Shown here: positions 1-51,391 of the stretch, piece after piece | Layout: every line of letters begins with the position of its first letter | Position numbering within the stretch: the first letter of the stretch is position 1 | Source of the DNA: an uncultured Oscillospiraceae bacterium | Lineage (GTDB): Bacteria; Bacillota; Clostridia; Oscillospirales; Oscillospiraceae | Direction of reading: 5' to 3' | DNA: 51,391 nucleotides | Assembly: GCA_934590325.1 (NCBI GenBank) | Contig: CAKTOW010000015.1 | Coordinates: forward strand, 1 to 51,391 | Notes under the pieces: model-generated | Told to the model about the DNA's origin: nothing | Databases searched by the model: none | Seen by the model: only the letters and a program-made list of their open reading frames with translations | Translations under genes and position numbers: made by a program

Positions 1-220
1 TATCAACACGGTGTTTCCACCGAGCTAATCTTTACAGAGCTATTTGTCATAGCTTAAAACTTTTTATACTTAGCTTCACCGGTAATTGACTTAACCCGGC
101 TCCACCAAGTTTTTCAGTTGCGTTCCAGACCGCTCCCGCAGTCCTTCCCGCTCCCGTCTGGTGCTTTTCGTTTCGTTCGTTGTTTAATTTACAAGGTACA
201 CGTCCCATAACCGCGGAACA
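1..220 (-). other. probable rRNA operon leader (16S off the left edge)
   Basis: This stretch has no convincing ORF. Read on the minus strand it follows a very strong promoter and contains a segment (GTACCTTGTAAATTAAACAACG split by eye) of the kind seen in clostridial rRNA operon leaders, followed by structured, GC-rich sequence. I infer it is the transcribed leader of an rRNA operon whose 16S gene lies to the left of the window. No rRNA gene sequence itself is visible here, so another stable RNA is possible. Confidence 0.45.
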
Positions 221-226
221 GTTGAT

Positions 227-255
227 ATGATACTACTTGCGGATGAATTTGTCAA
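227..255 (-). promoter_or_regulatory. strong sigma-A promoter reading leftward
   Basis: On the minus strand the sequence shows a perfect -35 TTGACA (255-250), a 17-nt spacer and a -10 TATCAT (232-227). This near-consensus promoter faces away from the YhaN-like gene and drives the leftward leader, which fits an rRNA operon. Confidence 0.75.
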
Positions 256-369
256 CACCATTTTTGAACTTTTTTTAATTTTTTGCATAAGACAGTGTAA
301 TGACTTTTAACGCGAATCGTGCTATACTTTGAATTATATTGTATGAACTTGTATAAGGAGGAGAACTCC

Positions 370-2568
370 GTGGATATTCTGCACCTGAACGGCACCTTCG
401 GCCGCCTGGAGCACGATGAGCTGACGCTGTCGCCGGGACTGAACCTGCTGTACGCGCCCAATGAATCGGGCAAGTCCACATGGGGCGCGTTCATCCGCAC
501 CATGCTGTACGGTCTGTCCACCCGTGAGCGCGGTCCGCTGGCGGACAAAAACCGCTACGCCCCGTGGAACGGCGCGCCGCTGCAAGGGCGCATGGACGTG
601 GCCGCCGGGGACGATACCTATACCCTGCTGCGGGAGACACGGCGCGCCGCCGCGCCCATGGGCGAATTCTCCTGCACCTATACCGGCACCGCTACGCCCG
701 TCCCCAACATCACCGGGCAGAACGCCGGAGAGACGCTGCTGGGCGTGCCCCGGGAGGTGTTCGAGCGCAGCGCCTTCATCGGGCAGAACGCCCTGACCGT
801 GGAGCAGGACGCGGAATTAGAGCGGCGCATCGCCGCCCTCATCACCACCGGCGAGGAGGACACCTCCTACACCGAGTCCTGTGACCGGCTGAAAAAGCAG
901 CTGAACCGCCGCCGCCACAACAAGACCGGGCTTATCCCCGCGCTGGAGCGGGACATCGACCAGCTGCAGGGTGCCCTGCGGGAGCTGGTCGCCCTGACGG
1001 ACCAGGCGCAGCAGTCCCGCCGGGAGCTGGACGCCCTGGAGCACCGCGCCGCTGACCTGCAGCAGCAAGCCGACCGGTGGCAGACGCTGGCGCAGCAGGA
1101 GCGTGTGGCCGCCTACCGCCAGGCGGAACAGGCGGCTCTGGCCGCCCAGGCCAAGGCTGACGCTCTGGCCGACCAGTGCGGCGCGCTGCCCGACGACGCG
1201 GCGCTGGCACTGCTGGAGGGACAGGCCGCCGCCCTGCCCGTGGAGCTATCCGCCCTGACGGAGAAGCGCCGCGCTGCGGAGGAGTCCGCCGCGGCCGCCC
1301 AGCAGGCGCAGGAGCGCTGGCAGCAGCACTCCCTCTACCCCGCCGGTGAGGTGGAACTGCGGCAGAAGGCCGACGCCATCGTGCCGGAAAAGTCCCCCAC
1401 CCTGTTTCTGCCCATTTTCTCCGGGGCACTGATCCCCCTCTGCGTGACGCTGGCGTTTTTGCTGCGCAGCAAGGGCGCGCTTCCCTTCTGGCTGTTCATC
1501 GGCATGGCCGGGCTGGGCGTGATCGCCACGCTGTTCGCCGTGAAGTTCCGCCGACAGGCCATCGTGGAGCGGCGGAAATACGCCGAGACACGGCGCGCCG
1601 CGCTGGAGACACAGATAGATGAGTACCTGCCCCTGCGGCAGCAGGCGGAGGACGCCGCCGAGAGTGCCCGCCGCGCCCAGGTGTCCGCCGCCGACGGCGA
1701 GGACAGTTGCCGCCGCCGTCTGCGGGAGCTGCTGACGCAGGTGCGCGTCTACGCCCCCTCTGTCACCGACCTGGCCGGCGCGCAGCTGGCGCTGGCCGAC
1801 ATTCGCCGCCGCAGGGCAGCGCTGACCGACGCCCGCCAGCAGGCGCGGGAGGCCGCCCTGTACCGTGATGCCCTGCGCCGCCAGTTGACGGAGCAGGAGC
1901 TGTCCGCCCCCGCGGACGCCGCCGTTCCGTCCCCCACCATATCCCGGCAGCAGGCTGCGGACGAGCTGGCGCGGGTGCAGGTGCTGCTGACGCAGGAGCG
2001 CACCCGGTCCGACACGCTGACCGGCCGCATACGCTCCCTGGACCGCAGCAGCGACCTGGAGGCCCAGCTGGCGCAGAAGCAGGAGCAGCTCCAGGCTCTG
2101 CAGGCGGAGTACGACGCCATCGCACTGGCCATGGACGTGCTGTCCCAGGCCAACACTGTGCTGCAGAATCGCTTCTCCCCGGCGCTGGGCGCGCGGGCGG
2201 CGGAGATATTCTCCACCATCACCGGCGGGCGGTACGACAAGGTACTGCTGAGCCGGGATTTCTCCCTGTCCGCCGAGCCCGCCGGCGACCCGGTGGGGCG
2301 CAGCGTCCGCCTGCTGAGCCAGGGCGCCGCCGACCAGCTGTATCTGGCGGTGCGGCTGGCCATATGCGACATGGTGCTGCCCGCGGACAAGCGAGTGCCT
2401 CTCATTCTGGACGACGCGCTGGTGACCTTCGACGACGACCGGCTCCACGCGGCGCTGGACTATCTGCTGGCCGAGAGCCGGAATCGCCAGATTTTGTTGT
2501 TCACCTGTCAGAAGCGGGAGATGGCCTACCTGCAGGGACGGGAAAATGTCACCGTCACCTGTCTGTGA
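370..2568 (+). CDS. YhaN-like AAA family ATPase with coiled coil and internal membrane segment
   Basis: A 732-residue protein of the SbcC/RecF-like ABC ATPase superfamily, closest in layout to YhaN. The Walker A APNESGKST lies at about residues 29-37. A long alanine- and glutamine-rich coiled coil fills the centre, interrupted by two hydrophobic helices near residues 345-395. The C-terminus has an ABC signature-like LSQGAADQ and a Walker B LILDD. The start is GTG at 370, because AAGGAGGAG sits 6 nt upstream; an ATG in the same frame at 319 lacks a ribosome site. YhaN partners are usually a YhaO/SbcD-type nuclease, but none is present beside it here. The substrate is unknown; a DNA-associated role is inferred from the family. 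Confidence 0.8.
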   Translation: MDILHLNGTFGRLEHDELTLSPGLNLLYAPNESGKSTWGAFIRTMLYGLSTRERGPLADKNRYAPWNGAPLQGRMDVAAGDDTYTLLRETRRAAAPMGEFSCTYTGTATPVPNITGQNAGETLLGVPREVFERSAFIGQNALTVEQDAELERRIAALITTGEEDTSYTESCDRLKKQLNRRRHNKTGLIPALERDIDQLQGALRELVALTDQAQQSRRELDALEHRAADLQQQADRWQTLAQQERVAAYRQAEQAALAAQAKADALADQCGALPDDAALALLEGQAAALPVELSALTEKRRAAEESAAAAQQAQERWQQHSLYPAGEVELRQKADAIVPEKSPTLFLPIFSGALIPLCVTLAFLLRSKGALPFWLFIGMAGLGVIATLFAVKFRRQAIVERRKYAETRRAALETQIDEYLPLRQQAEDAAESARRAQVSAADGEDSCRRRLRELLTQVRVYAPSVTDLAGAQLALADIRRRRAALTDARQQAREAALYRDALRRQLTEQELSAPADAAVPSPTISRQQAADELARVQVLLTQERTRSDTLTGRIRSLDRSSDLEAQLAQKQEQLQALQAEYDAIALAMDVLSQANTVLQNRFSPALGARAAEIFSTITGGRYDKVLLSRDFSLSAEPAGDPVGRSVRLLSQGAADQLYLAVRLAICDMVLPADKRVPLILDDALVTFDDDRLHAALDYLLAESRNRQILLFTCQKREMAYLQGRENVTVTCL

Positions 2569-2627
2569 GGTTGCAAATCCCCTCAAATCGTGCTATACCA
2601 TATATAATACATCGAAAGGAGGCTGCC

Positions 2628-2939
2628 ATGCCCCATTTTGACTGTCTCCGCTGCGGCACGGCCATGCAGTTCGTCGGCCAGCACAAGCTGCAGCTGGGCA
2701 AGACCAGCTGGCTGTTCGGCGACCTGCCCAATCTGATGGCAGGAGCACTGGAGGTGTCCATCATGGCTTGTCCCGCCTGCGGAAAGCTGGAATTCTTCAC
2801 CGGCGGCGTACCCCAGCCCAGCGGCAACGACCCCGATCTGCACCAGCGCCGGTGCCCGCAATGCGGCTTTACCCACGACTTCGACTATCCCAAATGCCCC
2901 CTGTGCGGCTATGTCTACACCGCCGGGGACGAGCTGTAA
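2628..2939 (+). CDS. small zinc-ribbon protein
   Basis: A 103-residue protein with four CxxC knuckles: CLRC near the start, CPAC in the middle, and CPQC and CPLC at the end. It should therefore bind one or two zinc ions. The ATG at 2628 follows AAAGGAGG by 5 nt. The upstream open frame on the same strand is an artefact of the YhaN-like gene. The sequence CAAATCGTGCTATACC just before it resembles the promoter region in front of the YhaN-like gene, so it may have its own promoter. Its function cannot be named; such proteins are commonly nucleic acid or protein adaptors. Confidence 0.75.
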   Translation: MPHFDCLRCGTAMQFVGQHKLQLGKTSWLFGDLPNLMAGALEVSIMACPACGKLEFFTGGVPQPSGNDPDLHQRRCPQCGFTHDFDYPKCPLCGYVYTAGDEL

Positions 2940-2963
2940 GAACATCTAAAAGGAGAACCTGTT

Positions 2964-3797
2964 ATGAGCGATTGTACCCACGATTGCAGCACCTGCGGCG
3001 AAAGCTGCGGCGAGCGCAAGGAAGCCAACGTATTTGAAAAGAAGCCCCTCCGCCCCGGCTGCCGTGTCGGCAAGGTATACGGCGTGGTGTCCGGCAAGGG
3101 CGGCGTGGGCAAGTCCATGGTCACCAGCCAGCTGGCGGTGGCGCTGCGGCGGGAGGGCTACCGCACCGCCATTCTGGACGCGGACATCACCGGCCCCTCC
3201 ATTCCCAAGGCCTTCGGCATCCACGGCCGTGCTGTGGCGCAGGGCGACGCCATCGTGCCCGTGACCACCGCCACCGGTATACAGCTGATGTCCGTGAATC
3301 TGCTGCTGGAGCATGAGACCGACCCGGTCATCTGGCGCGGCCCGGTGATCGGCGGCGTGGTGCAGCAGTTCTGGGGCGACGTACTGTGGGAGGACGTGGA
3401 CTATATGTTCGTGGATATGCCCCCCGGCACCGGCGACGTGGCGCTGAACGTGTTCCAGTCCCTGCCGGTGGACGGCGTCATCATCGTGGCCAGCCCCCAG
3501 GACCTGGTATCCATGGTGGTACAGAAGGCCGTGAAGATGGCCCAGATGATGAACATCCCCATTGTGGGGCTGGTAGAGAACATGAGCTACGTCCAGTGTC
3601 CCGACTGCGGCAAGAAGCTCTATATCTTCGGCGAGGGCAAGACCGAGGAGGCCGCCAAGGAGTACCACATCCCTCTGCTGGCGAAAATGCCCATCGACCC
3701 GGCGCTGGCCAAGCTCACCGACGACGGCTGTATCGAGCAGTTCGACGGCCACTGGCTGGACGGCGTGGTGGAGACAATTTTGGGGGCGGACAAATGA
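2964..3797 (+). CDS. Mrp/NBP35-family P-loop ATPase (Fe-S cluster carrier)
   Basis: A 277-residue ATPase of the ApbC/Mrp/NBP35 family, which binds and transfers iron-sulfur clusters in the cytoplasm. The deviant Walker A SGKGGVGKS is at about residues 43-51, DADITGPS follows, and the C-terminal CPDC pair is the cluster-bridging CxxC. The N-terminus adds a second cysteine cluster (C4, C8, C11, C15), as in NBP35-like forms. The ribosome site AAAGGAG precedes the ATG, and the gene follows the zinc-ribbon gene by 24 nt, suggesting co-transcription. A strong terminator ends the unit. Confidence 0.92.
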   Translation: MSDCTHDCSTCGESCGERKEANVFEKKPLRPGCRVGKVYGVVSGKGGVGKSMVTSQLAVALRREGYRTAILDADITGPSIPKAFGIHGRAVAQGDAIVPVTTATGIQLMSVNLLLEHETDPVIWRGPVIGGVVQQFWGDVLWEDVDYMFVDMPPGTGDVALNVFQSLPVDGVIIVASPQDLVSMVVQKAVKMAQMMNIPIVGLVENMSYVQCPDCGKKLYIFGEGKTEEAAKEYHIPLLAKMPIDPALAKLTDDGCIEQFDGHWLDGVVETILGADK

Positions 3798-3799
3798 GC

Positions 3800-3837
3800 A
3801 AAAAAAGAAACGGCGCGGTGCACCGTTTCTTTTTTTG
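3800..3837. terminator. rho-independent terminator after the Mrp gene (bidirectional)
   Basis: An A-rich run, GAAACGG, a short loop and CCGTTTC followed by seven T form a hairpin with T runs on both strands. It can stop the rightward Mrp transcript and the leftward TSUP gene, which ends at its edge. Confidence 0.85.
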
Positions 3838-3839
3838 CT

Positions 3840-4577
3840 TTATTTCATCAACTCCTGCACCAGCGTCACCAGGCCGCTGACACCCACGCCGATGTACACC
3901 ACCTGCCGGGCGATGTCTCCGGACATCCTGCGGCTGAGCAGGGTGCCTATCCACAGGCCCAGCAGGATGCACACCACGCTGACCCCCGCCACCGGCAGCA
4001 GCGATACGCTGAAATACCCCCGCACCACCCGCATGGTGAAGTTAATGAGGTTGGTAGTCAGGAACAGGAACTGCATATTGCCCACGTAAGTCTCCTTGTC
4101 CCTGGCGATGGCCACGAAGTACAGGGCCATCATGGGGCCACCGATGGTGAACGCCCCGGCGCAGCAGCCGGAGAAGGCGCTGCACACCAGCCCCGCCGTC
4201 AGGCTGGGCTGCAGCTTCACCCGCTTGGCGAAGAAGAGGAAATACGCTGCCAGCGCGATGAGGAACGCCCCGAACAGCGCCGTCAGCACGTGCAGGTCGA
4301 ACCGGCCCAGCAGGTTGATGATCACCAGGCTGCACACGGTGTACAGTCCGATGGGCAGGGCGATCTGCTTCAGGTCGATGTGCTTGCGATACATCCACGT
4401 CATGGTGCCGGACTGCGCCATGCAAATCAACGCCACGACGGTGGGCGCAATGGTCATGTCGTAGAACGCGCTGGCCGCCACCATCATCACCACCGCCGCA
4501 CCGAAGCCCGTCAGCGGCTGGATGATGCCGCCCACCAGCGCCGCCAGCCCCATCATTATATATTCCACCGCACACAC
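3840..4577 (-). CDS. TSUP (TauE/SafE) family membrane permease
   Basis: A 245-residue integral membrane protein with about eight hydrophobic segments. The family-typical motifs are present twice: GFGAAVVMM near the N-terminus and GAFTIGGPMMALYF near the middle. TSUP proteins export or import small sulfur-containing or organic anions; the substrate cannot be told from sequence. It is a single gene between two terminators, and its promoter carries a perfect inverted repeat that looks like an operator. Confidence 0.85.
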   Translation of the reverse strand: MCAVEYIMMGLAALVGGIIQPLTGFGAAVVMMVAASAFYDMTIAPTVVALICMAQSGTMTWMYRKHIDLKQIALPIGLYTVCSLVIINLLGRFDLHVLTALFGAFLIALAAYFLFFAKRVKLQPSLTAGLVCSAFSGCCAGAFTIGGPMMALYFVAIARDKETYVGNMQFLFLTTNLINFTMRVVRGYFSVSLLPVAGVSVVCILLGLWIGTLLSRRMSGDIARQVVYIGVGVSGLVTLVQELMK

Positions 4578-4594
4578 CGCCTTTTCTGTCGATA

Positions 4595-4631
4595 CTCAGG
4601 GCATTATACCAGTCCCTGAGGAAAAAGGCAA
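4595..4631 (-). promoter_or_regulatory. promoter with overlapping operator for the TSUP permease
   Basis: On the minus strand a -35 TTGCCT (4631-4626) and a -10 TATAAT (4608-4603) are 17 nt apart. The -10 is framed by the perfect 7-bp inverted repeat CTCAGGG/CCCTGAG (4595-4601 and 4614-4620), a placement typical of a repressor operator. Confidence 0.65.
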
Positions 4632-4633
4632 CG

Positions 4634-4664
4634 AAAAAAGAACCGCCTTGCGGCGGTTCTTTTT
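4634..4664. terminator. bidirectional terminator between TSUP gene and livF
   Basis: GAACCGCC-loop-GGCGGTTC with an A run on the left and a T run on the right. It terminates the liv operon on the minus strand. Confidence 0.85.
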
Positions 4665-4666
4665 GT

Positions 4667-5380
4667 TCAGCTCTTCTTTTTGCCCAGGTAGGCTTCCTTG
4701 ATGGACTCGTCGGCCAGCAGCTCCGCGCCGGTGCCGGACTTGGTGATGTTGCCAGTCTCCAGCACGTAGGCGTAGTCCGCGATCTTCAGGGCCATGTTGG
4801 CGTTCTGCTCGATCAGCAGCACGGTGACGCCCTGCTGGTTCACGGTGCGGATGATGTCGAAGATGCCCTGCACCACCAGAGGCGCCAGGCCCAGGGACGG
4901 CTCATCCAGCATCAGCAGCTTGGGGCGGCTCATCAGGGCGCGGCCCACGGCCAGCATCTGCTGCTCGCCGCCGGACAGGGTACCGGCCAGCTGCCAGTGG
5001 CGCTCCTCCAGGCGGGGGAACAGCTCATACACCCACTTGATGTCCTTCTCGATGCCCTCCTTGTCGGTGCGCAGGTACGCACCGGCCTTCAGGTTCTCCA
5101 GCACCGTCAGATTGGCGAACACGCGGCGGCCCTCCGGGGACTGGGCGATGCCCGCCTCCAGGACCTTGTTGATGGGCTTGCCCAGCAGTTCCTCGCCGTC
5201 GTAGGTAATGGAGCCGCTGTCCGCCTTCACCAGGCCGGAGATGGTGCGCAGCGTGGTGGACTTGCCGGCGCCGTTGGCGCCGATTAGGGTGACGATCTTG
5301 CCGTCGGGCACCTCAAGGCTGATGCCGCGGAGGGCCTTGATGCCGCCGTAAGAAACACACAAATTTTCAATCTTCAGCAT
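4667..5380 (-). CDS. livF: branched-chain amino acid ABC transporter ATPase LivF
   Basis: A 237-residue cytoplasmic ATPase with Walker A GANGAGKST, signature LSGGE and Walker B LLMLDEPSLGLAP. It pairs with LivG to power uptake of leucine, isoleucine and valine, or related substrates, through LivH/LivM. The gene overlaps livG by 14 nt, which suggests translational coupling, and is the last gene of livKHMGF. Confidence 0.93.
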   Translation of the reverse strand: MLKIENLCVSYGGIKALRGISLEVPDGKIVTLIGANGAGKSTTLRTISGLVKADSGSITYDGEELLGKPINKVLEAGIAQSPEGRRVFANLTVLENLKAGAYLRTDKEGIEKDIKWVYELFPRLEERHWQLAGTLSGGEQQMLAVGRALMSRPKLLMLDEPSLGLAPLVVQGIFDIIRTVNQQGVTVLLIEQNANMALKIADYAYVLETGNITKSGTGAELLADESIKEAYLGKKKS

Positions 5381-6308
5381 CTTCTGCCACCCCCAAGTAT
5401 GCGTCGATGACGCGCTCGTTGTTTTGTATCTCGTCCGGTGTGCCCTGGGCGATCAGCTTGCCGAAGTCCAACACGTAGATGCGGTCGGCGATGCCCATGA
5501 CCAGGTCCATGTGGTGCTCGATCAGCAGGATGGTCTTGTGGAATGTGGTGCGGATCTCCTTGATGAACTCCGCCAGCTCCAGGGTCTCCTGGGGATTCAT
5601 GCCGGCCGCCGGCTCGTCCAGAAGCAGCAGCTTCGGGTCGGTGGCCAGGGCGCGGGCGATCTCCAGCCGCCGCTGCTTGCCGTAGGGCAGGCTGGTGGAC
5701 AGCTCGTCCTTCACATCCTCCAGGCCCACGACCTTCAGCAGCTCCAGCACCTCGGCGCGCTGCTGCGCCTCCTCCTTGCGGTTGCCGCGGAAGGTGGCGG
5801 AGAACATATTGCTGCTGCGCCGCATGTGCTTGGCTATCAGCACATTGTCGAACACCGTCTGGGTCTTCCACAGGCGGATGTTCTGGAAGGTACGGGCCAT
5901 GCCCAACGCCGTGATCTTATCCGGTGTGGGGGCCAGGATGTGGTCGGTGAAGGCATGGGCGTCCAGCGCCTTCTGGCCCTCCCGCCAGGACTTCAGTGCC
6001 TCGTCGTCCAGCGCCTCCTCGGGGGCGAACTGGGCGGTGTACATATCGGCATGCTCGCCCTTGTACATCTTCTTCATCTTGCCGGTAGGATGATTGCGCA
6101 CGATGCACTCCCCGCCGAAGCACACCCGGCCGTTGGTGGGGGCATACACACCGGTGATGACGTTGAAGGCGGTAGTCTTACCGGCGCCGTTGGGGCCGAT
6201 GAGGGCCACGATCTCGCCCTCGTTGACCTCCAGGCTCAGGTTATCCACGGCCACCACGCCGCCGAACTGCATGGTGACGTTCTCAACGGACAATACGTTC
6301 TTGCTCAT
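5367..6308 (-). CDS. livG: branched-chain amino acid ABC transporter ATPase LivG with insertion
   Basis: A 313-residue ATPase, longer than the roughly 255 residues usual for LivG. Walker A GPNGAGKT lies at about residues 38-45, the Q-loop segment ARTFQNIRL at about 138-146, and Walker B LLLDEPAAGMNP further on. Between Walker A and the Q-loop about 55 extra residues (roughly 70-127) rich in Lys, Glu and Asp are inserted, in frame and with normal codon use. Its start overlaps the livM stop by 4 nt (ATGA). The function is as for LivF; the role of the insertion is unknown. Confidence 0.92.
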   Translation of the reverse strand: MSKNVLSVENVTMQFGGVVAVDNLSLEVNEGEIVALIGPNGAGKTTAFNVITGVYAPTNGRVCFGGECIVRNHPTGKMKKMYKGEHADMYTAQFAPEEALDDEALKSWREGQKALDAHAFTDHILAPTPDKITALGMARTFQNIRLWKTQTVFDNVLIAKHMRRSSNMFSATFRGNRKEEAQQRAEVLELLKVVGLEDVKDELSTSLPYGKQRRLEIARALATDPKLLLLDEPAAGMNPQETLELAEFIKEIRTTFHKTILLIEHHMDLVMGIADRIYVLDFGKLIAQGTPDEIQNNERVIDAYLGVAEDAED

Positions 6309-7477
6309 TTGGACGTCACCTCCTGTTTCACGGCTTTCTTAGCGCGGCTCTTGGCCTTCCACCCGGCTATCACCTGCGGCAGCTCCCTGTCGCCCATGAT
6401 GCCCTTGCGGAAGAACAGCACCACCACCATGATGACGATGGAAAACACCACCAGGCGGAAGCCGTTACGGAACACTTCGGGTGCCTTGATACCCAGGAAT
6501 TCACCGGAATCCAGTCCGCGCAGCCACCACTCGGAGGCCGCCACGAACAGCAGGGAGCCGATCACGGAGCCGGAGATGGAACCGATGCCGCCCAGCACCA
6601 CCATCAACAGTATCTCGTAGGTCATGGCCACCTTGTAGTTGTTGGCCTGGGCGATGGACAGCACCATAGCCATGGTCGCGCCGGACACACCGGCGAAGAA
6701 GGAGCTGGTCACGAAGGACAGCATCTTGTGCTTAGCCAGGTTGATGCCCATGGCCTCCGCCGCCACCTCGTCGTCGCGGATGGCCTTAAACGCGCGGCCG
6801 TAGGTGGAGTTCACCAGCATGACGATGAGAATGATGGACACCGTGGCGATCAGCACCGGCACAAAGGTGGACATGCTGAACGTCCCGATCTTGAAGCTGC
6901 TGATACGGGTAAAGCTCTTCAGCAGATTGGATCCGTTGGTCACGGGGCCCAGCTTGCCCCACTGGAAGATGGCGCGGATGATCTCCGCGAAGCCCAGCGT
7001 TGCAATGGCCAGATAGTCGCTCTTCAGCCGCAGCACGGGCAGGCCGATGAGATAGGCAAACAGCGACGCCATCAGGCCGGCCAGCAGCACGCAGATGATC
7101 ACACCCAGCACCGTGCCGAAGCCTCCCAGCGCGTTGCCCAGCACCTCCGGGAACGAGATGCGGATAGCCGCGTCATAATACTGATACACCGTGTCGCGAG
7201 ACGCGGCGGGGATGGAGAAGATCGCGTATGTATACGCGCCGATCAGCATAAATCCGGCGTGACCCAGGGAGAACAGGCCGGTGAAGCCGTTCAGCAGGTT
7301 CATGGACACCGCCGCCAGCGCATACACAGAGCCCTTCTGCAGCACCGTCAGCAGCATGTACATCTTGTTGCTGGGCTTGATGACCTGATCCAGCACCAGC
7401 ACCAGTGCCAGGAACAGCGCCACAGCCACAAGGGAGATAAACGTCTTGCGGACGTCCTTTTTCTTTTCCAGCATCAT
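6305..7477 (-). CDS. livM: branched-chain amino acid ABC transporter permease LivM
   Basis: A 390-residue membrane permease with about ten hydrophobic segments and the LivM-type cytoplasmic loop AIRDDEVAAEAMGINLAKHKM that couples to the ATPases. It forms the channel with LivH. The N-terminus is lysine-rich before the first helix and the C-terminus ends in a basic tail. AAGGGGGTG precedes the tandem ATG pair at 7477/7474. It lies 12 nt after livH. Confidence 0.93.
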   Translation of the reverse strand: MMLEKKKDVRKTFISLVAVALFLALVLVLDQVIKPSNKMYMLLTVLQKGSVYALAAVSMNLLNGFTGLFSLGHAGFMLIGAYTYAIFSIPAASRDTVYQYYDAAIRISFPEVLGNALGGFGTVLGVIICVLLAGLMASLFAYLIGLPVLRLKSDYLAIATLGFAEIIRAIFQWGKLGPVTNGSNLLKSFTRISSFKIGTFSMSTFVPVLIATVSIILIVMLVNSTYGRAFKAIRDDEVAAEAMGINLAKHKMLSFVTSSFFAGVSGATMAMVLSIAQANNYKVAMTYEILLMVVLGGIGSISGSVIGSLLFVAASEWWLRGLDSGEFLGIKAPEVFRNGFRLVVFSIVIMVVVLFFRKGIMGDRELPQVIAGWKAKSRAKKAVKQEVTSK

Positions 7478-7489
7478 ATCCGCACCCCC

Positions 7490-8416
7490 TTACACCTTGT
7501 CGGTGGTCTTCTCACCGAACAGGCCGGTGGGCTTGAACACCAGAATGATGATCAGCAGCACGAACGTGAACGCATCGGAGAAGGTGGCGAAGCCCACCTG
7601 CTCCGTGATGGCGCCGTTGGCCATCAGGATCGTATCCAGGCCCTTGATGACGGACTCGCAGATGCCGATGATGAACGCGCCCACCACCGCGCCGGGCACG
7701 GAGCCGATGCCGCCGAACACGGCGGCCACGAACGCCTTCAGGCCGGGCATGGCACCGGCTGTGGGCACCACGCCGGGGAAGTTGGTGAAGAACAGGATCG
7801 AGCCGATGGCCGCCAGAAACGTACCGATGATGAAGGTGGCGGAGATCACGTTGTTGATCTTGATGCCCATCAGCTGCGCTGTCTCAAAGTCCACGGACAC
7901 GGCGCGCATGGCCATACCGATCTTGGTGTGGTTGATAAGCAGCACCAGCGCGATCACCAGCGCGATGGTCAGGAACGGGGTGATGACCGTCACGCGGGAC
8001 GTCTCCATGCCGAACAGCCGCACCGGGTCGGAGATCCACGGGATCGCGGGATAATTCTTGTTCAGGCCGCCGGTCACATACAGCGCCAGATTCTGGATCA
8101 GATAGCTGACGCCGATGGCGGAGATCATGACGGACATGCGGGGCGCGGTACGCAGGGGCTTGTACGCCACCCGCTCGATCAAAAAGCCCAGCAGCACCGT
8201 CAGCACGATCATCAGCGGGATCGCCAGATACAGCGGCATCCATGTGGCAAAATAGACCATCATCAGGCCGGCCACCATGAACACGTCGCCGTGGGCGAAG
8301 TTGATGAGCCGCAGTATGCCATACACCATGGTGTAGCCAATGGCGATCAGCGCATATTGCCCGCCCACCGATATGCCGGATATGATATACGGCAGCGCGG
8401 TTTTCAAAACTTCCAT
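7490..8416 (-). CDS. livH: branched-chain amino acid ABC transporter permease LivH
   Basis: A 308-residue permease with about eight hydrophobic segments, the GYTMVYGILRLINFAHGD motif near the N-terminus and GLKAFVAAVFGGIGSVPGA near the C-terminus, both typical of LivH. I place the start at ATG 8416, where GGGAGG lies 8 nt upstream; the longer open frame to 8530 would read through a basic, proline-rich stretch without a ribosome site. Confidence 0.92.
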   Translation of the reverse strand: MEVLKTALPYIISGISVGGQYALIAIGYTMVYGILRLINFAHGDVFMVAGLMMVYFATWMPLYLAIPLMIVLTVLLGFLIERVAYKPLRTAPRMSVMISAIGVSYLIQNLALYVTGGLNKNYPAIPWISDPVRLFGMETSRVTVITPFLTIALVIALVLLINHTKIGMAMRAVSVDFETAQLMGIKINNVISATFIIGTFLAAIGSILFFTNFPGVVPTAGAMPGLKAFVAAVFGGIGSVPGAVVGAFIIGICESVIKGLDTILMANGAITEQVGFATFSDAFTFVLLIIILVFKPTGLFGEKTTDKV

Positions 8417-8535
8417 GCGGGGTTCCTCCCTATTTCGTTCTTTCTTCCTTGGCAGACAGCCGTTTCCCACCGGCCGCCGCGAAGCCGTCCCGCGAAGTGC
8501 GGGGCAGTCTCGCCGCCTCCGGTATAGCACAGTAG

Positions 8536-8561
8536 CTGGCGGGAGCCGCTGCTCCCGCCAG
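8536..8561 (-). terminator. GC-rich hairpin between livK and livH
   Basis: CTGGCGGGAGC-loop-GCTCCCGCCAG is a perfect 11-bp stem between livK and livH without a T run. Such a hairpin usually protects the 3' end of the abundant binding-protein mRNA or partly terminates, lowering expression of the membrane components. Confidence 0.6.
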
Positions 8562-8600
8562 CCCTGTGTACCTCACTTGGCTGTAGTATGTACTACCCCT

Positions 8601-9788
8601 TTAGCCGACCTTGGCCACGGTGACGAAGTCCCAGTTGCCGCTCTCGGTGTTGCACTTCTTGACAACGGCGCTGTCGCGGTTGGCATCGCCGATATCATTG
8701 AAGGAGATAGCGCCGGTGATGCCCTCATAGGTCACGCCGGGCAGCGCGGCCAGAACAGCGGCGGGATCGGTGGAATCAGCGGCCTTGATGGCCTCCAGAG
8801 CCACGCAGTAAGCGTCATAGCCCATGACGGTCACGGCGGACAGCTTGTCATCGCCGCCGTTGTTGGTCTTGGCGGTAGCGTCGCTGTTGATCCACTCCTT
8901 GATGGCGGCGTCGAACTCGGCATTCACGCCCTCCTGATAGAAGGTGGTCACGCAGATGTTCAGGCTGGTGCCCTTAGCCGCCTCCAGCACCACGTTGGAG
9001 TCCCAGGTATCGCCGGCCAGGATGGGCATGCCCAGACCCTGGGTCTCAGCCTTGGCAATGATCTGCGCAGCGGCCTCCAGAGACACGGGGGAGAAGAACA
9101 CGTCGCAGCCCTGCTGCTGGGCGTTGGTGATGTAGGTGGAGAAGTCAGAGGTGCCCTCGGGGAACTGCTCATACACGCAATTCTCCTCGCCGAAGGCCTT
9201 GATGAAGTAGTTAGCCAGACCGCCGGAGTAGTCGTCGCCCTGCTTGGCCAGGCAGTACGCCTTGGTGGCCTTCAGCTCATTCTTGGCATAGTTGGCCAGA
9301 ACGGTTCCCTGGAACGGATCCAGGAAGCAGATGCGGAAATACACATCGCAGTCGGAAGTCACCTGGGGGTTGGTGCAGGTCACGCCGATGGCAGGCACCT
9401 GTGCCGCGGAGAAGGTATCGCCGGCAGCGATGGACACGCCGGAGCCGTAGGAGCCCAGAACAACGGACACGCCCTCAGAGATCAGGGTCTGTGCGGCGGT
9501 GGGCGCCTTGTCGTTGGAAGACGCGTTATCGGCGTACACCAGCTCGACCTTGTACTCCTCACCGCCGATGGTGACGGTGGGGATCATCTTATTGGCATAC
9601 TGCATGCCCAGGATCTCCTGCTTGCCGCCTGCGCCGTTATCGCCGGACTGAGGCTCAAACACGCCGATCTTGACGACCTTGTCGCCGGAAGCGGAATCAT
9701 CGCCCTTCTGGCTGTCACCCTGCTCACCGCAGGCCACCAGAGACAGAGCCATGATCAGCGCCAGCATCATTGCCAAAAACTTTTTCAT
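8601..9788 (-). CDS. livK: branched-chain amino acid ABC transporter substrate-binding lipoprotein
   Basis: A 395-residue extracytoplasmic binding protein of the periplasmic-binding-protein type I (LivJ/BraC) family. The signal peptide ends in the lipobox LVAC with the lipidated Cys at residue 20, so it is anchored to the outer face of the membrane. The sequence VKIGVFEPQSGDNGAGGKQEILG and the central GSYGSGVSIAAGD motif are typical. It is the first and probably most strongly expressed gene of the operon, with AGGAGG ahead of its ATG. Confidence 0.93.
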   Translation of the reverse strand: MKKFLAMMLALIMALSLVACGEQGDSQKGDDSASGDKVVKIGVFEPQSGDNGAGGKQEILGMQYANKMIPTVTIGGEEYKVELVYADNASSNDKAPTAAQTLISEGVSVVLGSYGSGVSIAAGDTFSAAQVPAIGVTCTNPQVTSDCDVYFRICFLDPFQGTVLANYAKNELKATKAYCLAKQGDDYSGGLANYFIKAFGEENCVYEQFPEGTSDFSTYITNAQQQGCDVFFSPVSLEAAAQIIAKAETQGLGMPILAGDTWDSNVVLEAAKGTSLNICVTTFYQEGVNAEFDAAIKEWINSDATAKTNNGGDDKLSAVTVMGYDAYCVALEAIKAADSTDPAAVLAALPGVTYEGITGAISFNDIGDANRDSAVVKKCNTESGNWDFVTVAKVG

Positions 9789-9815
9789 GGTATATTCCTC
9801 CTAAATTTCCCTTGC

Positions 9816-9838
9816 AGTGGCCGAACACTTCGGCCACT
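9816..9838 (-). promoter_or_regulatory. 5'UTR hairpin of livK
   Basis: A perfect 10-bp inverted repeat, AGTGGCCGAA/TTCGGCCACT with a 3-nt loop, lies in the livK leader between the promoter and the ribosome site. It may stabilise the mRNA or take part in attenuation. It has no T run, so it is not a plain terminator. Confidence 0.5.
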
Positions 9839-9852
9839 CACAGAATACGTGT

Positions 9853-9881
9853 ATTTTAGCGGAAAGATGCCGTAAAAACAA
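9853..9881 (-). promoter_or_regulatory. livK promoter
   Basis: -35 TTGTTT (9881-9876), 17-nt spacer, -10 TAAAAT (9858-9853), reading toward livK. The rest of the gap to the ftsH terminator (9882-10069) shows nothing I can name. Confidence 0.65.
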
Positions 9882-10069
9882 TTGTAACAACCTCTAAAAA
9901 TCCCGGCTTTTGGTGCGTTTTCGGGGCGTTAAGAATCCGTAACGGCCGCGGATGTGTCTCCATGCAGAGGACAAACGCCCTGTGTGCGCAAACTTTTCCC
10001 GCCGGTTGTCTCCCGCTGGCGGACGCCCTCCCCCGTCATTGTGCACAAAACCAATCTCCTTTTTTGTGC

Positions 10070-10100
10070 AAAAACCGGCGGACGCAGGGCGTCCGCCGGT
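10070..10100 (-). terminator. ftsH terminator
   Basis: A perfect 12-bp stem, ACCGGCGGACGC/GCGTCCGCCGGT with a 3-nt loop, followed on the minus strand by a T run. It ends the long gdpP-to-ftsH gene run. Confidence 0.8.
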
Positions 10101-10172
10101 TCTGTACAGGGCATCATACCCTGCCGGTCGCTGTATATTCGTCCGGGCCCTCCCACGAGGGGGTGCCGCGGG

Positions 10173-12011
10173 TCAGGCTTCCGGGCTGTCCGGGGCCTTG
10201 AAGTAACTGTTAAAGGTGTCGGCATCCATGGTCTCGTGCTCCAGCAGGTACTCGGCCACCGCCGTCAACTCCGTCTTGTACCGGGCCAGTATCTCGCGGC
10301 ACTTGCGGTAGGCTTCGTCGATGATGGCGCGGATCTCCGCGTCCATCTCCGCGGCGGTCTGCTCGGAGTAGGGGCGGGTGTGCCCCATGGACTTACCGAT
10401 GAACACCTCGTCGCCGCCGGCGTCGAAGGCCACGTTGCCCATCTTGGCGGACATGCCGTAGGTGCCCACCATCTTGCGGGCGATGGCGGTGGCGCGCTGG
10501 ATGTCGCTGGAGGCGCCGGTGGAGATGTCGCCCAGCATCATCTCCTCGGCGGCGCGGCCGCCCAGGAGCCCGGCCACCCGGTCCAGCATATAATTGCGGG
10601 ACAGGTAGGAGCGGTCCTCCTCCGGTAGGTAGATGGTCATGCCGCCGGCCTGACCGCGGGGGACGATGGTGATCTGATGCACAGGGTCCAGGTCGGGCAG
10701 GGCGTGCATGACCACGGCGTGACCGGCCTCGTGATAGGCGGTGAGCCGCCGCTCGGTCTCGGGCACTACGCGGCTGTGCTTTTCGGGCCCGGCGATGACC
10801 TTGATCACCGACTGGTGGATGGCCTCCTCGGTGATGAACTTCTTGTTCTGCCGGCCGGTCAGCAGCGCCGCCTCGTTCAGCAGATTCTCCAGATCGGCGC
10901 CGGTAAAACCGGCGGTGGCGCGGGCCACACGGGCCAGGTCCACATCCTCCGCCAGGGGCTTGCCCCGGGCGTGTATCTTCAGTATCTCCTCGCGGCCCTT
11001 GATGTCGGGGAGACCCACGAACACCTGACGGTCGAAGCGGCCGGGGCGCAGCAGCGCCGGGTCGAGAATGTCCACACGGTTGGTGGCGGCCAGCACCACG
11101 ACGCCCTCGTTGGCGGCGAAGCCGTCCATCTCCACCAGCAGCTGGTTGAGGGTCTGCTCGCGCTCGTCGTGGCCGCCGCCCAGGCCACTGCCGCGCTGGC
11201 GGCCCACGGCGTCTATCTCGTCGATAAAGACGATGGCTGGGGACTGCTTCTTGGCCTGCTCGAACAGGTCGCGGACACGGCTGGCGCCCACGCCCACGTA
11301 CATCTCCACGAAGTCGGAGCCGGAGATGGACAGGAACGCGGTGTCCGCCTCACCGGCCACAGCCTTGGCCAGCAAGGTCTTGCCGGTACCCGGAGGGCCC
11401 ACCAGCAGCACGCCCTTGGGGATGTGGGCGCCCAGCTCGGTGTAGCGCTTGGGGTCGCGGAGGAACTGCACGATCTCCTCCAGTTCCTCCTTCTCCTCGT
11501 CGGCGCCGGCCACGTCCTTGAAGGTGACCTTCTTGCCGTCGTTGGGGATGTCCTGGATACGCGCCTCGCCGAAGCGGGCCATCTTGTCGTTGACACCACC
11601 CCCGGCGCCGCCGGTGCGGGCGATGAGGTTCATCAGCAGGATGAAGGCCATGGCAGCCAGCACATAGGGCAGCAGGGTGGACAGCCAGTTGGTGCGTCCC
11701 TCCGCCGCGTAGTTGTAGTCGGTGATGATGCCCTTTTCGCTCTGGCTCACCACCAGGTCGTTGAGGTCATTATAAAAGGTATCGAAGCTCTGCAGCTCGC
11801 AGCTGACGGAGGTCTCGTCCTGCAGCTTGGCGGACAGGCGGCGGTCGGTGGCAGTGAAGGACTTCACCTGTTCCTGGGTGAAATACTCCCGCATCCGGCC
11901 GTAGCTGATGTCGTTGGCCCGGCGCATGTTGCCCATCATCTGGGTGATGAACACTACCGCCAGCAGGATGAATATCAGCAGCAGGCCGCCGGAACGTCTT
12001 TTCTCAGTCAA
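10173..12011 (-). CDS. ftsH: ATP-dependent zinc metalloprotease FtsH
   Basis: A 612-residue membrane-anchored AAA+ protease that degrades misfolded membrane proteins and short-lived regulators. It has an N-terminal membrane segment, a short extracellular domain, a second segment near residue 115, Walker A GPPGTGKT, Walker [12 protein letters not shown], the second region of homology around [19 protein letters not shown] (split), and the zinc site HEAGH in the protease domain. It follows lepB by 16 nt. Confidence 0.96.
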
Positions 12012-12027
12012 TTCTCACGCCTCCCTT

Positions 12028-12762
12028 TCACGCGATCCACCGGACGCCCTGCCAGCTCTGGTCAGAGCCCACGGAGATGGCCACCAGCATGCGCCCCTGG
12101 ATGTTGGACACGGGGATGTAGGGCTCGCTGAGGAAGCGGCTGTCGTTGGAGCCGGTGCGGTTGTCGCCCATGACGAAGATACAGCCGTCGGGCACGGTGA
12201 AGCTGCGGTCGCTGTTGGTGACTCCCTGGGTGGGCAGATAACTCTCGTCCAGCTTCTGCCCGTTGATGTAGGTATAGCCGTCCCGGAAGGACACGGTCTC
12301 GCCGGGCAGGCCGATGACGCGCTTCACCAGCACCTTGTTCATCTCGTCGTCCCAAAAGGTGACAATGCTGCCCCGGTCGGGCACCGGGTCGGACACCACG
12401 TAGGGCAGACGCCAGCCTATCAGCAGGGTCTTGGTGGGGATGGTGGTCTCCATGGAGCCGCTGGGGACATAGGCCAGCTGCAGCAGCACCTTGAACAGCA
12501 CGAACACCACCGCCAGGGTGATGACCATGTAGCCGTAGTCCTTCCACAGTCTGCGGCCCCTGGACATGGGCTGCGCCGCCGCTTCCGCTGCGGCAGGCGC
12601 CGCCGGAGCGGTATTTTCCGCAGGCGCGGTCTGCTGCGGGGCGGCGTTCGCCGCCGGGGCAGTCTCCAATGCCGCCTCCGGGACCTTCACCTCCGGGGCC
12701 TTGGGCTCCGGCTTGCTCTTTCCCGCAGTGGGGGCAAGACGCTTTCCGCCTTTCTTTTCCAT
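12028..12762 (-). CDS. lepB: signal peptidase I with Ala/Pro-rich N-terminal extension
   Basis: A 244-residue type I signal peptidase that removes signal peptides outside the membrane. A low-complexity Lys/Ala/Pro-rich cytoplasmic extension of about 65 residues precedes a single membrane helix (about 77-95). The catalytic serine is in PSGSM (Ser103), and the general-base lysine is in the KRVIGLPGE motif. The MGDNR box is also present. The extension is unusual and of unknown role. A gap of about 180 nt separates it from hpt. Confidence 0.93.
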   Translation of the reverse strand: MEKKGGKRLAPTAGKSKPEPKAPEVKVPEAALETAPAANAAPQQTAPAENTAPAAPAAAEAAAQPMSRGRRLWKDYGYMVITLAVVFVLFKVLLQLAYVPSGSMETTIPTKTLLIGWRLPYVVSDPVPDRGSIVTFWDDEMNKVLVKRVIGLPGETVSFRDGYTYINGQKLDESYLPTQGVTNSDRSFTVPDGCIFVMGDNRTGSNDSRFLSEPYIPVSNIQGRMLVAISVGSDQSWQGVRWIA

Positions 12763-12944
12763 TTTTCTTCACTTCCTATTCTCAAAAGGTGCGAGGGTGA
12801 TCGGGCGGATACCACGGCAGACGCACAGTGTTCCGCTGCTTTTACAAAGGTGCAGATCCTGCGTCAGGACGAGGCGCAGGGGCGCAGGCGTACTCTGTGT
12901 ACGTCAAGCCCCTGCAACAAAGTACCGGTGCAGGAGATGCGCCT

Positions 12945-13499
12945 TTACTTGGTGTAAACTTCGGGCTTCAGCACCCCGATGTACGGCATATTCCGGTACT
13001 GCTGGCAGTAGTCCAGACCGTAACCCACCACGAACTCATCGGGCACCTCAAAGCCGGCGTAGTCGGCCTTGATGGGCTTCTCACGGCGGGCGGGCTTATC
13101 CAGCAGGGTGGTGACGGTAACGGAGGAGGCGCCCTTGGTCTTCAGGTACTCGGTCAGGAAATACAGGGTGTTGCCGGAGTCCAGGATGTCCTCCACGATG
13201 ATGATGTCGCGGCCGCTGATGTCCCGCTGCAGGTCGCGGGTGATCTGCACCACGCCGGAGGACTTGGTGGCGTTCTTATAGGACGAGAGGCCGATGAACT
13301 CCACCTCGCTCTTCAGCTGGGTGGCGCGGACGAGGTCCGCCATAAAGATGAAGCAGCCGTTCAGGACGCCGACGAACATGGGGTTTCTGTCCTTGAACTG
13401 GTCATAGAGCTGGTCGCCCATCTCCTGCACACGCGCCTTGATCTGCTCCTCGGACAGCAGCACCTTCAGGATGTCCTGATCCATATTGCTCTTAGCCAT
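12945..13499 (-). CDS. hpt: hypoxanthine-guanine phosphoribosyltransferase
   Basis: A 184-residue purine salvage enzyme that makes IMP/GMP from hypoxanthine/guanine and PRPP. The PRPP loop IIIVEDILDSGNTL is clear, as is the C-terminal DEFVVGYGLDY that contacts the base. It overlaps tilS by 8 nt, matching the conserved tilS-hpt-ftsH order of Firmicutes. Confidence 0.95.
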   Translation of the reverse strand: MAKSNMDQDILKVLLSEEQIKARVQEMGDQLYDQFKDRNPMFVGVLNGCFIFMADLVRATQLKSEVEFIGLSSYKNATKSSGVVQITRDLQRDISGRDIIIVEDILDSGNTLYFLTEYLKTKGASSVTVTTLLDKPARREKPIKADYAGFEVPDEFVVGYGLDYCQQYRNMPYIGVLKPEVYTK

Positions 13500-14808
13500 A
13501 GGTATTTGTTCCTCCGTTATCTTTCATTTTTACAGTGATGTATATGGTATGGCCGGGCTCCCCCGGCAGGGATAGCTGGTCGATACCCACGCCCGGCACG
13601 GCGGCGGCAATGCCGTCGCGGCAGAGGACGGGGACGGCGTCCCGCTGCTCCGGGGGGATGCCCCGGTCAGCAAAAAGGCGCTTGAGACTGCGCTCTCCGC
13701 GGCTGCCCGGCAGGGTGAGCCGGTCGTCACGGTGCCAGCGGCGGACAGTGTAGCGGCCCTCGCGGAGGGCCAGCGCGCCGGGGAGCGGCGCGGCGGACAG
13801 GGTGATGCACCACGGGCCCGCACTGTTGCCGCCCATGCGGAGCGGTGTCTCGTCCGGGGCGGGGTCAGGCAGGGTCAGCGTCAGCACGCCGCCGCGGCAG
13901 ACGGCCTGTGCCCCGCCGGGCAGGGATAGGGTGCCGCCGGTGCGGCACAGGGTCTCCAGCGCCTGGTAGTGGACGGCGGTAAAGTCCTTCTTCCCGGTGG
14001 GAAGGCGGTCGGTCATGAGCCGCAGCATCCGGGGACGCAGGGGCTCCGGCGCGGTGAGCAGGGCACCGCAGGAAAGAGCGGTACCCTCCGGCGGCAGGAG
14101 CGCGGCGGCCTGGCCGTCCAGGTAGTCGTTCTCCCGGCGGAGGATGTCCGCCGTGCGGGCGATATGCTCGGCGGCGGCGGGGTTGATGGTCAGCAGCTGG
14201 GGCATGATCTCCAGCCGCAGGCGGTTGCGGGCGTAATGGGTGTCCAGATTGGTCTCGTCGGTGACGTAGGGCAGTCCATGGCTGGCGATGTAGTCGTCGA
14301 TGGCAGCGCGGGGGGTGTCCAGCAGGGGGCGGATGATGCCGTCCCGGACGGGCGGGATGCCCGTAAGGCCCTGGGGGCCGGTACCCCGCAGCAGCTGCAG
14401 CAGCACGGTCTCCGCCTGGTCCTCCCGGTGGTGGGCGGTGGCGGTGAAGGCCGCACCGGTGGTCTCCGCCGTGCGGCGGAGAAAGTCATAGCGGGCGCGG
14501 CGGCCGGTCTCCTCCACCGTCAGGTGCCAAACGGCGCACAGGGCGTAGACGTCCACCCTTTCGGTGTAGAAGGGGATGTCCCTCTCGGCGCAGAGGGTGC
14601 GGACAAGGTCCTCGTCACGCTGGGCCGTGGGGCGCATGCCGTGGTTCAGATGGGCGGCGGCCACGCGGAAGTCCCGCTGCCGTCCCATGCGCCACAGGCA
14701 GTCCAGCAGGCACACGGAGTCGCGGCCGCCGGACACAGCGCAGAGTATCAATCCGCCGGGGGACGGGAGCATGTGCCAGCGCTCCATCCAGGGCATCAGG
14801 TCAAGCAT
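13492..14808 (-). CDS. tilS: tRNA(Ile)-lysidine synthase
   Basis: A 438-residue enzyme that converts C34 of tRNA-Ile(CAU) to lysidine so that it reads AUA. The N-type ATP-pyrophosphatase loop SGGRDS is at residues 26-31, and the TilS C-terminal domain is present (GERSLKRLFADRGIP). It overlaps dnaB by 8 nt at one end and hpt by 8 nt at the other. Confidence 0.95.
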   Translation of the reverse strand: MLDLMPWMERWHMLPSPGGLILCAVSGGRDSVCLLDCLWRMGRQRDFRVAAAHLNHGMRPTAQRDEDLVRTLCAERDIPFYTERVDVYALCAVWHLTVEETGRRARYDFLRRTAETTGAAFTATAHHREDQAETVLLQLLRGTGPQGLTGIPPVRDGIIRPLLDTPRAAIDDYIASHGLPYVTDETNLDTHYARNRLRLEIMPQLLTINPAAAEHIARTADILRRENDYLDGQAAALLPPEGTALSCGALLTAPEPLRPRMLRLMTDRLPTGKKDFTAVHYQALETLCRTGGTLSLPGGAQAVCRGGVLTLTLPDPAPDETPLRMGGNSAGPWCITLSAAPLPGALALREGRYTVRRWHRDDRLTLPGSRGERSLKRLFADRGIPPEQRDAVPVLCRDGIAAAVPGVGIDQLSLPGEPGHTIYITVKMKDNGGTNTYG

Positions 14809-16165
14809 CGTAGTCGTCCTCGTCGTAGCGGGTCTCCAGCGTGCCGAAGGCGGTGTACTCGGGCATCCAGCGGAGCTCTACCTTGCCGGTCTCGCCGTGG
14901 CGGTTCTTGGCCACGATGCACTCGGCCACGTTGCGCTTCTCGGTGTCGGCATTATAATAGTCGTCGCGGTAGAGGAACATGACGATGTCGGCGTCCTGCT
15001 CGATGGCGCCAGATTCGCGGAGATCGGAGAGCATAGGGCGCTTGTCCTCGCGCTTTTCGTTGGCACGGCTCAGCTGGCTCAGGCACAGCACGGGCACCTG
15101 CAGCTCCTTGGCCATGATCTTCAGCATACGGCTGATGTCGGAGACCGCCTGCTGGCGGTTCTCGCCGGAATAGCCCTTGCCGCCGGCGGAGGTCATCAGC
15201 TGCAGATAGTCGATGACCACCAGGCCCAGGCTATCCAGGCGGCGGCACTTGGCGTTCATGTCCGCCACAGTCAGCAGCGGGTTGTCGTCGATGCGGATGT
15301 CCATACGGCTGAGGGAGGACGCGGCCTCGGCGATGCGCTGCCAGTCGCTCTCCCGCAGGTTGCCGGTGATAAGGCGCTGGTTCTCCACCAGCCCCTCGCT
15401 GGCGATCAGGCGGGTGACCAGCTGCTCCTTGGACATTTCCAGGGAGAAGATGGCCACGGTCTTGCCGCTCTCGCGGGCGGCGGACAGCGCCACGTTCAGC
15501 GCCATACTGGTCTTGCCCATGCCGGGTCGGGCGGCCAGCAGCAGCAGGTCGGACTTGTTCATGCCGTTGATCTTGGTGTCCACGGCGGACAGGCCTGTGG
15601 ACAGGCCCGGCACGGACTTGCCGCCGTTGGCGGTCAGCTCGGCCAGCTGGCTCATAACGTCGCCCAGCACCATGCTGACGGGCGTCATGCCCTGGGCGCT
15701 GCGGCCCCGGCGGATGGCGTAAATGCGCTGCTCCGCCGCCTCCAGCATATCGCCGGCGCTGCCGCTGCCGTTCTGCACCATGGAGGTGATCTTGCCGGCA
15801 GCGTAGGCCACCTGGCGCATGAGGGATTTGTCCTGCACGATGCGGACATACTCCATGACGTTGGCGCTGGTGGGGGTGACCTCCATCAGCTGCAGCAGGT
15901 AGGCGCGGGTGTTGTCGTTATAGCGGCCGTTCTTCTCCAGCTCTCCGGCCACGGTGACGCCGTCGATGGGCTGGGAGTAGACAAACATGTGGTAGATAGT
16001 CTCGAAGATCTCCCGGTTGGTGCGCAGGTAGAAGTCCTGGGCCTGCAGCTTGTCCATGACGTCCTTGATACAGTCGGCGTCAATGAGCATGGAGCCCAGC
16101 ACCGCCTGTTCCGCCTCCGGCGAGTGGGGCATCTGGTTGTTCAGCAGAGCATCGGAAACTGCCAT
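14801..16165 (-). CDS. dnaB: replicative DNA helicase DnaB
   Basis: A 454-residue hexameric helicase. The N-terminal primase-binding domain begins PHSPEAEQAVLGSML. The RecA-like C-terminal domain has Walker A RPGMGKTS, Walker B LVVIDYLQLM and a terminal arginine-finger region. No intein is visible. It sits in the conserved gdpP-rplI-dnaB cluster. Confidence 0.96.
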   Translation of the reverse strand: MAVSDALLNNQMPHSPEAEQAVLGSMLIDADCIKDVMDKLQAQDFYLRTNREIFETIYHMFVYSQPIDGVTVAGELEKNGRYNDNTRAYLLQLMEVTPTSANVMEYVRIVQDKSLMRQVAYAAGKITSMVQNGSGSAGDMLEAAEQRIYAIRRGRSAQGMTPVSMVLGDVMSQLAELTANGGKSVPGLSTGLSAVDTKINGMNKSDLLLLAARPGMGKTSMALNVALSAARESGKTVAIFSLEMSKEQLVTRLIASEGLVENQRLITGNLRESDWQRIAEAASSLSRMDIRIDDNPLLTVADMNAKCRRLDSLGLVVIDYLQLMTSAGGKGYSGENRQQAVSDISRMLKIMAKELQVPVLCLSQLSRANEKREDKRPMLSDLRESGAIEQDADIVMFLYRDDYYNADTEKRNVAECIVAKNRHGETGKVELRWMPEYTAFGTLETRYDEDDYDA

Positions 16166-16226
16166 GGAGAGACCTCCTTTTATTTATGAAATAGGGAACC
16201 GCGCGATATGACCCGCCGCAGCGGCG

Positions 16227-16676
16227 TTACTTTTCTTCGATAACGAGGACATAGACGGTGCCGGAGACCTCATAGCCCAGCTTGGCCTTGACCTCGTAGC
16301 TGCCGAAGCTCTTGATAGGCTGCTCCAGCACCAGCTTCTTGCCGTCCACCGTCAGTCCGTACTGGTCGCTGAGGGCGGCGGAGATCTCCTTGCCGGTGAT
16401 GGCGCCGAACAGCTTGCCGCCCTCGCCGCCCTTGGCGGCGATCTTCACCTGGCTGGCCTTCAGCTTCTCGGCGATGGCCAGGGCCTCGGCCTTGGCCTCG
16501 GCGTCGGCCTTGGCCTTGGCCTTGGCCTGCAGGTTCATGGTGTTGACAGCGTCGGCGGTGGCCTCCACGGCCATGCCCTTGGGAATGAGAAAATTGCGGG
16601 CGTAGCCCTCGGCGGCCTCGATCATCTGGCCCTTCTTGCCCTTGCCCTTGATGTCCTGCTTCAGAATAACTTTCAT
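16227..16676 (-). CDS. rplI: 50S ribosomal protein L9
   Basis: A 149-residue protein with the L9 N-terminal domain ([17 protein letters not shown], then [12 protein letters not shown]), a long alanine/lysine-rich connecting helix and the C-terminal domain. It binds 23S rRNA at the base of the L1 stalk. Confidence 0.97.
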
Positions 16677-16703
16677 AACAGCATATCTCCTTTTCTGTTT
16701 GTA

Positions 16704-18692
16704 TCAACTCTCAAAATAGTGGTCGATGGCCTGCAGCAGCTTGCCTCTGGCCTCCTCCACGGAGATGTTCTCCGCCTGTCCTCCGGCGGTGGTGGAATTG
16801 CCGCCGCCGCCCAGGGCCTCCAGGATCACCTGGACGTTCACCTCGCCCAGAGAGCGGGCGGACATATACACGCCGGTGCCCTTCCTGTACAGCACGAAGC
16901 TGGCGCGGATGCCCTTGAGGGTCAGCAGCTCGTCGGCGGCCTTGGCGGCCGTCACCCGGTCGCATTCCTCGTCCAGCGCCACCACGGCGATGTCGTCCCG
17001 GTACAGCTCCGCCTGCCGGATGATGGCATAGCGGGCGATCATGGACTGCAGGTCGCCCTGGAACATACGCTGCACGTCCTGGGTGTCGGCGCCCACACGG
17101 CGCAGGTAGGCCGCCGCCTCGAAGGTACGGCCGCCGGTGCGGTTGGTAAAGTTCTTGGTGTCCAGCACGATGCCCGCCAGCAGGGCCTCCGCCTCGCACT
17201 TCAGCACGTCGGAGGGCTCCACCAGGTACTGCATCAGCTCCGTCACCAGCTCGCTGGCGGAGGAGGCGTAGGGCTCGTGATAGTTCAGGGCCATTTTCTC
17301 GATGTAGCTGCTGCCCCGGCGGTGGTGGTCGATGACCGCCACGCGGTTGCAGGTCTCCAGCATCTCCTCGGACTCCACGCTCTCGGGGCGGTTGGTATCC
17401 ACCACCACCAGGAGGGCGCCGGGCTGGCACTTGATGAAGGCGTCGGAGCCGGAGATGGTACAGCCGGCGTACTCCGGCTGCTGGGATAGCCGCCGCAGGA
17501 TGGGATGGGCGGCGTTGTTCTCTGTGTCGATGACGATCTGGCACTGCTTGCCCCGCTTGCGGGCGATGCAGCACACGCCCACGGCGGCGCCCAGGGAGTC
17601 CATGTCCGCGTACTTGTGGCCCATGACGTATATCTGCTTGGCGTCGTCGATCAGCTCGCCCAGGGCGTTGGCCATGACGCGGGACTTGACCTTGGTGCGT
17701 TTTTCGGTGGACTTGCTGCGCCCGCCGTAGAACTCGAAGTTGACGCGGTCTTTGACGACGGCCTGGTCGCCGCCGCGGGAGAGCGCCATCTCCAGCGCCA
17801 GGGAGGCGTTCTTGAACAGCTGCTCGAAGCTGTCCTCGTCCCGTCCCACGCCGATGGACAGCGTGGCGGACACACCCTCGCCGGCCTGCACCTGCCGCAC
17901 CCTCTCCAGCACGTCGAACTTATTCTCCGTAAAGCTTGTGTAGTCCTTCTCCTCGAACAGGAACAGATACCGGTCGCGGTCGTAGCCCAGCAGCAGGCCG
18001 CCGGTGCCCGCCGCCCAGGTGTTCATCTGCTCCTCCAGCGCCGCCAGCAGGGCCGAGCGCTTATTCTCCGGGCAGGCCTTCATCAGTTCCTCGTAGTTGT
18101 CTATCATGAGGATGGCCAGCAGCGGGCGGGTCAGCTCGAGGGTGGTGCGCATCTGCTCGGACTCGGTGACGTCCATCCAGTAGGTAGTAGCCAGGGTGGG
18201 CTGGTCGCCGCCCTCCGGCTCCGGACGGCTGAGAGCGCCGAACACGCGGTAGATGCGGTCGTTCCAGCGGAACTGCTCCGGGTACTCCCGCTTGCCGTCT
18301 ATGAGCCAGCGATAGGTAAAGTCAGGGATGACGGTGTCCACCGCCGTTTCGAATATCTTCTCCTTCTGGGCGGTGAGCTGCATGAACATATCGTTGCACC
18401 ACAGTATCTCGCCGGTGGTCACGTCGAACACCAGCATGGGCAGCGGCGCGTAGAGCATATTGCTGGAGCGGGCGGTATCCATGCCGCCGGAGACCCGGTC
18501 CATGTACTGGCGGACAGAGGCCTGCGCCATCTTATTGCGGCGGCGGCCCACCAGGATGACCAGTATGGCCACCAGGCCCTCCGCCGCCGCCAGCAGCGGC
18601 TCGAAGGGCACCGTCACAGCCACGAAGGCCACAAGGCACAGGCTGTACAGCGTCATATTGGTGCGGAAACCGCGGATGATCTTCTTGCTCAA
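16704..18692 (-). CDS. gdpP: GdpP-type cyclic-di-AMP phosphodiesterase
   Basis: About 662 residues: two N-terminal membrane helices, a PAS-like domain, a degenerate GGDEF domain, and DHH/DHHA1 phosphoesterase domains. The DHH metal motifs are visible as KYADMDS, VVDTNR and VIDHHRRG. The enzyme hydrolyses c-di-AMP. I prefer the TTG start at 18692, which has AAGGAGG 8 nt upstream, over the in-frame ATG at 18725, which has none. It heads the operon. Confidence 0.92.
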   Translation of the reverse strand: MSKKIIRGFRTNMTLYSLCLVAFVAVTVPFEPLLAAAEGLVAILVILVGRRRNKMAQASVRQYMDRVSGGMDTARSSNMLYAPLPMLVFDVTTGEILWCNDMFMQLTAQKEKIFETAVDTVIPDFTYRWLIDGKREYPEQFRWNDRIYRVFGALSRPEPEGGDQPTLATTYWMDVTESEQMRTTLELTRPLLAILMIDNYEELMKACPENKRSALLAALEEQMNTWAAGTGGLLLGYDRDRYLFLFEEKDYTSFTENKFDVLERVRQVQAGEGVSATLSIGVGRDEDSFEQLFKNASLALEMALSRGGDQAVVKDRVNFEFYGGRSKSTEKRTKVKSRVMANALGELIDDAKQIYVMGHKYADMDSLGAAVGVCCIARKRGKQCQIVIDTENNAAHPILRRLSQQPEYAGCTISGSDAFIKCQPGALLVVVDTNRPESVESEEMLETCNRVAVIDHHRRGSSYIEKMALNYHEPYASSASELVTELMQYLVEPSDVLKCEAEALLAGIVLDTKNFTNRTGGRTFEAAAYLRRVGADTQDVQRMFQGDLQSMIARYAIIRQAELYRDDIAVVALDEECDRVTAAKAADELLTLKGIRASFVLYRKGTGVYMSARSLGEVNVQVILEALGGGGNSTTAGGQAENISVEEARGKLLQAIDHYFES

Positions 18693-18754
18693 AAAGCGCG
18701 CCTCCTTCCCGCCGGGGGATGCCATTACATACTACTCCATGGTATGAGTAGTTT

Positions 18755-18783
18755 ATTATAGCACGAAAGGCGGGCGGGTACAA
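18755..18783 (-). promoter_or_regulatory. promoter of the gdpP-rplI-dnaB-tilS run
   Basis: -35 TTGTAC (18783-18778), 17-nt spacer, -10 TATAAT (18760-18755), reading leftward into gdpP. Confidence 0.75.
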
Positions 18784-18868
18784 TACCGGTTTGCGGGAAA
18801 TCAGCGGGGATTTTTCCGCGGCGAGCGGAGCGTGTCGGAAGCGCGTCGGAAGCCGTCGGCAAGTTGGG

Positions 18869-18897
18869 GGTGTACAAACGGGAAGAACTGTGGTATA
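18869..18897 (+). promoter_or_regulatory. promoter of the RNase J gene
   Basis: -35 TGTACA (18869-18874), 17-nt spacer, -10 TATACT (18892-18897), reading rightward. It would give an unusually long leader of about 240 nt. Confidence 0.55.
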
Positions 18898-18987
18898 CTT
18901 TGTGCAAAGTGTCAAATACGGCACGTGTTTTTTGGTTGTTTCGCGGTGTGTGTATGCCGCGGTCAATATAGTAAAACGAGGGTCACA

Positions 18988-19047
18988 CCCTCTGCATCGA
19001 GTGCTGACGTCGGGCGACTGACTGTTCCCTCCCCCTGCGATGCAGGG
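18988..19047 (+). promoter_or_regulatory. structured leader of the RNase J gene
   Basis: CTGCATCG (18992-18999) pairs with CGATGCAG (19038-19045), and the stem extends with CCCT/GGG on its outer side, giving a long hairpin in the leader. The gap 18726-19143 holds no gene. I could not match it to a known riboswitch. Long structured leaders fit autoregulation of an RNase, but a separate small RNA is possible. Confidence 0.4.
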
Positions 19048-19143
19048 CAGGCGGGTGGGACAGACCGCCTCTGTTTTGCTGCGGTCATTTTCTCCCGGTC
19101 GGGCGGTGCTCTATCTCATGTGAAAAGGAGCATTTATTCTTTT

Positions 19144-20802
19144 ATGGCAGAAAAACTGAAGATCATCCCCCTTGGCGGTCTCAACGAGATCGGCAAGAAC
19201 ATGACCGCCTACGAATACGGCGGCGAGATCATCGTGGTGGACTGCGGCATGGCGTTCCCCGGCGATGATATGTACGGCATCGACTGCGTGATACCGGACG
19301 TGACGTACCTGGTGAAGAACAGGAGCCGTCTGCGCGGCCTGTTCATCACCCACGGGCACGAGGACCACATCGGCGCCATCCCCTACGTACTCAAGCAGAT
19401 CAACATGCCCATCTACTGCACCCGGTTCACGGCGGGGCTCATCAAGCTGAAGCTGCAGGAGCACGGGCTGATGAACTCCACCAAGCTCATCACCGTGGAG
19501 CCGGGCCAGACCGTCCGGGCGGGCAAGTTCCAAGTGGAGTTCATCCACGTGAACCACTCCATCGCGGACTCGGTGGCCTTCGCCATCCACACGCGGATGG
19601 GCACCGTCGTCCACACCGGCGACTTCAAGATCGACTCCACGCCCATCGACGGCGAGGTCATCGACCTGGCGCGGTTCGGCGAGCTGGGCAAGCAGGGCGT
19701 GCTGGCACTGCTGGCGGACTCCACCAACGTGGAGCGTCCGGGCTACACCATGAGCGAGCGGGCCGTGGGCGCCACGTTCAAGCGGCAGTTCACCGGCTGC
19801 GACAAGCGCATCATCGTCACCACCTTCGCCAGCAATGTGCACCGCATCCAGCAGGTGCTGGACGCCGCGGCGGCCTGCGGCCGCAAGGTGGCCGTCACCG
19901 GGCGGAGCATGGAGAATATCATGAAGGTCTCCACCGAGCTGGGGTACATGAAGGTACCCAAGAACACACTCATGGACATCAACCGCATCAAGGGCCTGCC
20001 CCTGAACCAGCAGGTCATCGTCACCACCGGCAGCCAGGGCGAGGAGATGAGCGCCCTGTACCGCATGGCCTTCTCCACCCATAAGCAGGTGGACATCGGC
20101 GCCGGGGACAAGGTCATCATCTCCGCCAGCGCTATCCCCGGCAACGAGGTGACGGTGGGCCGAGTCATCAACGAGCTGTTCCGCAAGGGCGCGGACGTGG
20201 TATACGACAAGGCGGACATGCTGCATGTGTCCGGCCACGCCTGCCAGGAGGAGCTGAAGATCATCCACGCCCTGACGCGGCCCAAGTTCTTCATCCCCCT
20301 GCACGGCGAGCAGCGCATGCTGCAGATCCACAAGCGCGTGGCGGAGAGCATGGGCATGCACCCCAACAACATCATCGTGGCCGATAACGGCAGCGTCATC
20401 GAGCTGACCACCAAGCACATCAAGTGCGAGACCACCGTCCCCGCCGGGGAGGTATTCGTGGACGGCGGCGGCGTGGGCGAGGTGGGCGCTGTGGTGCTCA
20501 ACGACCGCAAGCTGCTGGCCGAGGACGGCATGGTGGTCATTGTACTGCCCATGTCCAGCCACGACCACCAGCTGCTATGCCCGCCGGAGATCGTCACCCG
20601 CGGCTTCGTGTACGTGAAGGAGTCTGAGGAACTGCTGGAGGACATGCGCCGCGTGGCCACGGAGACCGTGGACGGCATGTCCGCCAAGAAGCGCCGGGAC
20701 GAGGGCGACGTGTGCCGCGCCGTGCGCTCGGCGGTGAGCAGCTATCTGTACAAGCATACCAAGCGCAGCCCCATGATCATCCCCATGGTGACAAAGCTGT
20801 AA
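19144..20802 (+). CDS. rnj: ribonuclease J
   Basis: A 552-residue metallo-beta-lactamase/beta-CASP ribonuclease with 5'-3' exo- and endonuclease activity, used in mRNA turnover and rRNA maturation. The metal motif HGHEDH is near residue 62, and the GDFKID and beta-CASP motifs follow. I start at ATG 19144 (MAEKLKIIPLGG), the normal family N-terminus. The in-frame extension to 18832 is leader. The AAAGGAG site is rather far upstream (about 13 nt). Confidence 0.95.
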   Translation: MAEKLKIIPLGGLNEIGKNMTAYEYGGEIIVVDCGMAFPGDDMYGIDCVIPDVTYLVKNRSRLRGLFITHGHEDHIGAIPYVLKQINMPIYCTRFTAGLIKLKLQEHGLMNSTKLITVEPGQTVRAGKFQVEFIHVNHSIADSVAFAIHTRMGTVVHTGDFKIDSTPIDGEVIDLARFGELGKQGVLALLADSTNVERPGYTMSERAVGATFKRQFTGCDKRIIVTTFASNVHRIQQVLDAAAACGRKVAVTGRSMENIMKVSTELGYMKVPKNTLMDINRIKGLPLNQQVIVTTGSQGEEMSALYRMAFSTHKQVDIGAGDKVIISASAIPGNEVTVGRVINELFRKGADVVYDKADMLHVSGHACQEELKIIHALTRPKFFIPLHGEQRMLQIHKRVAESMGMHPNNIIVADNGSVIELTTKHIKCETTVPAGEVFVDGGGVGEVGAVVLNDRKLLAEDGMVVIVLPMSSHDHQLLCPPEIVTRGFVYVKESEELLEDMRRVATETVDGMSAKKRRDEGDVCRAVRSAVSSYLYKHTKRSPMIIPMVTKL

Positions 20803-20807
20803 AACGC

Positions 20808-20835
20808 AAAGGACCGTCTCAGGCGGTCCTTTTTT
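20808..20835 (+). terminator. terminator after RNase J gene
   Basis: AAAGGACCG-loop-CGGTCCTTTTTT is a typical rho-independent terminator just after the stop codon. Confidence 0.85.
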
Positions 20836-20941
20836 ATGTGTGGGGCACGGCAGGCTTTCCCTCCTCCCCGCGGTATGGTATACTGCAGGTGTCACACATT
20901 TGCTGCTGCAGCGTCATAGCGTCAGAAGGTGGTGAGGCGGC

Positions 20942-21433
20942 GTGGACAACGATATTTTTGAACAGCTGTACCGGCAGCACTACGCCGCCGCGCTGCTGTA
21001 CGCCCAGGGCCTGTGCCGCAGCCGTCACCTGGCGGAGGACATGGTGCAGGAGGCCTTCTGCCGGGCGTGGATGGCCCTGCCGGACGATGTGATCAGCTTC
21101 CGCGCCTGGCTGTTCCGGGTACTGCGGAACCTGATCATCGACCACCAGCGGCGGCAGAAGCACCTGGCGGACCAGGAGCCTCCCGACACCCCCGACCACA
21201 CCACGCCGGAGAGCGTGCTGCTGCAGCGGGAGGACACGGCGGCCCTGTACCGCGCCATGGCGCGTCTGCCGCAGAGCGACCGGGAGCTGCTGACCCTGTG
21301 GTGCTTCGCCCGGCTGACCGCACCGGAGCTGGCGGCGGCGCTGAACGTGTCGCCCGCCGTGATACGCCAACGGCTGCACCGCGCCCGCGCGCGGCTGCGA
21401 AAGCAAATGGAGGAGGATGGCTATGGATTTTGA
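20942..21433 (+). CDS. ECF-type RNA polymerase sigma factor
   Basis: A 163-residue sigma-70 family protein. Region 2 contains LAEDMVQEAFCRAWMAL and SFRAWLFRVLRNLIIDHQRR (split); region 4 has a helix-turn-helix near LTAPELAAALNVSPAVIRQRLHRAR. The start is GTG at 20942, after a GGTGAGG site. It overlaps the next gene, whose product looks like its anti-sigma factor. Confidence 0.9.
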   Translation: MDNDIFEQLYRQHYAAALLYAQGLCRSRHLAEDMVQEAFCRAWMALPDDVISFRAWLFRVLRNLIIDHQRRQKHLADQEPPDTPDHTTPESVLLQREDTAALYRAMARLPQSDRELLTLWCFARLTAPELAAALNVSPAVIRQRLHRARARLRKQMEEDGYGF

Positions 21434-22601
21434 GACCGCCTTTGCCCGCTATCAGGCGGGCACCGCCGACGCCGAAGAAACGGCGCTGGTGGAGCAGGAG
21501 CTGGAAAAACACCGGCTCATCGAGGACTATCTGGCCGCGCAGGAACTGCCCGAGCTGCCCCGGGAGGACGCGGCGCAGGCCACGGCGGAGGCGAAAGCCG
21601 TGAAGCGCACCATAAACCGCCGCACCCGCAGCACCGTGCTCGTCACCATGGCGGCGGTGCTGGCGGTAGTGCTGCTGCTGCAATTCGTGGCCGCGCCGCT
21701 GATCAACCGCACCGTCTATGACGACACCTGGTGGGGCGCGGGATACGACGGGGCAGACTACCGCGACTTCGACGTGGCCATGTCCGTGTTGGCGGGGCTG
21801 TATATGCCCCTGGGGGACTATTCCGGCAGCTACTCCCGGCACACGGGCTTCATGACCGACACCATTGACCTGCAGTTCAACCGGTTCTACACCGACAACA
21901 GCAGCACCCTTATCCGGACGGACATCCCGCTGTCTCTGGGCATATTGGGCGAGCTGGCTCCCGACGAGATAAGCTCCATGTACTACGCCACCTCCGGTCA
22001 TTTTTCGACTTACCTCAATGCGGACGGCACCCCGGCGGAGCCTACGGGTCACAGCCAAAAGGCCCTGGCGAAGATGGGCGACCAGTTCACCGTGACCTCC
22101 TCCGTCAACTTCACCGAGGACCTGACCCCGGATGAACTGGCCGCACTGATGGACCGGTACCCGGACGTGGATTTCATCTCCGCCAATACAGCGAATATCT
22201 ACGGAAATTATACCTATGACATGCTGTTCTGCTCCCTGCACCGCATGGCCTGCGGCTATGGCGCCAAGCTGGAGGAGGCATACCCCGGCCTGCAGTTTTC
22301 CGAGGCGAGCTACCCCGGCTTCTCGGGACACAAGTCCGTTACCGGCGCACAGATACAGCAGCACTTCGAGGCCATGCTGCAGTTCCTGGTGGACCACCCC
22401 AGGCTGACGCGCCCCGCCAAGCTGATGAATCCCTCAGACCGCTATGCCTGGATGCTGGAGAGCATCCGGCAGGACGGCCTGCGCTTCGCCGGCGTGTGGG
22501 TACAGGGCATCCCCTCCGACCTGCTGGAGCTGGCGGAGGACGACACCGTCCGCAGCCTCTCCAACTACCACGCCGAGATACGCCTCTGGAACGACGATTG
22601 A
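21423..22601 (+). CDS. membrane-anchored anti-sigma factor (sigma regulator N/C type)
   Basis: A 392-residue protein with a cytoplasmic N-terminal domain (about 1-65), one membrane helix (about 70-90) and a large extracytoplasmic domain. The layout is that of Bacillus-type anti-sigma factors with a Sigma_reg_C-like domain. The ATG at 21423 fits the AGGAGG at 6 nt better than the ATG at 21417. It overlaps the ECF sigma gene by 11 nt, which supports a cognate pair. The signal it senses is unknown. Confidence 0.75.
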   Translation: MDFETAFARYQAGTADAEETALVEQELEKHRLIEDYLAAQELPELPREDAAQATAEAKAVKRTINRRTRSTVLVTMAAVLAVVLLLQFVAAPLINRTVYDDTWWGAGYDGADYRDFDVAMSVLAGLYMPLGDYSGSYSRHTGFMTDTIDLQFNRFYTDNSSTLIRTDIPLSLGILGELAPDEISSMYYATSGHFSTYLNADGTPAEPTGHSQKALAKMGDQFTVTSSVNFTEDLTPDELAALMDRYPDVDFISANTANIYGNYTYDMLFCSLHRMACGYGAKLEEAYPGLQFSEASYPGFSGHKSVTGAQIQQHFEAMLQFLVDHPRLTRPAKLMNPSDRYAWMLESIRQDGLRFAGVWVQGIPSDLLELAEDDTVRSLSNYHAEIRLWNDD

Positions 22602-22604
22602 CCC

Positions 22605-22642
22605 AAAAAAGGCGCGGCGCCCGCGGGCGCCGTGCCTTTTTC
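22605..22642. terminator. bidirectional terminator
   Basis: GGCGCGGCGCC-loop-GGCGCCGTGCC between an A run and a T run (stem 22611-22636). It serves the anti-sigma gene on the plus strand and the converging lipoprotein gene on the minus strand. Confidence 0.85.
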
Positions 22643-22646
22643 GCGT

Positions 22647-24158
22647 TTACTGCATATTCCCCGGCTGAAAGCCCCCGCTGGGCGGCGTAGGCCGGTCACC
22701 GGGGTCGAAGTCTCCGTCGGGCATCTGGCCGGGCTGGGCGCTCCCCATGCCGCCGGGACCGCCGCCCATGCCGGTCTGCACGCTGCCGGCCTGGGCCGTG
22801 GCGGTGGCCACGGTGCTGCCGCCGGAGGTCAGTTCATAGCTCCCCTCCGCCGTCAGGTCGGCGGACGAGAAGAACACGAACCCGGCATTGCACACCGCCT
22901 CGCCGCTGTACACCGCGGTATCGCCGCCGGCGATGGCGAACGCGCTGCCCTTGGCCAGCGAGCTGCCGCCGCTGCCGCCGCCGAAACCGCCCATACCGCC
23001 GAAGCTGAACGTCACGCAGGGCTGCTCCGCGCTGAGCTTCATGCCCATGCCGCTGCTGCCGCCCGCCGCCAGTACGGTGCCGCCGGTGATGCTGATGGCC
23101 CCATCCGCGTCCAGCGGCTGGTTGTCGGCGGTGCTGGCCGTCCACACGGCCACGCTGCCGCCGCTGATGTTTAGGTCGCCGTTGGAGTCAAACCCATCCC
23201 CGCCGCTGGTATAGGCCGTGATGGTGCCGCCGCTGATGTTCATGGCGAAGTCGTACCCGCTCAGGTCACCGTTAGCGGCGTTCAGGCAGTCGTCCGTGGC
23301 GTTGATGGTGATGTCCCCGGAATAGATATTCAGCGTCGCGCCCTCGATGCCCTCACAGCACGTGCTGATGACGATGGTGGGGCCGTCGGTGCCCGCCGCG
23401 CCCACGTTCAGCGTCAGGTCGCTGTGCAGGGCATCGTCCCCGGCGGAGATGGTGACGGTGCCGCTCTCCACGTTCAGCAGCTGCTCGGCGTTCACCGCGT
23501 CGTTGACCGGCGCGTCGATGGTCAGCGTCAGCTCGCGGATGGTCAGGGACGCCTCGCCCTCCTCGGCGGTGGTGGCCCCGGACTTGATGCCGTTCTTGCC
23601 CTTGGCGTTGACGGTCAGGCTTCCGGTGCCGCACAGCACCACCCGGCTGCCGTCCTTGCACTTGACGACCGCGTTCTCTGCGTTTTCGTTGTCGGGATAC
23701 TCGCCGTCGTTGTTCTGCTCACTGTCGGTCAGCACGTTGGCGCTGCCCGGCGCGGCGTAGATGGTCACCTCCGTGGACTTATTGCAGGTGATGGGCGCGG
23801 TGTCGGCGCTGGTCAGGTCCAGCCCGTTCAGCACCAGCGTGACGCCGATGGTGCCCTTCTTCACGGTGACGGAGCCGTCGCCGCAGGTGCCGGTAAGGAT
23901 GTAGGTGCCCGCGCCGTCGATGGTCACGGCGGTGCCCTCCACGGCGTAGCCGGTGTAGTCCCCATCGGACGCGGCCACACCGCTGTCGGTGAACGTCAGG
24001 GTGGTGGCGCCCTCCAGGGACACCTCCGCGCTGACCGCCTGCACCGTGTCCGTATTTGTATCGGTATCGGCGGCGCCAGTCTGTCCCGTGGTGCCGCAGG
24101 CCGCCAGGCTCAGCGCCAGCGACGCGGCGCACACCAGCGCGATGAGTTTCTTTTTCAT
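22647..24158 (-). CDS. Cthe_2159-like carbohydrate-binding lipoprotein
   Basis: A 503-residue surface lipoprotein (lipobox LAAC, Cys21). Repeated short beta-strand units such as LNIYSGDITINATDD and MNISGGTITAYTSGGDGFDSNG (split) build a parallel beta-helix of the Cthe_2159 family, known to bind acidic polysaccharides. The C-terminal part is Gly/Met-rich with a proline-rich tail. It is divergent from the VTC polymerase gene, with a shared operator region between them, so it probably belongs to the same regulon. Confidence 0.85.
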   Translation of the reverse strand: MKKKLIALVCAASLALSLAACGTTGQTGAADTDTNTDTVQAVSAEVSLEGATTLTFTDSGVAASDGDYTGYAVEGTAVTIDGAGTYILTGTCGDGSVTVKKGTIGVTLVLNGLDLTSADTAPITCNKSTEVTIYAAPGSANVLTDSEQNNDGEYPDNENAENAVVKCKDGSRVVLCGTGSLTVNAKGKNGIKSGATTAEEGEASLTIRELTLTIDAPVNDAVNAEQLLNVESGTVTISAGDDALHSDLTLNVGAAGTDGPTIVISTCCEGIEGATLNIYSGDITINATDDCLNAANGDLSGYDFAMNISGGTITAYTSGGDGFDSNGDLNISGGSVAVWTASTADNQPLDADGAISITGGTVLAAGGSSGMGMKLSAEQPCVTFSFGGMGGFGGGSGGSSLAKGSAFAIAGGDTAVYSGEAVCNAGFVFFSSADLTAEGSYELTSGGSTVATATAQAGSVQTGMGGGPGGMGSAQPGQMPDGDFDPGDRPTPPSGGFQPGNMQ

Positions 24159-24181
24159 GTGAAATGACCTCCTTTGTCATG

Positions 24182-24290
24182 GGTGTTTTTTGTTGTGGCC
24201 TTATCATATCCGCCACGCCTAAAGGCAACTTAAAGGAAAAAACTTTTTTCTTTTAGGTTGCCTTTAGGCTGCCCCTGTATGCTATACCCA
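24182..24290. promoter_or_regulatory. divergent promoter region with mirrored direct repeats
   Basis: A nearly perfect 26-bp inverted repeat spans 24217-24269, with arms beginning GCCTAAAGGCAAC. Each arm, read toward its gene, gives a direct repeat with 11-bp period: TTTAGGTTGCC-TTTAGGC rightward and TTTAAGTTGCC-TTTAGGC leftward. Each is followed after 8 nt by a -10-like TATGCT (rightward) or TATGAT (leftward). Such tandem sites with helical spacing are the usual binding sites of OmpR-type regulators, one of which is encoded at 25800. Confidence 0.65.
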
Positions 24291-24321
24291 TCAAAGCAAA
24301 TCACGCAAGGAGGAGACCACC

Positions 24322-25050
24322 ATGGCAAACGTGCAGAGCTGCTTCAAGCGCTATGAGAAAAAATATCGCCTGACCCCCGCGCAGCAGCGCATGATCATAG
24401 AGGGCATGCGCGAACACATGACGGCAGACGAACACGCCGCGTACACTATATGCAATATCTATTACGACACCGCCGACTGGAGCCTTATCCGCACCTCTCT
24501 GGAAAAGCCGGTGTACAAGGAGAAGCTCCGTATCCGCAGCTACGGCACCCCCACGGACGGCGGCAAGGTGTTCGTGGAGCTGAAAAAGAAGTACGACGGC
24601 GTGGTCTACAAGCGTCGCATCACCGCCCCCGCCGCTGGGGCGGAGCCCTTCCTCACCGGTGTCGGCGGCGATGCCTACGGCCAGATCGGCCGGGAGATAC
24701 AGTGGTTCCAGTCCTTCCACCGGGCGCAGCCGCGGGTGTTCATCGCCTACGACCGGCTGGCCTTCGCCGGGAAGGAGGAACCGGAGCTGCGCATCACCTT
24801 CGACACGAATCTGCGCTGGCGGGACACCGACCTGGACCTGCGCTGCGGCGACTACGGTGCGCCCATCGATGACGCGGACATGGTGCTCATGGAGATCAAG
24901 ATACCCGGCGTGTGCCCCCTGTGGCTCAGCCGCCTGCTCAGCGAGGCGGAGGCCTACCCCACCTCGTTCTCCAAATACGGCGCCTGCTACAAAAACCACA
25001 TCCTGCCCGCGCTGCAGAAAAAATACAAGGAGGGACTTCACTGTGCTTGA
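24322..25050 (+). CDS. VTC-domain polyphosphate polymerase
   Basis: A 242-residue protein of the VTC/CYTH-like tunnel fold, expected to make polyphosphate from ATP. Visible family residues are KRYEKKY near the N-terminus, IYYDT, the basic strand YKEKLRIRSYG, and VELKKKYDGVVYKRR (with the catalytic lysines), and the C-terminal LMEIKIPG. It is translationally linked to the DUF4956 gene, as is common for bacterial VTC genes. AAGGAG precedes the ATG. Confidence 0.88.
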   Translation: MANVQSCFKRYEKKYRLTPAQQRMIIEGMREHMTADEHAAYTICNIYYDTADWSLIRTSLEKPVYKEKLRIRSYGTPTDGGKVFVELKKKYDGVVYKRRITAPAAGAEPFLTGVGGDAYGQIGREIQWFQSFHRAQPRVFIAYDRLAFAGKEEPELRITFDTNLRWRDTDLDLRCGDYGAPIDDADMVLMEIKIPGVCPLWLSRLLSEAEAYPTSFSKYGACYKNHILPALQKKYKEGLHCA

Positions 25051-25705
25051 CTCTATTATCGGGACGGAGCTTACGCTCTCCGCCTTTCTGATCTGTACCG
25101 CCGTTTCCCTGGCGCTGGGCATCGGCCTGGCGCTGGTGTCCCGGTTCCGCGCCCGCTCCAGCCAGAGCTTCGCCGTGACGCTGGCCGTCCTGCCCATGGC
25201 GGTGCAGGTGGTCATCCTGCTGGTCAACGGCAACATCGGCGCGGGCGTGGCCGTGGCCGGGGCCTTCAGCCTGGTGCGCTTTCGCTCCGCCCCCGGCACC
25301 GCCCGCGAGATCACCGCCCTGTTCCTGGCCATGGCCATCGGCCTGGCCTGCGGCATGGGCTACGTGGGACTGGCGGCACTGACCTTCGTCATCGCCTCCG
25401 CCGTGCTGATGGCGCTGACCGCCCTCAACTTCGGCGCCGCCCCCGCCCAGGAGCGGGTGCTGAAGATCACCATCCCCGAGGACCTGGACTACGACGGCCT
25501 GTTCGATGACCTGCTGGACCAGTACACCACCGCCCACAGCCTGGTGAAAGTCAAGACCTCCAACATGGGCACCCTGTATGAGCTGGAGTACCGCGTCACC
25601 CTGCGGTCGGACAGCGTGCCCAAGGCGTTCCTGGACGCCCTGCGCTGCCGCAACGGCAACCTGAACATCGTCTGCGGCCGGGAAACGGTGAAAGAAGCGC
25701 TGTAA
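25043..25705 (+). CDS. DUF4956 membrane protein
   Basis: A 220-residue protein with about four membrane helices in the first 130 residues, the conserved GAFSLVRFRSAPGTAREI (family hallmark), and a cytoplasmic C-terminal domain of about 80 residues. The start is GTG at 25043, with AAGGAGGG 8 nt upstream, overlapping the VTC stop by 8 nt. DUF4956 proteins travel with VTC genes, so a role in polyphosphate synthesis or transport is inferred. Confidence 0.82.
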   Translation: MLDSIIGTELTLSAFLICTAVSLALGIGLALVSRFRARSSQSFAVTLAVLPMAVQVVILLVNGNIGAGVAVAGAFSLVRFRSAPGTAREITALFLAMAIGLACGMGYVGLAALTFVIASAVLMALTALNFGAAPAQERVLKITIPEDLDYDGLFDDLLDQYTTAHSLVKVKTSNMGTLYELEYRVTLRSDSVPKAFLDALRCRNGNLNIVCGRETVKEAL

Positions 25706-25706
25706 C

Positions 25707-25776
25707 TTGCATTTTCCTGCGCTTTACTCTATACTGTGGCTGAAAACACGTCCCCCGTCCCGCAGGGACGGGGGAC
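25707..25776 (+). promoter_or_regulatory. promoter and leader hairpin of the two-component genes
   Basis: -35 TTGCAT (25707-25712), 17-nt spacer, -10 TATACT (25730-25735). In the leader a perfect 12-bp stem, GTCCCCCGTCCC/GGGACGGGGGAC (25750-25776), has no T run. It may insulate or stabilise rather than terminate. Confidence 0.6.
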
Positions 25777-25799
25777 ACAGCAGAAACGAGGTGACCACC

Positions 25800-26474
25800 A
25801 TGCGTCTTTTGATCGCGGAGGACGAGCTGGACCTGGCGGAGGCGCTGACGGCCTTTTTCGAGAAAAACCACTTCTCCGTGGACGCGGTACACAACGGCTT
25901 CGACGCCTATGAATACGGTGTCACCGGCGCGTATGACGGCATTATCCTGGACGTGATGATGCCCAAGATGAACGGCATACAGGTGCTGGAGCGCCTGCGC
26001 ACCGAGGGCGTCAAGACCCCCATCATGATGCTCACCGCCAAGGGGCAGAAGGACGACCGCATCCTGGGCTTCGACGCCGGCGCCGACGACTATCTGCCCA
26101 AGCCCTTTGACCCGGACGAGCTCATCACCCGCGTCCGGGCCATGCTGCGCCGCAGCGAGTCCTACCAGCCCTCCCTGCTGGCCTACGGCGACCTGACACT
26201 GGACCCCGCTTCCGGCCTGCTGCGCTGCGGCGACCAGTCCCTGCGCCTCAGCGGCCGGGAGTTCCAGGTGATGGAGCTGTTCATGCGCTCGCCCCGGCAG
26301 GTGTTCTCCGCCGAGCACATCATGGAGCGTATATGGGGCTGGGACAACGAGGCCGAGATCAACGTGGTCTGGGTCAACATCTCCAACCTGCGGAAAAAGC
26401 TGAAGTCCATCGGCTCCCGCGTGACCCTCCGCGCCAACCGGGGGCTTGGCTATGAACTGGAGGACGCCACATGA
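25800..26474 (+). CDS. OmpR/PhoB-family response regulator
   Basis: A 224-residue regulator: receiver domain with phospho-acceptor Asp51 (ILDVMMP) and the conserved Lys in YLPKPF, then a winged-helix DNA-binding domain from about residue 125 (SGREFQVMELFM, RANRGLGYEL). The start is the ATG at 25800 after GAGGTG. It overlaps the kinase gene by 4 nt. The likely targets include the mirrored operator at 24217-24269. Confidence 0.93.
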   Translation: MRLLIAEDELDLAEALTAFFEKNHFSVDAVHNGFDAYEYGVTGAYDGIILDVMMPKMNGIQVLERLRTEGVKTPIMMLTAKGQKDDRILGFDAGADDYLPKPFDPDELITRVRAMLRRSESYQPSLLAYGDLTLDPASGLLRCGDQSLRLSGREFQVMELFMRSPRQVFSAEHIMERIWGWDNEAEINVVWVNISNLRKKLKSIGSRVTLRANRGLGYELEDAT

Positions 26475-27772
26475 TAAACAAACTGCGCAGCCGCTTCATC
26501 CGCATCGCCACCCTGTCCGTGGCGGCGGTGATGCTGCTGCTGACGCTTATCCTCAACGTGGCCAACTACATCTCCGTGGACGGCGATCTGCGGGGCACCC
26601 TGACCCTGATCTGCGAGAACCGGGGCACCATCCCCCTGCCCCAGAAGCCGGAGACTCCCAACAGCCAGACGCCGCCCACGCCCCCCGACGGTGCGGACAG
26701 CGCGGACAACGCCGGGGACATCACGCCCCCGGAGGAGCCGCCCTACGGGCGGGGCGGCCGCTTTACCGCCGAAACGCCCTACTCCACCCGCTACTTCGTC
26801 CTGTTCTATGACGAGGACGGCACACTGACCAGCGCCGACCTGAAGAACATCGCCTCCGTCACAGAAAGCGACACGGCGCAGTATCTGGCCGCCGCGGTGC
26901 AGCACGGCCAGGGCTTCGGCCGCTGCGGCAGCTACCGCTTTTTGGTGTCCTCCGCCGACGGCGGCGGTTACATGGCCATCTTTCTGGACAGCTACCAGTC
27001 CCTCCGCACTATGCGGACGGTGCTGATATGGTCGCTGGCAGCGGACGCGGGCTGCACCCTGCTGGTGCTGGTGCTGGTGGTGCTGCTGAGCCGCCGGGCC
27101 ATCGACCCGGTGGTGCGCAGCGCCGAACAGCAGAAGCAGTTCATCACCGATGCCAGCCACGAGCTCAAGACCCCCATCACCGTCATCGCCACCAGCCTGA
27201 AGGTGCTGGAGATGGAGGTGGGCCAACAGAAATGGATAGACAAGGCCCGCGCCCAGACGGAGAAGCTGAAGGAGCTGGTGAACTCCCTGGTGACCCTGAG
27301 CCGCATGGACGAGGAGAACTCCCCCCTGCAGATGGCGGACTTTCCCATCAGCGATGCCGTGGCCGAAACAGCCGAGTCCTTCCGCCAGGTGGCGGAGAGC
27401 CGCGGCTGCCCGCTGGAGCTGTCCGTGACGCCGGGACTCACCTACCACGGCGACCAGTACGCCGTACGGCAGCTGGTGTCCATCCTGCTGGACAACGCTA
27501 TCAAGTACGGCACCCCCGCCATCCCCATCACCTTAACGTTGGAAAAGGCGCGGAAGGGTGTGACCATAAAGGTCGCCAACGACTGCGAAAACGGCGGCGA
27601 GATCGACACCTCCCGGCTGTTCGACCGGTTCTACCGCGCCGACCCCGCCCGCACGGCAGGGGGCTTCGGCATCGGGCTCTCCATCGCCCGCGGTATCGCC
27701 GAGGGCCACCACGGCGCCATCTCCGCCAAGGTGGAAAACGATGTCATCACCTTCACCGCCGAGTTGAAATAA
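26471..27772 (+). CDS. sensor histidine kinase
   Basis: A 433-residue membrane kinase: a first helix (about 9-31), an extracytoplasmic sensor region rich in Pro/Asp, a second helix (about 180-205), the HisKA box with the phospho-acceptor in DASHELKTPI, and the HATPase domain with DNAIKYG and GIGLSIARGI. It pairs with the preceding regulator. The sensed signal is unknown. Confidence 0.92.
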   Translation: MINKLRSRFIRIATLSVAAVMLLLTLILNVANYISVDGDLRGTLTLICENRGTIPLPQKPETPNSQTPPTPPDGADSADNAGDITPPEEPPYGRGGRFTAETPYSTRYFVLFYDEDGTLTSADLKNIASVTESDTAQYLAAAVQHGQGFGRCGSYRFLVSSADGGGYMAIFLDSYQSLRTMRTVLIWSLAADAGCTLLVLVLVVLLSRRAIDPVVRSAEQQKQFITDASHELKTPITVIATSLKVLEMEVGQQKWIDKARAQTEKLKELVNSLVTLSRMDEENSPLQMADFPISDAVAETAESFRQVAESRGCPLELSVTPGLTYHGDQYAVRQLVSILLDNAIKYGTPAIPITLTLEKARKGVTIKVANDCENGGEIDTSRLFDRFYRADPARTAGGFGIGLSIARGIAEGHHGAISAKVENDVITFTAELK

Positions 27773-27809
27773 GCGAAAAGAGACAGCTTTCAGCTGTCTC
27801 TTTTCGCTT
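27771..27809. terminator. bidirectional terminator
   Basis: A perfect 17-bp inverted repeat, AAGCGAAAAGAGACAGC with its complement, between the converging kinase and bile salt hydrolase genes. Confidence 0.88.
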
Positions 27810-27829
27810 ATTGCGCAGAGGGCGCCGGT

Positions 27830-28804
27830 TCAGTTCTGATACGCGGCGTGCCACCGGCTGTCCAGGGGATAGCAGGCCAGGGACTCTCCGTCCAGGTCCT
27901 CGCGGTGCATGCCCACAGCGGCCACATGGCCGCTGTCGTAGGTGGTGTAGTAATACACCCCGGTGTCGGCGTTGCAGCAGGAGGTGTACAGCGTCAGCTC
28001 GCACGCCCCGTCCGCCAGCACGCAGCAGCCGCGCTGCTGCGCCGCCGCCCCCAGGATGTGGAACAGCTGGCTGACGCTCTCTCCCTCCCCCTCCCCGGAA
28101 ACGCTGTTCATACGGGTGAAGGCCGCCCGCACGAACCGGGACTGGGAGGACAGGTCGCCGGGCAGCCCCATAGCGCCCATGCCCCGGCTGTACTCCTCCA
28201 GCGGCAGAGCGGGCGCAAAGCGGTTTTCCGGCGGGTTCGGGGACAGGTGGGCGTAGTTGTTCAGGGCGAAAAGCTGCAGCGGGAAGGGCGGCTCGTTGGT
28301 CAGCACACCCGCCGGGTCGTCGTGGATGCGCAGCCCCTCCGCCGTCTGCTCCACCGCCACGCAGCGGTGTCGATCCGCCAGCAGCCAGTGGAGCTTCGCC
28401 GGGGGCAGGCCGGGGAGAAAGCCCTCGTCGGTGATGTGGACATCCTCCAGCAGGGCGCAGGCCTCATCCGCCGTGGCGCAGCGCCCCAGCAGCCAGGGTA
28501 TCAGCTCAAACTGGGTCACGTTTGTCCTGCCCGGCACTTCTGGGGCGTAGACCGCGCTGCGGACGAAGTTCAGCCCCGCGATGCACAGGCCCTTCTCGTT
28601 CACCGCGTCGTAGTACAAGGGATAGCTTGCCTGCACCGAGGCCATGCCGATCATGGCATAGTGACAGGGCATATCCTCCATGTGCCGCATGGGCAGGGGA
28701 AAATGCCGGGGCGTCACCGTCACCTGCTCGCCGAAGCCCCGCTCGTAGTCCAGGTTGCGCCCGAAGTAGAAGCACTTTGTCTGATATGTGGCCGCTGTGC
28801 ACAT
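27830..28804 (-). CDS. bsh: choloylglycine (bile salt) hydrolase family protein
   Basis: A 324-residue Ntn hydrolase. The catalytic nucleophile Cys2 becomes N-terminal after removal of Met1; Arg16 and Asp19 in GRNLDYE and the asparagine in LTNEPPF complete the family active site. Such enzymes deconjugate bile salts, or in some branches cleave penicillin V or acyl-homoserine lactones. AAAGGAGG lies 8 nt before the ATG. It lies 15 nt after the LysR gene, so the two are probably co-transcribed. The exact substrate is not certain. Confidence 0.85.
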   Translation of the reverse strand: MCTAATYQTKCFYFGRNLDYERGFGEQVTVTPRHFPLPMRHMEDMPCHYAMIGMASVQASYPLYYDAVNEKGLCIAGLNFVRSAVYAPEVPGRTNVTQFELIPWLLGRCATADEACALLEDVHITDEGFLPGLPPAKLHWLLADRHRCVAVEQTAEGLRIHDDPAGVLTNEPPFPLQLFALNNYAHLSPNPPENRFAPALPLEEYSRGMGAMGLPGDLSSQSRFVRAAFTRMNSVSGEGEGESVSQLFHILGAAAQQRGCCVLADGACELTLYTSCCNADTGVYYYTTYDSGHVAAVGMHREDLDGESLACYPLDSRWHAAYQN

Positions 28805-28819
28805 GGCCGTAGCCTCCTT

Positions 28820-29686
28820 TTACTTTTTGTCGGTCTGCCGGGCCGGGTACTGCCGCTTCAGGAAGGAGAGGAAATACCGGGCGGCGCTGTTGGCCGGGGG
28901 CGGGGACTTCACCGCCGCGCCCAGGCTGCGGAACATGGGCTCCGTCAGGGGGATGACCCGCACCTGCCCCTCGTAGCCTACCAGGGAGAAGGCGGACAGC
29001 ACAGACACGCCCAGCCCCGCGGCCACCATGGACAGTATGGCTGCATCGTCGGAGGCCGTCACCTCCAGCCGGGTGGTGTCCGGCGGCAGAAGGCGGGTCA
29101 CGTACTGCTCCGGGCAGGAGAGGAAGGTCTCCTGCAGCAGGCGGTCCAGGGAGATGGTCTCCTCCGTCCAGGGGAAGTCCGGGGGCACCACCGCCACCAG
29201 GGGCGCGTCCGTCAGCGGCGTCCAGTAGAAGCCCTTGCCGCAGGATTCCTCCACCAGCGCAATGTGTACCCGCTCCTCCTCCAGCGCCGCAGCCAGCTCG
29301 TAGCCGCCCACCAGCACGTCCACCTTGATCTCCGGATGGAGCTTGCGGAACTTCTGCAGCAGCTCGGGCAGGCGCGCCCGGGCGATGCTGGCAAAGCAGC
29401 CTATCCGCAGGATGCGGCTGTACTGCTCGCCCTGGGCGGCGGCCTCCTGGCGGAGGGCGTCGCTGGCGGCGAGATAGTTCTGTATATAGGGCAGCAGGTG
29501 TTCCCCCTCCTCGGAGAGCCGCACGCCGTGGCTGCTGCGCACCAGCAGGGTGCAGCCCAGCTCCGCCTCCAGCTTGTTCACCAGGTGGGTCATAGCGGAC
29601 TGGGTATAGCCCAGCTGCGCCGTGGCTTTTCCGAAGCTGCCGCACTGTACCGCGGTCAGCAGTGCCCGCAGCTTTTTGTCATCCAT
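28820..29686 (-). CDS. LysR-family transcriptional regulator
   Basis: A 288-residue regulator with an N-terminal winged helix-turn-helix (CGSFGKATAQLGYTQSAMTHLVNKLEAELG, split) and a C-terminal effector-binding domain of the periplasmic-binding-protein type. It is co-directional with the bile salt hydrolase just downstream and divergent from brnQ, so it may control either. The effector is unknown. Confidence 0.9.
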   Translation of the reverse strand: MDDKKLRALLTAVQCGSFGKATAQLGYTQSAMTHLVNKLEAELGCTLLVRSSHGVRLSEEGEHLLPYIQNYLAASDALRQEAAAQGEQYSRILRIGCFASIARARLPELLQKFRKLHPEIKVDVLVGGYELAAALEEERVHIALVEESCGKGFYWTPLTDAPLVAVVPPDFPWTEETISLDRLLQETFLSCPEQYVTRLLPPDTTRLEVTASDDAAILSMVAAGLGVSVLSAFSLVGYEGQVRVIPLTEPMFRSLGAAVKSPPPANSAARYFLSFLKRQYPARQTDKK

Positions 29687-29822
29687 ATAATGGGCCTCGC
29701 TTTCACACTTTACACAAAAAATGCCGGAATATTTTTCAATATATCACAAGGGAAGTAGGCTTTCAATGACGGCAATGTAAACTTTCCGCTAACGATATGG
29801 AAAAATCTGCAAGGAGATTTGT

Positions 29823-29987
29823 ATGCCATCAATTTTATTGATGGCCCATTCGATAATCGTCATTTCCGTGATCATGAAAAAAATGATACTCTATATGCAC
29901 AGGTTGCAACGCGCTATCAGGAGAGGTTGCAGCCGCGCGCCGCACTCGGCGGCGCGGGAACATGAGAGAAGAAATGGAGTATCAAAA
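29823..29987 (+). promoter_or_regulatory. Ile/Leu/Val-rich leader reading frame upstream of brnQ
   Basis: An ATG at 29823 with AAGGAGAT 4 nt upstream opens a frame whose first 26 codons include 11 for Ile, Leu or Val (MPSILLMAHSIIVISVI...), using AT-rich codons such as ATA, TTA and TTG that are rare in the neighbours. A hairpin follows at 29933-29957 (CCGCGC-GCCG/CGGC-GGCGCGG). The frame stays open into brnQ, so it is either a regulatory leader peptide sensing branched-chain amino acids or an N-terminal extension. BrnQ proteins normally start at the later MTGQKKG position. I infer attenuation-type control. Confidence 0.45.
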
Positions 29988-31298
29988 ATGACGGGACAGA
30001 AGAAGGGTCGCTCGGTGAGCGACATCATCGTGGTGGGATTCGCGCTGTTTTCCATGTTTTTCGGCGCGGGCAATGTGATCTTCCCGCCCTTTCTGGGCAT
30101 GGAGGCGGGCAGCCAGTGGCTGGCGGGCTTCTCCGCCTACTTTATCGCGGACATCGGCCTGGCCATGCTGGGCCTGTTCGCCCTGCTGCGGGTAGGCAGC
30201 AGCGAGGCCGTACTGCAGCGGGTGGGCAAGGTGCCCGCCGAGGTGCTGATGTGCGTCATCATCCTGTGCATCGGCCCCATGGTGGCCATCCCCCGCACCT
30301 CCGCCAGCACGTATGAAATGGCTATCGCGCCCAACATCTCCGGTGTGTCGCCGGTGGTGTTCTCGGTGCTGTTCTTCGCGGTGATTCTGGCGCTGTGCAT
30401 CAAGGAGTCCGCCGTGGTGGACATCGTGGGCAAGGTCCTGACGCCGCTGCTGCTGGTGGGCCTGTTCGCCATCATCATCAAGGGCATCGTCACCCCCCTG
30501 GGCGACATCGCCCTGCCCCAGATCGACAATGTGGCCGTCACCGGCATCAAGGCCGGGTACCAGACCATGGACGCACTGGCGGCGCTGCCCTTCGGCATCA
30601 TCATTCTGCAGAGCGTCGCGGCCAAGGGCTATCACCGCGGCCGCCAGCAGTTCCGCACCGTGGGCGGCGCGGCGGTACTGGCCGGCGTGCTGCTGCTGGC
30701 GGTGTACATGGGGCTGGCCTATCTGGGCGCCACCGTGTCCGGCCAGTACACGGCCTCCATCGGCCGCGCGGCGCTGATCATGGCCATCGTGGAGTCCCTG
30801 ATGGGCAAGGCCGGTATGGTCATCTTCGGCATCGTGGTGGGCCTGGCCTGCGTCACCACCGCCATCGCGCTGAGCAGCTCCGCCGCCGCCTATTTCGCCG
30901 AGCTGTGCCGCAACAAGGTGTCCTACAAGGCCTTCGTGGTGGTCATCTGCGTGTTCAGCGCCGTGGTGTCCAACCTGGGTCTGGACCGCATCGTATCCAT
31001 CGCCGCGCCGGTACTGGATGTAGTATATCCCCCCGCGCTGGTGCTTATTTGCATCTCGCTGCTTATTCCCAAAGTCCATGACTTCGTCAGCCGCGGCGCC
31101 GCCGCCGGTGCGCTGGTCGCCAGTGTGCTGTGCACCCTGGACAGCTACGGCGTGAACATCCCCGCGGTGCGGGAGCTTCCCCTGTACGGCATGGGGCTGG
31201 GCTGGGTACTGCCCGCCGTGGCCTGCGGCGTGGCGGCCTACGCCATCTCCCGGCTGCCCTCCGTGCAGCGCGCGGAGAAAACGGCGCGGGAGCACTGA
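29988..31298 (+). CDS. brnQ: branched-chain amino acid:cation symporter BrnQ
   Basis: A 436-residue membrane transporter with about twelve helices and the family signature FFGAGNVIFPPFLG near the N-terminus. It imports Leu, Ile and Val with sodium or protons. The ATG at 29988 has a GGAG site 8 nt upstream and gives the usual family N-terminus. The window also carries a liv ABC importer, so the cell has two routes for these amino acids. Confidence 0.9.
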   Translation: MTGQKKGRSVSDIIVVGFALFSMFFGAGNVIFPPFLGMEAGSQWLAGFSAYFIADIGLAMLGLFALLRVGSSEAVLQRVGKVPAEVLMCVIILCIGPMVAIPRTSASTYEMAIAPNISGVSPVVFSVLFFAVILALCIKESAVVDIVGKVLTPLLLVGLFAIIIKGIVTPLGDIALPQIDNVAVTGIKAGYQTMDALAALPFGIIILQSVAAKGYHRGRQQFRTVGGAAVLAGVLLLAVYMGLAYLGATVSGQYTASIGRAALIMAIVESLMGKAGMVIFGIVVGLACVTTAIALSSSAAAYFAELCRNKVSYKAFVVVICVFSAVVSNLGLDRIVSIAAPVLDVVYPPALVLICISLLIPKVHDFVSRGAAAGALVASVLCTLDSYGVNIPAVRELPLYGMGLGWVLPAVACGVAAYAISRLPSVQRAEKTAREH

Positions 31299-31321
31299 GC
31301 CGACAAAAACGCTTTCTCCCT

Positions 31322-31354
31322 GGGCGGAGCCGCACGATCGCGGCGGCTCCGCCC
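31322..31354 (+). terminator. GC-rich hairpin after brnQ
   Basis: A perfect 12-bp stem, GGGCGGAGCCGC/GCGGCTCCGCCC, just after the brnQ stop, followed by a CT-rich tract rather than a T run. Probable but weak terminator. Confidence 0.5.
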
Positions 31355-31376
31355 TCTCTCCTATCTCTGCGCGCTG

Positions 31377-31405
31377 TTGACAGACGCGGAAGAGTGGTTT
31401 ACAAT
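31377..31405 (+). promoter_or_regulatory. strong promoter of the TM1266/ABC operon
   Basis: Perfect -35 TTGACA (31377-31382), 17-nt spacer, -10 TACAAT (31400-31405). Confidence 0.8.
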
Positions 31406-31411
31406 AGAACT

Positions 31412-31522
31412 GCTGCTGACGTCGAAAGTACGCTTGAGACAGAAGATGCGCCATAAGTCATCTGCACCCGCTGCGGCGGGTGCCGTGGTCGTGTCGCGGT
31501 GGCGGCGCGGCTTTTTTATTTT
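31412..31522 (+). promoter_or_regulatory. structured leader of the TM1266/ABC operon
   Basis: The leader contains two consecutive hairpins, AGATG/CATCT (about 31441-31460) and GCACCCGC/GCGGGTGC (about 31463-31482), then a GC-rich segment ending in a T run before the ribosome site. This is the layout of a cis-regulatory RNA with a terminator, but I could not match it to TPP, cobalamin, THF or other riboswitch cores that I know. Confidence 0.4.
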
Positions 31523-31540
31523 TTCCGGGAGGTATCTGCT

Positions 31541-31795
31541 ATGGAAGAAACGCGGGTGGCGCTCATGGGCATCATCGTGGAGAACGAGGACGCCGTGGCG
31601 GCGCTGAACCAGCTGCTGCACGGGTGCAGCGGCTACATCATCGGGCGCATGGGCGTGCCCTACCGGGCCCGGGGCGTCAACATCATCTCCGTGGTGCTGG
31701 ACGCACCCCAGGACGTGATCTCCGCCCTCAGCGGTAAGATCGGGCGGCTGGAGGGCGTCAGCGTCAAGACACAGTACGCGAAAATGGGCGAATGA
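31541..31795 (+). CDS. TM1266-family putative iron-hydrogenase system regulator
   Basis: An 84-residue ACT-like protein of the TM1266 family (motifs MGIIVENEDAV, YIIGRMGVPYR, VNIISVVLDAPQDVISALSGK). Family members are annotated as iron-only hydrogenase system regulators, although their action is not settled. The ATG at 31541 follows GGGAGG. It is the first gene of the ABC importer operon, which suggests a sensory or regulatory link to it. Confidence 0.8.
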   Translation: MEETRVALMGIIVENEDAVAALNQLLHGCSGYIIGRMGVPYRARGVNIISVVLDAPQDVISALSGKIGRLEGVSVKTQYAKMGE

Positions 31796-31838
31796 CGCCC
31801 ATTGCGGCTATATTTTTCTCACGAGAGGAGCAAGACAC

Positions 31839-32843
31839 ATGAAAAAGATCGTTTCCCTGCTGCTGGCACTGGTGCTGGTGCTGTCCCTGGCCGCCTGCGG
31901 CCAGAAGGAGATCGACACGACCCCGGCGGACGACACCCCGGCGGAGAAGGTCACCATCCGGCTGGGCGGGCTGAAGGGCCCCACCTCCATGGGCATGGTG
32001 AAGCTGCTGGCGGACGCCGGGACCGGCGATACCGCCAACGAGTACGCCTTCACCATGGCGGCCTCCGCCAATGAGCTGACGCCCCAGCTGGTGCAGGGCG
32101 AGTTGGACATCCTGGCGGTGCCCGCCAACGTGGCCTCCATCCTGTACAACCAGACCGAGGGCGGCGTACAGCTGCTGGCGGTGGGCACTCTGGGTGTGCT
32201 GTACATCGTGGAAAAGGGCGGCGAGACCGTGACGGACATCGCCTCCCTCAACGGCAAGACCATCTACGCCACCGGCAAGGGCGCCACGCCGGAGTACGCC
32301 CTGACCTATCTGCTGAGCCAGCACGGCCTGACCCTGGGCGAGGACGTGCAGGTGGAGTGGAAGAGCGAGCCCACGGAGATCGTGGCGCTGATGGCGGAGC
32401 AGGACAACGCCGTGGCCATGCTGCCCCAGCCCTTCGTCACCGTGGCGCAGGGGCAGGTGGAGGGTCTGCGGGTGGCGCTGGACCTGACGGCGGAATGGGA
32501 CGCGCTGGACAACGGCAGCCGGCTCATCACCTCTGTCCTGGTGGCGCGCAAGGCCTTTGCCGATGAGCACCCGGAGGCCGTAGCGGCCTTTCTGACCGAG
32601 TACGCCGCCAGCACGGACTTCGCCAACACGAACCCGGCGGACGCCGCCGCGCTGGTGGAGGAGTACGGCATCGTCAAGGCCGCCGTGGCGGAGAAGGCGC
32701 TGCCCTACTGCAACCTGGTGTGCATCACCGGTGTGGACATGAAGATCGCCGCGGACGGATACCTCAAGACCCTGTACGACCTGAAGCCGGAGGCCGTGGG
32801 TGGCGCCATGCCCGACGACGGCTTCTACTGGATGGACGCATGA
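31839..32843 (+). CDS. ABC transporter substrate-binding lipoprotein (SsuA/THI5-like)
   Basis: A 334-residue lipoprotein (lipobox LAAC, Cys20) of the type II periplasmic-binding-protein fold seen in nitrate, sulfonate and pyrimidine-precursor transporters. It binds its ligand outside the membrane and hands it to the permease encoded next. The stop overlaps the permease start by 4 nt. The substrate is unknown. Confidence 0.82.
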   Translation: MKKIVSLLLALVLVLSLAACGQKEIDTTPADDTPAEKVTIRLGGLKGPTSMGMVKLLADAGTGDTANEYAFTMAASANELTPQLVQGELDILAVPANVASILYNQTEGGVQLLAVGTLGVLYIVEKGGETVTDIASLNGKTIYATGKGATPEYALTYLLSQHGLTLGEDVQVEWKSEPTEIVALMAEQDNAVAMLPQPFVTVAQGQVEGLRVALDLTAEWDALDNGSRLITSVLVARKAFADEHPEAVAAFLTEYAASTDFANTNPADAAALVEEYGIVKAAVAEKALPYCNLVCITGVDMKIAADGYLKTLYDLKPEAVGGAMPDDGFYWMDA

Positions 32844-33598
32844 ATGTGAAGACGTGGCAGCGGCTGGCTGCGGCGGCGCTGGCGCTGCTGGTATGGCAGG
32901 CCGCGTCCATGGCCGTGGGGTCGGCGCTGCTGCTGCCCTCTCCGGTGAAGGTGCTGGCGCACCTGGCGGCGCTGGTGCCCACGGCGGGATTCTGGCGTGC
33001 GGTGGCCTTCAGCTTCTGCCGCATCGCCGGGGGCTTCGCCCTGGCGCTGGTGCTGGCGGCGGCGCTGGCCTTCGCCGCCGGGCGATGGCCCATATTGGAC
33101 GTGCTGCTGCAGCCCTACGTGCTGGCGGTGAAGTCCGTGCCTGTGGCGTCGTTCATCATTCTGGCGCTGATATGGATGGACACGGCCGCCCTGCCGCTGT
33201 TCATATCGTTTTTAATGGTGTTCCCCATTCTGTACACCAACATACTGCAGGGCATCCGCAGTGCCGACGCCCAGCTGACGGAGATGGCATGCACATTCCG
33301 GGTGCCCTGGCGGCGGCAGGTGCGCAGTATCCTGCTGCCGGCGGTGGAGCCGTTCCTGCTGGCGGGCTGCGCCACGGCGCTGGGCATGAGCTGGAAGGCC
33401 GGGGTGGCCGCCGAGGTCATCGGCGTGGTGGGCGGCTCGCTGGGCGAGCGGCTCTACGACGCGAAGATCTACCTGCAGACCGCCGACCTGCTGGCCTGGA
33501 CGGTGGTCATCGTGGCGCTGAGCGCGGCCTTCGAGCGCCTGGTGCTGGCGCTGCTGCGGCGCGGCCTGCGGGCGCTGGAAAGGGGGCGGCGGAGATGA
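32840..33598 (+). CDS. ABC transporter permease (SsuC-like)
   Basis: A 252-residue permease with about six helices and a SsuC/TauC-type ATPase-coupling loop (EMACTFRVPWRRQ). It starts at ATG 32840, overlapping the preceding stop, and overlaps the ATPase gene by 4 nt. It forms the channel of this importer. Confidence 0.87.
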   Translation: MNVKTWQRLAAAALALLVWQAASMAVGSALLLPSPVKVLAHLAALVPTAGFWRAVAFSFCRIAGGFALALVLAAALAFAAGRWPILDVLLQPYVLAVKSVPVASFIILALIWMDTAALPLFISFLMVFPILYTNILQGIRSADAQLTEMACTFRVPWRRQVRSILLPAVEPFLLAGCATALGMSWKAGVAAEVIGVVGGSLGERLYDAKIYLQTADLLAWTVVIVALSAAFERLVLALLRRGLRALERGRRR

Positions 33599-34161
33599 TC
33601 GGTATACAGCGGCTGTGCAAAAGCTTTGACGGGCGGACCGTGCTGGAGGATGTGAGCCTGACGCTGGCGGAGGGCGCGGTGCTGTGCCTGATGGCGCCCT
33701 CCGGACGGGGCAAGACCACGCTGCTGCGGTGCATCGCGGGGCTGGAAAAGTCCGACAGCGGCACCGTCACCGGGCTGCCGGAGCGGGTCGGCTTCGTGTT
33801 CCAGGAGGACCGCCTGTGTCCCGGACTGGACCCGGTGGAGAATGTGCGGCTGGTCACCGGGCGCACCATGACCACGGCGGAGATCGAGAGCCACCTGATG
33901 GAGCTGGGGCTGGGCGGCTGCCTGCGCCAGCCGGCGGAGGAGCTGTCCGGCGGACAGCGGCGGCGGGCGGCCATCGCCCGGGCGGTGTGCTACGGCGGCG
34001 GGCTGCTGCTGTTGGACGAGCCCTTCAAGGGCCTGGACGGTGCCGCCCGCGACGACGCGGCGCGGTACATCCTGCGGCACCGGAACGGCGCAGCGGTGCT
34101 GTGCGTCACCCACGGCCGGGAGGACGCGGCGGCGCTGGGCGCGGAGATCATAGAACTGTAA
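33595..34161 (+). CDS. ABC transporter ATP-binding protein
   Basis: A 188-residue, rather short ATPase (relatives are about 240) with Walker A APSGRGKTT, Q-loop VFQED, signature LSGGQRRR, Walker B LLLDEPFKGLD and the H-loop in CVTHGRED. It ends soon after the H-loop, so it keeps only the core domain. It powers the importer encoded by the two preceding genes. Confidence 0.9.
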   Translation: MIGIQRLCKSFDGRTVLEDVSLTLAEGAVLCLMAPSGRGKTTLLRCIAGLEKSDSGTVTGLPERVGFVFQEDRLCPGLDPVENVRLVTGRTMTTAEIESHLMELGLGGCLRQPAEELSGGQRRRAAIARAVCYGGGLLLLDEPFKGLDGAARDDAARYILRHRNGAAVLCVTHGREDAAALGAEIIEL

Positions 34162-34196
34162 AAAAGAGGGACGGCCGGAAAGGCCGTCCCTCTTTT
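34162..34196 (+). terminator. terminator of the ABC operon
   Basis: AAAAGAGGGACGGCC-loop-GGCCGTCCCTCTTTT, a long symmetric hairpin with T run. Confidence 0.88.
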
Positions 34197-34200
34197 GCGT

Positions 34201-34233
34201 AAAAAGCAGCCCCCGGCTCCGCCGGGGGCTGCT
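34201..34233 (-). terminator. terminator of proBA
   Basis: AGCAGCCCCCGGC-tcc-GCCGGGGGCTGCT followed on the minus strand by a T run just after the proA stop. Confidence 0.85.
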
Positions 34234-34243
34234 CTTCGTGCAG

Positions 34244-35506
34244 TTATCGTATCTGGCCGCTGCCGCGGGCCACGTACTTATAGGTAGTCAGTTCGTCCAG
34301 ACCCATGGGACCGCGGGCGTGGAGCTTCTGGGTGGAGATGCCCATCTCGCAGCCCAGGCCGAACTCTCCGCCGTCGGTGAACCGGGTGGAGGCGTTGACG
34401 TACACGGCGGCGCTGTCGGTGTCGCGGATGAAGCGTTCGGCGTGGTCGGGGGTCTCGGTGACGATGGCATCGCTGTGGTGGGTGGAGTGGGCCATGATGT
34501 GGGCGATGGCCTCGTCCACGCTGTCCACCACCTTCACCGCCAGGATGTAGTTGAGAAACTCCGTGTCGAAGTCCTTCTCCCCGGCGGGGGTGCCGGGGAT
34601 GACGGCGGCGGCACGGGTATCCAGCCGCAGCTCCACGGGGACCTTCCCGGCAGCGGCGCGGTCGTCCACCAGGCGCTTTTTCAGCCGGGGCAGGAACGCC
34701 TGCGCCACGGCGCTGTGTACCAGCAGCACCTCCTCCGCGTTGCAGACGGAGGGACGGCTGGCCTTGGCGTTCTCCACGATGTTCAGCGCCATGTCCAGGT
34801 CGGCGCTGTCGTCCACGTACACGTGGCAGATGCCGGTGCCGGTCTCGATACAGGGGACGGTGGCCCCGGCCACGCAGGCGCGGATGAGCCCGGCGCCGCC
34901 CCGGGGGATCAGCAGGTCCACCAGGCCCTTGGCGGTCATGATGTCCGTGGCGGACTGGTGAGTGGTGTCGTCCACGATGTTCAGTATCTCCGGGTCGCCG
35001 CCGGCGGCGGAAATGCCCGCCTTCAGGGCGTCCACGATGGTTCGTGCGGTGCGGTAGGCCTCCTTGCCGCTGCGCAGCACGCAGACGTTGCCGGACTTCA
35101 GTGTCAGGGCCGCCGCGTCGGAGGTGACGTTGGGACGGCTCTCATAGATAATGGACACCAGGCCCAGGGGCACCTGTATCTTCTGTATCACAAGGCCGTT
35201 GGGGCGCTTTACCTCCGCCAGCACCCGTCCCGTGTGGTCGGGCAGGGCGGCGATGGCGCGGACACCGTCGGCCATACCGGCCAGGCGGTCGTGGTCCAGC
35301 CGCAGGCGGTCCAGCATCACGTCGGTGATGTGTCCCCGTGCGGCGGCCATGTCCGCGTCATTCTGCGCCAGGATGGCGTCCTCGTGGGCCATAAGGCTGT
35401 CCGCCATGGACAGCAGCAGCCTGTTCTTGCCCGCCTCGTCCAGGGCGGTCAGGCTGCCCCGGGCAGCCCGTGTCTTCTTCAGTATATCGATAGTGGTCAT
35501 AGTCAC
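34244..35506 (-). CDS. proA: gamma-glutamyl phosphate reductase
   Basis: A 420-residue aldehyde-dehydrogenase-fold enzyme that reduces gamma-glutamyl phosphate to glutamate semialdehyde with NADPH in proline synthesis. The catalytic cysteine lies in [10 protein letters not shown], and the [11 protein letters not shown] and PRGGAGLIR motifs are conserved. Its ATG overlaps the proB stop by 4 nt. Confidence 0.95.
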
Positions 35507-36285
35507 TGCTCCTTTGCAAGAAATCGGGTGCCCACGTTCTTCCCGGCGGCGATGTCGTACAGCAGCTGGGGCTTGCTGCCGTTGGCGATGACCATTTCAC
35601 AGCCCGCGGCGGTGACGATCTGCGCCGCCTTCAGCTTGGTGGCCATGCCGCCGGTGCCCAGGGCGCTGCCGCTGCCGCCGCCCAGGGCCAGGATGTGCTC
35701 GTCCACGGCGGGCACCACGGGGATCAGCCGGGCGCCCGCGTCCCTGTGGGGGTCGCCGTCGTACAGGCCGTCGATGTCGCTGAGCAATATCAGCAGGTCG
35801 GCGTGTACCGCCGCCGCCACGATGGCCGAGAGCGTGTCGTTCTCGCCGATGGTGTTCTCCACGCCCACCTCGTCGGTGGCCACGGTGTCGTTCTCATTGA
35901 TGACAGGCAGGGCGCCCAGCTCCAGCAGGCGGAAAATGGTATTGCGCATATTGCGGCTGCGCTGCTCGCTCTTCACATCCTCGCCGGTGAGCAGCACCTG
36001 CGCCACCGTGTGGTTATACTCGTTGAACAGCTTGTCGTAGGTATACATCAGCTCGCACTGGCCCACGGCGGCCGCAGCCTGCTTGGTGGGCATGTCCTTA
36101 GGTCGTCCCGGGAGGTTCAGCTTGCCCACGCCCATACCGATGGCGCCGGAGGACACCAGAATGATCTCGTGCCCAGCGTTCTTCAGGTCGCTGAGGACCT
36201 TGCACAGGGACTCCATCCGCTGGATGTTCAGACGCCCGGTGGCGTGCGCCAGCGTCGAGGTGCCCACCTTCACAGTGATACGCAT
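35503..36285 (-). CDS. proB: glutamate 5-kinase (short form without PUA domain)
   Basis: A 260-residue amino-acid kinase that phosphorylates glutamate in the first step of proline synthesis. Motifs are [27 protein letters not shown] and GTGGMATKL. It lacks the C-terminal PUA domain of the roughly 370-residue forms. The ATG at 36285 follows GGGAGGG by 7 nt; the longer frame to 36714 runs through a promoter region and another gene. Confidence 0.94.
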
Positions 36286-36346
36286 ATACAGACCCTCCCT
36301 TGGGAAACGTTCCTCCTCCCCGCATATGGCGGGGATATTTGGGGCT

Positions 36347-36375
36347 ATTATACTACTAATCCGGTGGTATGGAAA
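36347..36375 (-). promoter_or_regulatory. proBA promoter
   Basis: -35 TTTCCA (36375-36370), 17-nt spacer, -10 TATAAT (36352-36347) reading leftward. Confidence 0.6.
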
Positions 36376-36387
36376 GAAAAATTTTGC

Positions 36388-36417
36388 TTGACAGGTGCTA
36401 AGAACGCATGTTATGCT
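36388..36417 (+). promoter_or_regulatory. promoter and putative operator of the GntR-ABC operon
   Basis: -35 TTGACA (36388-36393), 18-nt spacer, -10 TATGCT (36412-36417). The palindrome GCATgttATGC overlaps the -10, and a further CGCATAATAC occurs downstream, so a YtrA-type repressor could bind here and control its own operon. Confidence 0.65.
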
Positions 36418-36468
36418 AACTGTACCAACACGCATAATACACTTGATACGGAAAGGAGTGCGTAGGAC

Positions 36469-36831
36469 ATGATCGTACTGGACTACCGGGACAGCCGCCC
36501 CCTGTACCAGCAGGTGAAGGACAGCCTTCGCCGCATGATGCTGACGGGTCTGCTGGCCCCGGAGGAAAAGCTGCCCTCCGTGCGCTCTCTGGCCACACAG
36601 CTGGCCATCAACCCCAACACCATCCAGCGCGCGTATGCCGAGCTGGAGGCGGAGGGCTACATCTACTCCGTCACCGGCAAGGGGAGCTTTGTCTCCGCAG
36701 GGGACGGAGAGCACCGGCGGCGCATACAGGAGCTGGCGGCACAGGTGGTGCCTGCGCTGGAGGAGCTGAAAAGTCTGGGCTATACACGGGAGCAGCTGCT
36801 GCAGCTGTGGGAAGGAGGAAACGCAACATGA
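36469..36831 (+). CDS. YtrA-type GntR-family transcriptional regulator
   Basis: A 120-residue regulator: GntR winged helix (LPSVRSLATQLAINPNTIQRAYAELEAEGY, split) and the short C-terminal dimerisation helices typical of the YtrA subfamily. Such proteins repress adjacent ABC exporter genes, often responding to cell-wall antibiotics. The stop overlaps the ABC ATPase start by 4 nt. Confidence 0.9.
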   Translation: MIVLDYRDSRPLYQQVKDSLRRMMLTGLLAPEEKLPSVRSLATQLAINPNTIQRAYAELEAEGYIYSVTGKGSFVSAGDGEHRRRIQELAAQVVPALEELKSLGYTREQLLQLWEGGNAT

Positions 36832-37727
36832 TCGAGGTGAAAAACGTCGTCAAGACCTTTGACGGCTTCCGGGCGCTGGACGGCCTGACCATGACGGTGC
36901 CCCGCGGCGCGGTGTACGGCCTGGTGGGCCCCAACGGCGCGGGCAAGTCCACCGTCATCCGCCATCTGGCGGGCATCTACCGGCAGGACAGCGGCGATGT
37001 GCTGGTGGACGGACAGCCGGTGTACGAAAACCCCGCCGTGAAAAGCCGCATGGCCGTCATCGGCGACGACTGGTACTACTTCCCCCAGGCGGGCATACGG
37101 GAGATGGCCAAGTTCTACGCGGGCATCTACCCCCAGTTCAGCTGGGAGCGGTACGAGAAGCTGAAGGAGGTATTCCCTCTGGACGAGAAGCTGATGCTGC
37201 GCCGCATGTCCAAGGGCATGCAGAAGCAGGCGGCCTTCTGGCTGACGGTGTGCTGCATGCCGGAGTACCTCATCCTGGATGAGCCGGTGGACGGCCTTGA
37301 CCCGGTGATGCGGCGGCAGGTGTGGTCCCTGCTGCTGGGCGACGTGGCCGAGCGGGGCACCACGGTGCTGGTGTCCAGCCACAACCTGCGGGAGCTGGAG
37401 GACGTGTGCGACCACGTGGGCATCCTGAACCGCGGCAAGGTGCTGCTGGAGCGGAGCCTCAGCGACCTGCAGGACAACACGGTGAAGCTGCAGGTGGCCT
37501 ATCAGGGCGTTACCGAGCCGGTGCTCCCGGCGGAGCTGAACATCCTGCACCGCAGCCACGTGGGCCGGGTGTACACCTACATCATCCGCGGCAGCAGCCA
37601 GGACATCCTGCGGCGCATGCGGATCACCGATCCGGTGCTGCTGGAGTCCATCCCGCTGACGCTGGAGGAGATATTCATTTACGAACTGGGAGGTGTGGAT
37701 TATGCCGCGAAAGACATCCTTCTGTAA
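36828..37727 (+). CDS. ABC transporter ATP-binding protein (YtrB/BcrA-like)
   Basis: A 299-residue ATPase with Walker A GPNGAGKST and Walker B LILDEPVDGLDP; the signature is degenerate (RMSKGMQKQ), as often in this family. It pairs with the large permease encoded next, which its coding end overlaps by 26 nt. Confidence 0.9.
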   Translation: MIEVKNVVKTFDGFRALDGLTMTVPRGAVYGLVGPNGAGKSTVIRHLAGIYRQDSGDVLVDGQPVYENPAVKSRMAVIGDDWYYFPQAGIREMAKFYAGIYPQFSWERYEKLKEVFPLDEKLMLRRMSKGMQKQAAFWLTVCCMPEYLILDEPVDGLDPVMRRQVWSLLLGDVAERGTTVLVSSHNLRELEDVCDHVGILNRGKVLLERSLSDLQDNTVKLQVAYQGVTEPVLPAELNILHRSHVGRVYTYIIRGSSQDILRRMRITDPVLLESIPLTLEEIFIYELGGVDYAAKDILL

Positions 37728-39555
37728 CCGCGCGCTGCTGCGCAGCGACGTGAAACGCTATTGGCCGCTGCTGTTCATGTACGTGCTCGTATGGGTGGTC
37801 ATCCTGCCCCTGCAGCTGGTGCAGACCGGGCGGTACCAGACGCTGGAGCCCCTGGTGCAGGCGCAGCTGCACAACGCCATCTGCAGCGCGCTGTATGCCT
37901 CCGTGGTCGTGGCGCTGATCTCCGGCTGCCTGTTCGCCATGGCGGTGTGGTCGTACCTGATGTCCGCCCGCACCGTGGGGCTGATGCACGCCCTGCCGGT
38001 CACGCGGACGCAGGCGTTCTTCTCCCACACGCTGTCCGCCATGGGCATGCTGACGGCGGGCAACGTGCTGGTGTTCCTTGTCAGCGTGCTGTGCAGCGCG
38101 GGCCGGGGCTTCGTGGACTGGGCCACGCTGGGCGCGTGGCTGCTGCTGACAGAGCTGATGTGCCTGTTCTTCTTCGCGCTGGCGTCCCTGTGCGCCGTGG
38201 TCACCGGCTGGCTGCTGGCGGTACCGGTGCTGTACGGCGCGGTGAACGTCGTGGCCCTCCTGCTGTACCTGGTGGTACGCGCCGTGGCGCAGCTGTTCTA
38301 CTACGGCTACGCCGGCAGCGGTGAGGTCCCGCAGGGCATCCGCTGCCTGACGCCGGTGATGCGGATATGGAACAGCCTCAACGACGGCTCGGGCGAATGG
38401 ATCACCGCACAGGGTCCGGACTACGAGCGGCAGGTATTCCTGCAGGCGCTGGCGCCGAAGTCCTTCATCGTCTGCGCTGTCTACGCCGCCGTGGGCATCG
38501 CCCTGCTGGCGCTGGTGTGGTGGCTGTATAAGAAGCGCCCCAGCGAGACCGGCGGCGACGCCATGGCCTTCCGCTGGCTGCGGCCCATCGCCCGGTGGAC
38601 CATCGGCCTGTGCGGCGGCTGGGGTCTGGGCCTGTTCCTGCACTACACCATCTTTGTGGATAACGGCTTCGTCAACCTGCTGGTATGCCAGCTGGTCATG
38701 GGCGTGATCTGCTTCTTCGCCGCACAGATGCTGCTGCAGAAGAAGTTCCGCATCTTCAACAAACGCTGGTGGATCGAGACCGCCGCGCTGGTGCTGGTGC
38801 TGGCGGCGGTGATGGGCGGCGTCAAGCTGGACATCACCGGCTATCAGACCCGTGTGCCCGATGCCGGCCGCGTCAAAGCGGTGTCCTTCAGCTGCGCCGG
38901 GGCACACTTCAGCTCCGAGGATACCGGGACAGCAGAGGAGATCATCGCCCTCCACCGGGCCATCATCGACCAGTACCAGGAGACCGGCCTGACCATCGAT
39001 TCCGACGTGACGCTGGAAAGCGGTGCCGAGCTGCAATACCGCTGGATCTACCTGACCTATACGCTGAAAAACGGCACCAAGCTGGAGCGCAGCTACGGCA
39101 CGCCGGTGCTGGAGGGCTCCGATGTCCACCGGCTGCTGACCCAGCTGGTGAACCGCACCGACAGCCGGGAGAGCCTCATCGGCATCGACTCACTGGCGCG
39201 GTACGGCGGCGTGAACGCCGTGATCAGCGGCTACGTCCGCCGGTACGACACCGACGAGGTGGCCGAGCTGACCCGGCAGCAGGCGCAGGACCTGGCCTCC
39301 CTGGCCCTGGCTGACGCAGCCAACAGCTCCGGGCCGCTGGATCCGCGGAGTGACGACTTCTATTCCTATGTCAAGGGCTATGACATGGATATACAGCTCC
39401 GCGTGGTGATCGACCGTGAGACCTCCACCACCGTGCCGCTGAACGTGCCCGCCTTCGCCCTGCGGATGCAGAAGTTCATCGACGGGCTGGAGTTCCAGGT
39501 GGACGGCTCCTCCGGGGACACCACCAAAGCCGTGGATGAGATACTGTACGACTGA
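37702..39555 (+). CDS. ABC-2-type permease with large extracytoplasmic domain
   Basis: A 617-residue membrane protein: about six helices in the first 300 residues, one or two more near 340-370, then a soluble region of about 240 residues expected outside the membrane. The ATG at 37702 has GGAGGTG 6 nt upstream. With the YtrA-type regulator and ATPase it forms an exporter or an envelope-stress module; the substrate is unknown. Confidence 0.82.
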   Translation: MPRKTSFCNRALLRSDVKRYWPLLFMYVLVWVVILPLQLVQTGRYQTLEPLVQAQLHNAICSALYASVVVALISGCLFAMAVWSYLMSARTVGLMHALPVTRTQAFFSHTLSAMGMLTAGNVLVFLVSVLCSAGRGFVDWATLGAWLLLTELMCLFFFALASLCAVVTGWLLAVPVLYGAVNVVALLLYLVVRAVAQLFYYGYAGSGEVPQGIRCLTPVMRIWNSLNDGSGEWITAQGPDYERQVFLQALAPKSFIVCAVYAAVGIALLALVWWLYKKRPSETGGDAMAFRWLRPIARWTIGLCGGWGLGLFLHYTIFVDNGFVNLLVCQLVMGVICFFAAQMLLQKKFRIFNKRWWIETAALVLVLAAVMGGVKLDITGYQTRVPDAGRVKAVSFSCAGAHFSSEDTGTAEEIIALHRAIIDQYQETGLTIDSDVTLESGAELQYRWIYLTYTLKNGTKLERSYGTPVLEGSDVHRLLTQLVNRTDSRESLIGIDSLARYGGVNAVISGYVRRYDTDEVAELTRQQAQDLASLALADAANSSGPLDPRSDDFYSYVKGYDMDIQLRVVIDRETSTTVPLNVPAFALRMQKFIDGLEFQVDGSSGDTTKAVDEILYD

Positions 39556-39561
39556 GCAGAT

Positions 39562-39596
39562 GCGTCAGGCCCCCGGCTCCGCCGGGGGCCTGACGC
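39562..39596 (+). terminator. hairpin after the ABC permease gene
   Basis: A 16-bp stem, GCGTCAGGCCCCCGGC/GCCGGGGGCCTGACGC, directly after the stop codon. No strong T run, but very stable. Confidence 0.7.
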
Positions 39597-39607
39597 TATA
39601 CATGAAA

Positions 39608-39636
39608 GCAGTCCCCCGGCCTTGCCGGGGGACTGC
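39608..39636 (-). terminator. hairpin after the CofE-like gene
   Basis: A 13-bp stem, GCAGTCCCCCGGC/GCCGGGGGACTGC, at the 3' end of the leftward CofE-like gene. Confidence 0.7.
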
Positions 39637-39642
39637 TGCTGT

Positions 39643-40842
39643 TTACTCGTTGGTGTAGTTGTCGAAATAGCCCTGAATGTAGACGATGGGGGTGCCCTTG
39701 TCGCCGCTGCCGCTGGTCAGGTCGCACAGGGAGCCGATCAGGTCGGTGAGGTTGCGGGGCGTGGTGCCCTCGGACACCATGTTGCCCACCAGGGACTGCT
39801 TGGCGTCCTTGGCGCGGATCTTCTCGGAGATGGCCTTCTGCAGTGCCTCGCCGCTGAGGTCGGCGAACTCCTTGTCGGCCAGGTATTTCAGCTTCAGCTC
39901 GTTGGGGGTGCCCACCAGGCCGCTGGTGTAGCCAGGGGCCACCACGGGGTCGGCCAGCTCCCAGATCTTACCGGCGGGGTCCTTGAAGGCGCCGTCGCCG
40001 TAGACCATAGCCTCCACCCGCTTGCCGGTGGCGGCGCACATGGTCCGGCCAATGGCCTCGGCCACGGGCTTGGCGTCCCGGGGGAACAGCTTCACGCGGT
40101 CGTCGTCGGCCTTGTTGCTGCCCAGCAGGCCGTACTGGGGGTTGAAGCCGCTGCCGTCCACGGACGCGGTCAGCAGGTCGTCCAGACCCAGCACCACCTT
40201 GGCACCAGCGGCGGTCAGCAGACGCTTGCTGCGCTGGCGGGTGTGGATGTCGCAGGTGATCACCGTGTCGGTGTAGGGCAGGATGGCGGTGACGCGGTTG
40301 GCGAACACGATCTCCGCCTTGGCTCCGGCGTCCTCGATGATGGACTTGTAGTATGCCACGTAGTCCACGCCGGTGAAGGGATGCACCACCTCGCCGAAGG
40401 CGTTGCGGAACTGTTCCAGGGACAGCACATCGTGCCAGGGGTCTATGCCCGCCTCGTCCAGCTGGTCCAGCGTCACCAGGTGGTTGCCCACCTCGTCGGA
40501 GGGATAGCTGAGCAGCAGAACGATCTTCTCGGCGCCCATGGCGATACCGCGCAGCAGCAGGGAGAAGCGGTTGCGGCTGAGGATGGGGAAGGCCACGCCT
40601 ACGGTCTTGCCGCCGGTCTTGGCCTTCACGTCCGCGGCGATCTGCTCGCAGGTGGCGTAGTTGCCCTGGCAGCGGGCCACGACGGACTCGGTCACGGCCA
40701 CCACGTCGCCGTCACGGGGCGTGATGCCGTTCTCCTTCAAGGCGTTCAGCACAGTGCTGACGGTGATGTCCACCACGTTGTCTCCCTCACGGAAGATGGG
40801 GGCGCGGACGCCCCGGACGACGGTACCCAAAGTTCTGCTCAT
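39643..40842 (-). CDS. coenzyme F420:L-glutamate ligase-like protein
   Basis: A 399-residue protein whose N-terminal half matches the CofE (F420-0:gamma-glutamyl ligase) fold: DGDVVAVTESVVARCQG and later a TDTVITCDIHTRQ segment. Longer CofE-like forms of this size are found in Firmicutes that do not make F420, so the natural substrate is uncertain. No other F420 genes are in the window. It is a single-gene unit. Confidence 0.7.
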   Translation of the reverse strand: MSRTLGTVVRGVRAPIFREGDNVVDITVSTVLNALKENGITPRDGDVVAVTESVVARCQGNYATCEQIAADVKAKTGGKTVGVAFPILSRNRFSLLLRGIAMGAEKIVLLLSYPSDEVGNHLVTLDQLDEAGIDPWHDVLSLEQFRNAFGEVVHPFTGVDYVAYYKSIIEDAGAKAEIVFANRVTAILPYTDTVITCDIHTRQRSKRLLTAAGAKVVLGLDDLLTASVDGSGFNPQYGLLGSNKADDDRVKLFPRDAKPVAEAIGRTMCAATGKRVEAMVYGDGAFKDPAGKIWELADPVVAPGYTSGLVGTPNELKLKYLADKEFADLSGEALQKAISEKIRAKDAKQSLVGNMVSEGTTPRNLTDLIGSLCDLTSGSGDKGTPIVYIQGYFDNYTNE

Positions 40843-41078
40843 AGCGGAAGCCCTCCTGATATAGTAAAGGTTTTGTACAGTATATATTCTGCGCAGTATA
40901 AGTTTTGTGCTGAAATTATTCTGAAATTATCCAGGTGAAAAATATCCAGGCGGCGCAGACGCGCAACGCATATTAGTATACCACGCCGCTTTAGCATAAG
41001 TAAAATATCAATATCTGATATTTGCATTAAGCAGGTCTAATGTATATGCAGTTATTTCCCGACGGCCAGCCAGCCAAT
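40843..41078. other. AT-rich intergenic region left of the prophage
   Basis: No ORF of note. It contains several TA-rich segments, such as TATACT (minus strand, near 40975) preceded by TG, which could be the promoter for the leftward CofE-like gene. It ends at the left 14-bp repeat of the prophage. Confidence 0.4.
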
Positions 41079-41092
41079 TGTTGTTTTACCGG
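41079..41092. repeat. left end repeat of the prophage (attL candidate)
   Basis: TGTTGTTTTACCGG, identical to 49862-49875. A 14-bp match at the two edges of the phage gene block is unlikely by chance and gives a prophage of typical inovirus size. Confidence 0.6.
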
Positions 41093-41144
41093 GGCAGATG
41101 TCAAGAAGAAAATGGACAAATGACAAAAAATATCAATCTTGAGA

Positions 41145-41198
41145 TGTAACACAAGAAGATCTCCGGGCGCCAGGCAGCTGGCGGCGGAGTGTGTTACA
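41145..41198. repeat. palindromic element E1 (54 bp)
   Basis: Outer arms TGTAACACA and TGTGTTACA; inner hairpin CTCCG-CGCCAG/CTGGCG-CGGAG. Exactly 54 bp. It lies between the left end repeat and the phage terminator. Confidence 0.85.
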
Positions 41199-41252
41199 AG
41201 CGGTATCGCTGCGCGATGTAGCATGGAAACACCGCGCCAATCAAGACCACGA

Positions 41253-41286
41253 AAAAAGCAGCTCTCACGGGGGAGCTGCTTTTTTC
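41253..41286. terminator. bidirectional terminator between E1 and E2
   Basis: AAAAAAGCAGCTC-loop-GAGCTGCTTTTTT. The whole segment 41199-41407 has no credible gene. In filamentous phages such a non-coding region carries terminators and packaging or replication signals. Confidence 0.85.
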
Positions 41287-41407
41287 ATGCGGAGTGCCCT
41301 TGCGGGCAGTCTTGACAGGCGGGTGGTTCCCTGCGTTGGGTAACCAACATGGCCAGCTTCGCAGGCCATGCTGACGCAATTTCATATCATGGGGATGCGG
41401 GGCGCGG

Positions 41408-41461
41408 CGTAACACAAGATTGCTGCAGCAGCTCCGGCAGCTCCAGCGAATTTGTGTTACA
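41408..41461. repeat. palindromic element E2 (54 bp)
   Basis: Outer arms CGTAACACA and TGTGTTACA; inner partly paired TTGCTG/CAGCGAA segment. Exactly 54 bp. It lies 43 nt before the transposase start, and its right arm creates a TACAAT that could act as a -10 box for that gene. Confidence 0.85.
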
Positions 41462-41504
41462 ATGGAAAGACCACGAACTATCCTGAAACATAAGGGAGGC
41501 TCTC

Positions 41505-42503
41505 ATGGGACACTACATGACGAAAGAGGAACGCATTATCCTGCAGACGCTGCTGGACGAGAAGAAGCCGGTCAGCTACATCGCCCGGAAGCTGGGCTGC
41601 TGCCGCCAGACGGTCTACAACGAGATACGGCGCGGACAGTATCTCCATAACTACGGCTACTATGACAAGCTGCGGTATTCGGCGGACAAGGGGCAGCAGA
41701 TACACGACTACAATCAGACGGCAAAAGGCAGGCCGCTGAAGATCGGCAGCGACCACGCCTTTGCTGCCTACATCGAGCACAAGATCATCGTGGACAGGTA
41801 CTCCCCGGCTGCTGCTCTGGCAGCGGCACGGAAGTACCCTTTTGCTACGAGGATATGTGTCAGTACCCTGTACAGCTACATCGACAAGCGGGTGTTCTAC
41901 AAGTTGGGCAACCGGCACCTATGGGAGAAGTGGAAGAAGCGGCCCAAGAAAACCGAGGACAAGGAGCAGCGGGTAGTACACCCGAAGCTGCCCAGCATAG
42001 AGGTCAGACCGGCGCACATTGACCGACGCGAAGAGTATGGACATTGGGAAATGGACCTGGTAGTCAGCGGCCAGAACGGGAGAAGTGTACTTCTTACACT
42101 GACAGAGCGACTGAGCAGACAGGAGATCATCGTCAAGCTGCCGGACAGGCGGGCGGAGACCATACGCAGGGCCATAGACCGGATGGAGCGCAGGACGCCG
42201 GGCTTCCGGCAGAAGTTCCGGTCTATCACCACCGACAACGGCAGCGAGTTCATGGAGTATGACAAGCTGGTCAAGAGTTGCCGGAGAAAGGGCAGCCGCT
42301 TTGACATCTACTACTGTCACAGCTACTCCGCATGGGAGAAAGGCAGCGTGGAGAACCACAACCGCATGATACGCCGCTTCTTCCCCAAAGGCACCAACTT
42401 TGACGAGGTATCACCGGCAGAGGTACAACGGGTACAAGATTGGATGAATGGGTATCCGCGCAGAGTGTTAGGTTGGCAGACACCCGATGAAGCCGCAGCA
42501 TAG
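41505..42503 (+). CDS. IS30-family transposase
   Basis: A 332-residue DDE transposase: N-terminal helix-turn-helix (SYIARKLGCCRQTVYNEIRRG, split), then the catalytic residues in WEMDLV, TTDNGSEF and WEKGSVENHNRMIRRFFPKG (split), the IS30 pattern. It is the only phage-region gene of this size on the plus strand. Spiroplasma filamentous phages also carry IS30-type transposases, so it may be the phage's integration enzyme rather than a chance IS insertion. It is framed by E2 and E3, giving a unit of 1202 bp. Confidence 0.92.
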   Translation: MGHYMTKEERIILQTLLDEKKPVSYIARKLGCCRQTVYNEIRRGQYLHNYGYYDKLRYSADKGQQIHDYNQTAKGRPLKIGSDHAFAAYIEHKIIVDRYSPAAALAAARKYPFATRICVSTLYSYIDKRVFYKLGNRHLWEKWKKRPKKTEDKEQRVVHPKLPSIEVRPAHIDRREEYGHWEMDLVVSGQNGRSVLLTLTERLSRQEIIVKLPDRRAETIRRAIDRMERRTPGFRQKFRSITTDNGSEFMEYDKLVKSCRRKGSRFDIYYCHSYSAWEKGSVENHNRMIRRFFPKGTNFDEVSPAEVQRVQDWMNGYPRRVLGWQTPDEAAA

Positions 42504-42506
42504 GCA

Positions 42507-42541
42507 GGGCCCCGCGCGGCTGAAGCCTTGGCGCGGGGCCC
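42507..42541. terminator. GC-rich hairpin between transposase and Zot genes
   Basis: GGGCCCCGCGC-loop-GCGCGGGGCCC, an 11-bp stem between two converging genes, touching E3. It probably terminates both transcripts, although the T run is missing. Confidence 0.65.
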
Positions 42542-42544
42542 CGC

Positions 42545-42609
42545 TGTAACACATTGTGCAGCTGCAGCCGACTTGGATCGGCGCTGCAGCAGGACCAGGT
42601 TGTGTTACA
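42545..42609. repeat. palindromic element E3 (65 bp)
   Basis: Outer arms TGTAACACA and TGTGTTACA; inner hairpin CTGCAGC-CGA/TCG-GC-GCTGCAG. Exactly 65 bp, that is 11 bp longer than E1, E2, E4 and E5. It begins on the base next to the Zot stop codon. Confidence 0.85.
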
Positions 42610-43512
42610 TCACTTGCGTATCTTCTTCTGACTTCTCCGCCACTTCCGGGAGGGCTTGACCACACCGTCCATATTGGCCTGCTGCTCGTTCCGGCGCAGG
42701 GAGAGTATCTCCTCCTCAGACAGCATATCGCCCTCCTTGAAGGACTTTTGCAGATTGCCCACACAGGCCAGCGTGTCGTATGCCGCATAGTCCTTGTTGG
42801 TCACGAACCAGCAGCGGCGGGTAAGGGGTGTAAGCAGCTGGGTATTGGTAGCATTCTCCATCTCCCATGCGTCATAGAGGTTCTGACGCTGGAAGCGCCA
42901 CAGCTTATCACAGTCCACCACGCAGCTTGTCACCTGACGGAGCAGCGCGTCCACATGGCCGAAACGCTGGGCGGTGTAGTACATGGAAATGTGGTAGTGG
43001 CGGCAGGTCAGCAGGGTATTGAGGAACAGCGGGTCGATGTTGCTCTTGAAGTTCCGGCTGTTCATCCGGACGCTGAACTCGTCGCCCAGCACCAGTGTAA
43101 CGGTGAGCGTGTCGTGCTCCCTGTCATACTGGCCGTTCTTTTCAGCACAGTAGACCACCTGCTGGAGGGAAACGAAGTCATCATAGGGGATGGACAGCGC
43201 CACATTGGACAGCACCTTGACCCGCTGCTCTACCCACATGGCCCGGTCCTTATCCCAGACCGGCTTACCGTCGTACTGCTCGTACATGGAAACCACCTTA
43301 TGGACGGCGGAGAGTGTCTTGCCCTTGCCGAACAGGCCAACGTAGGCCACCAGCTCGCCGGTCCTGCACTCGTTCCATTTGCGGTACTTGAGATATTGGA
43401 ACAGGTCAACGGTGCCATAGCGTACCAGCTTCACCGGGTGGAAGAACGCACAGCGGATGGTGGGACAGAGCGCCAGCACCAGGCCGAGGGCGATAAGTAT
43501 GATGACCGCCAT
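42610..43512 (-). CDS. Zot/pI-like phage assembly ATPase
   Basis: A 300-residue protein with an N-terminal membrane helix (about 3-20) and a P-loop ATPase domain: Walker A GLFGKGKT at 59-66 and a Walker B-like LVLGDEF. This is the morphogenesis ATPase that drives virion extrusion in filamentous phages. In pI/Zot the helix is usually central or C-terminal; here it is N-terminal. The ATG at 43512 follows GGAGG by 7 nt and lies 1 nt after the previous stop. The C-terminus is very basic. Confidence 0.87.
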   Translation of the reverse strand: MAVIILIALGLVLALCPTIRCAFFHPVKLVRYGTVDLFQYLKYRKWNECRTGELVAYVGLFGKGKTLSAVHKVVSMYEQYDGKPVWDKDRAMWVEQRVKVLSNVALSIPYDDFVSLQQVVYCAEKNGQYDREHDTLTVTLVLGDEFSVRMNSRNFKSNIDPLFLNTLLTCRHYHISMYYTAQRFGHVDALLRQVTSCVVDCDKLWRFQRQNLYDAWEMENATNTQLLTPLTRRCWFVTNKDYAAYDTLACVGNLQKSFKEGDMLSEEEILSLRRNEQQANMDGVVKPSRKWRRSQKKIRK

Positions 43513-43513
43513 A

Positions 43514-43693
43514 TCAGAACCTCCGCCAGTTGACCAGCGCGGCGGCCACAGCCGCCACAATGCGGAACACGGCGGTGACCAGTACCACGGCCACGAATAC
43601 AGTCAGCAGATAGGGTATCAGCTCGGCCATGGTGGTAGGCGGCACGATGTCCACGCCGGTGATCTGGAAGAACTCAGCCACAACAGACGCCAT
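43514..43693 (-). CDS. small phage membrane protein (59 residues)
   Basis: MASVVAEFFQITGVDIV... has a short N-terminal part, one long hydrophobic segment (about 25-52) and the basic tail NWRRF. Start at 43693, with AGGGGGTG upstream; the start codon overlaps the previous stop as TGATG. It is probably a minor coat or assembly protein, judged by size and place in front of the Zot gene. No closer assignment can be made. Confidence 0.75.
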   Translation of the reverse strand: MASVVAEFFQITGVDIVPPTTMAELIPYLLTVFVAVVLVTAVFRIVAAVAAALVNWRRF

Positions 43694-44109
43694 CAGAACA
43701 CCCCCTTTACAAAGTACCATAGCATGAACATGAAGCCCAGCACGAGGAACAGAAGCAGCATACCCTCCGTGACAGTGTACTCGTCAAAGGGTTTGGAGAG
43801 GAACAGGCCGGTGTCTGTTTCCTCCTGCGACAGCGTGGTGGCCTTGATCTGACCGACCAGCGCCGGGTCATCCGTATAGAGAATGGAGCCGTCCGTGTCG
43901 TAGATGGTGGTATACTCCTGCTTTGTCTCGGCCTCCGTTGTGTCGGTATTATCGGCTGTGGGTTCCTCGTCCGGCTCCAGCGCCGGTCTGAGCGCCCACT
44001 CCGGTATGTCCTCGGTCGTGAAATCGGTGTCAGCCGTTGTGGCGTAGGCATTCACGGTGAGCATAAGCAGCAGCGCCAGCAGCGCGGAGGTCAGCGGTAT
44101 GTACTTCAA
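43693..44109 (-). CDS. secreted/anchored phage protein (138 residues)
   Basis: A signal-peptide-like N-terminus (MKYIPLTSALLALLLMLTVNAYA, split at Ala), an acidic Thr/Glu/Asp-rich central part and a C-terminal membrane helix (about 115-135). The start codon is TTG at 44109, after GGGGTGAT, overlapping the preceding TGA. The layout of an exported domain anchored at the C-terminus suits a virion tip or minor coat protein. Confidence 0.75.
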   Translation of the reverse strand: MKYIPLTSALLALLLMLTVNAYATTADTDFTTEDIPEWALRPALEPDEEPTADNTDTTEAETKQEYTTIYDTDGSILYTDDPALVGQIKATTLSQEETDTGLFLSKPFDEYTVTEGMLLLFLVLGFMFMLWYFVKGVF

Positions 44110-44264
44110 TTATCATCACCCCACTTGAACAGAAGATAAATAACGGCACCGGCCACGATGAGCCAGAGGAGGATGTTCCAGAGGGTGAAGGTCAGACCGT
44201 CCACGGTGAACTCTATCTGAAATATCTGCAGACAGGCAGACAGGACTTGTCCGAGACCTTGCAT
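44106..44264 (-). CDS. small phage membrane protein (52 residues)
   Basis: MQGLGQVLSACLQIF... has one hydrophobic helix (about 25-46) and an acidic end KWGDDN. AAGGAGGG precedes the ATG; start and stop overlap the neighbours by 1 and 3 nt. Probably a minor coat protein. It is shorter than most gene-calling cut-offs. Confidence 0.72.
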   Translation of the reverse strand: MQGLGQVLSACLQIFQIEFTVDGLTFTLWNILLWLIVAGAVIYLLFKWGDDN

Positions 44265-44551
44265 CAGAATACCCTCCTTTTGATAATGACGCCGATGGCC
44301 AGAATGACCAGCGCCGCTTCGATGATAGTCAGCCACTCGGCGGGGATAAAGGGAAACAGGCTGGTGCCGAGGTTGAGGAACGCCGTGAAGAAGTTTTTGA
44401 CGGAGTCCACCGTATGGTCCAGCAGCAGGTCCACATCGTCCAGGCCGTCCAGCAGGTTAAGGATGAAATGCAGGGAGCCGACGATAAGGCCGTTGATCAA
44501 GCTGGTGATCATATTCAGCAGAGCCCGCAGCGGCTCAAGTAAAACAGACAT
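44264..44551 (-). CDS. phage membrane protein (95 residues), possible pVI-like minor coat
   Basis: MSVLLEPLRALLNMI... has amphipathic and hydrophobic helices and a C-terminal membrane helix ending KRRVF. I choose ATG 44551, with AGGGGTG 6 nt upstream, over the GTG three codons earlier, which is part of that ribosome site. The ribosome site lies directly next to element E4. It heads the module leading to the Zot gene. Confidence 0.72.
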   Translation of the reverse strand: MSVLLEPLRALLNMITSLINGLIVGSLHFILNLLDGLDDVDLLLDHTVDSVKNFFTAFLNLGTSLFPFIPAEWLTIIEAALVILAIGVIIKRRVF

Positions 44552-44563
44552 GGTATTCACCCC

Positions 44564-44617
44564 TGTAACACAAATTTCAGATCCTGGCGCCGGAGCTGCA
44601 GCAAGAAGTGTGTTACG
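44564..44617. repeat. palindromic element E4 (54 bp)
   Basis: Outer arms TGTAACACA and TGTGTTACG, inner part GC-rich with weaker pairing. Exactly 54 bp. The stop codon TAA of the pIII-like gene (44615-44613) is provided by its GTAACACA arm. Confidence 0.85.
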
Positions 44618-46856
44618 AGAAAAACAGCTTCTTGCCCACGATGCCCAGCACCATACAGACCACGGCGAAGGTCAGCGCGACCTGCAGTTCAGACGGCAGC
44701 ACCGTCCAGAAGCCGGTGAGCCACGCCGGGTAATCGCCGCCGAAGCCGCTGATCTGCTCCGTATACTCGTTGAACTTGGAGATGACCTCGTCCACGCTGG
44801 AGATGGCCTTGTCAAACAGCCGGACGATGAAGCCTATCAGCTTACCGGCGAAGGTGCCCAGCTTGGAGAACACCTTGACTACCAGCTGAGAGATAGAGCT
44901 GTTGCTGTAATCCTCATCTGGGGCACCGTTCCCGGTATGGTCCTCATAAGTCCTGCCGCAGCGGGAGCAGGTATAGACATCGTAGGCGGAGGCGGTCTCC
45001 TCGCCGGTGTCCGGGTCGGTGACGGCGTCCACATGGGACGATATGACCCAGTCATGGCCCAGCGGGTCGATGATTTCCGAGTAGCTGTCCCCACATTGGG
45101 AGCAGGTGGAGACCTGCAGGCCGGGCAGGGTACAGTCGGCGTCCTGTTCCATGTGCTGTTCATAGGTATGCTCACAGGTGGTGGAGCCGGAGGTGCTCTG
45201 CAGCTCGGCGAGGATGGCATCCAGACGTTCCAGCACCGGCGTCAGGTCCAGCTTCTCATCCAGCCACGTCTGGAACGCTTGCAGCCACGCGAGGATATTG
45301 CTGCTGCCGGAAACATCCGGGGGCGGAGCGCCGGTGTCGGTGTACCACTGTTCGCCGCAGACGGAGCACTGGTAGAGCGTATGGCCCTGGGTGGCCACGG
45401 TGCCGTCTGCGTTGTAGACCGTGTTGACGTGTTCTTTGACCTTCCAGTCGTGGCCTTTGGCGGCGAGGTTTTGTTCATACGTTTCGCCACACAAAGAACA
45501 GGTGTAGGACGCATGGCCGCCCTCCAGACAGGTGGGAGCCGTGTCTATGGTTTCCGTCCAATCGTGCTTGCAGCCGGTGGGGGTGTCGGGGTCCGTATCA
45601 TCGTCAGCCTCGACCACATAGTTGTAGGTGTTGGAAATATTGTTATTCGTAATGGTCACGTTGGTATCGCCAAACTGCACCGTAAGCTCAACGTCATTGT
45701 CCAGAGTGAGGAAGTACGTCCGGGACGAGTAATCGTATGACCACGATTTGATATCATAGTAGGTATTGGTGGTCATATCGTAATACTTGTTGTTGGTCTC
45801 ATCGACAATGGTGACGTCCGTATAGTAGTTGTCGGAGTTATCAACGTAGATACCGGTGAGGTTGTCAACACGATTGTTGATGGTATAGTCGTTAACAATG
45901 ACTGTCGATGCGGGAATAACTTCCCAAGCTGGGGTACGAATAGTAACAATTCGTTGATCGACGTAAGATGTATCAATTTGGTTACTATATTGACCGCCAG
46001 AAAAGTACGCATAAACCGTATCGCCAGAAGAAACGGTCCATTTAGTTCCCTCCGACTGATATTGACGCCAAGTCCCATCGACAGTCTTTGCGGTTAGTGT
46101 ATGCCCATCAACGGAAAATAAGGAATGTTCAAGAAATGGAGAAGACCAAATCAAAGTATACACGCCGGCGACAGGAACCGTGAATCGTAGGGTTTGATCC
46201 CTCTTGCCGAGCCTGTACTGGTATAAACGACCGTTATCGTAAGCGGAATTAATAACAATACACGAGCCCAAAAGACGAACATCATAAAAATCAGCATCAT
46301 AACCAGATAAATAAACAAAGTTTCCGGTCGTATCGATAGAAAATACTGGGTTTGCGAAGAACCCGCCAGCTTTGGACCAGTTAGAGACATCCGACCACTT
46401 GGGTTGCCATAGCAACTTTCCGTCGCTGGTATACCCTGTGGCTGGAAGCTGATTAACGTACTGGTTATAGTCCAGCTTCATATCATCCGGGCTTGTCCAT
46501 GTAGGTGTAGAGGGCGTTTCAGAACCGCCTCCGGAGCTACCGCCGCCAGACTCACCGGAGCCACTGCCGGAGCCGGAACTGCCACCGGAACCACCAAAGC
46601 CGCCACCGCCAAAGCCTCCGCCACGACCGCCGCCGCTGAAACCACCGCCGCCGGACCAGCCGCCGCGACTGCCGCCGCTGATACCGGTACCGGAACTGCT
46701 GTCACCAAAGAGCAGATTATAGACGATGTCCCAAAAAGTGGTCGGCTTATATGTACGGCTGCCGCCGCCGAAGCCATCGGCAAAAACCGGGGAAATACAC
46801 GAAGATGCTATTGTAATCGCGCAAATAACTGATATAATGCGTTTAGGGAGATACAA
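44613..46856 (-). CDS. pIII-like adsorption protein with Cys-rich repeats
   Basis: A 747-residue exported protein: signal peptide ending about residue 26 (SPVFA), a Gly/Ser-rich linker (about 60-115), a beta-rich domain, two tandem copies of an about 85-residue unit each carrying C-x-H, two CxxCG knuckles and GHDW (about 430-650), and a C-terminal membrane helix followed by KKLFFS. Signal peptide, glycine linker and C-terminal anchor match the pIII host-adsorption protein of filamentous phages. The start codon is TTG at 46856, after GGGTGGTGA. The 5' half has lower GC than its neighbours. Confidence 0.78.
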   Translation of the reverse strand: MYLPKRIISVICAITIASSCISPVFADGFGGGSRTYKPTTFWDIVYNLLFGDSSSGTGISGGSRGGWSGGGGFSGGGRGGGFGGGGFGGSGGSSGSGSGSGESGGGSSGGGSETPSTPTWTSPDDMKLDYNQYVNQLPATGYTSDGKLLWQPKWSDVSNWSKAGGFFANPVFSIDTTGNFVYLSGYDADFYDVRLLGSCIVINSAYDNGRLYQYRLGKRDQTLRFTVPVAGVYTLIWSSPFLEHSLFSVDGHTLTAKTVDGTWRQYQSEGTKWTVSSGDTVYAYFSGGQYSNQIDTSYVDQRIVTIRTPAWEVIPASTVIVNDYTINNRVDNLTGIYVDNSDNYYTDVTIVDETNNKYYDMTTNTYYDIKSWSYDYSSRTYFLTLDNDVELTVQFGDTNVTITNNNISNTYNYVVEADDDTDPDTPTGCKHDWTETIDTAPTCLEGGHASYTCSLCGETYEQNLAAKGHDWKVKEHVNTVYNADGTVATQGHTLYQCSVCGEQWYTDTGAPPPDVSGSSNILAWLQAFQTWLDEKLDLTPVLERLDAILAELQSTSGSTTCEHTYEQHMEQDADCTLPGLQVSTCSQCGDSYSEIIDPLGHDWVISSHVDAVTDPDTGEETASAYDVYTCSRCGRTYEDHTGNGAPDEDYSNSSISQLVVKVFSKLGTFAGKLIGFIVRLFDKAISSVDEVISKFNEYTEQISGFGGDYPAWLTGFWTVLPSELQVALTFAVVCMVLGIVGKKLFFS
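46811..46838 (+). promoter_or_regulatory. promoter of the plus-strand 61-residue gene
   Basis: -35 TTGTAA (46811-46816), 16-nt spacer, perfect -10 TATAAT (46833-46838). It lies inside the first codons of the pIII-like gene on the other strand. Confidence 0.7.
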
Positions 46857-46881
46857 AAAATCACCACCCGGAGGAGAGAAT

Positions 46882-47067
46882 ATGAACCACTACATATACG
46901 CCCAGATACTGAATATGCAGGCCATGGCAAAAACCTTTGGGCAGTCCTGCGAACTGGCGGCCATGAAGGATGACGGCCAGATCAGCAAGGACGAAGTCAA
47001 GCAGCTGAAGCGTATCAAAGCCGCCGTGGAAGCGTTCTGTAAGGAACTGGATAAAGTGAAGGACTAA
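46882..47067 (+). CDS. small helical protein encoded against the phage operon
   Basis: A 61-residue protein, MNHYIYAQILNMQAMAKTFG..., mostly helical and charged, without a membrane segment. GGAGGAG lies 5 nt before the ATG. It has its own promoter upstream and a terminator directly downstream, so it is an independent unit that runs opposite to the virion genes. This is the usual place for a prophage-expressed control or immunity function, but the sequence matches no family I know. Confidence 0.72.
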   Translation: MNHYIYAQILNMQAMAKTFGQSCELAAMKDDGQISKDEVKQLKRIKAAVEAFCKELDKVKD

Positions 47068-47070
47068 TCT

Positions 47071-47307
47071 CTAATCCCTCGCCGCAGGCGGGGGATTTTT
47101 CTTTGTAACACACTTTCCCGATCTGACGCCGGGCATCGAAGATCTATCTGTGTTACGCTTCTTCATCGGCGCGGCCTTGCCGCCAAAACGCTGGGGGAAC
47201 AGCCAGCGCAGCAGGCGCATGACCACCCAAACCATGAGACAGGACACCAGCACGAGGATGAACAGGCAGACCAGCACAATGGCCGCCGTGACGAGAAACT
47301 TTATCAT
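47071..47307 (-). CDS. small phage membrane protein (78 residues)
   Basis: MIKFLVTAAIVLVCLF... has one long N-terminal membrane helix (about 3-30), then a basic tail. The frame reads through element E5 and the opposing terminator, so the last 25 or so residues are encoded by these elements and may be a later addition. The ATG at 47307 is preceded by GAGTGAGG. Confidence 0.6.
   Translation of the reverse strand: MIKFLVTAAIVLVCLFILVLVSCLMVWVVMRLLRWLFPQRFGGKAAPMKKRNTDRSSMPGVRSGKCVTKKNPPPAARD
47074..47100 (+). terminator. terminator of the plus-strand 61-residue gene
   Basis: ATCCC-T-CGCC, loop gca, GGCG-G-GGGAT, then five T. It lies 7 nt after the stop. Confidence 0.85.
47104..47157. repeat. 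palindromic element E5 (54 bp)
   Basis: Outer arms TGTAACACA and TGTGTTACG; inner GATCT/AGATC pairing. Exactly 54 bp. It separates the coat module from the pIII-like module and is translated as part of the 78-residue frame. Confidence 0.85.
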
Positions 47308-47322
47308 AGCAATACCTCACTC

Positions 47323-47484
47323 TCAAAATCGTTTTGACCTGCGGTAGATATATAGCAACAGACCGGCTACCACGCCCAGCAGTGCCGCCGTCATGAAGAA
47401 CGCCAGCAGCGGCTCGGCAAACACCGCCGAGAAAACGCCGCTGATCAGCGCACAGATACCGGTCAGAAATGCGGAAACAGTCAT
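47323..47484 (-). CDS. second pVIII-like small coat-type protein (53 residues)
   Basis: MTVSAFLTGICALISG... with central hydrophobic stretch FFMTAALLGVVAGLLL and basic end YRRSKRF. The plan resembles the major coat protein upstream (short N-terminal part, motif near -EPLLAFF-/-NPILTLF-, hydrophobic core, basic tail), so it may be a paralogous minor coat. ATG at 47484, with GGAGG 5 nt upstream. It is below the size cut-off of most gene finders. Confidence 0.75.
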   Translation of the reverse strand: MTVSAFLTGICALISGVFSAVFAEPLLAFFMTAALLGVVAGLLLYIYRRSKRF

Positions 47485-47498
47485 AGTTACCTCCAAAA

Positions 47499-47532
47499 GA
47501 GAAAGGGGTATGGGGCGTTCCCCATACCCCTT
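47499..47532 (-). terminator. terminator after the major coat gene
   Basis: AAGGGGTATGGGG-aacg-CCCCATACCCCTT followed on the minus strand by a T-rich tract. In Ff-type phages a terminator directly after gene VIII keeps the coat mRNA far more abundant than downstream mRNAs; the same logic fits here. Confidence 0.82.
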
Positions 47533-47542
47533 GTGTGCGGCA

Positions 47543-47725
47543 TCAGCCGCGGGCAGCGCGCTTGGCCTTGCGGAAGATGGAAAAGCCCAGAGTCACCAGA
47601 CCGGCGCAGATGAACAGCGTCAGAATGGGATTGGCGGTCATGATGTCCCAGACATCACCGACCAGCGTAGCCAGCGTACTGGTGTTACCAAGGATGGTAG
47701 CAATGGTGGTGGAAGCAGCAGTCTC
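47543..47725 (-). CDS. major coat protein (pVIII-like) with GAG start codon
   Basis: A 60-codon frame, GAG-ACT-GCT-GCT..., encoding (start)-TAASTTIATILGNTSTL..., a hydrophobic core (about 34-51) and the basic tail RKAKRAARG: the plan of a filamentous-phage major coat, followed at once by a terminator. No ATG, GTG or TTG lies in frame between the upstream stop TGA (47743-47741) and codon 29. The ribosome site AAGGAGGG (47740-47733) is exactly 7 nt before GAG. The only near-cognate codon early in the frame is ATT at codon 8, 28 nt from the ribosome site. A tRNA with anticodon CUC, complementary to GAG, is encoded 27 nt upstream. I infer that GAG is the start codon. Whether the first residue is Met or Glu cannot be told. 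Confidence 0.75.
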   Translation of the reverse strand, partial: ETAASTTIATILGNTSTLATLVGDVWDIMTANPILTLFICAGLVTLGFSIFRKAKRAARG

Positions 47726-47752
47726 GGCAGTGCCCTCCTTTCATAGATTTGA

Positions 47753-47827
47753 TGGTTGCGGGAGGAGGAGTCGAACCTCCATCTCCGGGGTGAGAACCCG
47801 GCCAGCTACCCTTACTCACATCCCGCC
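47753..47827 (-). tRNA. phage tRNA with anticodon CUC and initiator-tRNA features
   Basis: 75 nt including an encoded CCA. Acceptor GGCGGGA/TCCCGCA pairs at 2:71 to 7:66 but leaves G1 opposite A72 unpaired; discriminator A73. Anticodon stem CCGGG/CCCGG has the three G:C pairs (29-31 with 39-41) of initiator tRNAs; loop TTCTCAC gives anticodon CTC. T arm GGAGG-TTCGACT-CCTCC is canonical. The D arm contains GGTAGCT, as in tRNA-fMet, and can form A11:U24, but one extra base at 8-10 makes it irregular. The 1:72 mismatch with G2-C71, C3-G70, G4-C69 and A11:U24 are the known formylation and initiation determinants. The 3' end CCCGCAACCA equals that of tRNA-fMet. An ordinary tRNA-Glu is the alternative but does not explain these features. 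Confidence 0.72.
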
Positions 47828-47828
47828 A

Positions 47829-47893
47829 TGTAACACACTGCGGTGTTGATCGGCTCGGCGATCCGCGCCGCAGCGTGTCATTGTTGTGTTACA
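47829..47893. repeat. palindromic element E6 (65 bp)
   Basis: Outer arms TGTAACACA and TGTGTTACA; inner hairpins CTGCGG/CCGCAG and GATCG/CGATC. Exactly 65 bp. It ends 1 nt before the tRNA 5' end and supplies the TAA stop of the upstream RHH-like gene (47891-47889). Confidence 0.85.
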
Positions 47894-48185
47894 GCTTTGT
47901 CTCGAACTCCTTGAAGCACTGTTCCAGACCTTTGAGCCGATTTTCAAGGGAGATCATGAATGTCTGTGCGTCACGGTAACGGTCCGAGAGAGCGAAGTAG
48001 CTTTCTTTCGCCTTCTGATACCGCGCCTCCATGTCCCGGAGCTGCCGTTCCTTCTCCGGCAGCAGCATGTAGCAGTTGTAGACCAGGCGCTCGAACTTCT
48101 GGGTGAAGTTATCGCCTACCTGCTGCTCGATGATCTCTATCAGCTCGTCCGAGAACCGGACGGAACGGATGTTGTTCTTTGCCAT
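47889..48185 (-). CDS. ribbon-helix-helix-like protein with coiled coil
   Basis: A 98-residue protein. The N-terminal part (SVRFSDELIEIIEQQVGDNFTQKFERLVYN, split) looks like a ribbon-helix-helix DNA-binding fold; the C-terminal half is a charged coiled coil. GGAGG precedes the ATG by 5 nt and overlaps the end of the 58-residue gene. A phage regulator is likely; it is a candidate to bind the palindromic elements. Its stop codon lies inside E6. Confidence 0.72.
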   Translation of the reverse strand: MAKNNIRSVRFSDELIEIIEQQVGDNFTQKFERLVYNCYMLLPEKERQLRDMEARYQKAKESYFALSDRYRDAQTFMISLENRLKGLEQCFKEFETKL

Positions 48186-48186
48186 G

Positions 48187-48363
48187 TTATCCTCCTATGC
48201 CGGTCTGCAGCCAGTGGAACAGGAACCGTCCCAGCGCATAGGCGAAGCCGCCTATCACGCACCACTTGAGCCTGTCACAAAACCGCATGACCTTCCTCCT
48301 GTACTTGTACCATGCGTGGCGGAGACACCGCCACACGGCGTAGAATATCTGAAACTCGTTCAT
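48187..48363 (-). CDS. small basic phage protein (58 residues)
   Basis: MNEFQIFYAVWRCLRHAWYK... is rich in Arg, Trp and Tyr, with one hydrophobic helix (about 35-50). The ATG overlaps the rep stop as TCAT/ATGA, so it should be translated by coupling. It lies between the replication and RHH-like genes. Function unknown. Confidence 0.68.
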   Translation of the reverse strand: MNEFQIFYAVWRCLRHAWYKYRRKVMRFCDRLKWCVIGGFAYALGRFLFHWLQTGIGG

Positions 48364-49304
48364 GTCATATACCGTCCCGCCATCGCCGAGAGCCTGTCAG
48401 CCTTGTACTGCTGTACCAGCCGGGTATACTTGGGGTTCTCCACCGTGGGACGTTCCCTGATCAGACGCTGGAACTCATGTATGCCGTAGATCTGAAGCAG
48501 GGCGTCTATGGCGTTGCCCGCCTGATTGACCACATACTCACGGCAGCGGTCTATGTTGTAGTCCATGCCCGGTGCCGTATATATCTTGATGGGCGTCAGC
48601 ACCTCCAGCATATCCAGCCAGTAATCCGTCATCTGCCAGCGCCACTTGTTGGTATCGGTATCATCCGGAATGACATACCGAAGGTAGTTCAGCAGCACAC
48701 CGGAGAACGCCTCGCCCACGGTCATGGGTATCTTGGTGAACTGCAGCGCCCGGTCGTCCCGGAGCTGCATCTCTACGCGAACCCAGTGGGTGCCCGGCTC
48801 ACAGTGCCGTTCGGCGGCCTTGTCGTAGATACGGACAAGTACCTTGCTCTGCGGGCTTCCGATCTGCACCGTGGAGCCCTTGGAGCTGAGCACGGTCTCC
48901 CAATAGTCGCTGCGGCTGACGTAATGCTTGCGGCGGGTGTTCTCCACGACTTCGTCTATATCCAGTATGCCGGTGTGGTCATCAAAGGCCACGTCCAGAC
49001 GGGTGATCTTCAGCTGCTGGGCGGCTATCCAGCCGAACAGGTCGTCCCAGCTTTTGGCGGAGAGGGACTCGAACGTCCGGCAGCCTTGACCTGACATCTC
49101 CACCCACACGCCCATATCCTCCCGGCCGTTGTAGTGGACGCTGATGCAGGAGAAGTATTTGCGGTCACGGTAGCCGTGCGCGCCCTTGGTCTCCTGCCAC
49201 GGACAATGGGTAAGCCCCAGCGCTTCTATAAGCTGTTCCGGGGTGTGGTTCTTGCTTGTGAATGAAAGCCAGTCGTAAAGAACGATGTTCTCCTTTCCTT
49301 CCAT
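48360..49304 (-). CDS. phage replication initiation protein (Rep_trans/RstA-like)
   Basis: A 314-residue protein with the motifs of the Rep_trans/RstA rolling-circle group: LYDWLSFT near the N-terminus, KITRLDVAFDDH in the middle, VRIYDKAAER and WVRVEMQL. The catalytic tyrosine is expected in the YDK motif. It nicks the double-stranded origin to start rolling-circle replication of the filamentous phage. AGGGGGT precedes the ATG at 49304. The two stable hairpins just upstream may include the origin. Confidence 0.87.
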   Translation of the reverse strand: MEGKENIVLYDWLSFTSKNHTPEQLIEALGLTHCPWQETKGAHGYRDRKYFSCISVHYNGREDMGVWVEMSGQGCRTFESLSAKSWDDLFGWIAAQQLKITRLDVAFDDHTGILDIDEVVENTRRKHYVSRSDYWETVLSSKGSTVQIGSPQSKVLVRIYDKAAERHCEPGTHWVRVEMQLRDDRALQFTKIPMTVGEAFSGVLLNYLRYVIPDDTDTNKWRWQMTDYWLDMLEVLTPIKIYTAPGMDYNIDRCREYVVNQAGNAIDALLQIYGIHEFQRLIRERPTVENPKYTRLVQQYKADRLSAMAGRYMT

Positions 49305-49336
49305 AACAGACCCCCTAACCGGCTATCTTGTAGGTA

Positions 49337-49386
49337 GTGACCCCCTGTTAGCGGGGGGTCACGCCGGGAGGAGCAACCTCCCGGCG
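49337..49386. other. tandem hairpins upstream of rep (replication origin candidate)
   Basis: Two perfect inverted repeats lie back to back: GTGACCCCC/GGGGGTCAC (49337-49362) and CGCCGGGAGG/CCTCCCGGCG (49362-49386), between the SSB-like and Rep genes. Neither has a T run. Rolling-circle origins of phages and pT181-type plasmids are such hairpins, though a transcript attenuator is also possible. Confidence 0.5.
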
Positions 49387-49416
49387 TTGCAGGGATGAGG
49401 GGTTTGCGAAATGGCC

Positions 49417-49764
49417 TTAGAAGGAGACTTCGTTCAGCTCGACAGAAACTCCGGTAGACGCAGCCAGCGACACGCGCTTTTTCTCGTCGAAATACAGATT
49501 GACAACTTCCAGAGGCTTGAGGTCTTTCCATACGGCGTTGGACACGCAGCGCAGCTTCTCAGCCTTCATGCCGTTGGCGTTGTAGTTGTCAGACTTGTAG
49601 GAGCTGACTGGGGAGATGACGAACAGCTGATAGTACGGCCGCATGACGATGACCTTCTGGCCCTTGTCGTCCTCGCGCTCGGTCTCCATCTGACCTTCCG
49701 CCCAACCAGTTACGACCCACTCACGTTCTTTGAATGTGTACAGCTTGCTTTCGTTTGCGCTCAT
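49417..49764 (-). CDS. putative single-strand DNA-binding protein of the phage
   Basis: A 115-residue soluble protein, beta-rich, without membrane segments. It is first in the replication module, directly before rep, where filamentous phages encode their gene V-type single-strand binding protein. I recognise no diagnostic motif, so the function rests on position and size. Confidence 0.5.
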   Translation of the reverse strand: MSANESKLYTFKEREWVVTGWAEGQMETEREDDKGQKVIVMRPYYQLFVISPVSSYKSDNYNANGMKAEKLRCVSNAVWKDLKPLEVVNLYFDEKKRVSLAASTGVSVELNEVSF

Positions 49765-49807
49765 ATAGAGCCTCTCTTTCCGCCCATATAGGGCTGTGTA
49801 GTATTAA

Positions 49808-49840
49808 GGACAGGCCCGGATCAGTTGATCCAGCCTGTCC
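49808..49840. other. long hairpin near the right prophage end (packaging signal or operator candidate)
   Basis: GGACAGGC-cc-GGATCA-loop-TGATCC-a-GCCTGTCC forms a nearly perfect stem of 14 pairs with a 2/1 internal bulge. It sits in the leader of the SSB-like gene, 22 nt from the end repeat. Filamentous phage DNA carries one such hairpin as packaging signal in its non-coding region. Confidence 0.45.
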
Positions 49841-49861
49841 AAGTACATATTAAAACCTGCG

Positions 49862-49875
49862 TGTTGTTTTACCGG
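49862..49875. repeat. right end repeat of the prophage (attR candidate)
   Basis: TGTTGTTTTACCGG, identical to 41079-41092. The promoter of the tRNA-Ala gene begins 12 nt further right. Confidence 0.6.
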
Positions 49876-49887
49876 AAGAAATTCCTC

Positions 49888-49915
49888 TTGCTTTTTTGCA
49901 GAAAATGTGTATAAT
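49888..49915 (+). promoter_or_regulatory. tRNA-Ala promoter
   Basis: -35 TTGCTT (49888-49893), 16-nt spacer, perfect -10 TATAAT (49910-49915). Confidence 0.7.
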
Positions 49916-49937
49916 AACAGGGTACGCAAGTGAATAC

Positions 49938-49962
49938 GGGCTTGTAGCTCAGCTGGGAGAGC
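49938..49962 (+). pseudogene. 5' fragment of tRNA-Ala (partial duplicate)
   Basis: The first 25 nt of the intact tRNA at 49999 (GGGCTTGTAGCTCAGCTGGG and 5 more) occur here identically, then the sequence diverges. The copy holds only acceptor 5' strand and D arm, so it cannot be functional. It is a remnant of a duplication or of an element inserted into the tRNA. Confidence 0.8.
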
Positions 49963-49998
49963 AGGCCTGACATATTGCAACGTGACAACTTCATATTC

Positions 49999-50074
49999 GG
50001 GCTTGTAGCTCAGCTGGGAGAGCGTTCGGTTCGCATCCGAGAGGTCGAGGGTTCGAATCCCTTCAGGTCCACCA
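49999..50074 (+). tRNA. tRNA-Ala (anticodon CGC)
   Basis: 76 nt with encoded CCA. Acceptor GGGCTTG/CAGGTCC contains the G3:U70 pair that defines alanine tRNA; D arm GCTC/GAGC; anticodon stem TTCGG/CCGAG with loop TTCGCAT (anticodon CGC, reads GCG); T arm GAGGG-TTCGAAT-CCCTT. It is followed by a terminator. Confidence 0.9.
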
Positions 50075-50076
50075 CG

Positions 50077-50110
50077 AAAAGCTGTGAAATTTCATATTTC
50101 ACAGCTTTTT
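50077..50110 (+). terminator. terminator after tRNA-Ala
   Basis: AAAAGCTGTGAAAT-ttc-ATATTTCACAGCTTTTT. Confidence 0.88.
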
Positions 50111-50136
50111 TGTAACTTTTTAAGGAGATTTGTGTG

Positions 50137-50205
50137 GATGCGAACAGAGCGTTTCCGGCGAATTTTGGAGATTTTAGGGGATATTGACCCCAAGCGGTTC
50201 GCATC
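50137..50205. repeat. copies of the tRNA anticodon-region sequence
   Basis: GTTCGCATC from the tRNA-Ala anticodon arm (50029-50037) recurs inverted at 50137-50145 and directly at 50197-50205, where CGGTTCGCATC matches for 11 bp. They may mark attachment-site remnants of an element once inserted in the tRNA. The 50111-50321 stretch has no real gene. Confidence 0.45.
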
Positions 50206-50229
50206 TTAAAAACGACATATAGAAAAACG

Positions 50230-50275
50230 AGAGCGTCGGTTTGTTGGTTTCATAAAACCATCAACCGGCGCTCTT
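50230..50275. terminator. long hairpin terminator
   Basis: AGAGCG-CGGTT-TGGTTT-loop-AAACCA-AACCG-CGCTCTTTT, an interrupted but long stem ending in a T run. Confidence 0.7.
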
Positions 50276-50321
50276 TTGCGTTTCAGGACAGATCAAGGGC
50301 GGAAGCCCGGAGAGGAGCAAT

Positions 50322-50528
50322 ATGCGAAAACCAACAAGACCGCTGGCGCGGCGGATCGACGAGCGGCAGCCAGTGCCCTATCAGCAGAGGTCACCGGAAC
50401 CGGTGTTTTGCACCGAAAACGAGCAATGCCGTGGATGCCCTTACCCCGCCCACGGTATGGTCTGTTGGCACCGGGGTGGAGGCTGTCTGCGCACAGATAT
50501 GGAAGAAATAGAAAGGAGACGCAAATGA
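50322..50528 (+). CDS. small Cys-rich protein of a mobile-element remnant
   Basis: A 68-residue protein (MRKPTRPLARRIDERQPVPY...) with cysteines in VFCTENEQCRGCPYPAHGMVCW and GGGC (split). GAGGAG precedes the ATG at 50322. It overlaps the next start by 4 nt. Short proteins of this kind are common in conjugative elements of gut Clostridia; I cannot assign a function. Confidence 0.55.
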   Translation: MRKPTRPLARRIDERQPVPYQQRSPEPVFCTENEQCRGCPYPAHGMVCWHRGGGCLRTDMEEIERRRK

Positions 50529-50788
50529 TGATTCAAGCGGTTCTCAGTAACCCCAGCCACCCGGAATACGGCGTGGCGACCATCCCGTTCCCTTACGGTC
50601 AGCAGCGATTGCAGGAAACGCTGGGGCTGGATGATGAAGCCATCTATGAGCTGGACGGCTACAGGGATTTTGAGAAATACGGTCAGGACTGCATGGAAAA
50701 CGACTGCGTGACAAAAACAGAGTTCGGCCTGCTGCGCCGCTTGGACCCGCCCTTTCCGGAGCAGACGCAGGGGCAGCGGATGACGTAA
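50525..50788 (+). CDS. small protein of a mobile-element remnant, possibly truncated
   Basis: An 87-residue protein starting MMIQAVLSNPSHPEYGVATIPFP, an N-terminus seen in accessory genes of conjugative elements. The remainder is acidic and ends in a basic, proline-rich tail. It is coupled to the preceding gene by a 4-nt overlap. The role is unknown; it may be a shortened copy. Confidence 0.55.
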   Translation: MMIQAVLSNPSHPEYGVATIPFPYGQQRLQETLGLDDEAIYELDGYRDFEKYGQDCMENDCVTKTEFGLLRRLDPPFPEQTQGQRMT

Positions 50789-50792
50789 GCTA

Positions 50793-50824
50793 AAGCGGCT
50801 CGATCTATTTGGATCAAGCCGCTT
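50793..50824. terminator. hairpin between converging genes
   Basis: AAGCGGCT-CGATC/GATC-AAGCCGCTT around a 6-nt loop. No T run, so termination is only likely. Confidence 0.5.
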
Positions 50825-50848
50825 GATAAGCAGACAAACTGGAATTTG

Positions 50849-51391
50849 TCAGCCTAATTGCTTTTTGATTTCAGCTTTCACTTTATCCAAATCACTGCAA
50901 GTCAAGATTGGAATCAGCCGGTTGATTTCGTCAATGCTCCTATCCCACCACTTGAATCTCAGCAGCAATTCAATCAGTTCATCGTCAAAGCGTTTTTGAA
51001 TTGCTCTTGCAGGATTCCCAACGACCTTCGTATATGGTGGAACATCACTTCCCACAACGCTGTTTGCACCAATGATTGCACCATCTCCAATGTGAACGCC
51101 GGGAAGGATTACCGAATTTTGCCCGATCCAAACATCATTTTCGATAACGGTATCTCCTTTTAATGGCAGATCCGTCTTTGCAGGCGGCGACATTTCCCAT
51201 CCCTCCAAGGTATAGAACGGGAATGTAGAGACGGCGTTCATCTGATGGTTTGCACCGTTCATCACAAACTCAACTCCGGCGGCGATTTGACAGAACTTTC
51301 CGATGATGAGTTTGTCATCATTCCACTCGTATAAGTGTGAAACATGACTTTCAAAATCCGAATCGGCAATATAAGTAAAGTCCCCGACAAT
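50849..51391 (-). CDS. Vat/CatB-type xenobiotic acetyltransferase (start beyond the window)
   Basis: 180 residues are visible and the 5' end is cut by the window edge. The hexapeptide-repeat left-handed beta-helix ([23 protein letters not shown], split; [27 protein letters not shown]) and the active-site His in GANHQM place it in the xenobiotic acyltransferase group, which includes streptogramin A (Vat) and CatB chloramphenicol acetyltransferases. GC is clearly lower than in the chromosome, which suggests transfer. It probably confers or derives from antibiotic acetylation, but family members with other substrates exist. Confidence 0.82.

What the first reader, a model, noticed from the sequence alone, without database searches (positions are those of the whole stretch)
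47543..47827. A phage-encoded initiator-like tRNA (CUC) paired with a coat gene that starts on GAG
In one 285-nt block the phage has a tRNA whose anticodon CUC reads GAG and a coat gene whose start position, 7 nt after a strong Shine-Dalgarno, is GAG. The tRNA has initiator hallmarks. Together these suggest a private translation-initiation channel: the phage starts its most abundant protein on a codon that host initiator tRNA cannot read. Possible benefits are avoiding competition for host initiator tRNA, making coat synthesis depend on phage tRNA supply, or blocking expression after gene transfer to other contexts. Engineered initiator tRNAs with changed anticodons work in E. coli, so the mechanism is feasible. 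I know of no natural example.
Basis: partly seen in the sequence, partly recalled or inferred. Interest (0 to 1): 0.98.

Follow-up and report, generated by a model that had tools for sequence, protein, structure and literature searches.

The report
Phage initiator tRNAs with private start-codons
Filamentous gut phages, this one included, carry a tRNA with an initiator-type end whose anticodon pairs with the odd non-AUG codon (GAG here; CAG, ACG, ACA or ACU in relatives) at the start position of their coat gene; the tRNA is predicted to start the coat protein there, likely with an amino acid other than methionine, and our literature searches found no natural example.

Summary
On the minus strand, tRNA 47827-47753 has anticodon CUC, an unpaired G1·A72 end and an encoded CCA. 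A strong Shine-Dalgarno follows, then GAG at the start position of a 60-aa coat frame with no ATG, GTG or TTG after the upstream stop.

Of 30 inovirus loci with such a tRNA, 29 have the Watson-Crick cognate codon in frame 6-9 nt after the Shine-Dalgarno: CUC/GAG, CUG/CAG, CGU/ACG, UGU/ACA, AGU/ACU. The exception is CGU/GCG. None has a canonical start at spacing 5-10; 12 of 12 control coat-like ORFs do. Among 22 coat clusters 21 match; 0 of 200,000 anticodon shuffles reach that. Sister phages change anticodon and codon together.

Contigs outside the inoviruses show the same: CCU with AGG-starting portal and major head genes, CGU with ACG-starting terminase and portal genes, and GUU/AAC, UGU/ACA and AGU/ACU pairs.

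So the private-initiation reading is supported and wider than proposed. Corrections: the GGG/CCC anticodon stem is not general (3 of 34). In 8 of 30 loci a canonical codon lies closer to the Shine-Dalgarno. Charging, formylation and initiation itself are untested.

The parts
47753..47827 (-). Initiator-type tRNA, anticodon CUC, G1·A72 unpaired, A73, CCA encoded
   Evidence: ARAGORN; Rfam RF00005 33.9 bits; structure read
47792..47794 (-). Anticodon CUC, cognate of GAG
   Evidence: position 34 of the ARAGORN tRNA, loop TTCTCAC
47741..47743 (-). In-frame TGA stop that closes the coat frame upstream
   Evidence: sequence, counted
47734..47740 (-). Shine-Dalgarno AAGGAGG
   Evidence: sequence; best SD of the frame
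47723..47725 (-). GAG at the start position, 8 nt after GGAGG; predicted private start codon
47543..47725 (-). Major-coat-like gene, 60 aa plus TGA stop, no signal peptide apparent
   Evidence: homologues; role as major coat inferred from size, one hydrophobic segment, basic C-terminus and position
47503..47532 (-). Terminator-like hairpin directly after the coat gene
   Evidence: consensus scan only (2 found in the region, shuffles mean 1.4)
48360..49304 (-). Replication initiation protein of the same phage (context)
   Evidence: PHROG 453, E 4e-31
42610..43560 (-). Zot/pI-like morphogenesis protein of the same phage (context)
   Evidence: PHROGs 20922, 197, 1675

Best explanation
The phage encodes a tRNA with an initiator-type acceptor end whose anticodon, CUC, is the exact complement of GAG at the start position of its coat gene, and this tRNA is predicted to enter the ribosomal P site as an initiator and start the coat protein on GAG, which the host's CAU initiator would not read. 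Shown: the tRNA, the Shine-Dalgarno, the lack of a canonical start in the right place, and the covariation of anticodon and start-position codon across phages. Inferred: (1) the weak 1:72 end lets the tRNA be formylated, kept off EF-Tu and accepted by IF2, as for host initiators; (2) it is charged by the synthetase of its anticodon (Glu or Gln for CUC and CUG, Thr for CGU, UGU and AGU, Arg for CCU, Asn for GUU) rather than by MetRS, which needs CAU; (3) the coat therefore begins with that residue, not methionine. Likely use: coat made without a signal peptide gets a non-methionine N-terminus directly, where relatives would make theirs by cutting a signal peptide; and coat synthesis is tied to the phage's own tRNA. 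In tailed phages, where capsid, portal and terminase genes use the channel, gating of late genes or escape from attack on the host initiator is the more likely use.
For: 29 of 30 inovirus loci carry the Watson-Crick cognate codon in frame 6-9 nt after the best Shine-Dalgarno; none of the 30 has ATG, GTG or TTG in frame at spacing 5-10. Shuffling anticodons: 22 clusters at 90% coat identity, 21 matches, mean 5.9, 0 of 200,000 as good. Covariation inside coat families: L309 UGU/ACA against its sister L313 AGU/ACU; L306 CGU/ACG, L307 and L308 AGU/ACU, L312 UGU/ACA; L019 CUC/GAG against L297 and L298 CUG/CAG; L302 AGU/ACU, L118 UGU/ACA, L020 CUG/CAG. In 14 of 30 no ATG, GTG or TTG lies anywhere between the upstream stop and the cognate codon. 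Controls: 12 of 12 coat-like ORFs without a cognate start have ATG or TTG at SD spacing 5-10. Acceptor end: of 35 tRNAs 28 have no 1:72 pair and 7 read U1/A72 (8 of the 35 came from pattern scans, 7 of these with a mismatch filter). Host initiators from five host genomes have the same GCGGGR/YCCCGCA end. Outside inoviruses: L233 CCU with AGG-starting portal, major head and a third ORF; L217 CGU with ACG-starting terminase and portal. Two annotated homologues of the L233 major head protein start with ATG exactly at the AGG position.
Against: No experiment. L026 (CGU) has GCG, a first-position G·U; an IF3 survey tolerates only Watson-Crick pairs there (abstract of PMC10158994). In 8 of 30 a canonical codon lies between SD and cognate codon, at spacing 0-4: ATG in L019, L303, L309; TTG in L014, L020, L118, L311, L314. 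GGG/CCC, reported as critical for P-site binding (passages of PMC11231383), is found in 3 of 34. With one coat per 50%-identity cluster (7 clusters) 1,498 of 200,000 shuffles match as well. The L217 terminase has a weak SD at spacing 12 and the L233 portal's SD is at spacing 10. L275 has the CAG coat but a tRNA with an extra base in the anticodon loop. Whole-tRNA identity to host initiators is not generally above identity to elongators.
Confidence: 0.9

Rival explanations
1. The coat genes start on ordinary codons by the host initiator (a nearby TTG or ATG, or a leaderless or frame-shifted start), and the tRNA has another job.
For: 8 of 30 loci have an in-frame ATG or TTG between SD and cognate codon; TTG is an accepted start codon.
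Against: Those codons sit 0-4 nt from GGAGG, while 12 of 12 control ORFs have theirs at 5-10. 14 of 30 have no canonical codon at all in frame after the stop, W included. It does not explain why the codon at 6-9 nt follows the anticodon through five pairs.
Confidence: 0.05
2. The tRNA is an elongator or defence-evasion tRNA (codon supply, or replacement of tRNAs cut by host nucleases), unrelated to initiation.
For: Phages are known to carry such tRNAs (passages of PMC10264068). One tRNA type (L297, L298) is 80% identical to an elongator-type tRNA-Gln(CUG) next to the L009 prophage.
Against: 28 of 35 lack a 1:72 pair and none has G-C there. Codon supply predicts no match with the start-position codon, nor the lack of canonical starts.
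Confidence: 0.03
3. The element is a tRNA-like RNA or DNA structure (attachment site, processing or packaging signal) and the codon match is inherited by chance.
For: The window tRNA has a poor D arm and no unusual fold stability. Other tRNAs look like integration sites of such phages (by eye).
Against: Anticodons change together with the codon between sister phages (L309/L313; L306, L307, L312) while the rest stays tRNA-like with CCA. In L008, L020, L118 and several GenBank phages the tRNA lies far from the coat gene.
Confidence: 0.02

Closest known systems
Bacterial initiator tRNA-fMet(CAU)
   Same: Acceptor end GCGGGR/YCCYGC with unpaired 1:72 and encoded CCA, as in host initiators fetched here; the window tRNA also has GGG/CCC.
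   Different: Anticodon is not CAU, so Met charging is not expected; GGG/CCC absent in 31 of 34; encoded by the phage, here beside the gene it would start.
Engineered initiator tRNAs with changed anticodons (amber CUA and others, E. coli and in vitro)
   Same: Same logic: initiator body, new anticodon, cognate non-AUG start codon; shown to work in vitro and in vivo (passages of PMC11231383; abstract of PMC10158994).
   Different: Those are man-made; these are natural, of several anticodons, and covary with the gene.
Phage-encoded tRNAs that supply codons or evade tRNA-cutting defences (PMC10264068, passages)
   Same: tRNA genes in a phage genome; a changed anticodon loop could also escape an initiator-cutting toxin.
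   Different: Here the anticodon fits a start-position codon of virion genes, and the acceptor end is of initiator type.
Inoviruses (Inoviridae)
   Same: Zot/pI-like and Rep proteins, small coat gene, 5-6 kb circular relatives in GenBank.
   Different: Coat start on a non-canonical codon, with its own tRNA; tested relatives without it use ATG or TTG, four of them with a signal-peptide-like leader (L004, L016, L085, L087, read by eye).

Membership tests
Bacterial initiator tRNA | No strong base pair at 1:72 | tested here: met
   Window G·A; 28 of 35 unpaired, 7 U1/A72, none G-C (register uncertain in L311, L314; L118 read by eye)
Bacterial initiator tRNA | Three G-C pairs GGG/CCC in the anticodon stem | tested here: inconclusive
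   Met in the window tRNA; as a group trait not met, 3 of 34
Bacterial initiator tRNA | CAU anticodon and charging with Met | tested here: not met
   Anticodon CUC; CUG, CGU, UGU, AGU, CCU, GUU in relatives; charging not testable
Bacterial initiator tRNA | Purine 11 : pyrimidine 24 in the D stem | tested here: inconclusive
   Read by eye: A11:U24 in the window tRNA and L009, pyrimidine 11 in L008, L014 and L020 (D regions)
Bacterial initiator tRNA | Formylated, bound by IF2, kept from EF-Tu | not testable with these tools
   needs biochemistry
Works like an engineered non-AUG initiator tRNA | Anticodon cognate to the start-position codon | tested here: met
   29 of 30 inovirus loci; 9 ORFs of 6 types outside inoviruses
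Inoviridae | pI/Zot-type morphogenesis ATPase, Rep, small coat with one hydrophobic segment | tested here: met
   PHROGs 197, 1675, 453; coat homologues
Elongator tRNA | Paired 1:72 end | tested here: not met
   G·A in the window tRNA

The most novel reading that the evidence does not exclude
Phages of several kinds have taken their virion genes off the universal start signal: each carries its own initiator tRNA with a reassigned anticodon, the matching start codon on coat, capsid, portal or terminase genes, and these proteins begin with Glu, Gln, Thr, Arg or Asn instead of methionine. This would be a natural exception to methionine-started translation and a private, evolvable start code that switches codon by paired anticodon/codon changes.
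Probability: 0.65. Interest if true: 0.99.

Novelty: categorically new. Interest (0 to 1): 0.97.

Why it matters
[quoted passage not shown] A natural initiator tRNA that reads another codon would break that rule, add a regulatory layer to phage gene expression, explain coat and capsid genes that gene finders mis-start or miss (predicted coat proteins appear to start inside the tRNA), and offer evolved, ready-made orthogonal initiator/start-codon pairs for protein engineering. It also makes the question of what a bacterial ribosome needs from an initiator testable on natural variants, since most of these lack GGG/CCC.

Tried and rejected
Coat protein alone as query in viral contigs found no relative (27 stretches matched a pattern, none confirmed), nor did the Rep alone; Zot gave 6 loci, none with a phage initiator-type tRNA. 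The Rep alignment worked. A loose tRNA pattern over 400 genomes of one family matched in 68 genomes; by eye of the listed matches these were nearly all not tRNAs, and one new locus came of it (L118). A viral pattern scan restricted to GCGGGATGG gave four contigs with tRNAs and no case. Whole-tRNA identity to host initiators versus 16 elongator-type tRNAs did not settle descent. Terminase N-termini were mixed: P0173 (MQTINW) fits an ACG start of L217 exactly, but most listed relatives that cover this end begin one or more residues earlier, and the best phage relative starts three codons earlier, so I do not lean on them. P0162 (coat relative with Thr near the start position) could not be assigned an anticodon from protein alone. 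L155 could not be judged (contig edge); L168 was my parser misreading a CAU tRNA. The L232 anticodon register is uncertain (C at 33). I first misread L309 as ACU from its protein; the DNA shows ACA.

Rows dropped before counting: L275 (tRNA loop damaged), L057-L061, L108, L109 and L131 (same places as loci already counted), and controls L031 and L084 (no anchor given to the script). Not fetched: non-inovirus BLAST hits and the 33 unlisted records.

Full report
What is there. The window holds an inovirus prophage read on the minus strand: Rep at 49304-48360 (PHROG 453, E 4e-31) and a Zot/pI-like protein at 43560-42610. Between them lie a tRNA with anticodon CUC at 47827-47753, a Shine-Dalgarno AAGGAGG at 47740-47734, and a 60-codon coat-like frame that opens with GAG at 47725-47723. 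TGA lies in frame upstream, with five sense codons between it and GAG, and no ATG, GTG or TTG among them. The tRNA has G1·A72 unpaired, GGG/CCC in the anticodon stem and an encoded CCA. Its D arm is poor, its Rfam score is modest (33.9 bits), and its fold energy is not unusual. No whole genome is held for the window.

Finding relatives. A Rep alignment of 22 rows (21 of the 120 listed homologues plus the window) fetched 42 loci from bacterial and archaeal genomes and 9 from viral contigs. ARAGORN over 57 sequences (56 loci and the window) showed tRNAs with CUC, CUG or CGU in nine that proved to carry the phage coat gene (W, L007, L008, L009, L014, L015, L019, L020, L026). A tRNA pattern over 400 genomes added L118. 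A pattern scan of IMG/VR added L271 and L290. BLAST of three of these tRNAs against GenBank phages added 18 inovirus records, chosen by tRNA similarity only (fetched). That makes 30 loci.

The covariation test. For each coat frame I took the best Shine-Dalgarno upstream and listed the in-frame codons 5-10 nt after GGAGG, without using the anticodon. In 29 of 30 one of the two codons is the exact Watson-Crick complement of the anticodon: CUC/GAG (5), CUG/CAG (9), CGU/ACG (8), UGU/ACA (3), AGU/ACU (4). Spacing is 6-9 nt, mostly 7 or 8. None of the listed codons is ATG, GTG or TTG. The exception, L026, has CGU and GCG, which would need a G·U pair in the first codon position. Clustering coats at 90% identity leaves 22; 21 match, shuffled anticodons give 5.9 on average, and 0 of 200,000 shuffles reach 21. 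With one coat per 50% cluster (7) all match, but so do 1,498 of 200,000 shuffles; with one per cluster and anticodon (16) 15 match and no shuffle does.

Paired changes between relatives are the most telling. L309 and L313 are in one coat cluster at 90% identity: UGU/ACA and AGU/ACU. L306, L307/L308 and L312 share a coat family: CGU/ACG, AGU/ACU, UGU/ACA. L019 and L297/L298: CUC/GAG and CUG/CAG. L302, L118 and L020: AGU/ACU, UGU/ACA, CUG/CAG.

Ordinary starts. In 14 of 30 loci no canonical start codon lies in frame anywhere between the upstream stop and the cognate codon. In 8 of 30 an ATG or TTG lies between the SD and the cognate codon at spacing 0-4, so for those an ordinary start is not excluded by sequence. 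As control, 12 coat-like ORFs were tested: 10 in nine loci in which no such tRNA was found (L002, L004, L016, L017, L037, L056, L085, L086 twice, L087) and two paralogues inside tRNA-bearing phages (L118, L310). All 12 have ATG or TTG at spacing 5-10 (the script looked for canonical starts, a slightly different scoring; L085 and L087 are weak coat matches, E 0.055 and 0.58). L118 and L310 thus appear to make one coat on a canonical codon and one on a private codon.

Beyond inoviruses. IMG/VR was scanned for tRNAs with the initiator acceptor GCGGG. The second scan (63 stretches) was aimed at other anticodons; 11 loci of seven types had a non-CAU anticodon and unpaired 1:72. One type, L155, ends at the edge of the held DNA. 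L271/L290 are inoviruses counted above. In four types the ORF right after the tRNA opens on the cognate codon: L254 UGU/ACA (493 aa), L232 UGU/ACA (561 aa; anticodon register uncertain), L258 and L272 AGU/ACU (313 aa), L149, L227 and L285 GUU/AAC (333 aa in L149); the four representatives tested have no PHROG match. In L233 (CCU) the next gene starts with ATG, but three later ORFs open on AGG: a portal (PHROG 156, E 9.5e-21), a major head protein (PHROG 422, E 2.1e-25) and one unknown, with the next canonical codon in frame only at codon 76, 78 and 26. L217 (CGU, first scan) has a terminase (PHROG 2) and a portal (PHROG 533, E 3.1e-77) that open on ACG. The L233 and L217 genes were found by looking for the cognate codon or at ORF ends, a biased look; the L217 terminase has a weak SD at spacing 12 and the L233 portal's SD is at spacing 10. 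Independent support for L233: the annotated major capsid gene of Dulem virus 31 and a gene of Streptococcus phage Javan246 start with ATG exactly where L233 has AGG (MAINLAEKY and MAVNYAAKF against RAINLHEKD).

The tRNAs. Of 35 compared, 1:72 is G·A in 17, C·A in 8, A·A in 2, U·C in 1 and U/A in 7 (register uncertain in L311 and L314; L118 read by eye); none has G-C (8 of the 35 came from pattern scans, 7 of these with a mismatch filter). Host initiators of five host genomes have the same acceptor. GGG/CCC is present in 3 of 34. The discriminator base splits by anticodon among inoviruses: A73 in 14 of 14 CUC/CUG tRNAs, C or U in 16 of 16 CGU/UGU/AGU tRNAs (L118 by eye). This fits charging by different synthetases, but does not show it. 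L297 and L298 tRNAs are 80% identical to an elongator-type tRNA-Gln(CUG) with A1:U72 and G73 beside the L009 prophage: some of these initiators may have been made from elongators.

How it would work. The weak acceptor end would let the tRNA be formylated and taken by IF2; its anticodon would place it on GAG after the strong SD; the coat would begin with the amino acid charged. Feasibility rests on engineered systems: initiator tRNAs with new anticodons start proteins in vitro and in vivo (passages of PMC11231383), and IF3 asks for Watson-Crick pairs at the first two codon positions (abstract of PMC10158994). The same passages call GGG/CCC critical for P-site binding, which most of these tRNAs lack: an open problem. 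That MetRS needs CAU, and that initiators with other anticodons are charged by the synthetase of the anticodon, is recalled knowledge. Purpose is inference. Four control coats (L004, L016, L085, L087) have a signal-peptide-like leader (read by eye), while these coats show none, so a non-Met N-terminus made directly is one likely gain. For tailed phages, gating of late genes or escape from initiator-cutting toxins is likelier; a toxin of that kind, VapC acting on tRNA-fMet, is named in PMC10264068 (passages).

Literature. Seven searches of open-access PubMed Central listed no paper that by title or start of abstract describes a natural initiator tRNA with a changed anticodon and matching start codon. 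The inovirus survey PMC6813254 has two mentions of tRNA, both on attachment sites in the passages seen, and none of start codons. Preprints and most subscription journals were not searched.

Verdict. The pairing is real and recurrent; private initiation is by far the best explanation (0.9). Open are the charged amino acid, the actual start and the purpose.

Noticed in passing
window 49939-50074: tRNA-Ala(CGC) at 49999-50074 is preceded by a partial copy of its 5' end; looks like the attachment site at the prophage end (read by eye).
   Followed up: no
window 47828-47900: A GTAACACA...TGTGTTAC inverted repeat lies between the gene after Rep and the tRNA; L008 has a similar hairpin there. Possible origin or packaging signal (by eye).
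   Followed up: no
window 41505-42503: ORF that looks like an IS30-type transposase (recalled, no call) near the Zot-like gene; L001 has a related ORF.
   Followed up: no
L118 12231-12649; L310 3818-4231: Two coat paralogues side by side, one opening on the private codon and one on ATG (L118) or TTG (L310).
   Followed up: partly
GenBank inovirus records L306, L307, L308, L312: Annotated CDSs overlap the tRNA; no tRNA is annotated in the 18 fetched records (feature tables).
   Followed up: partly
P0123-P0126, P0128-P0131, P0133, P0137, P0145, P0146, P0161: Predicted coat proteins in public databases appear to start inside the tRNA and read through to the true start (MEVR..PQP.. leader); mis-started gene calls.
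   Followed up: partly
L275: Coat with CAG at the start position, but a tRNA with one extra base in the anticodon loop; sequencing error or decayed tRNA.
   Followed up: no
L297 4409-4482 and L009 minus-strand tRNA: The phage initiator-type tRNA is 80% identical to an elongator-type tRNA-Gln(CUG) beside a related prophage; possible origin from an elongator.
   Followed up: partly
L080, L081: Viral contigs with CAU initiator-type tRNAs and unpaired 1:72: phages that carry an ordinary initiator.
   Followed up: no
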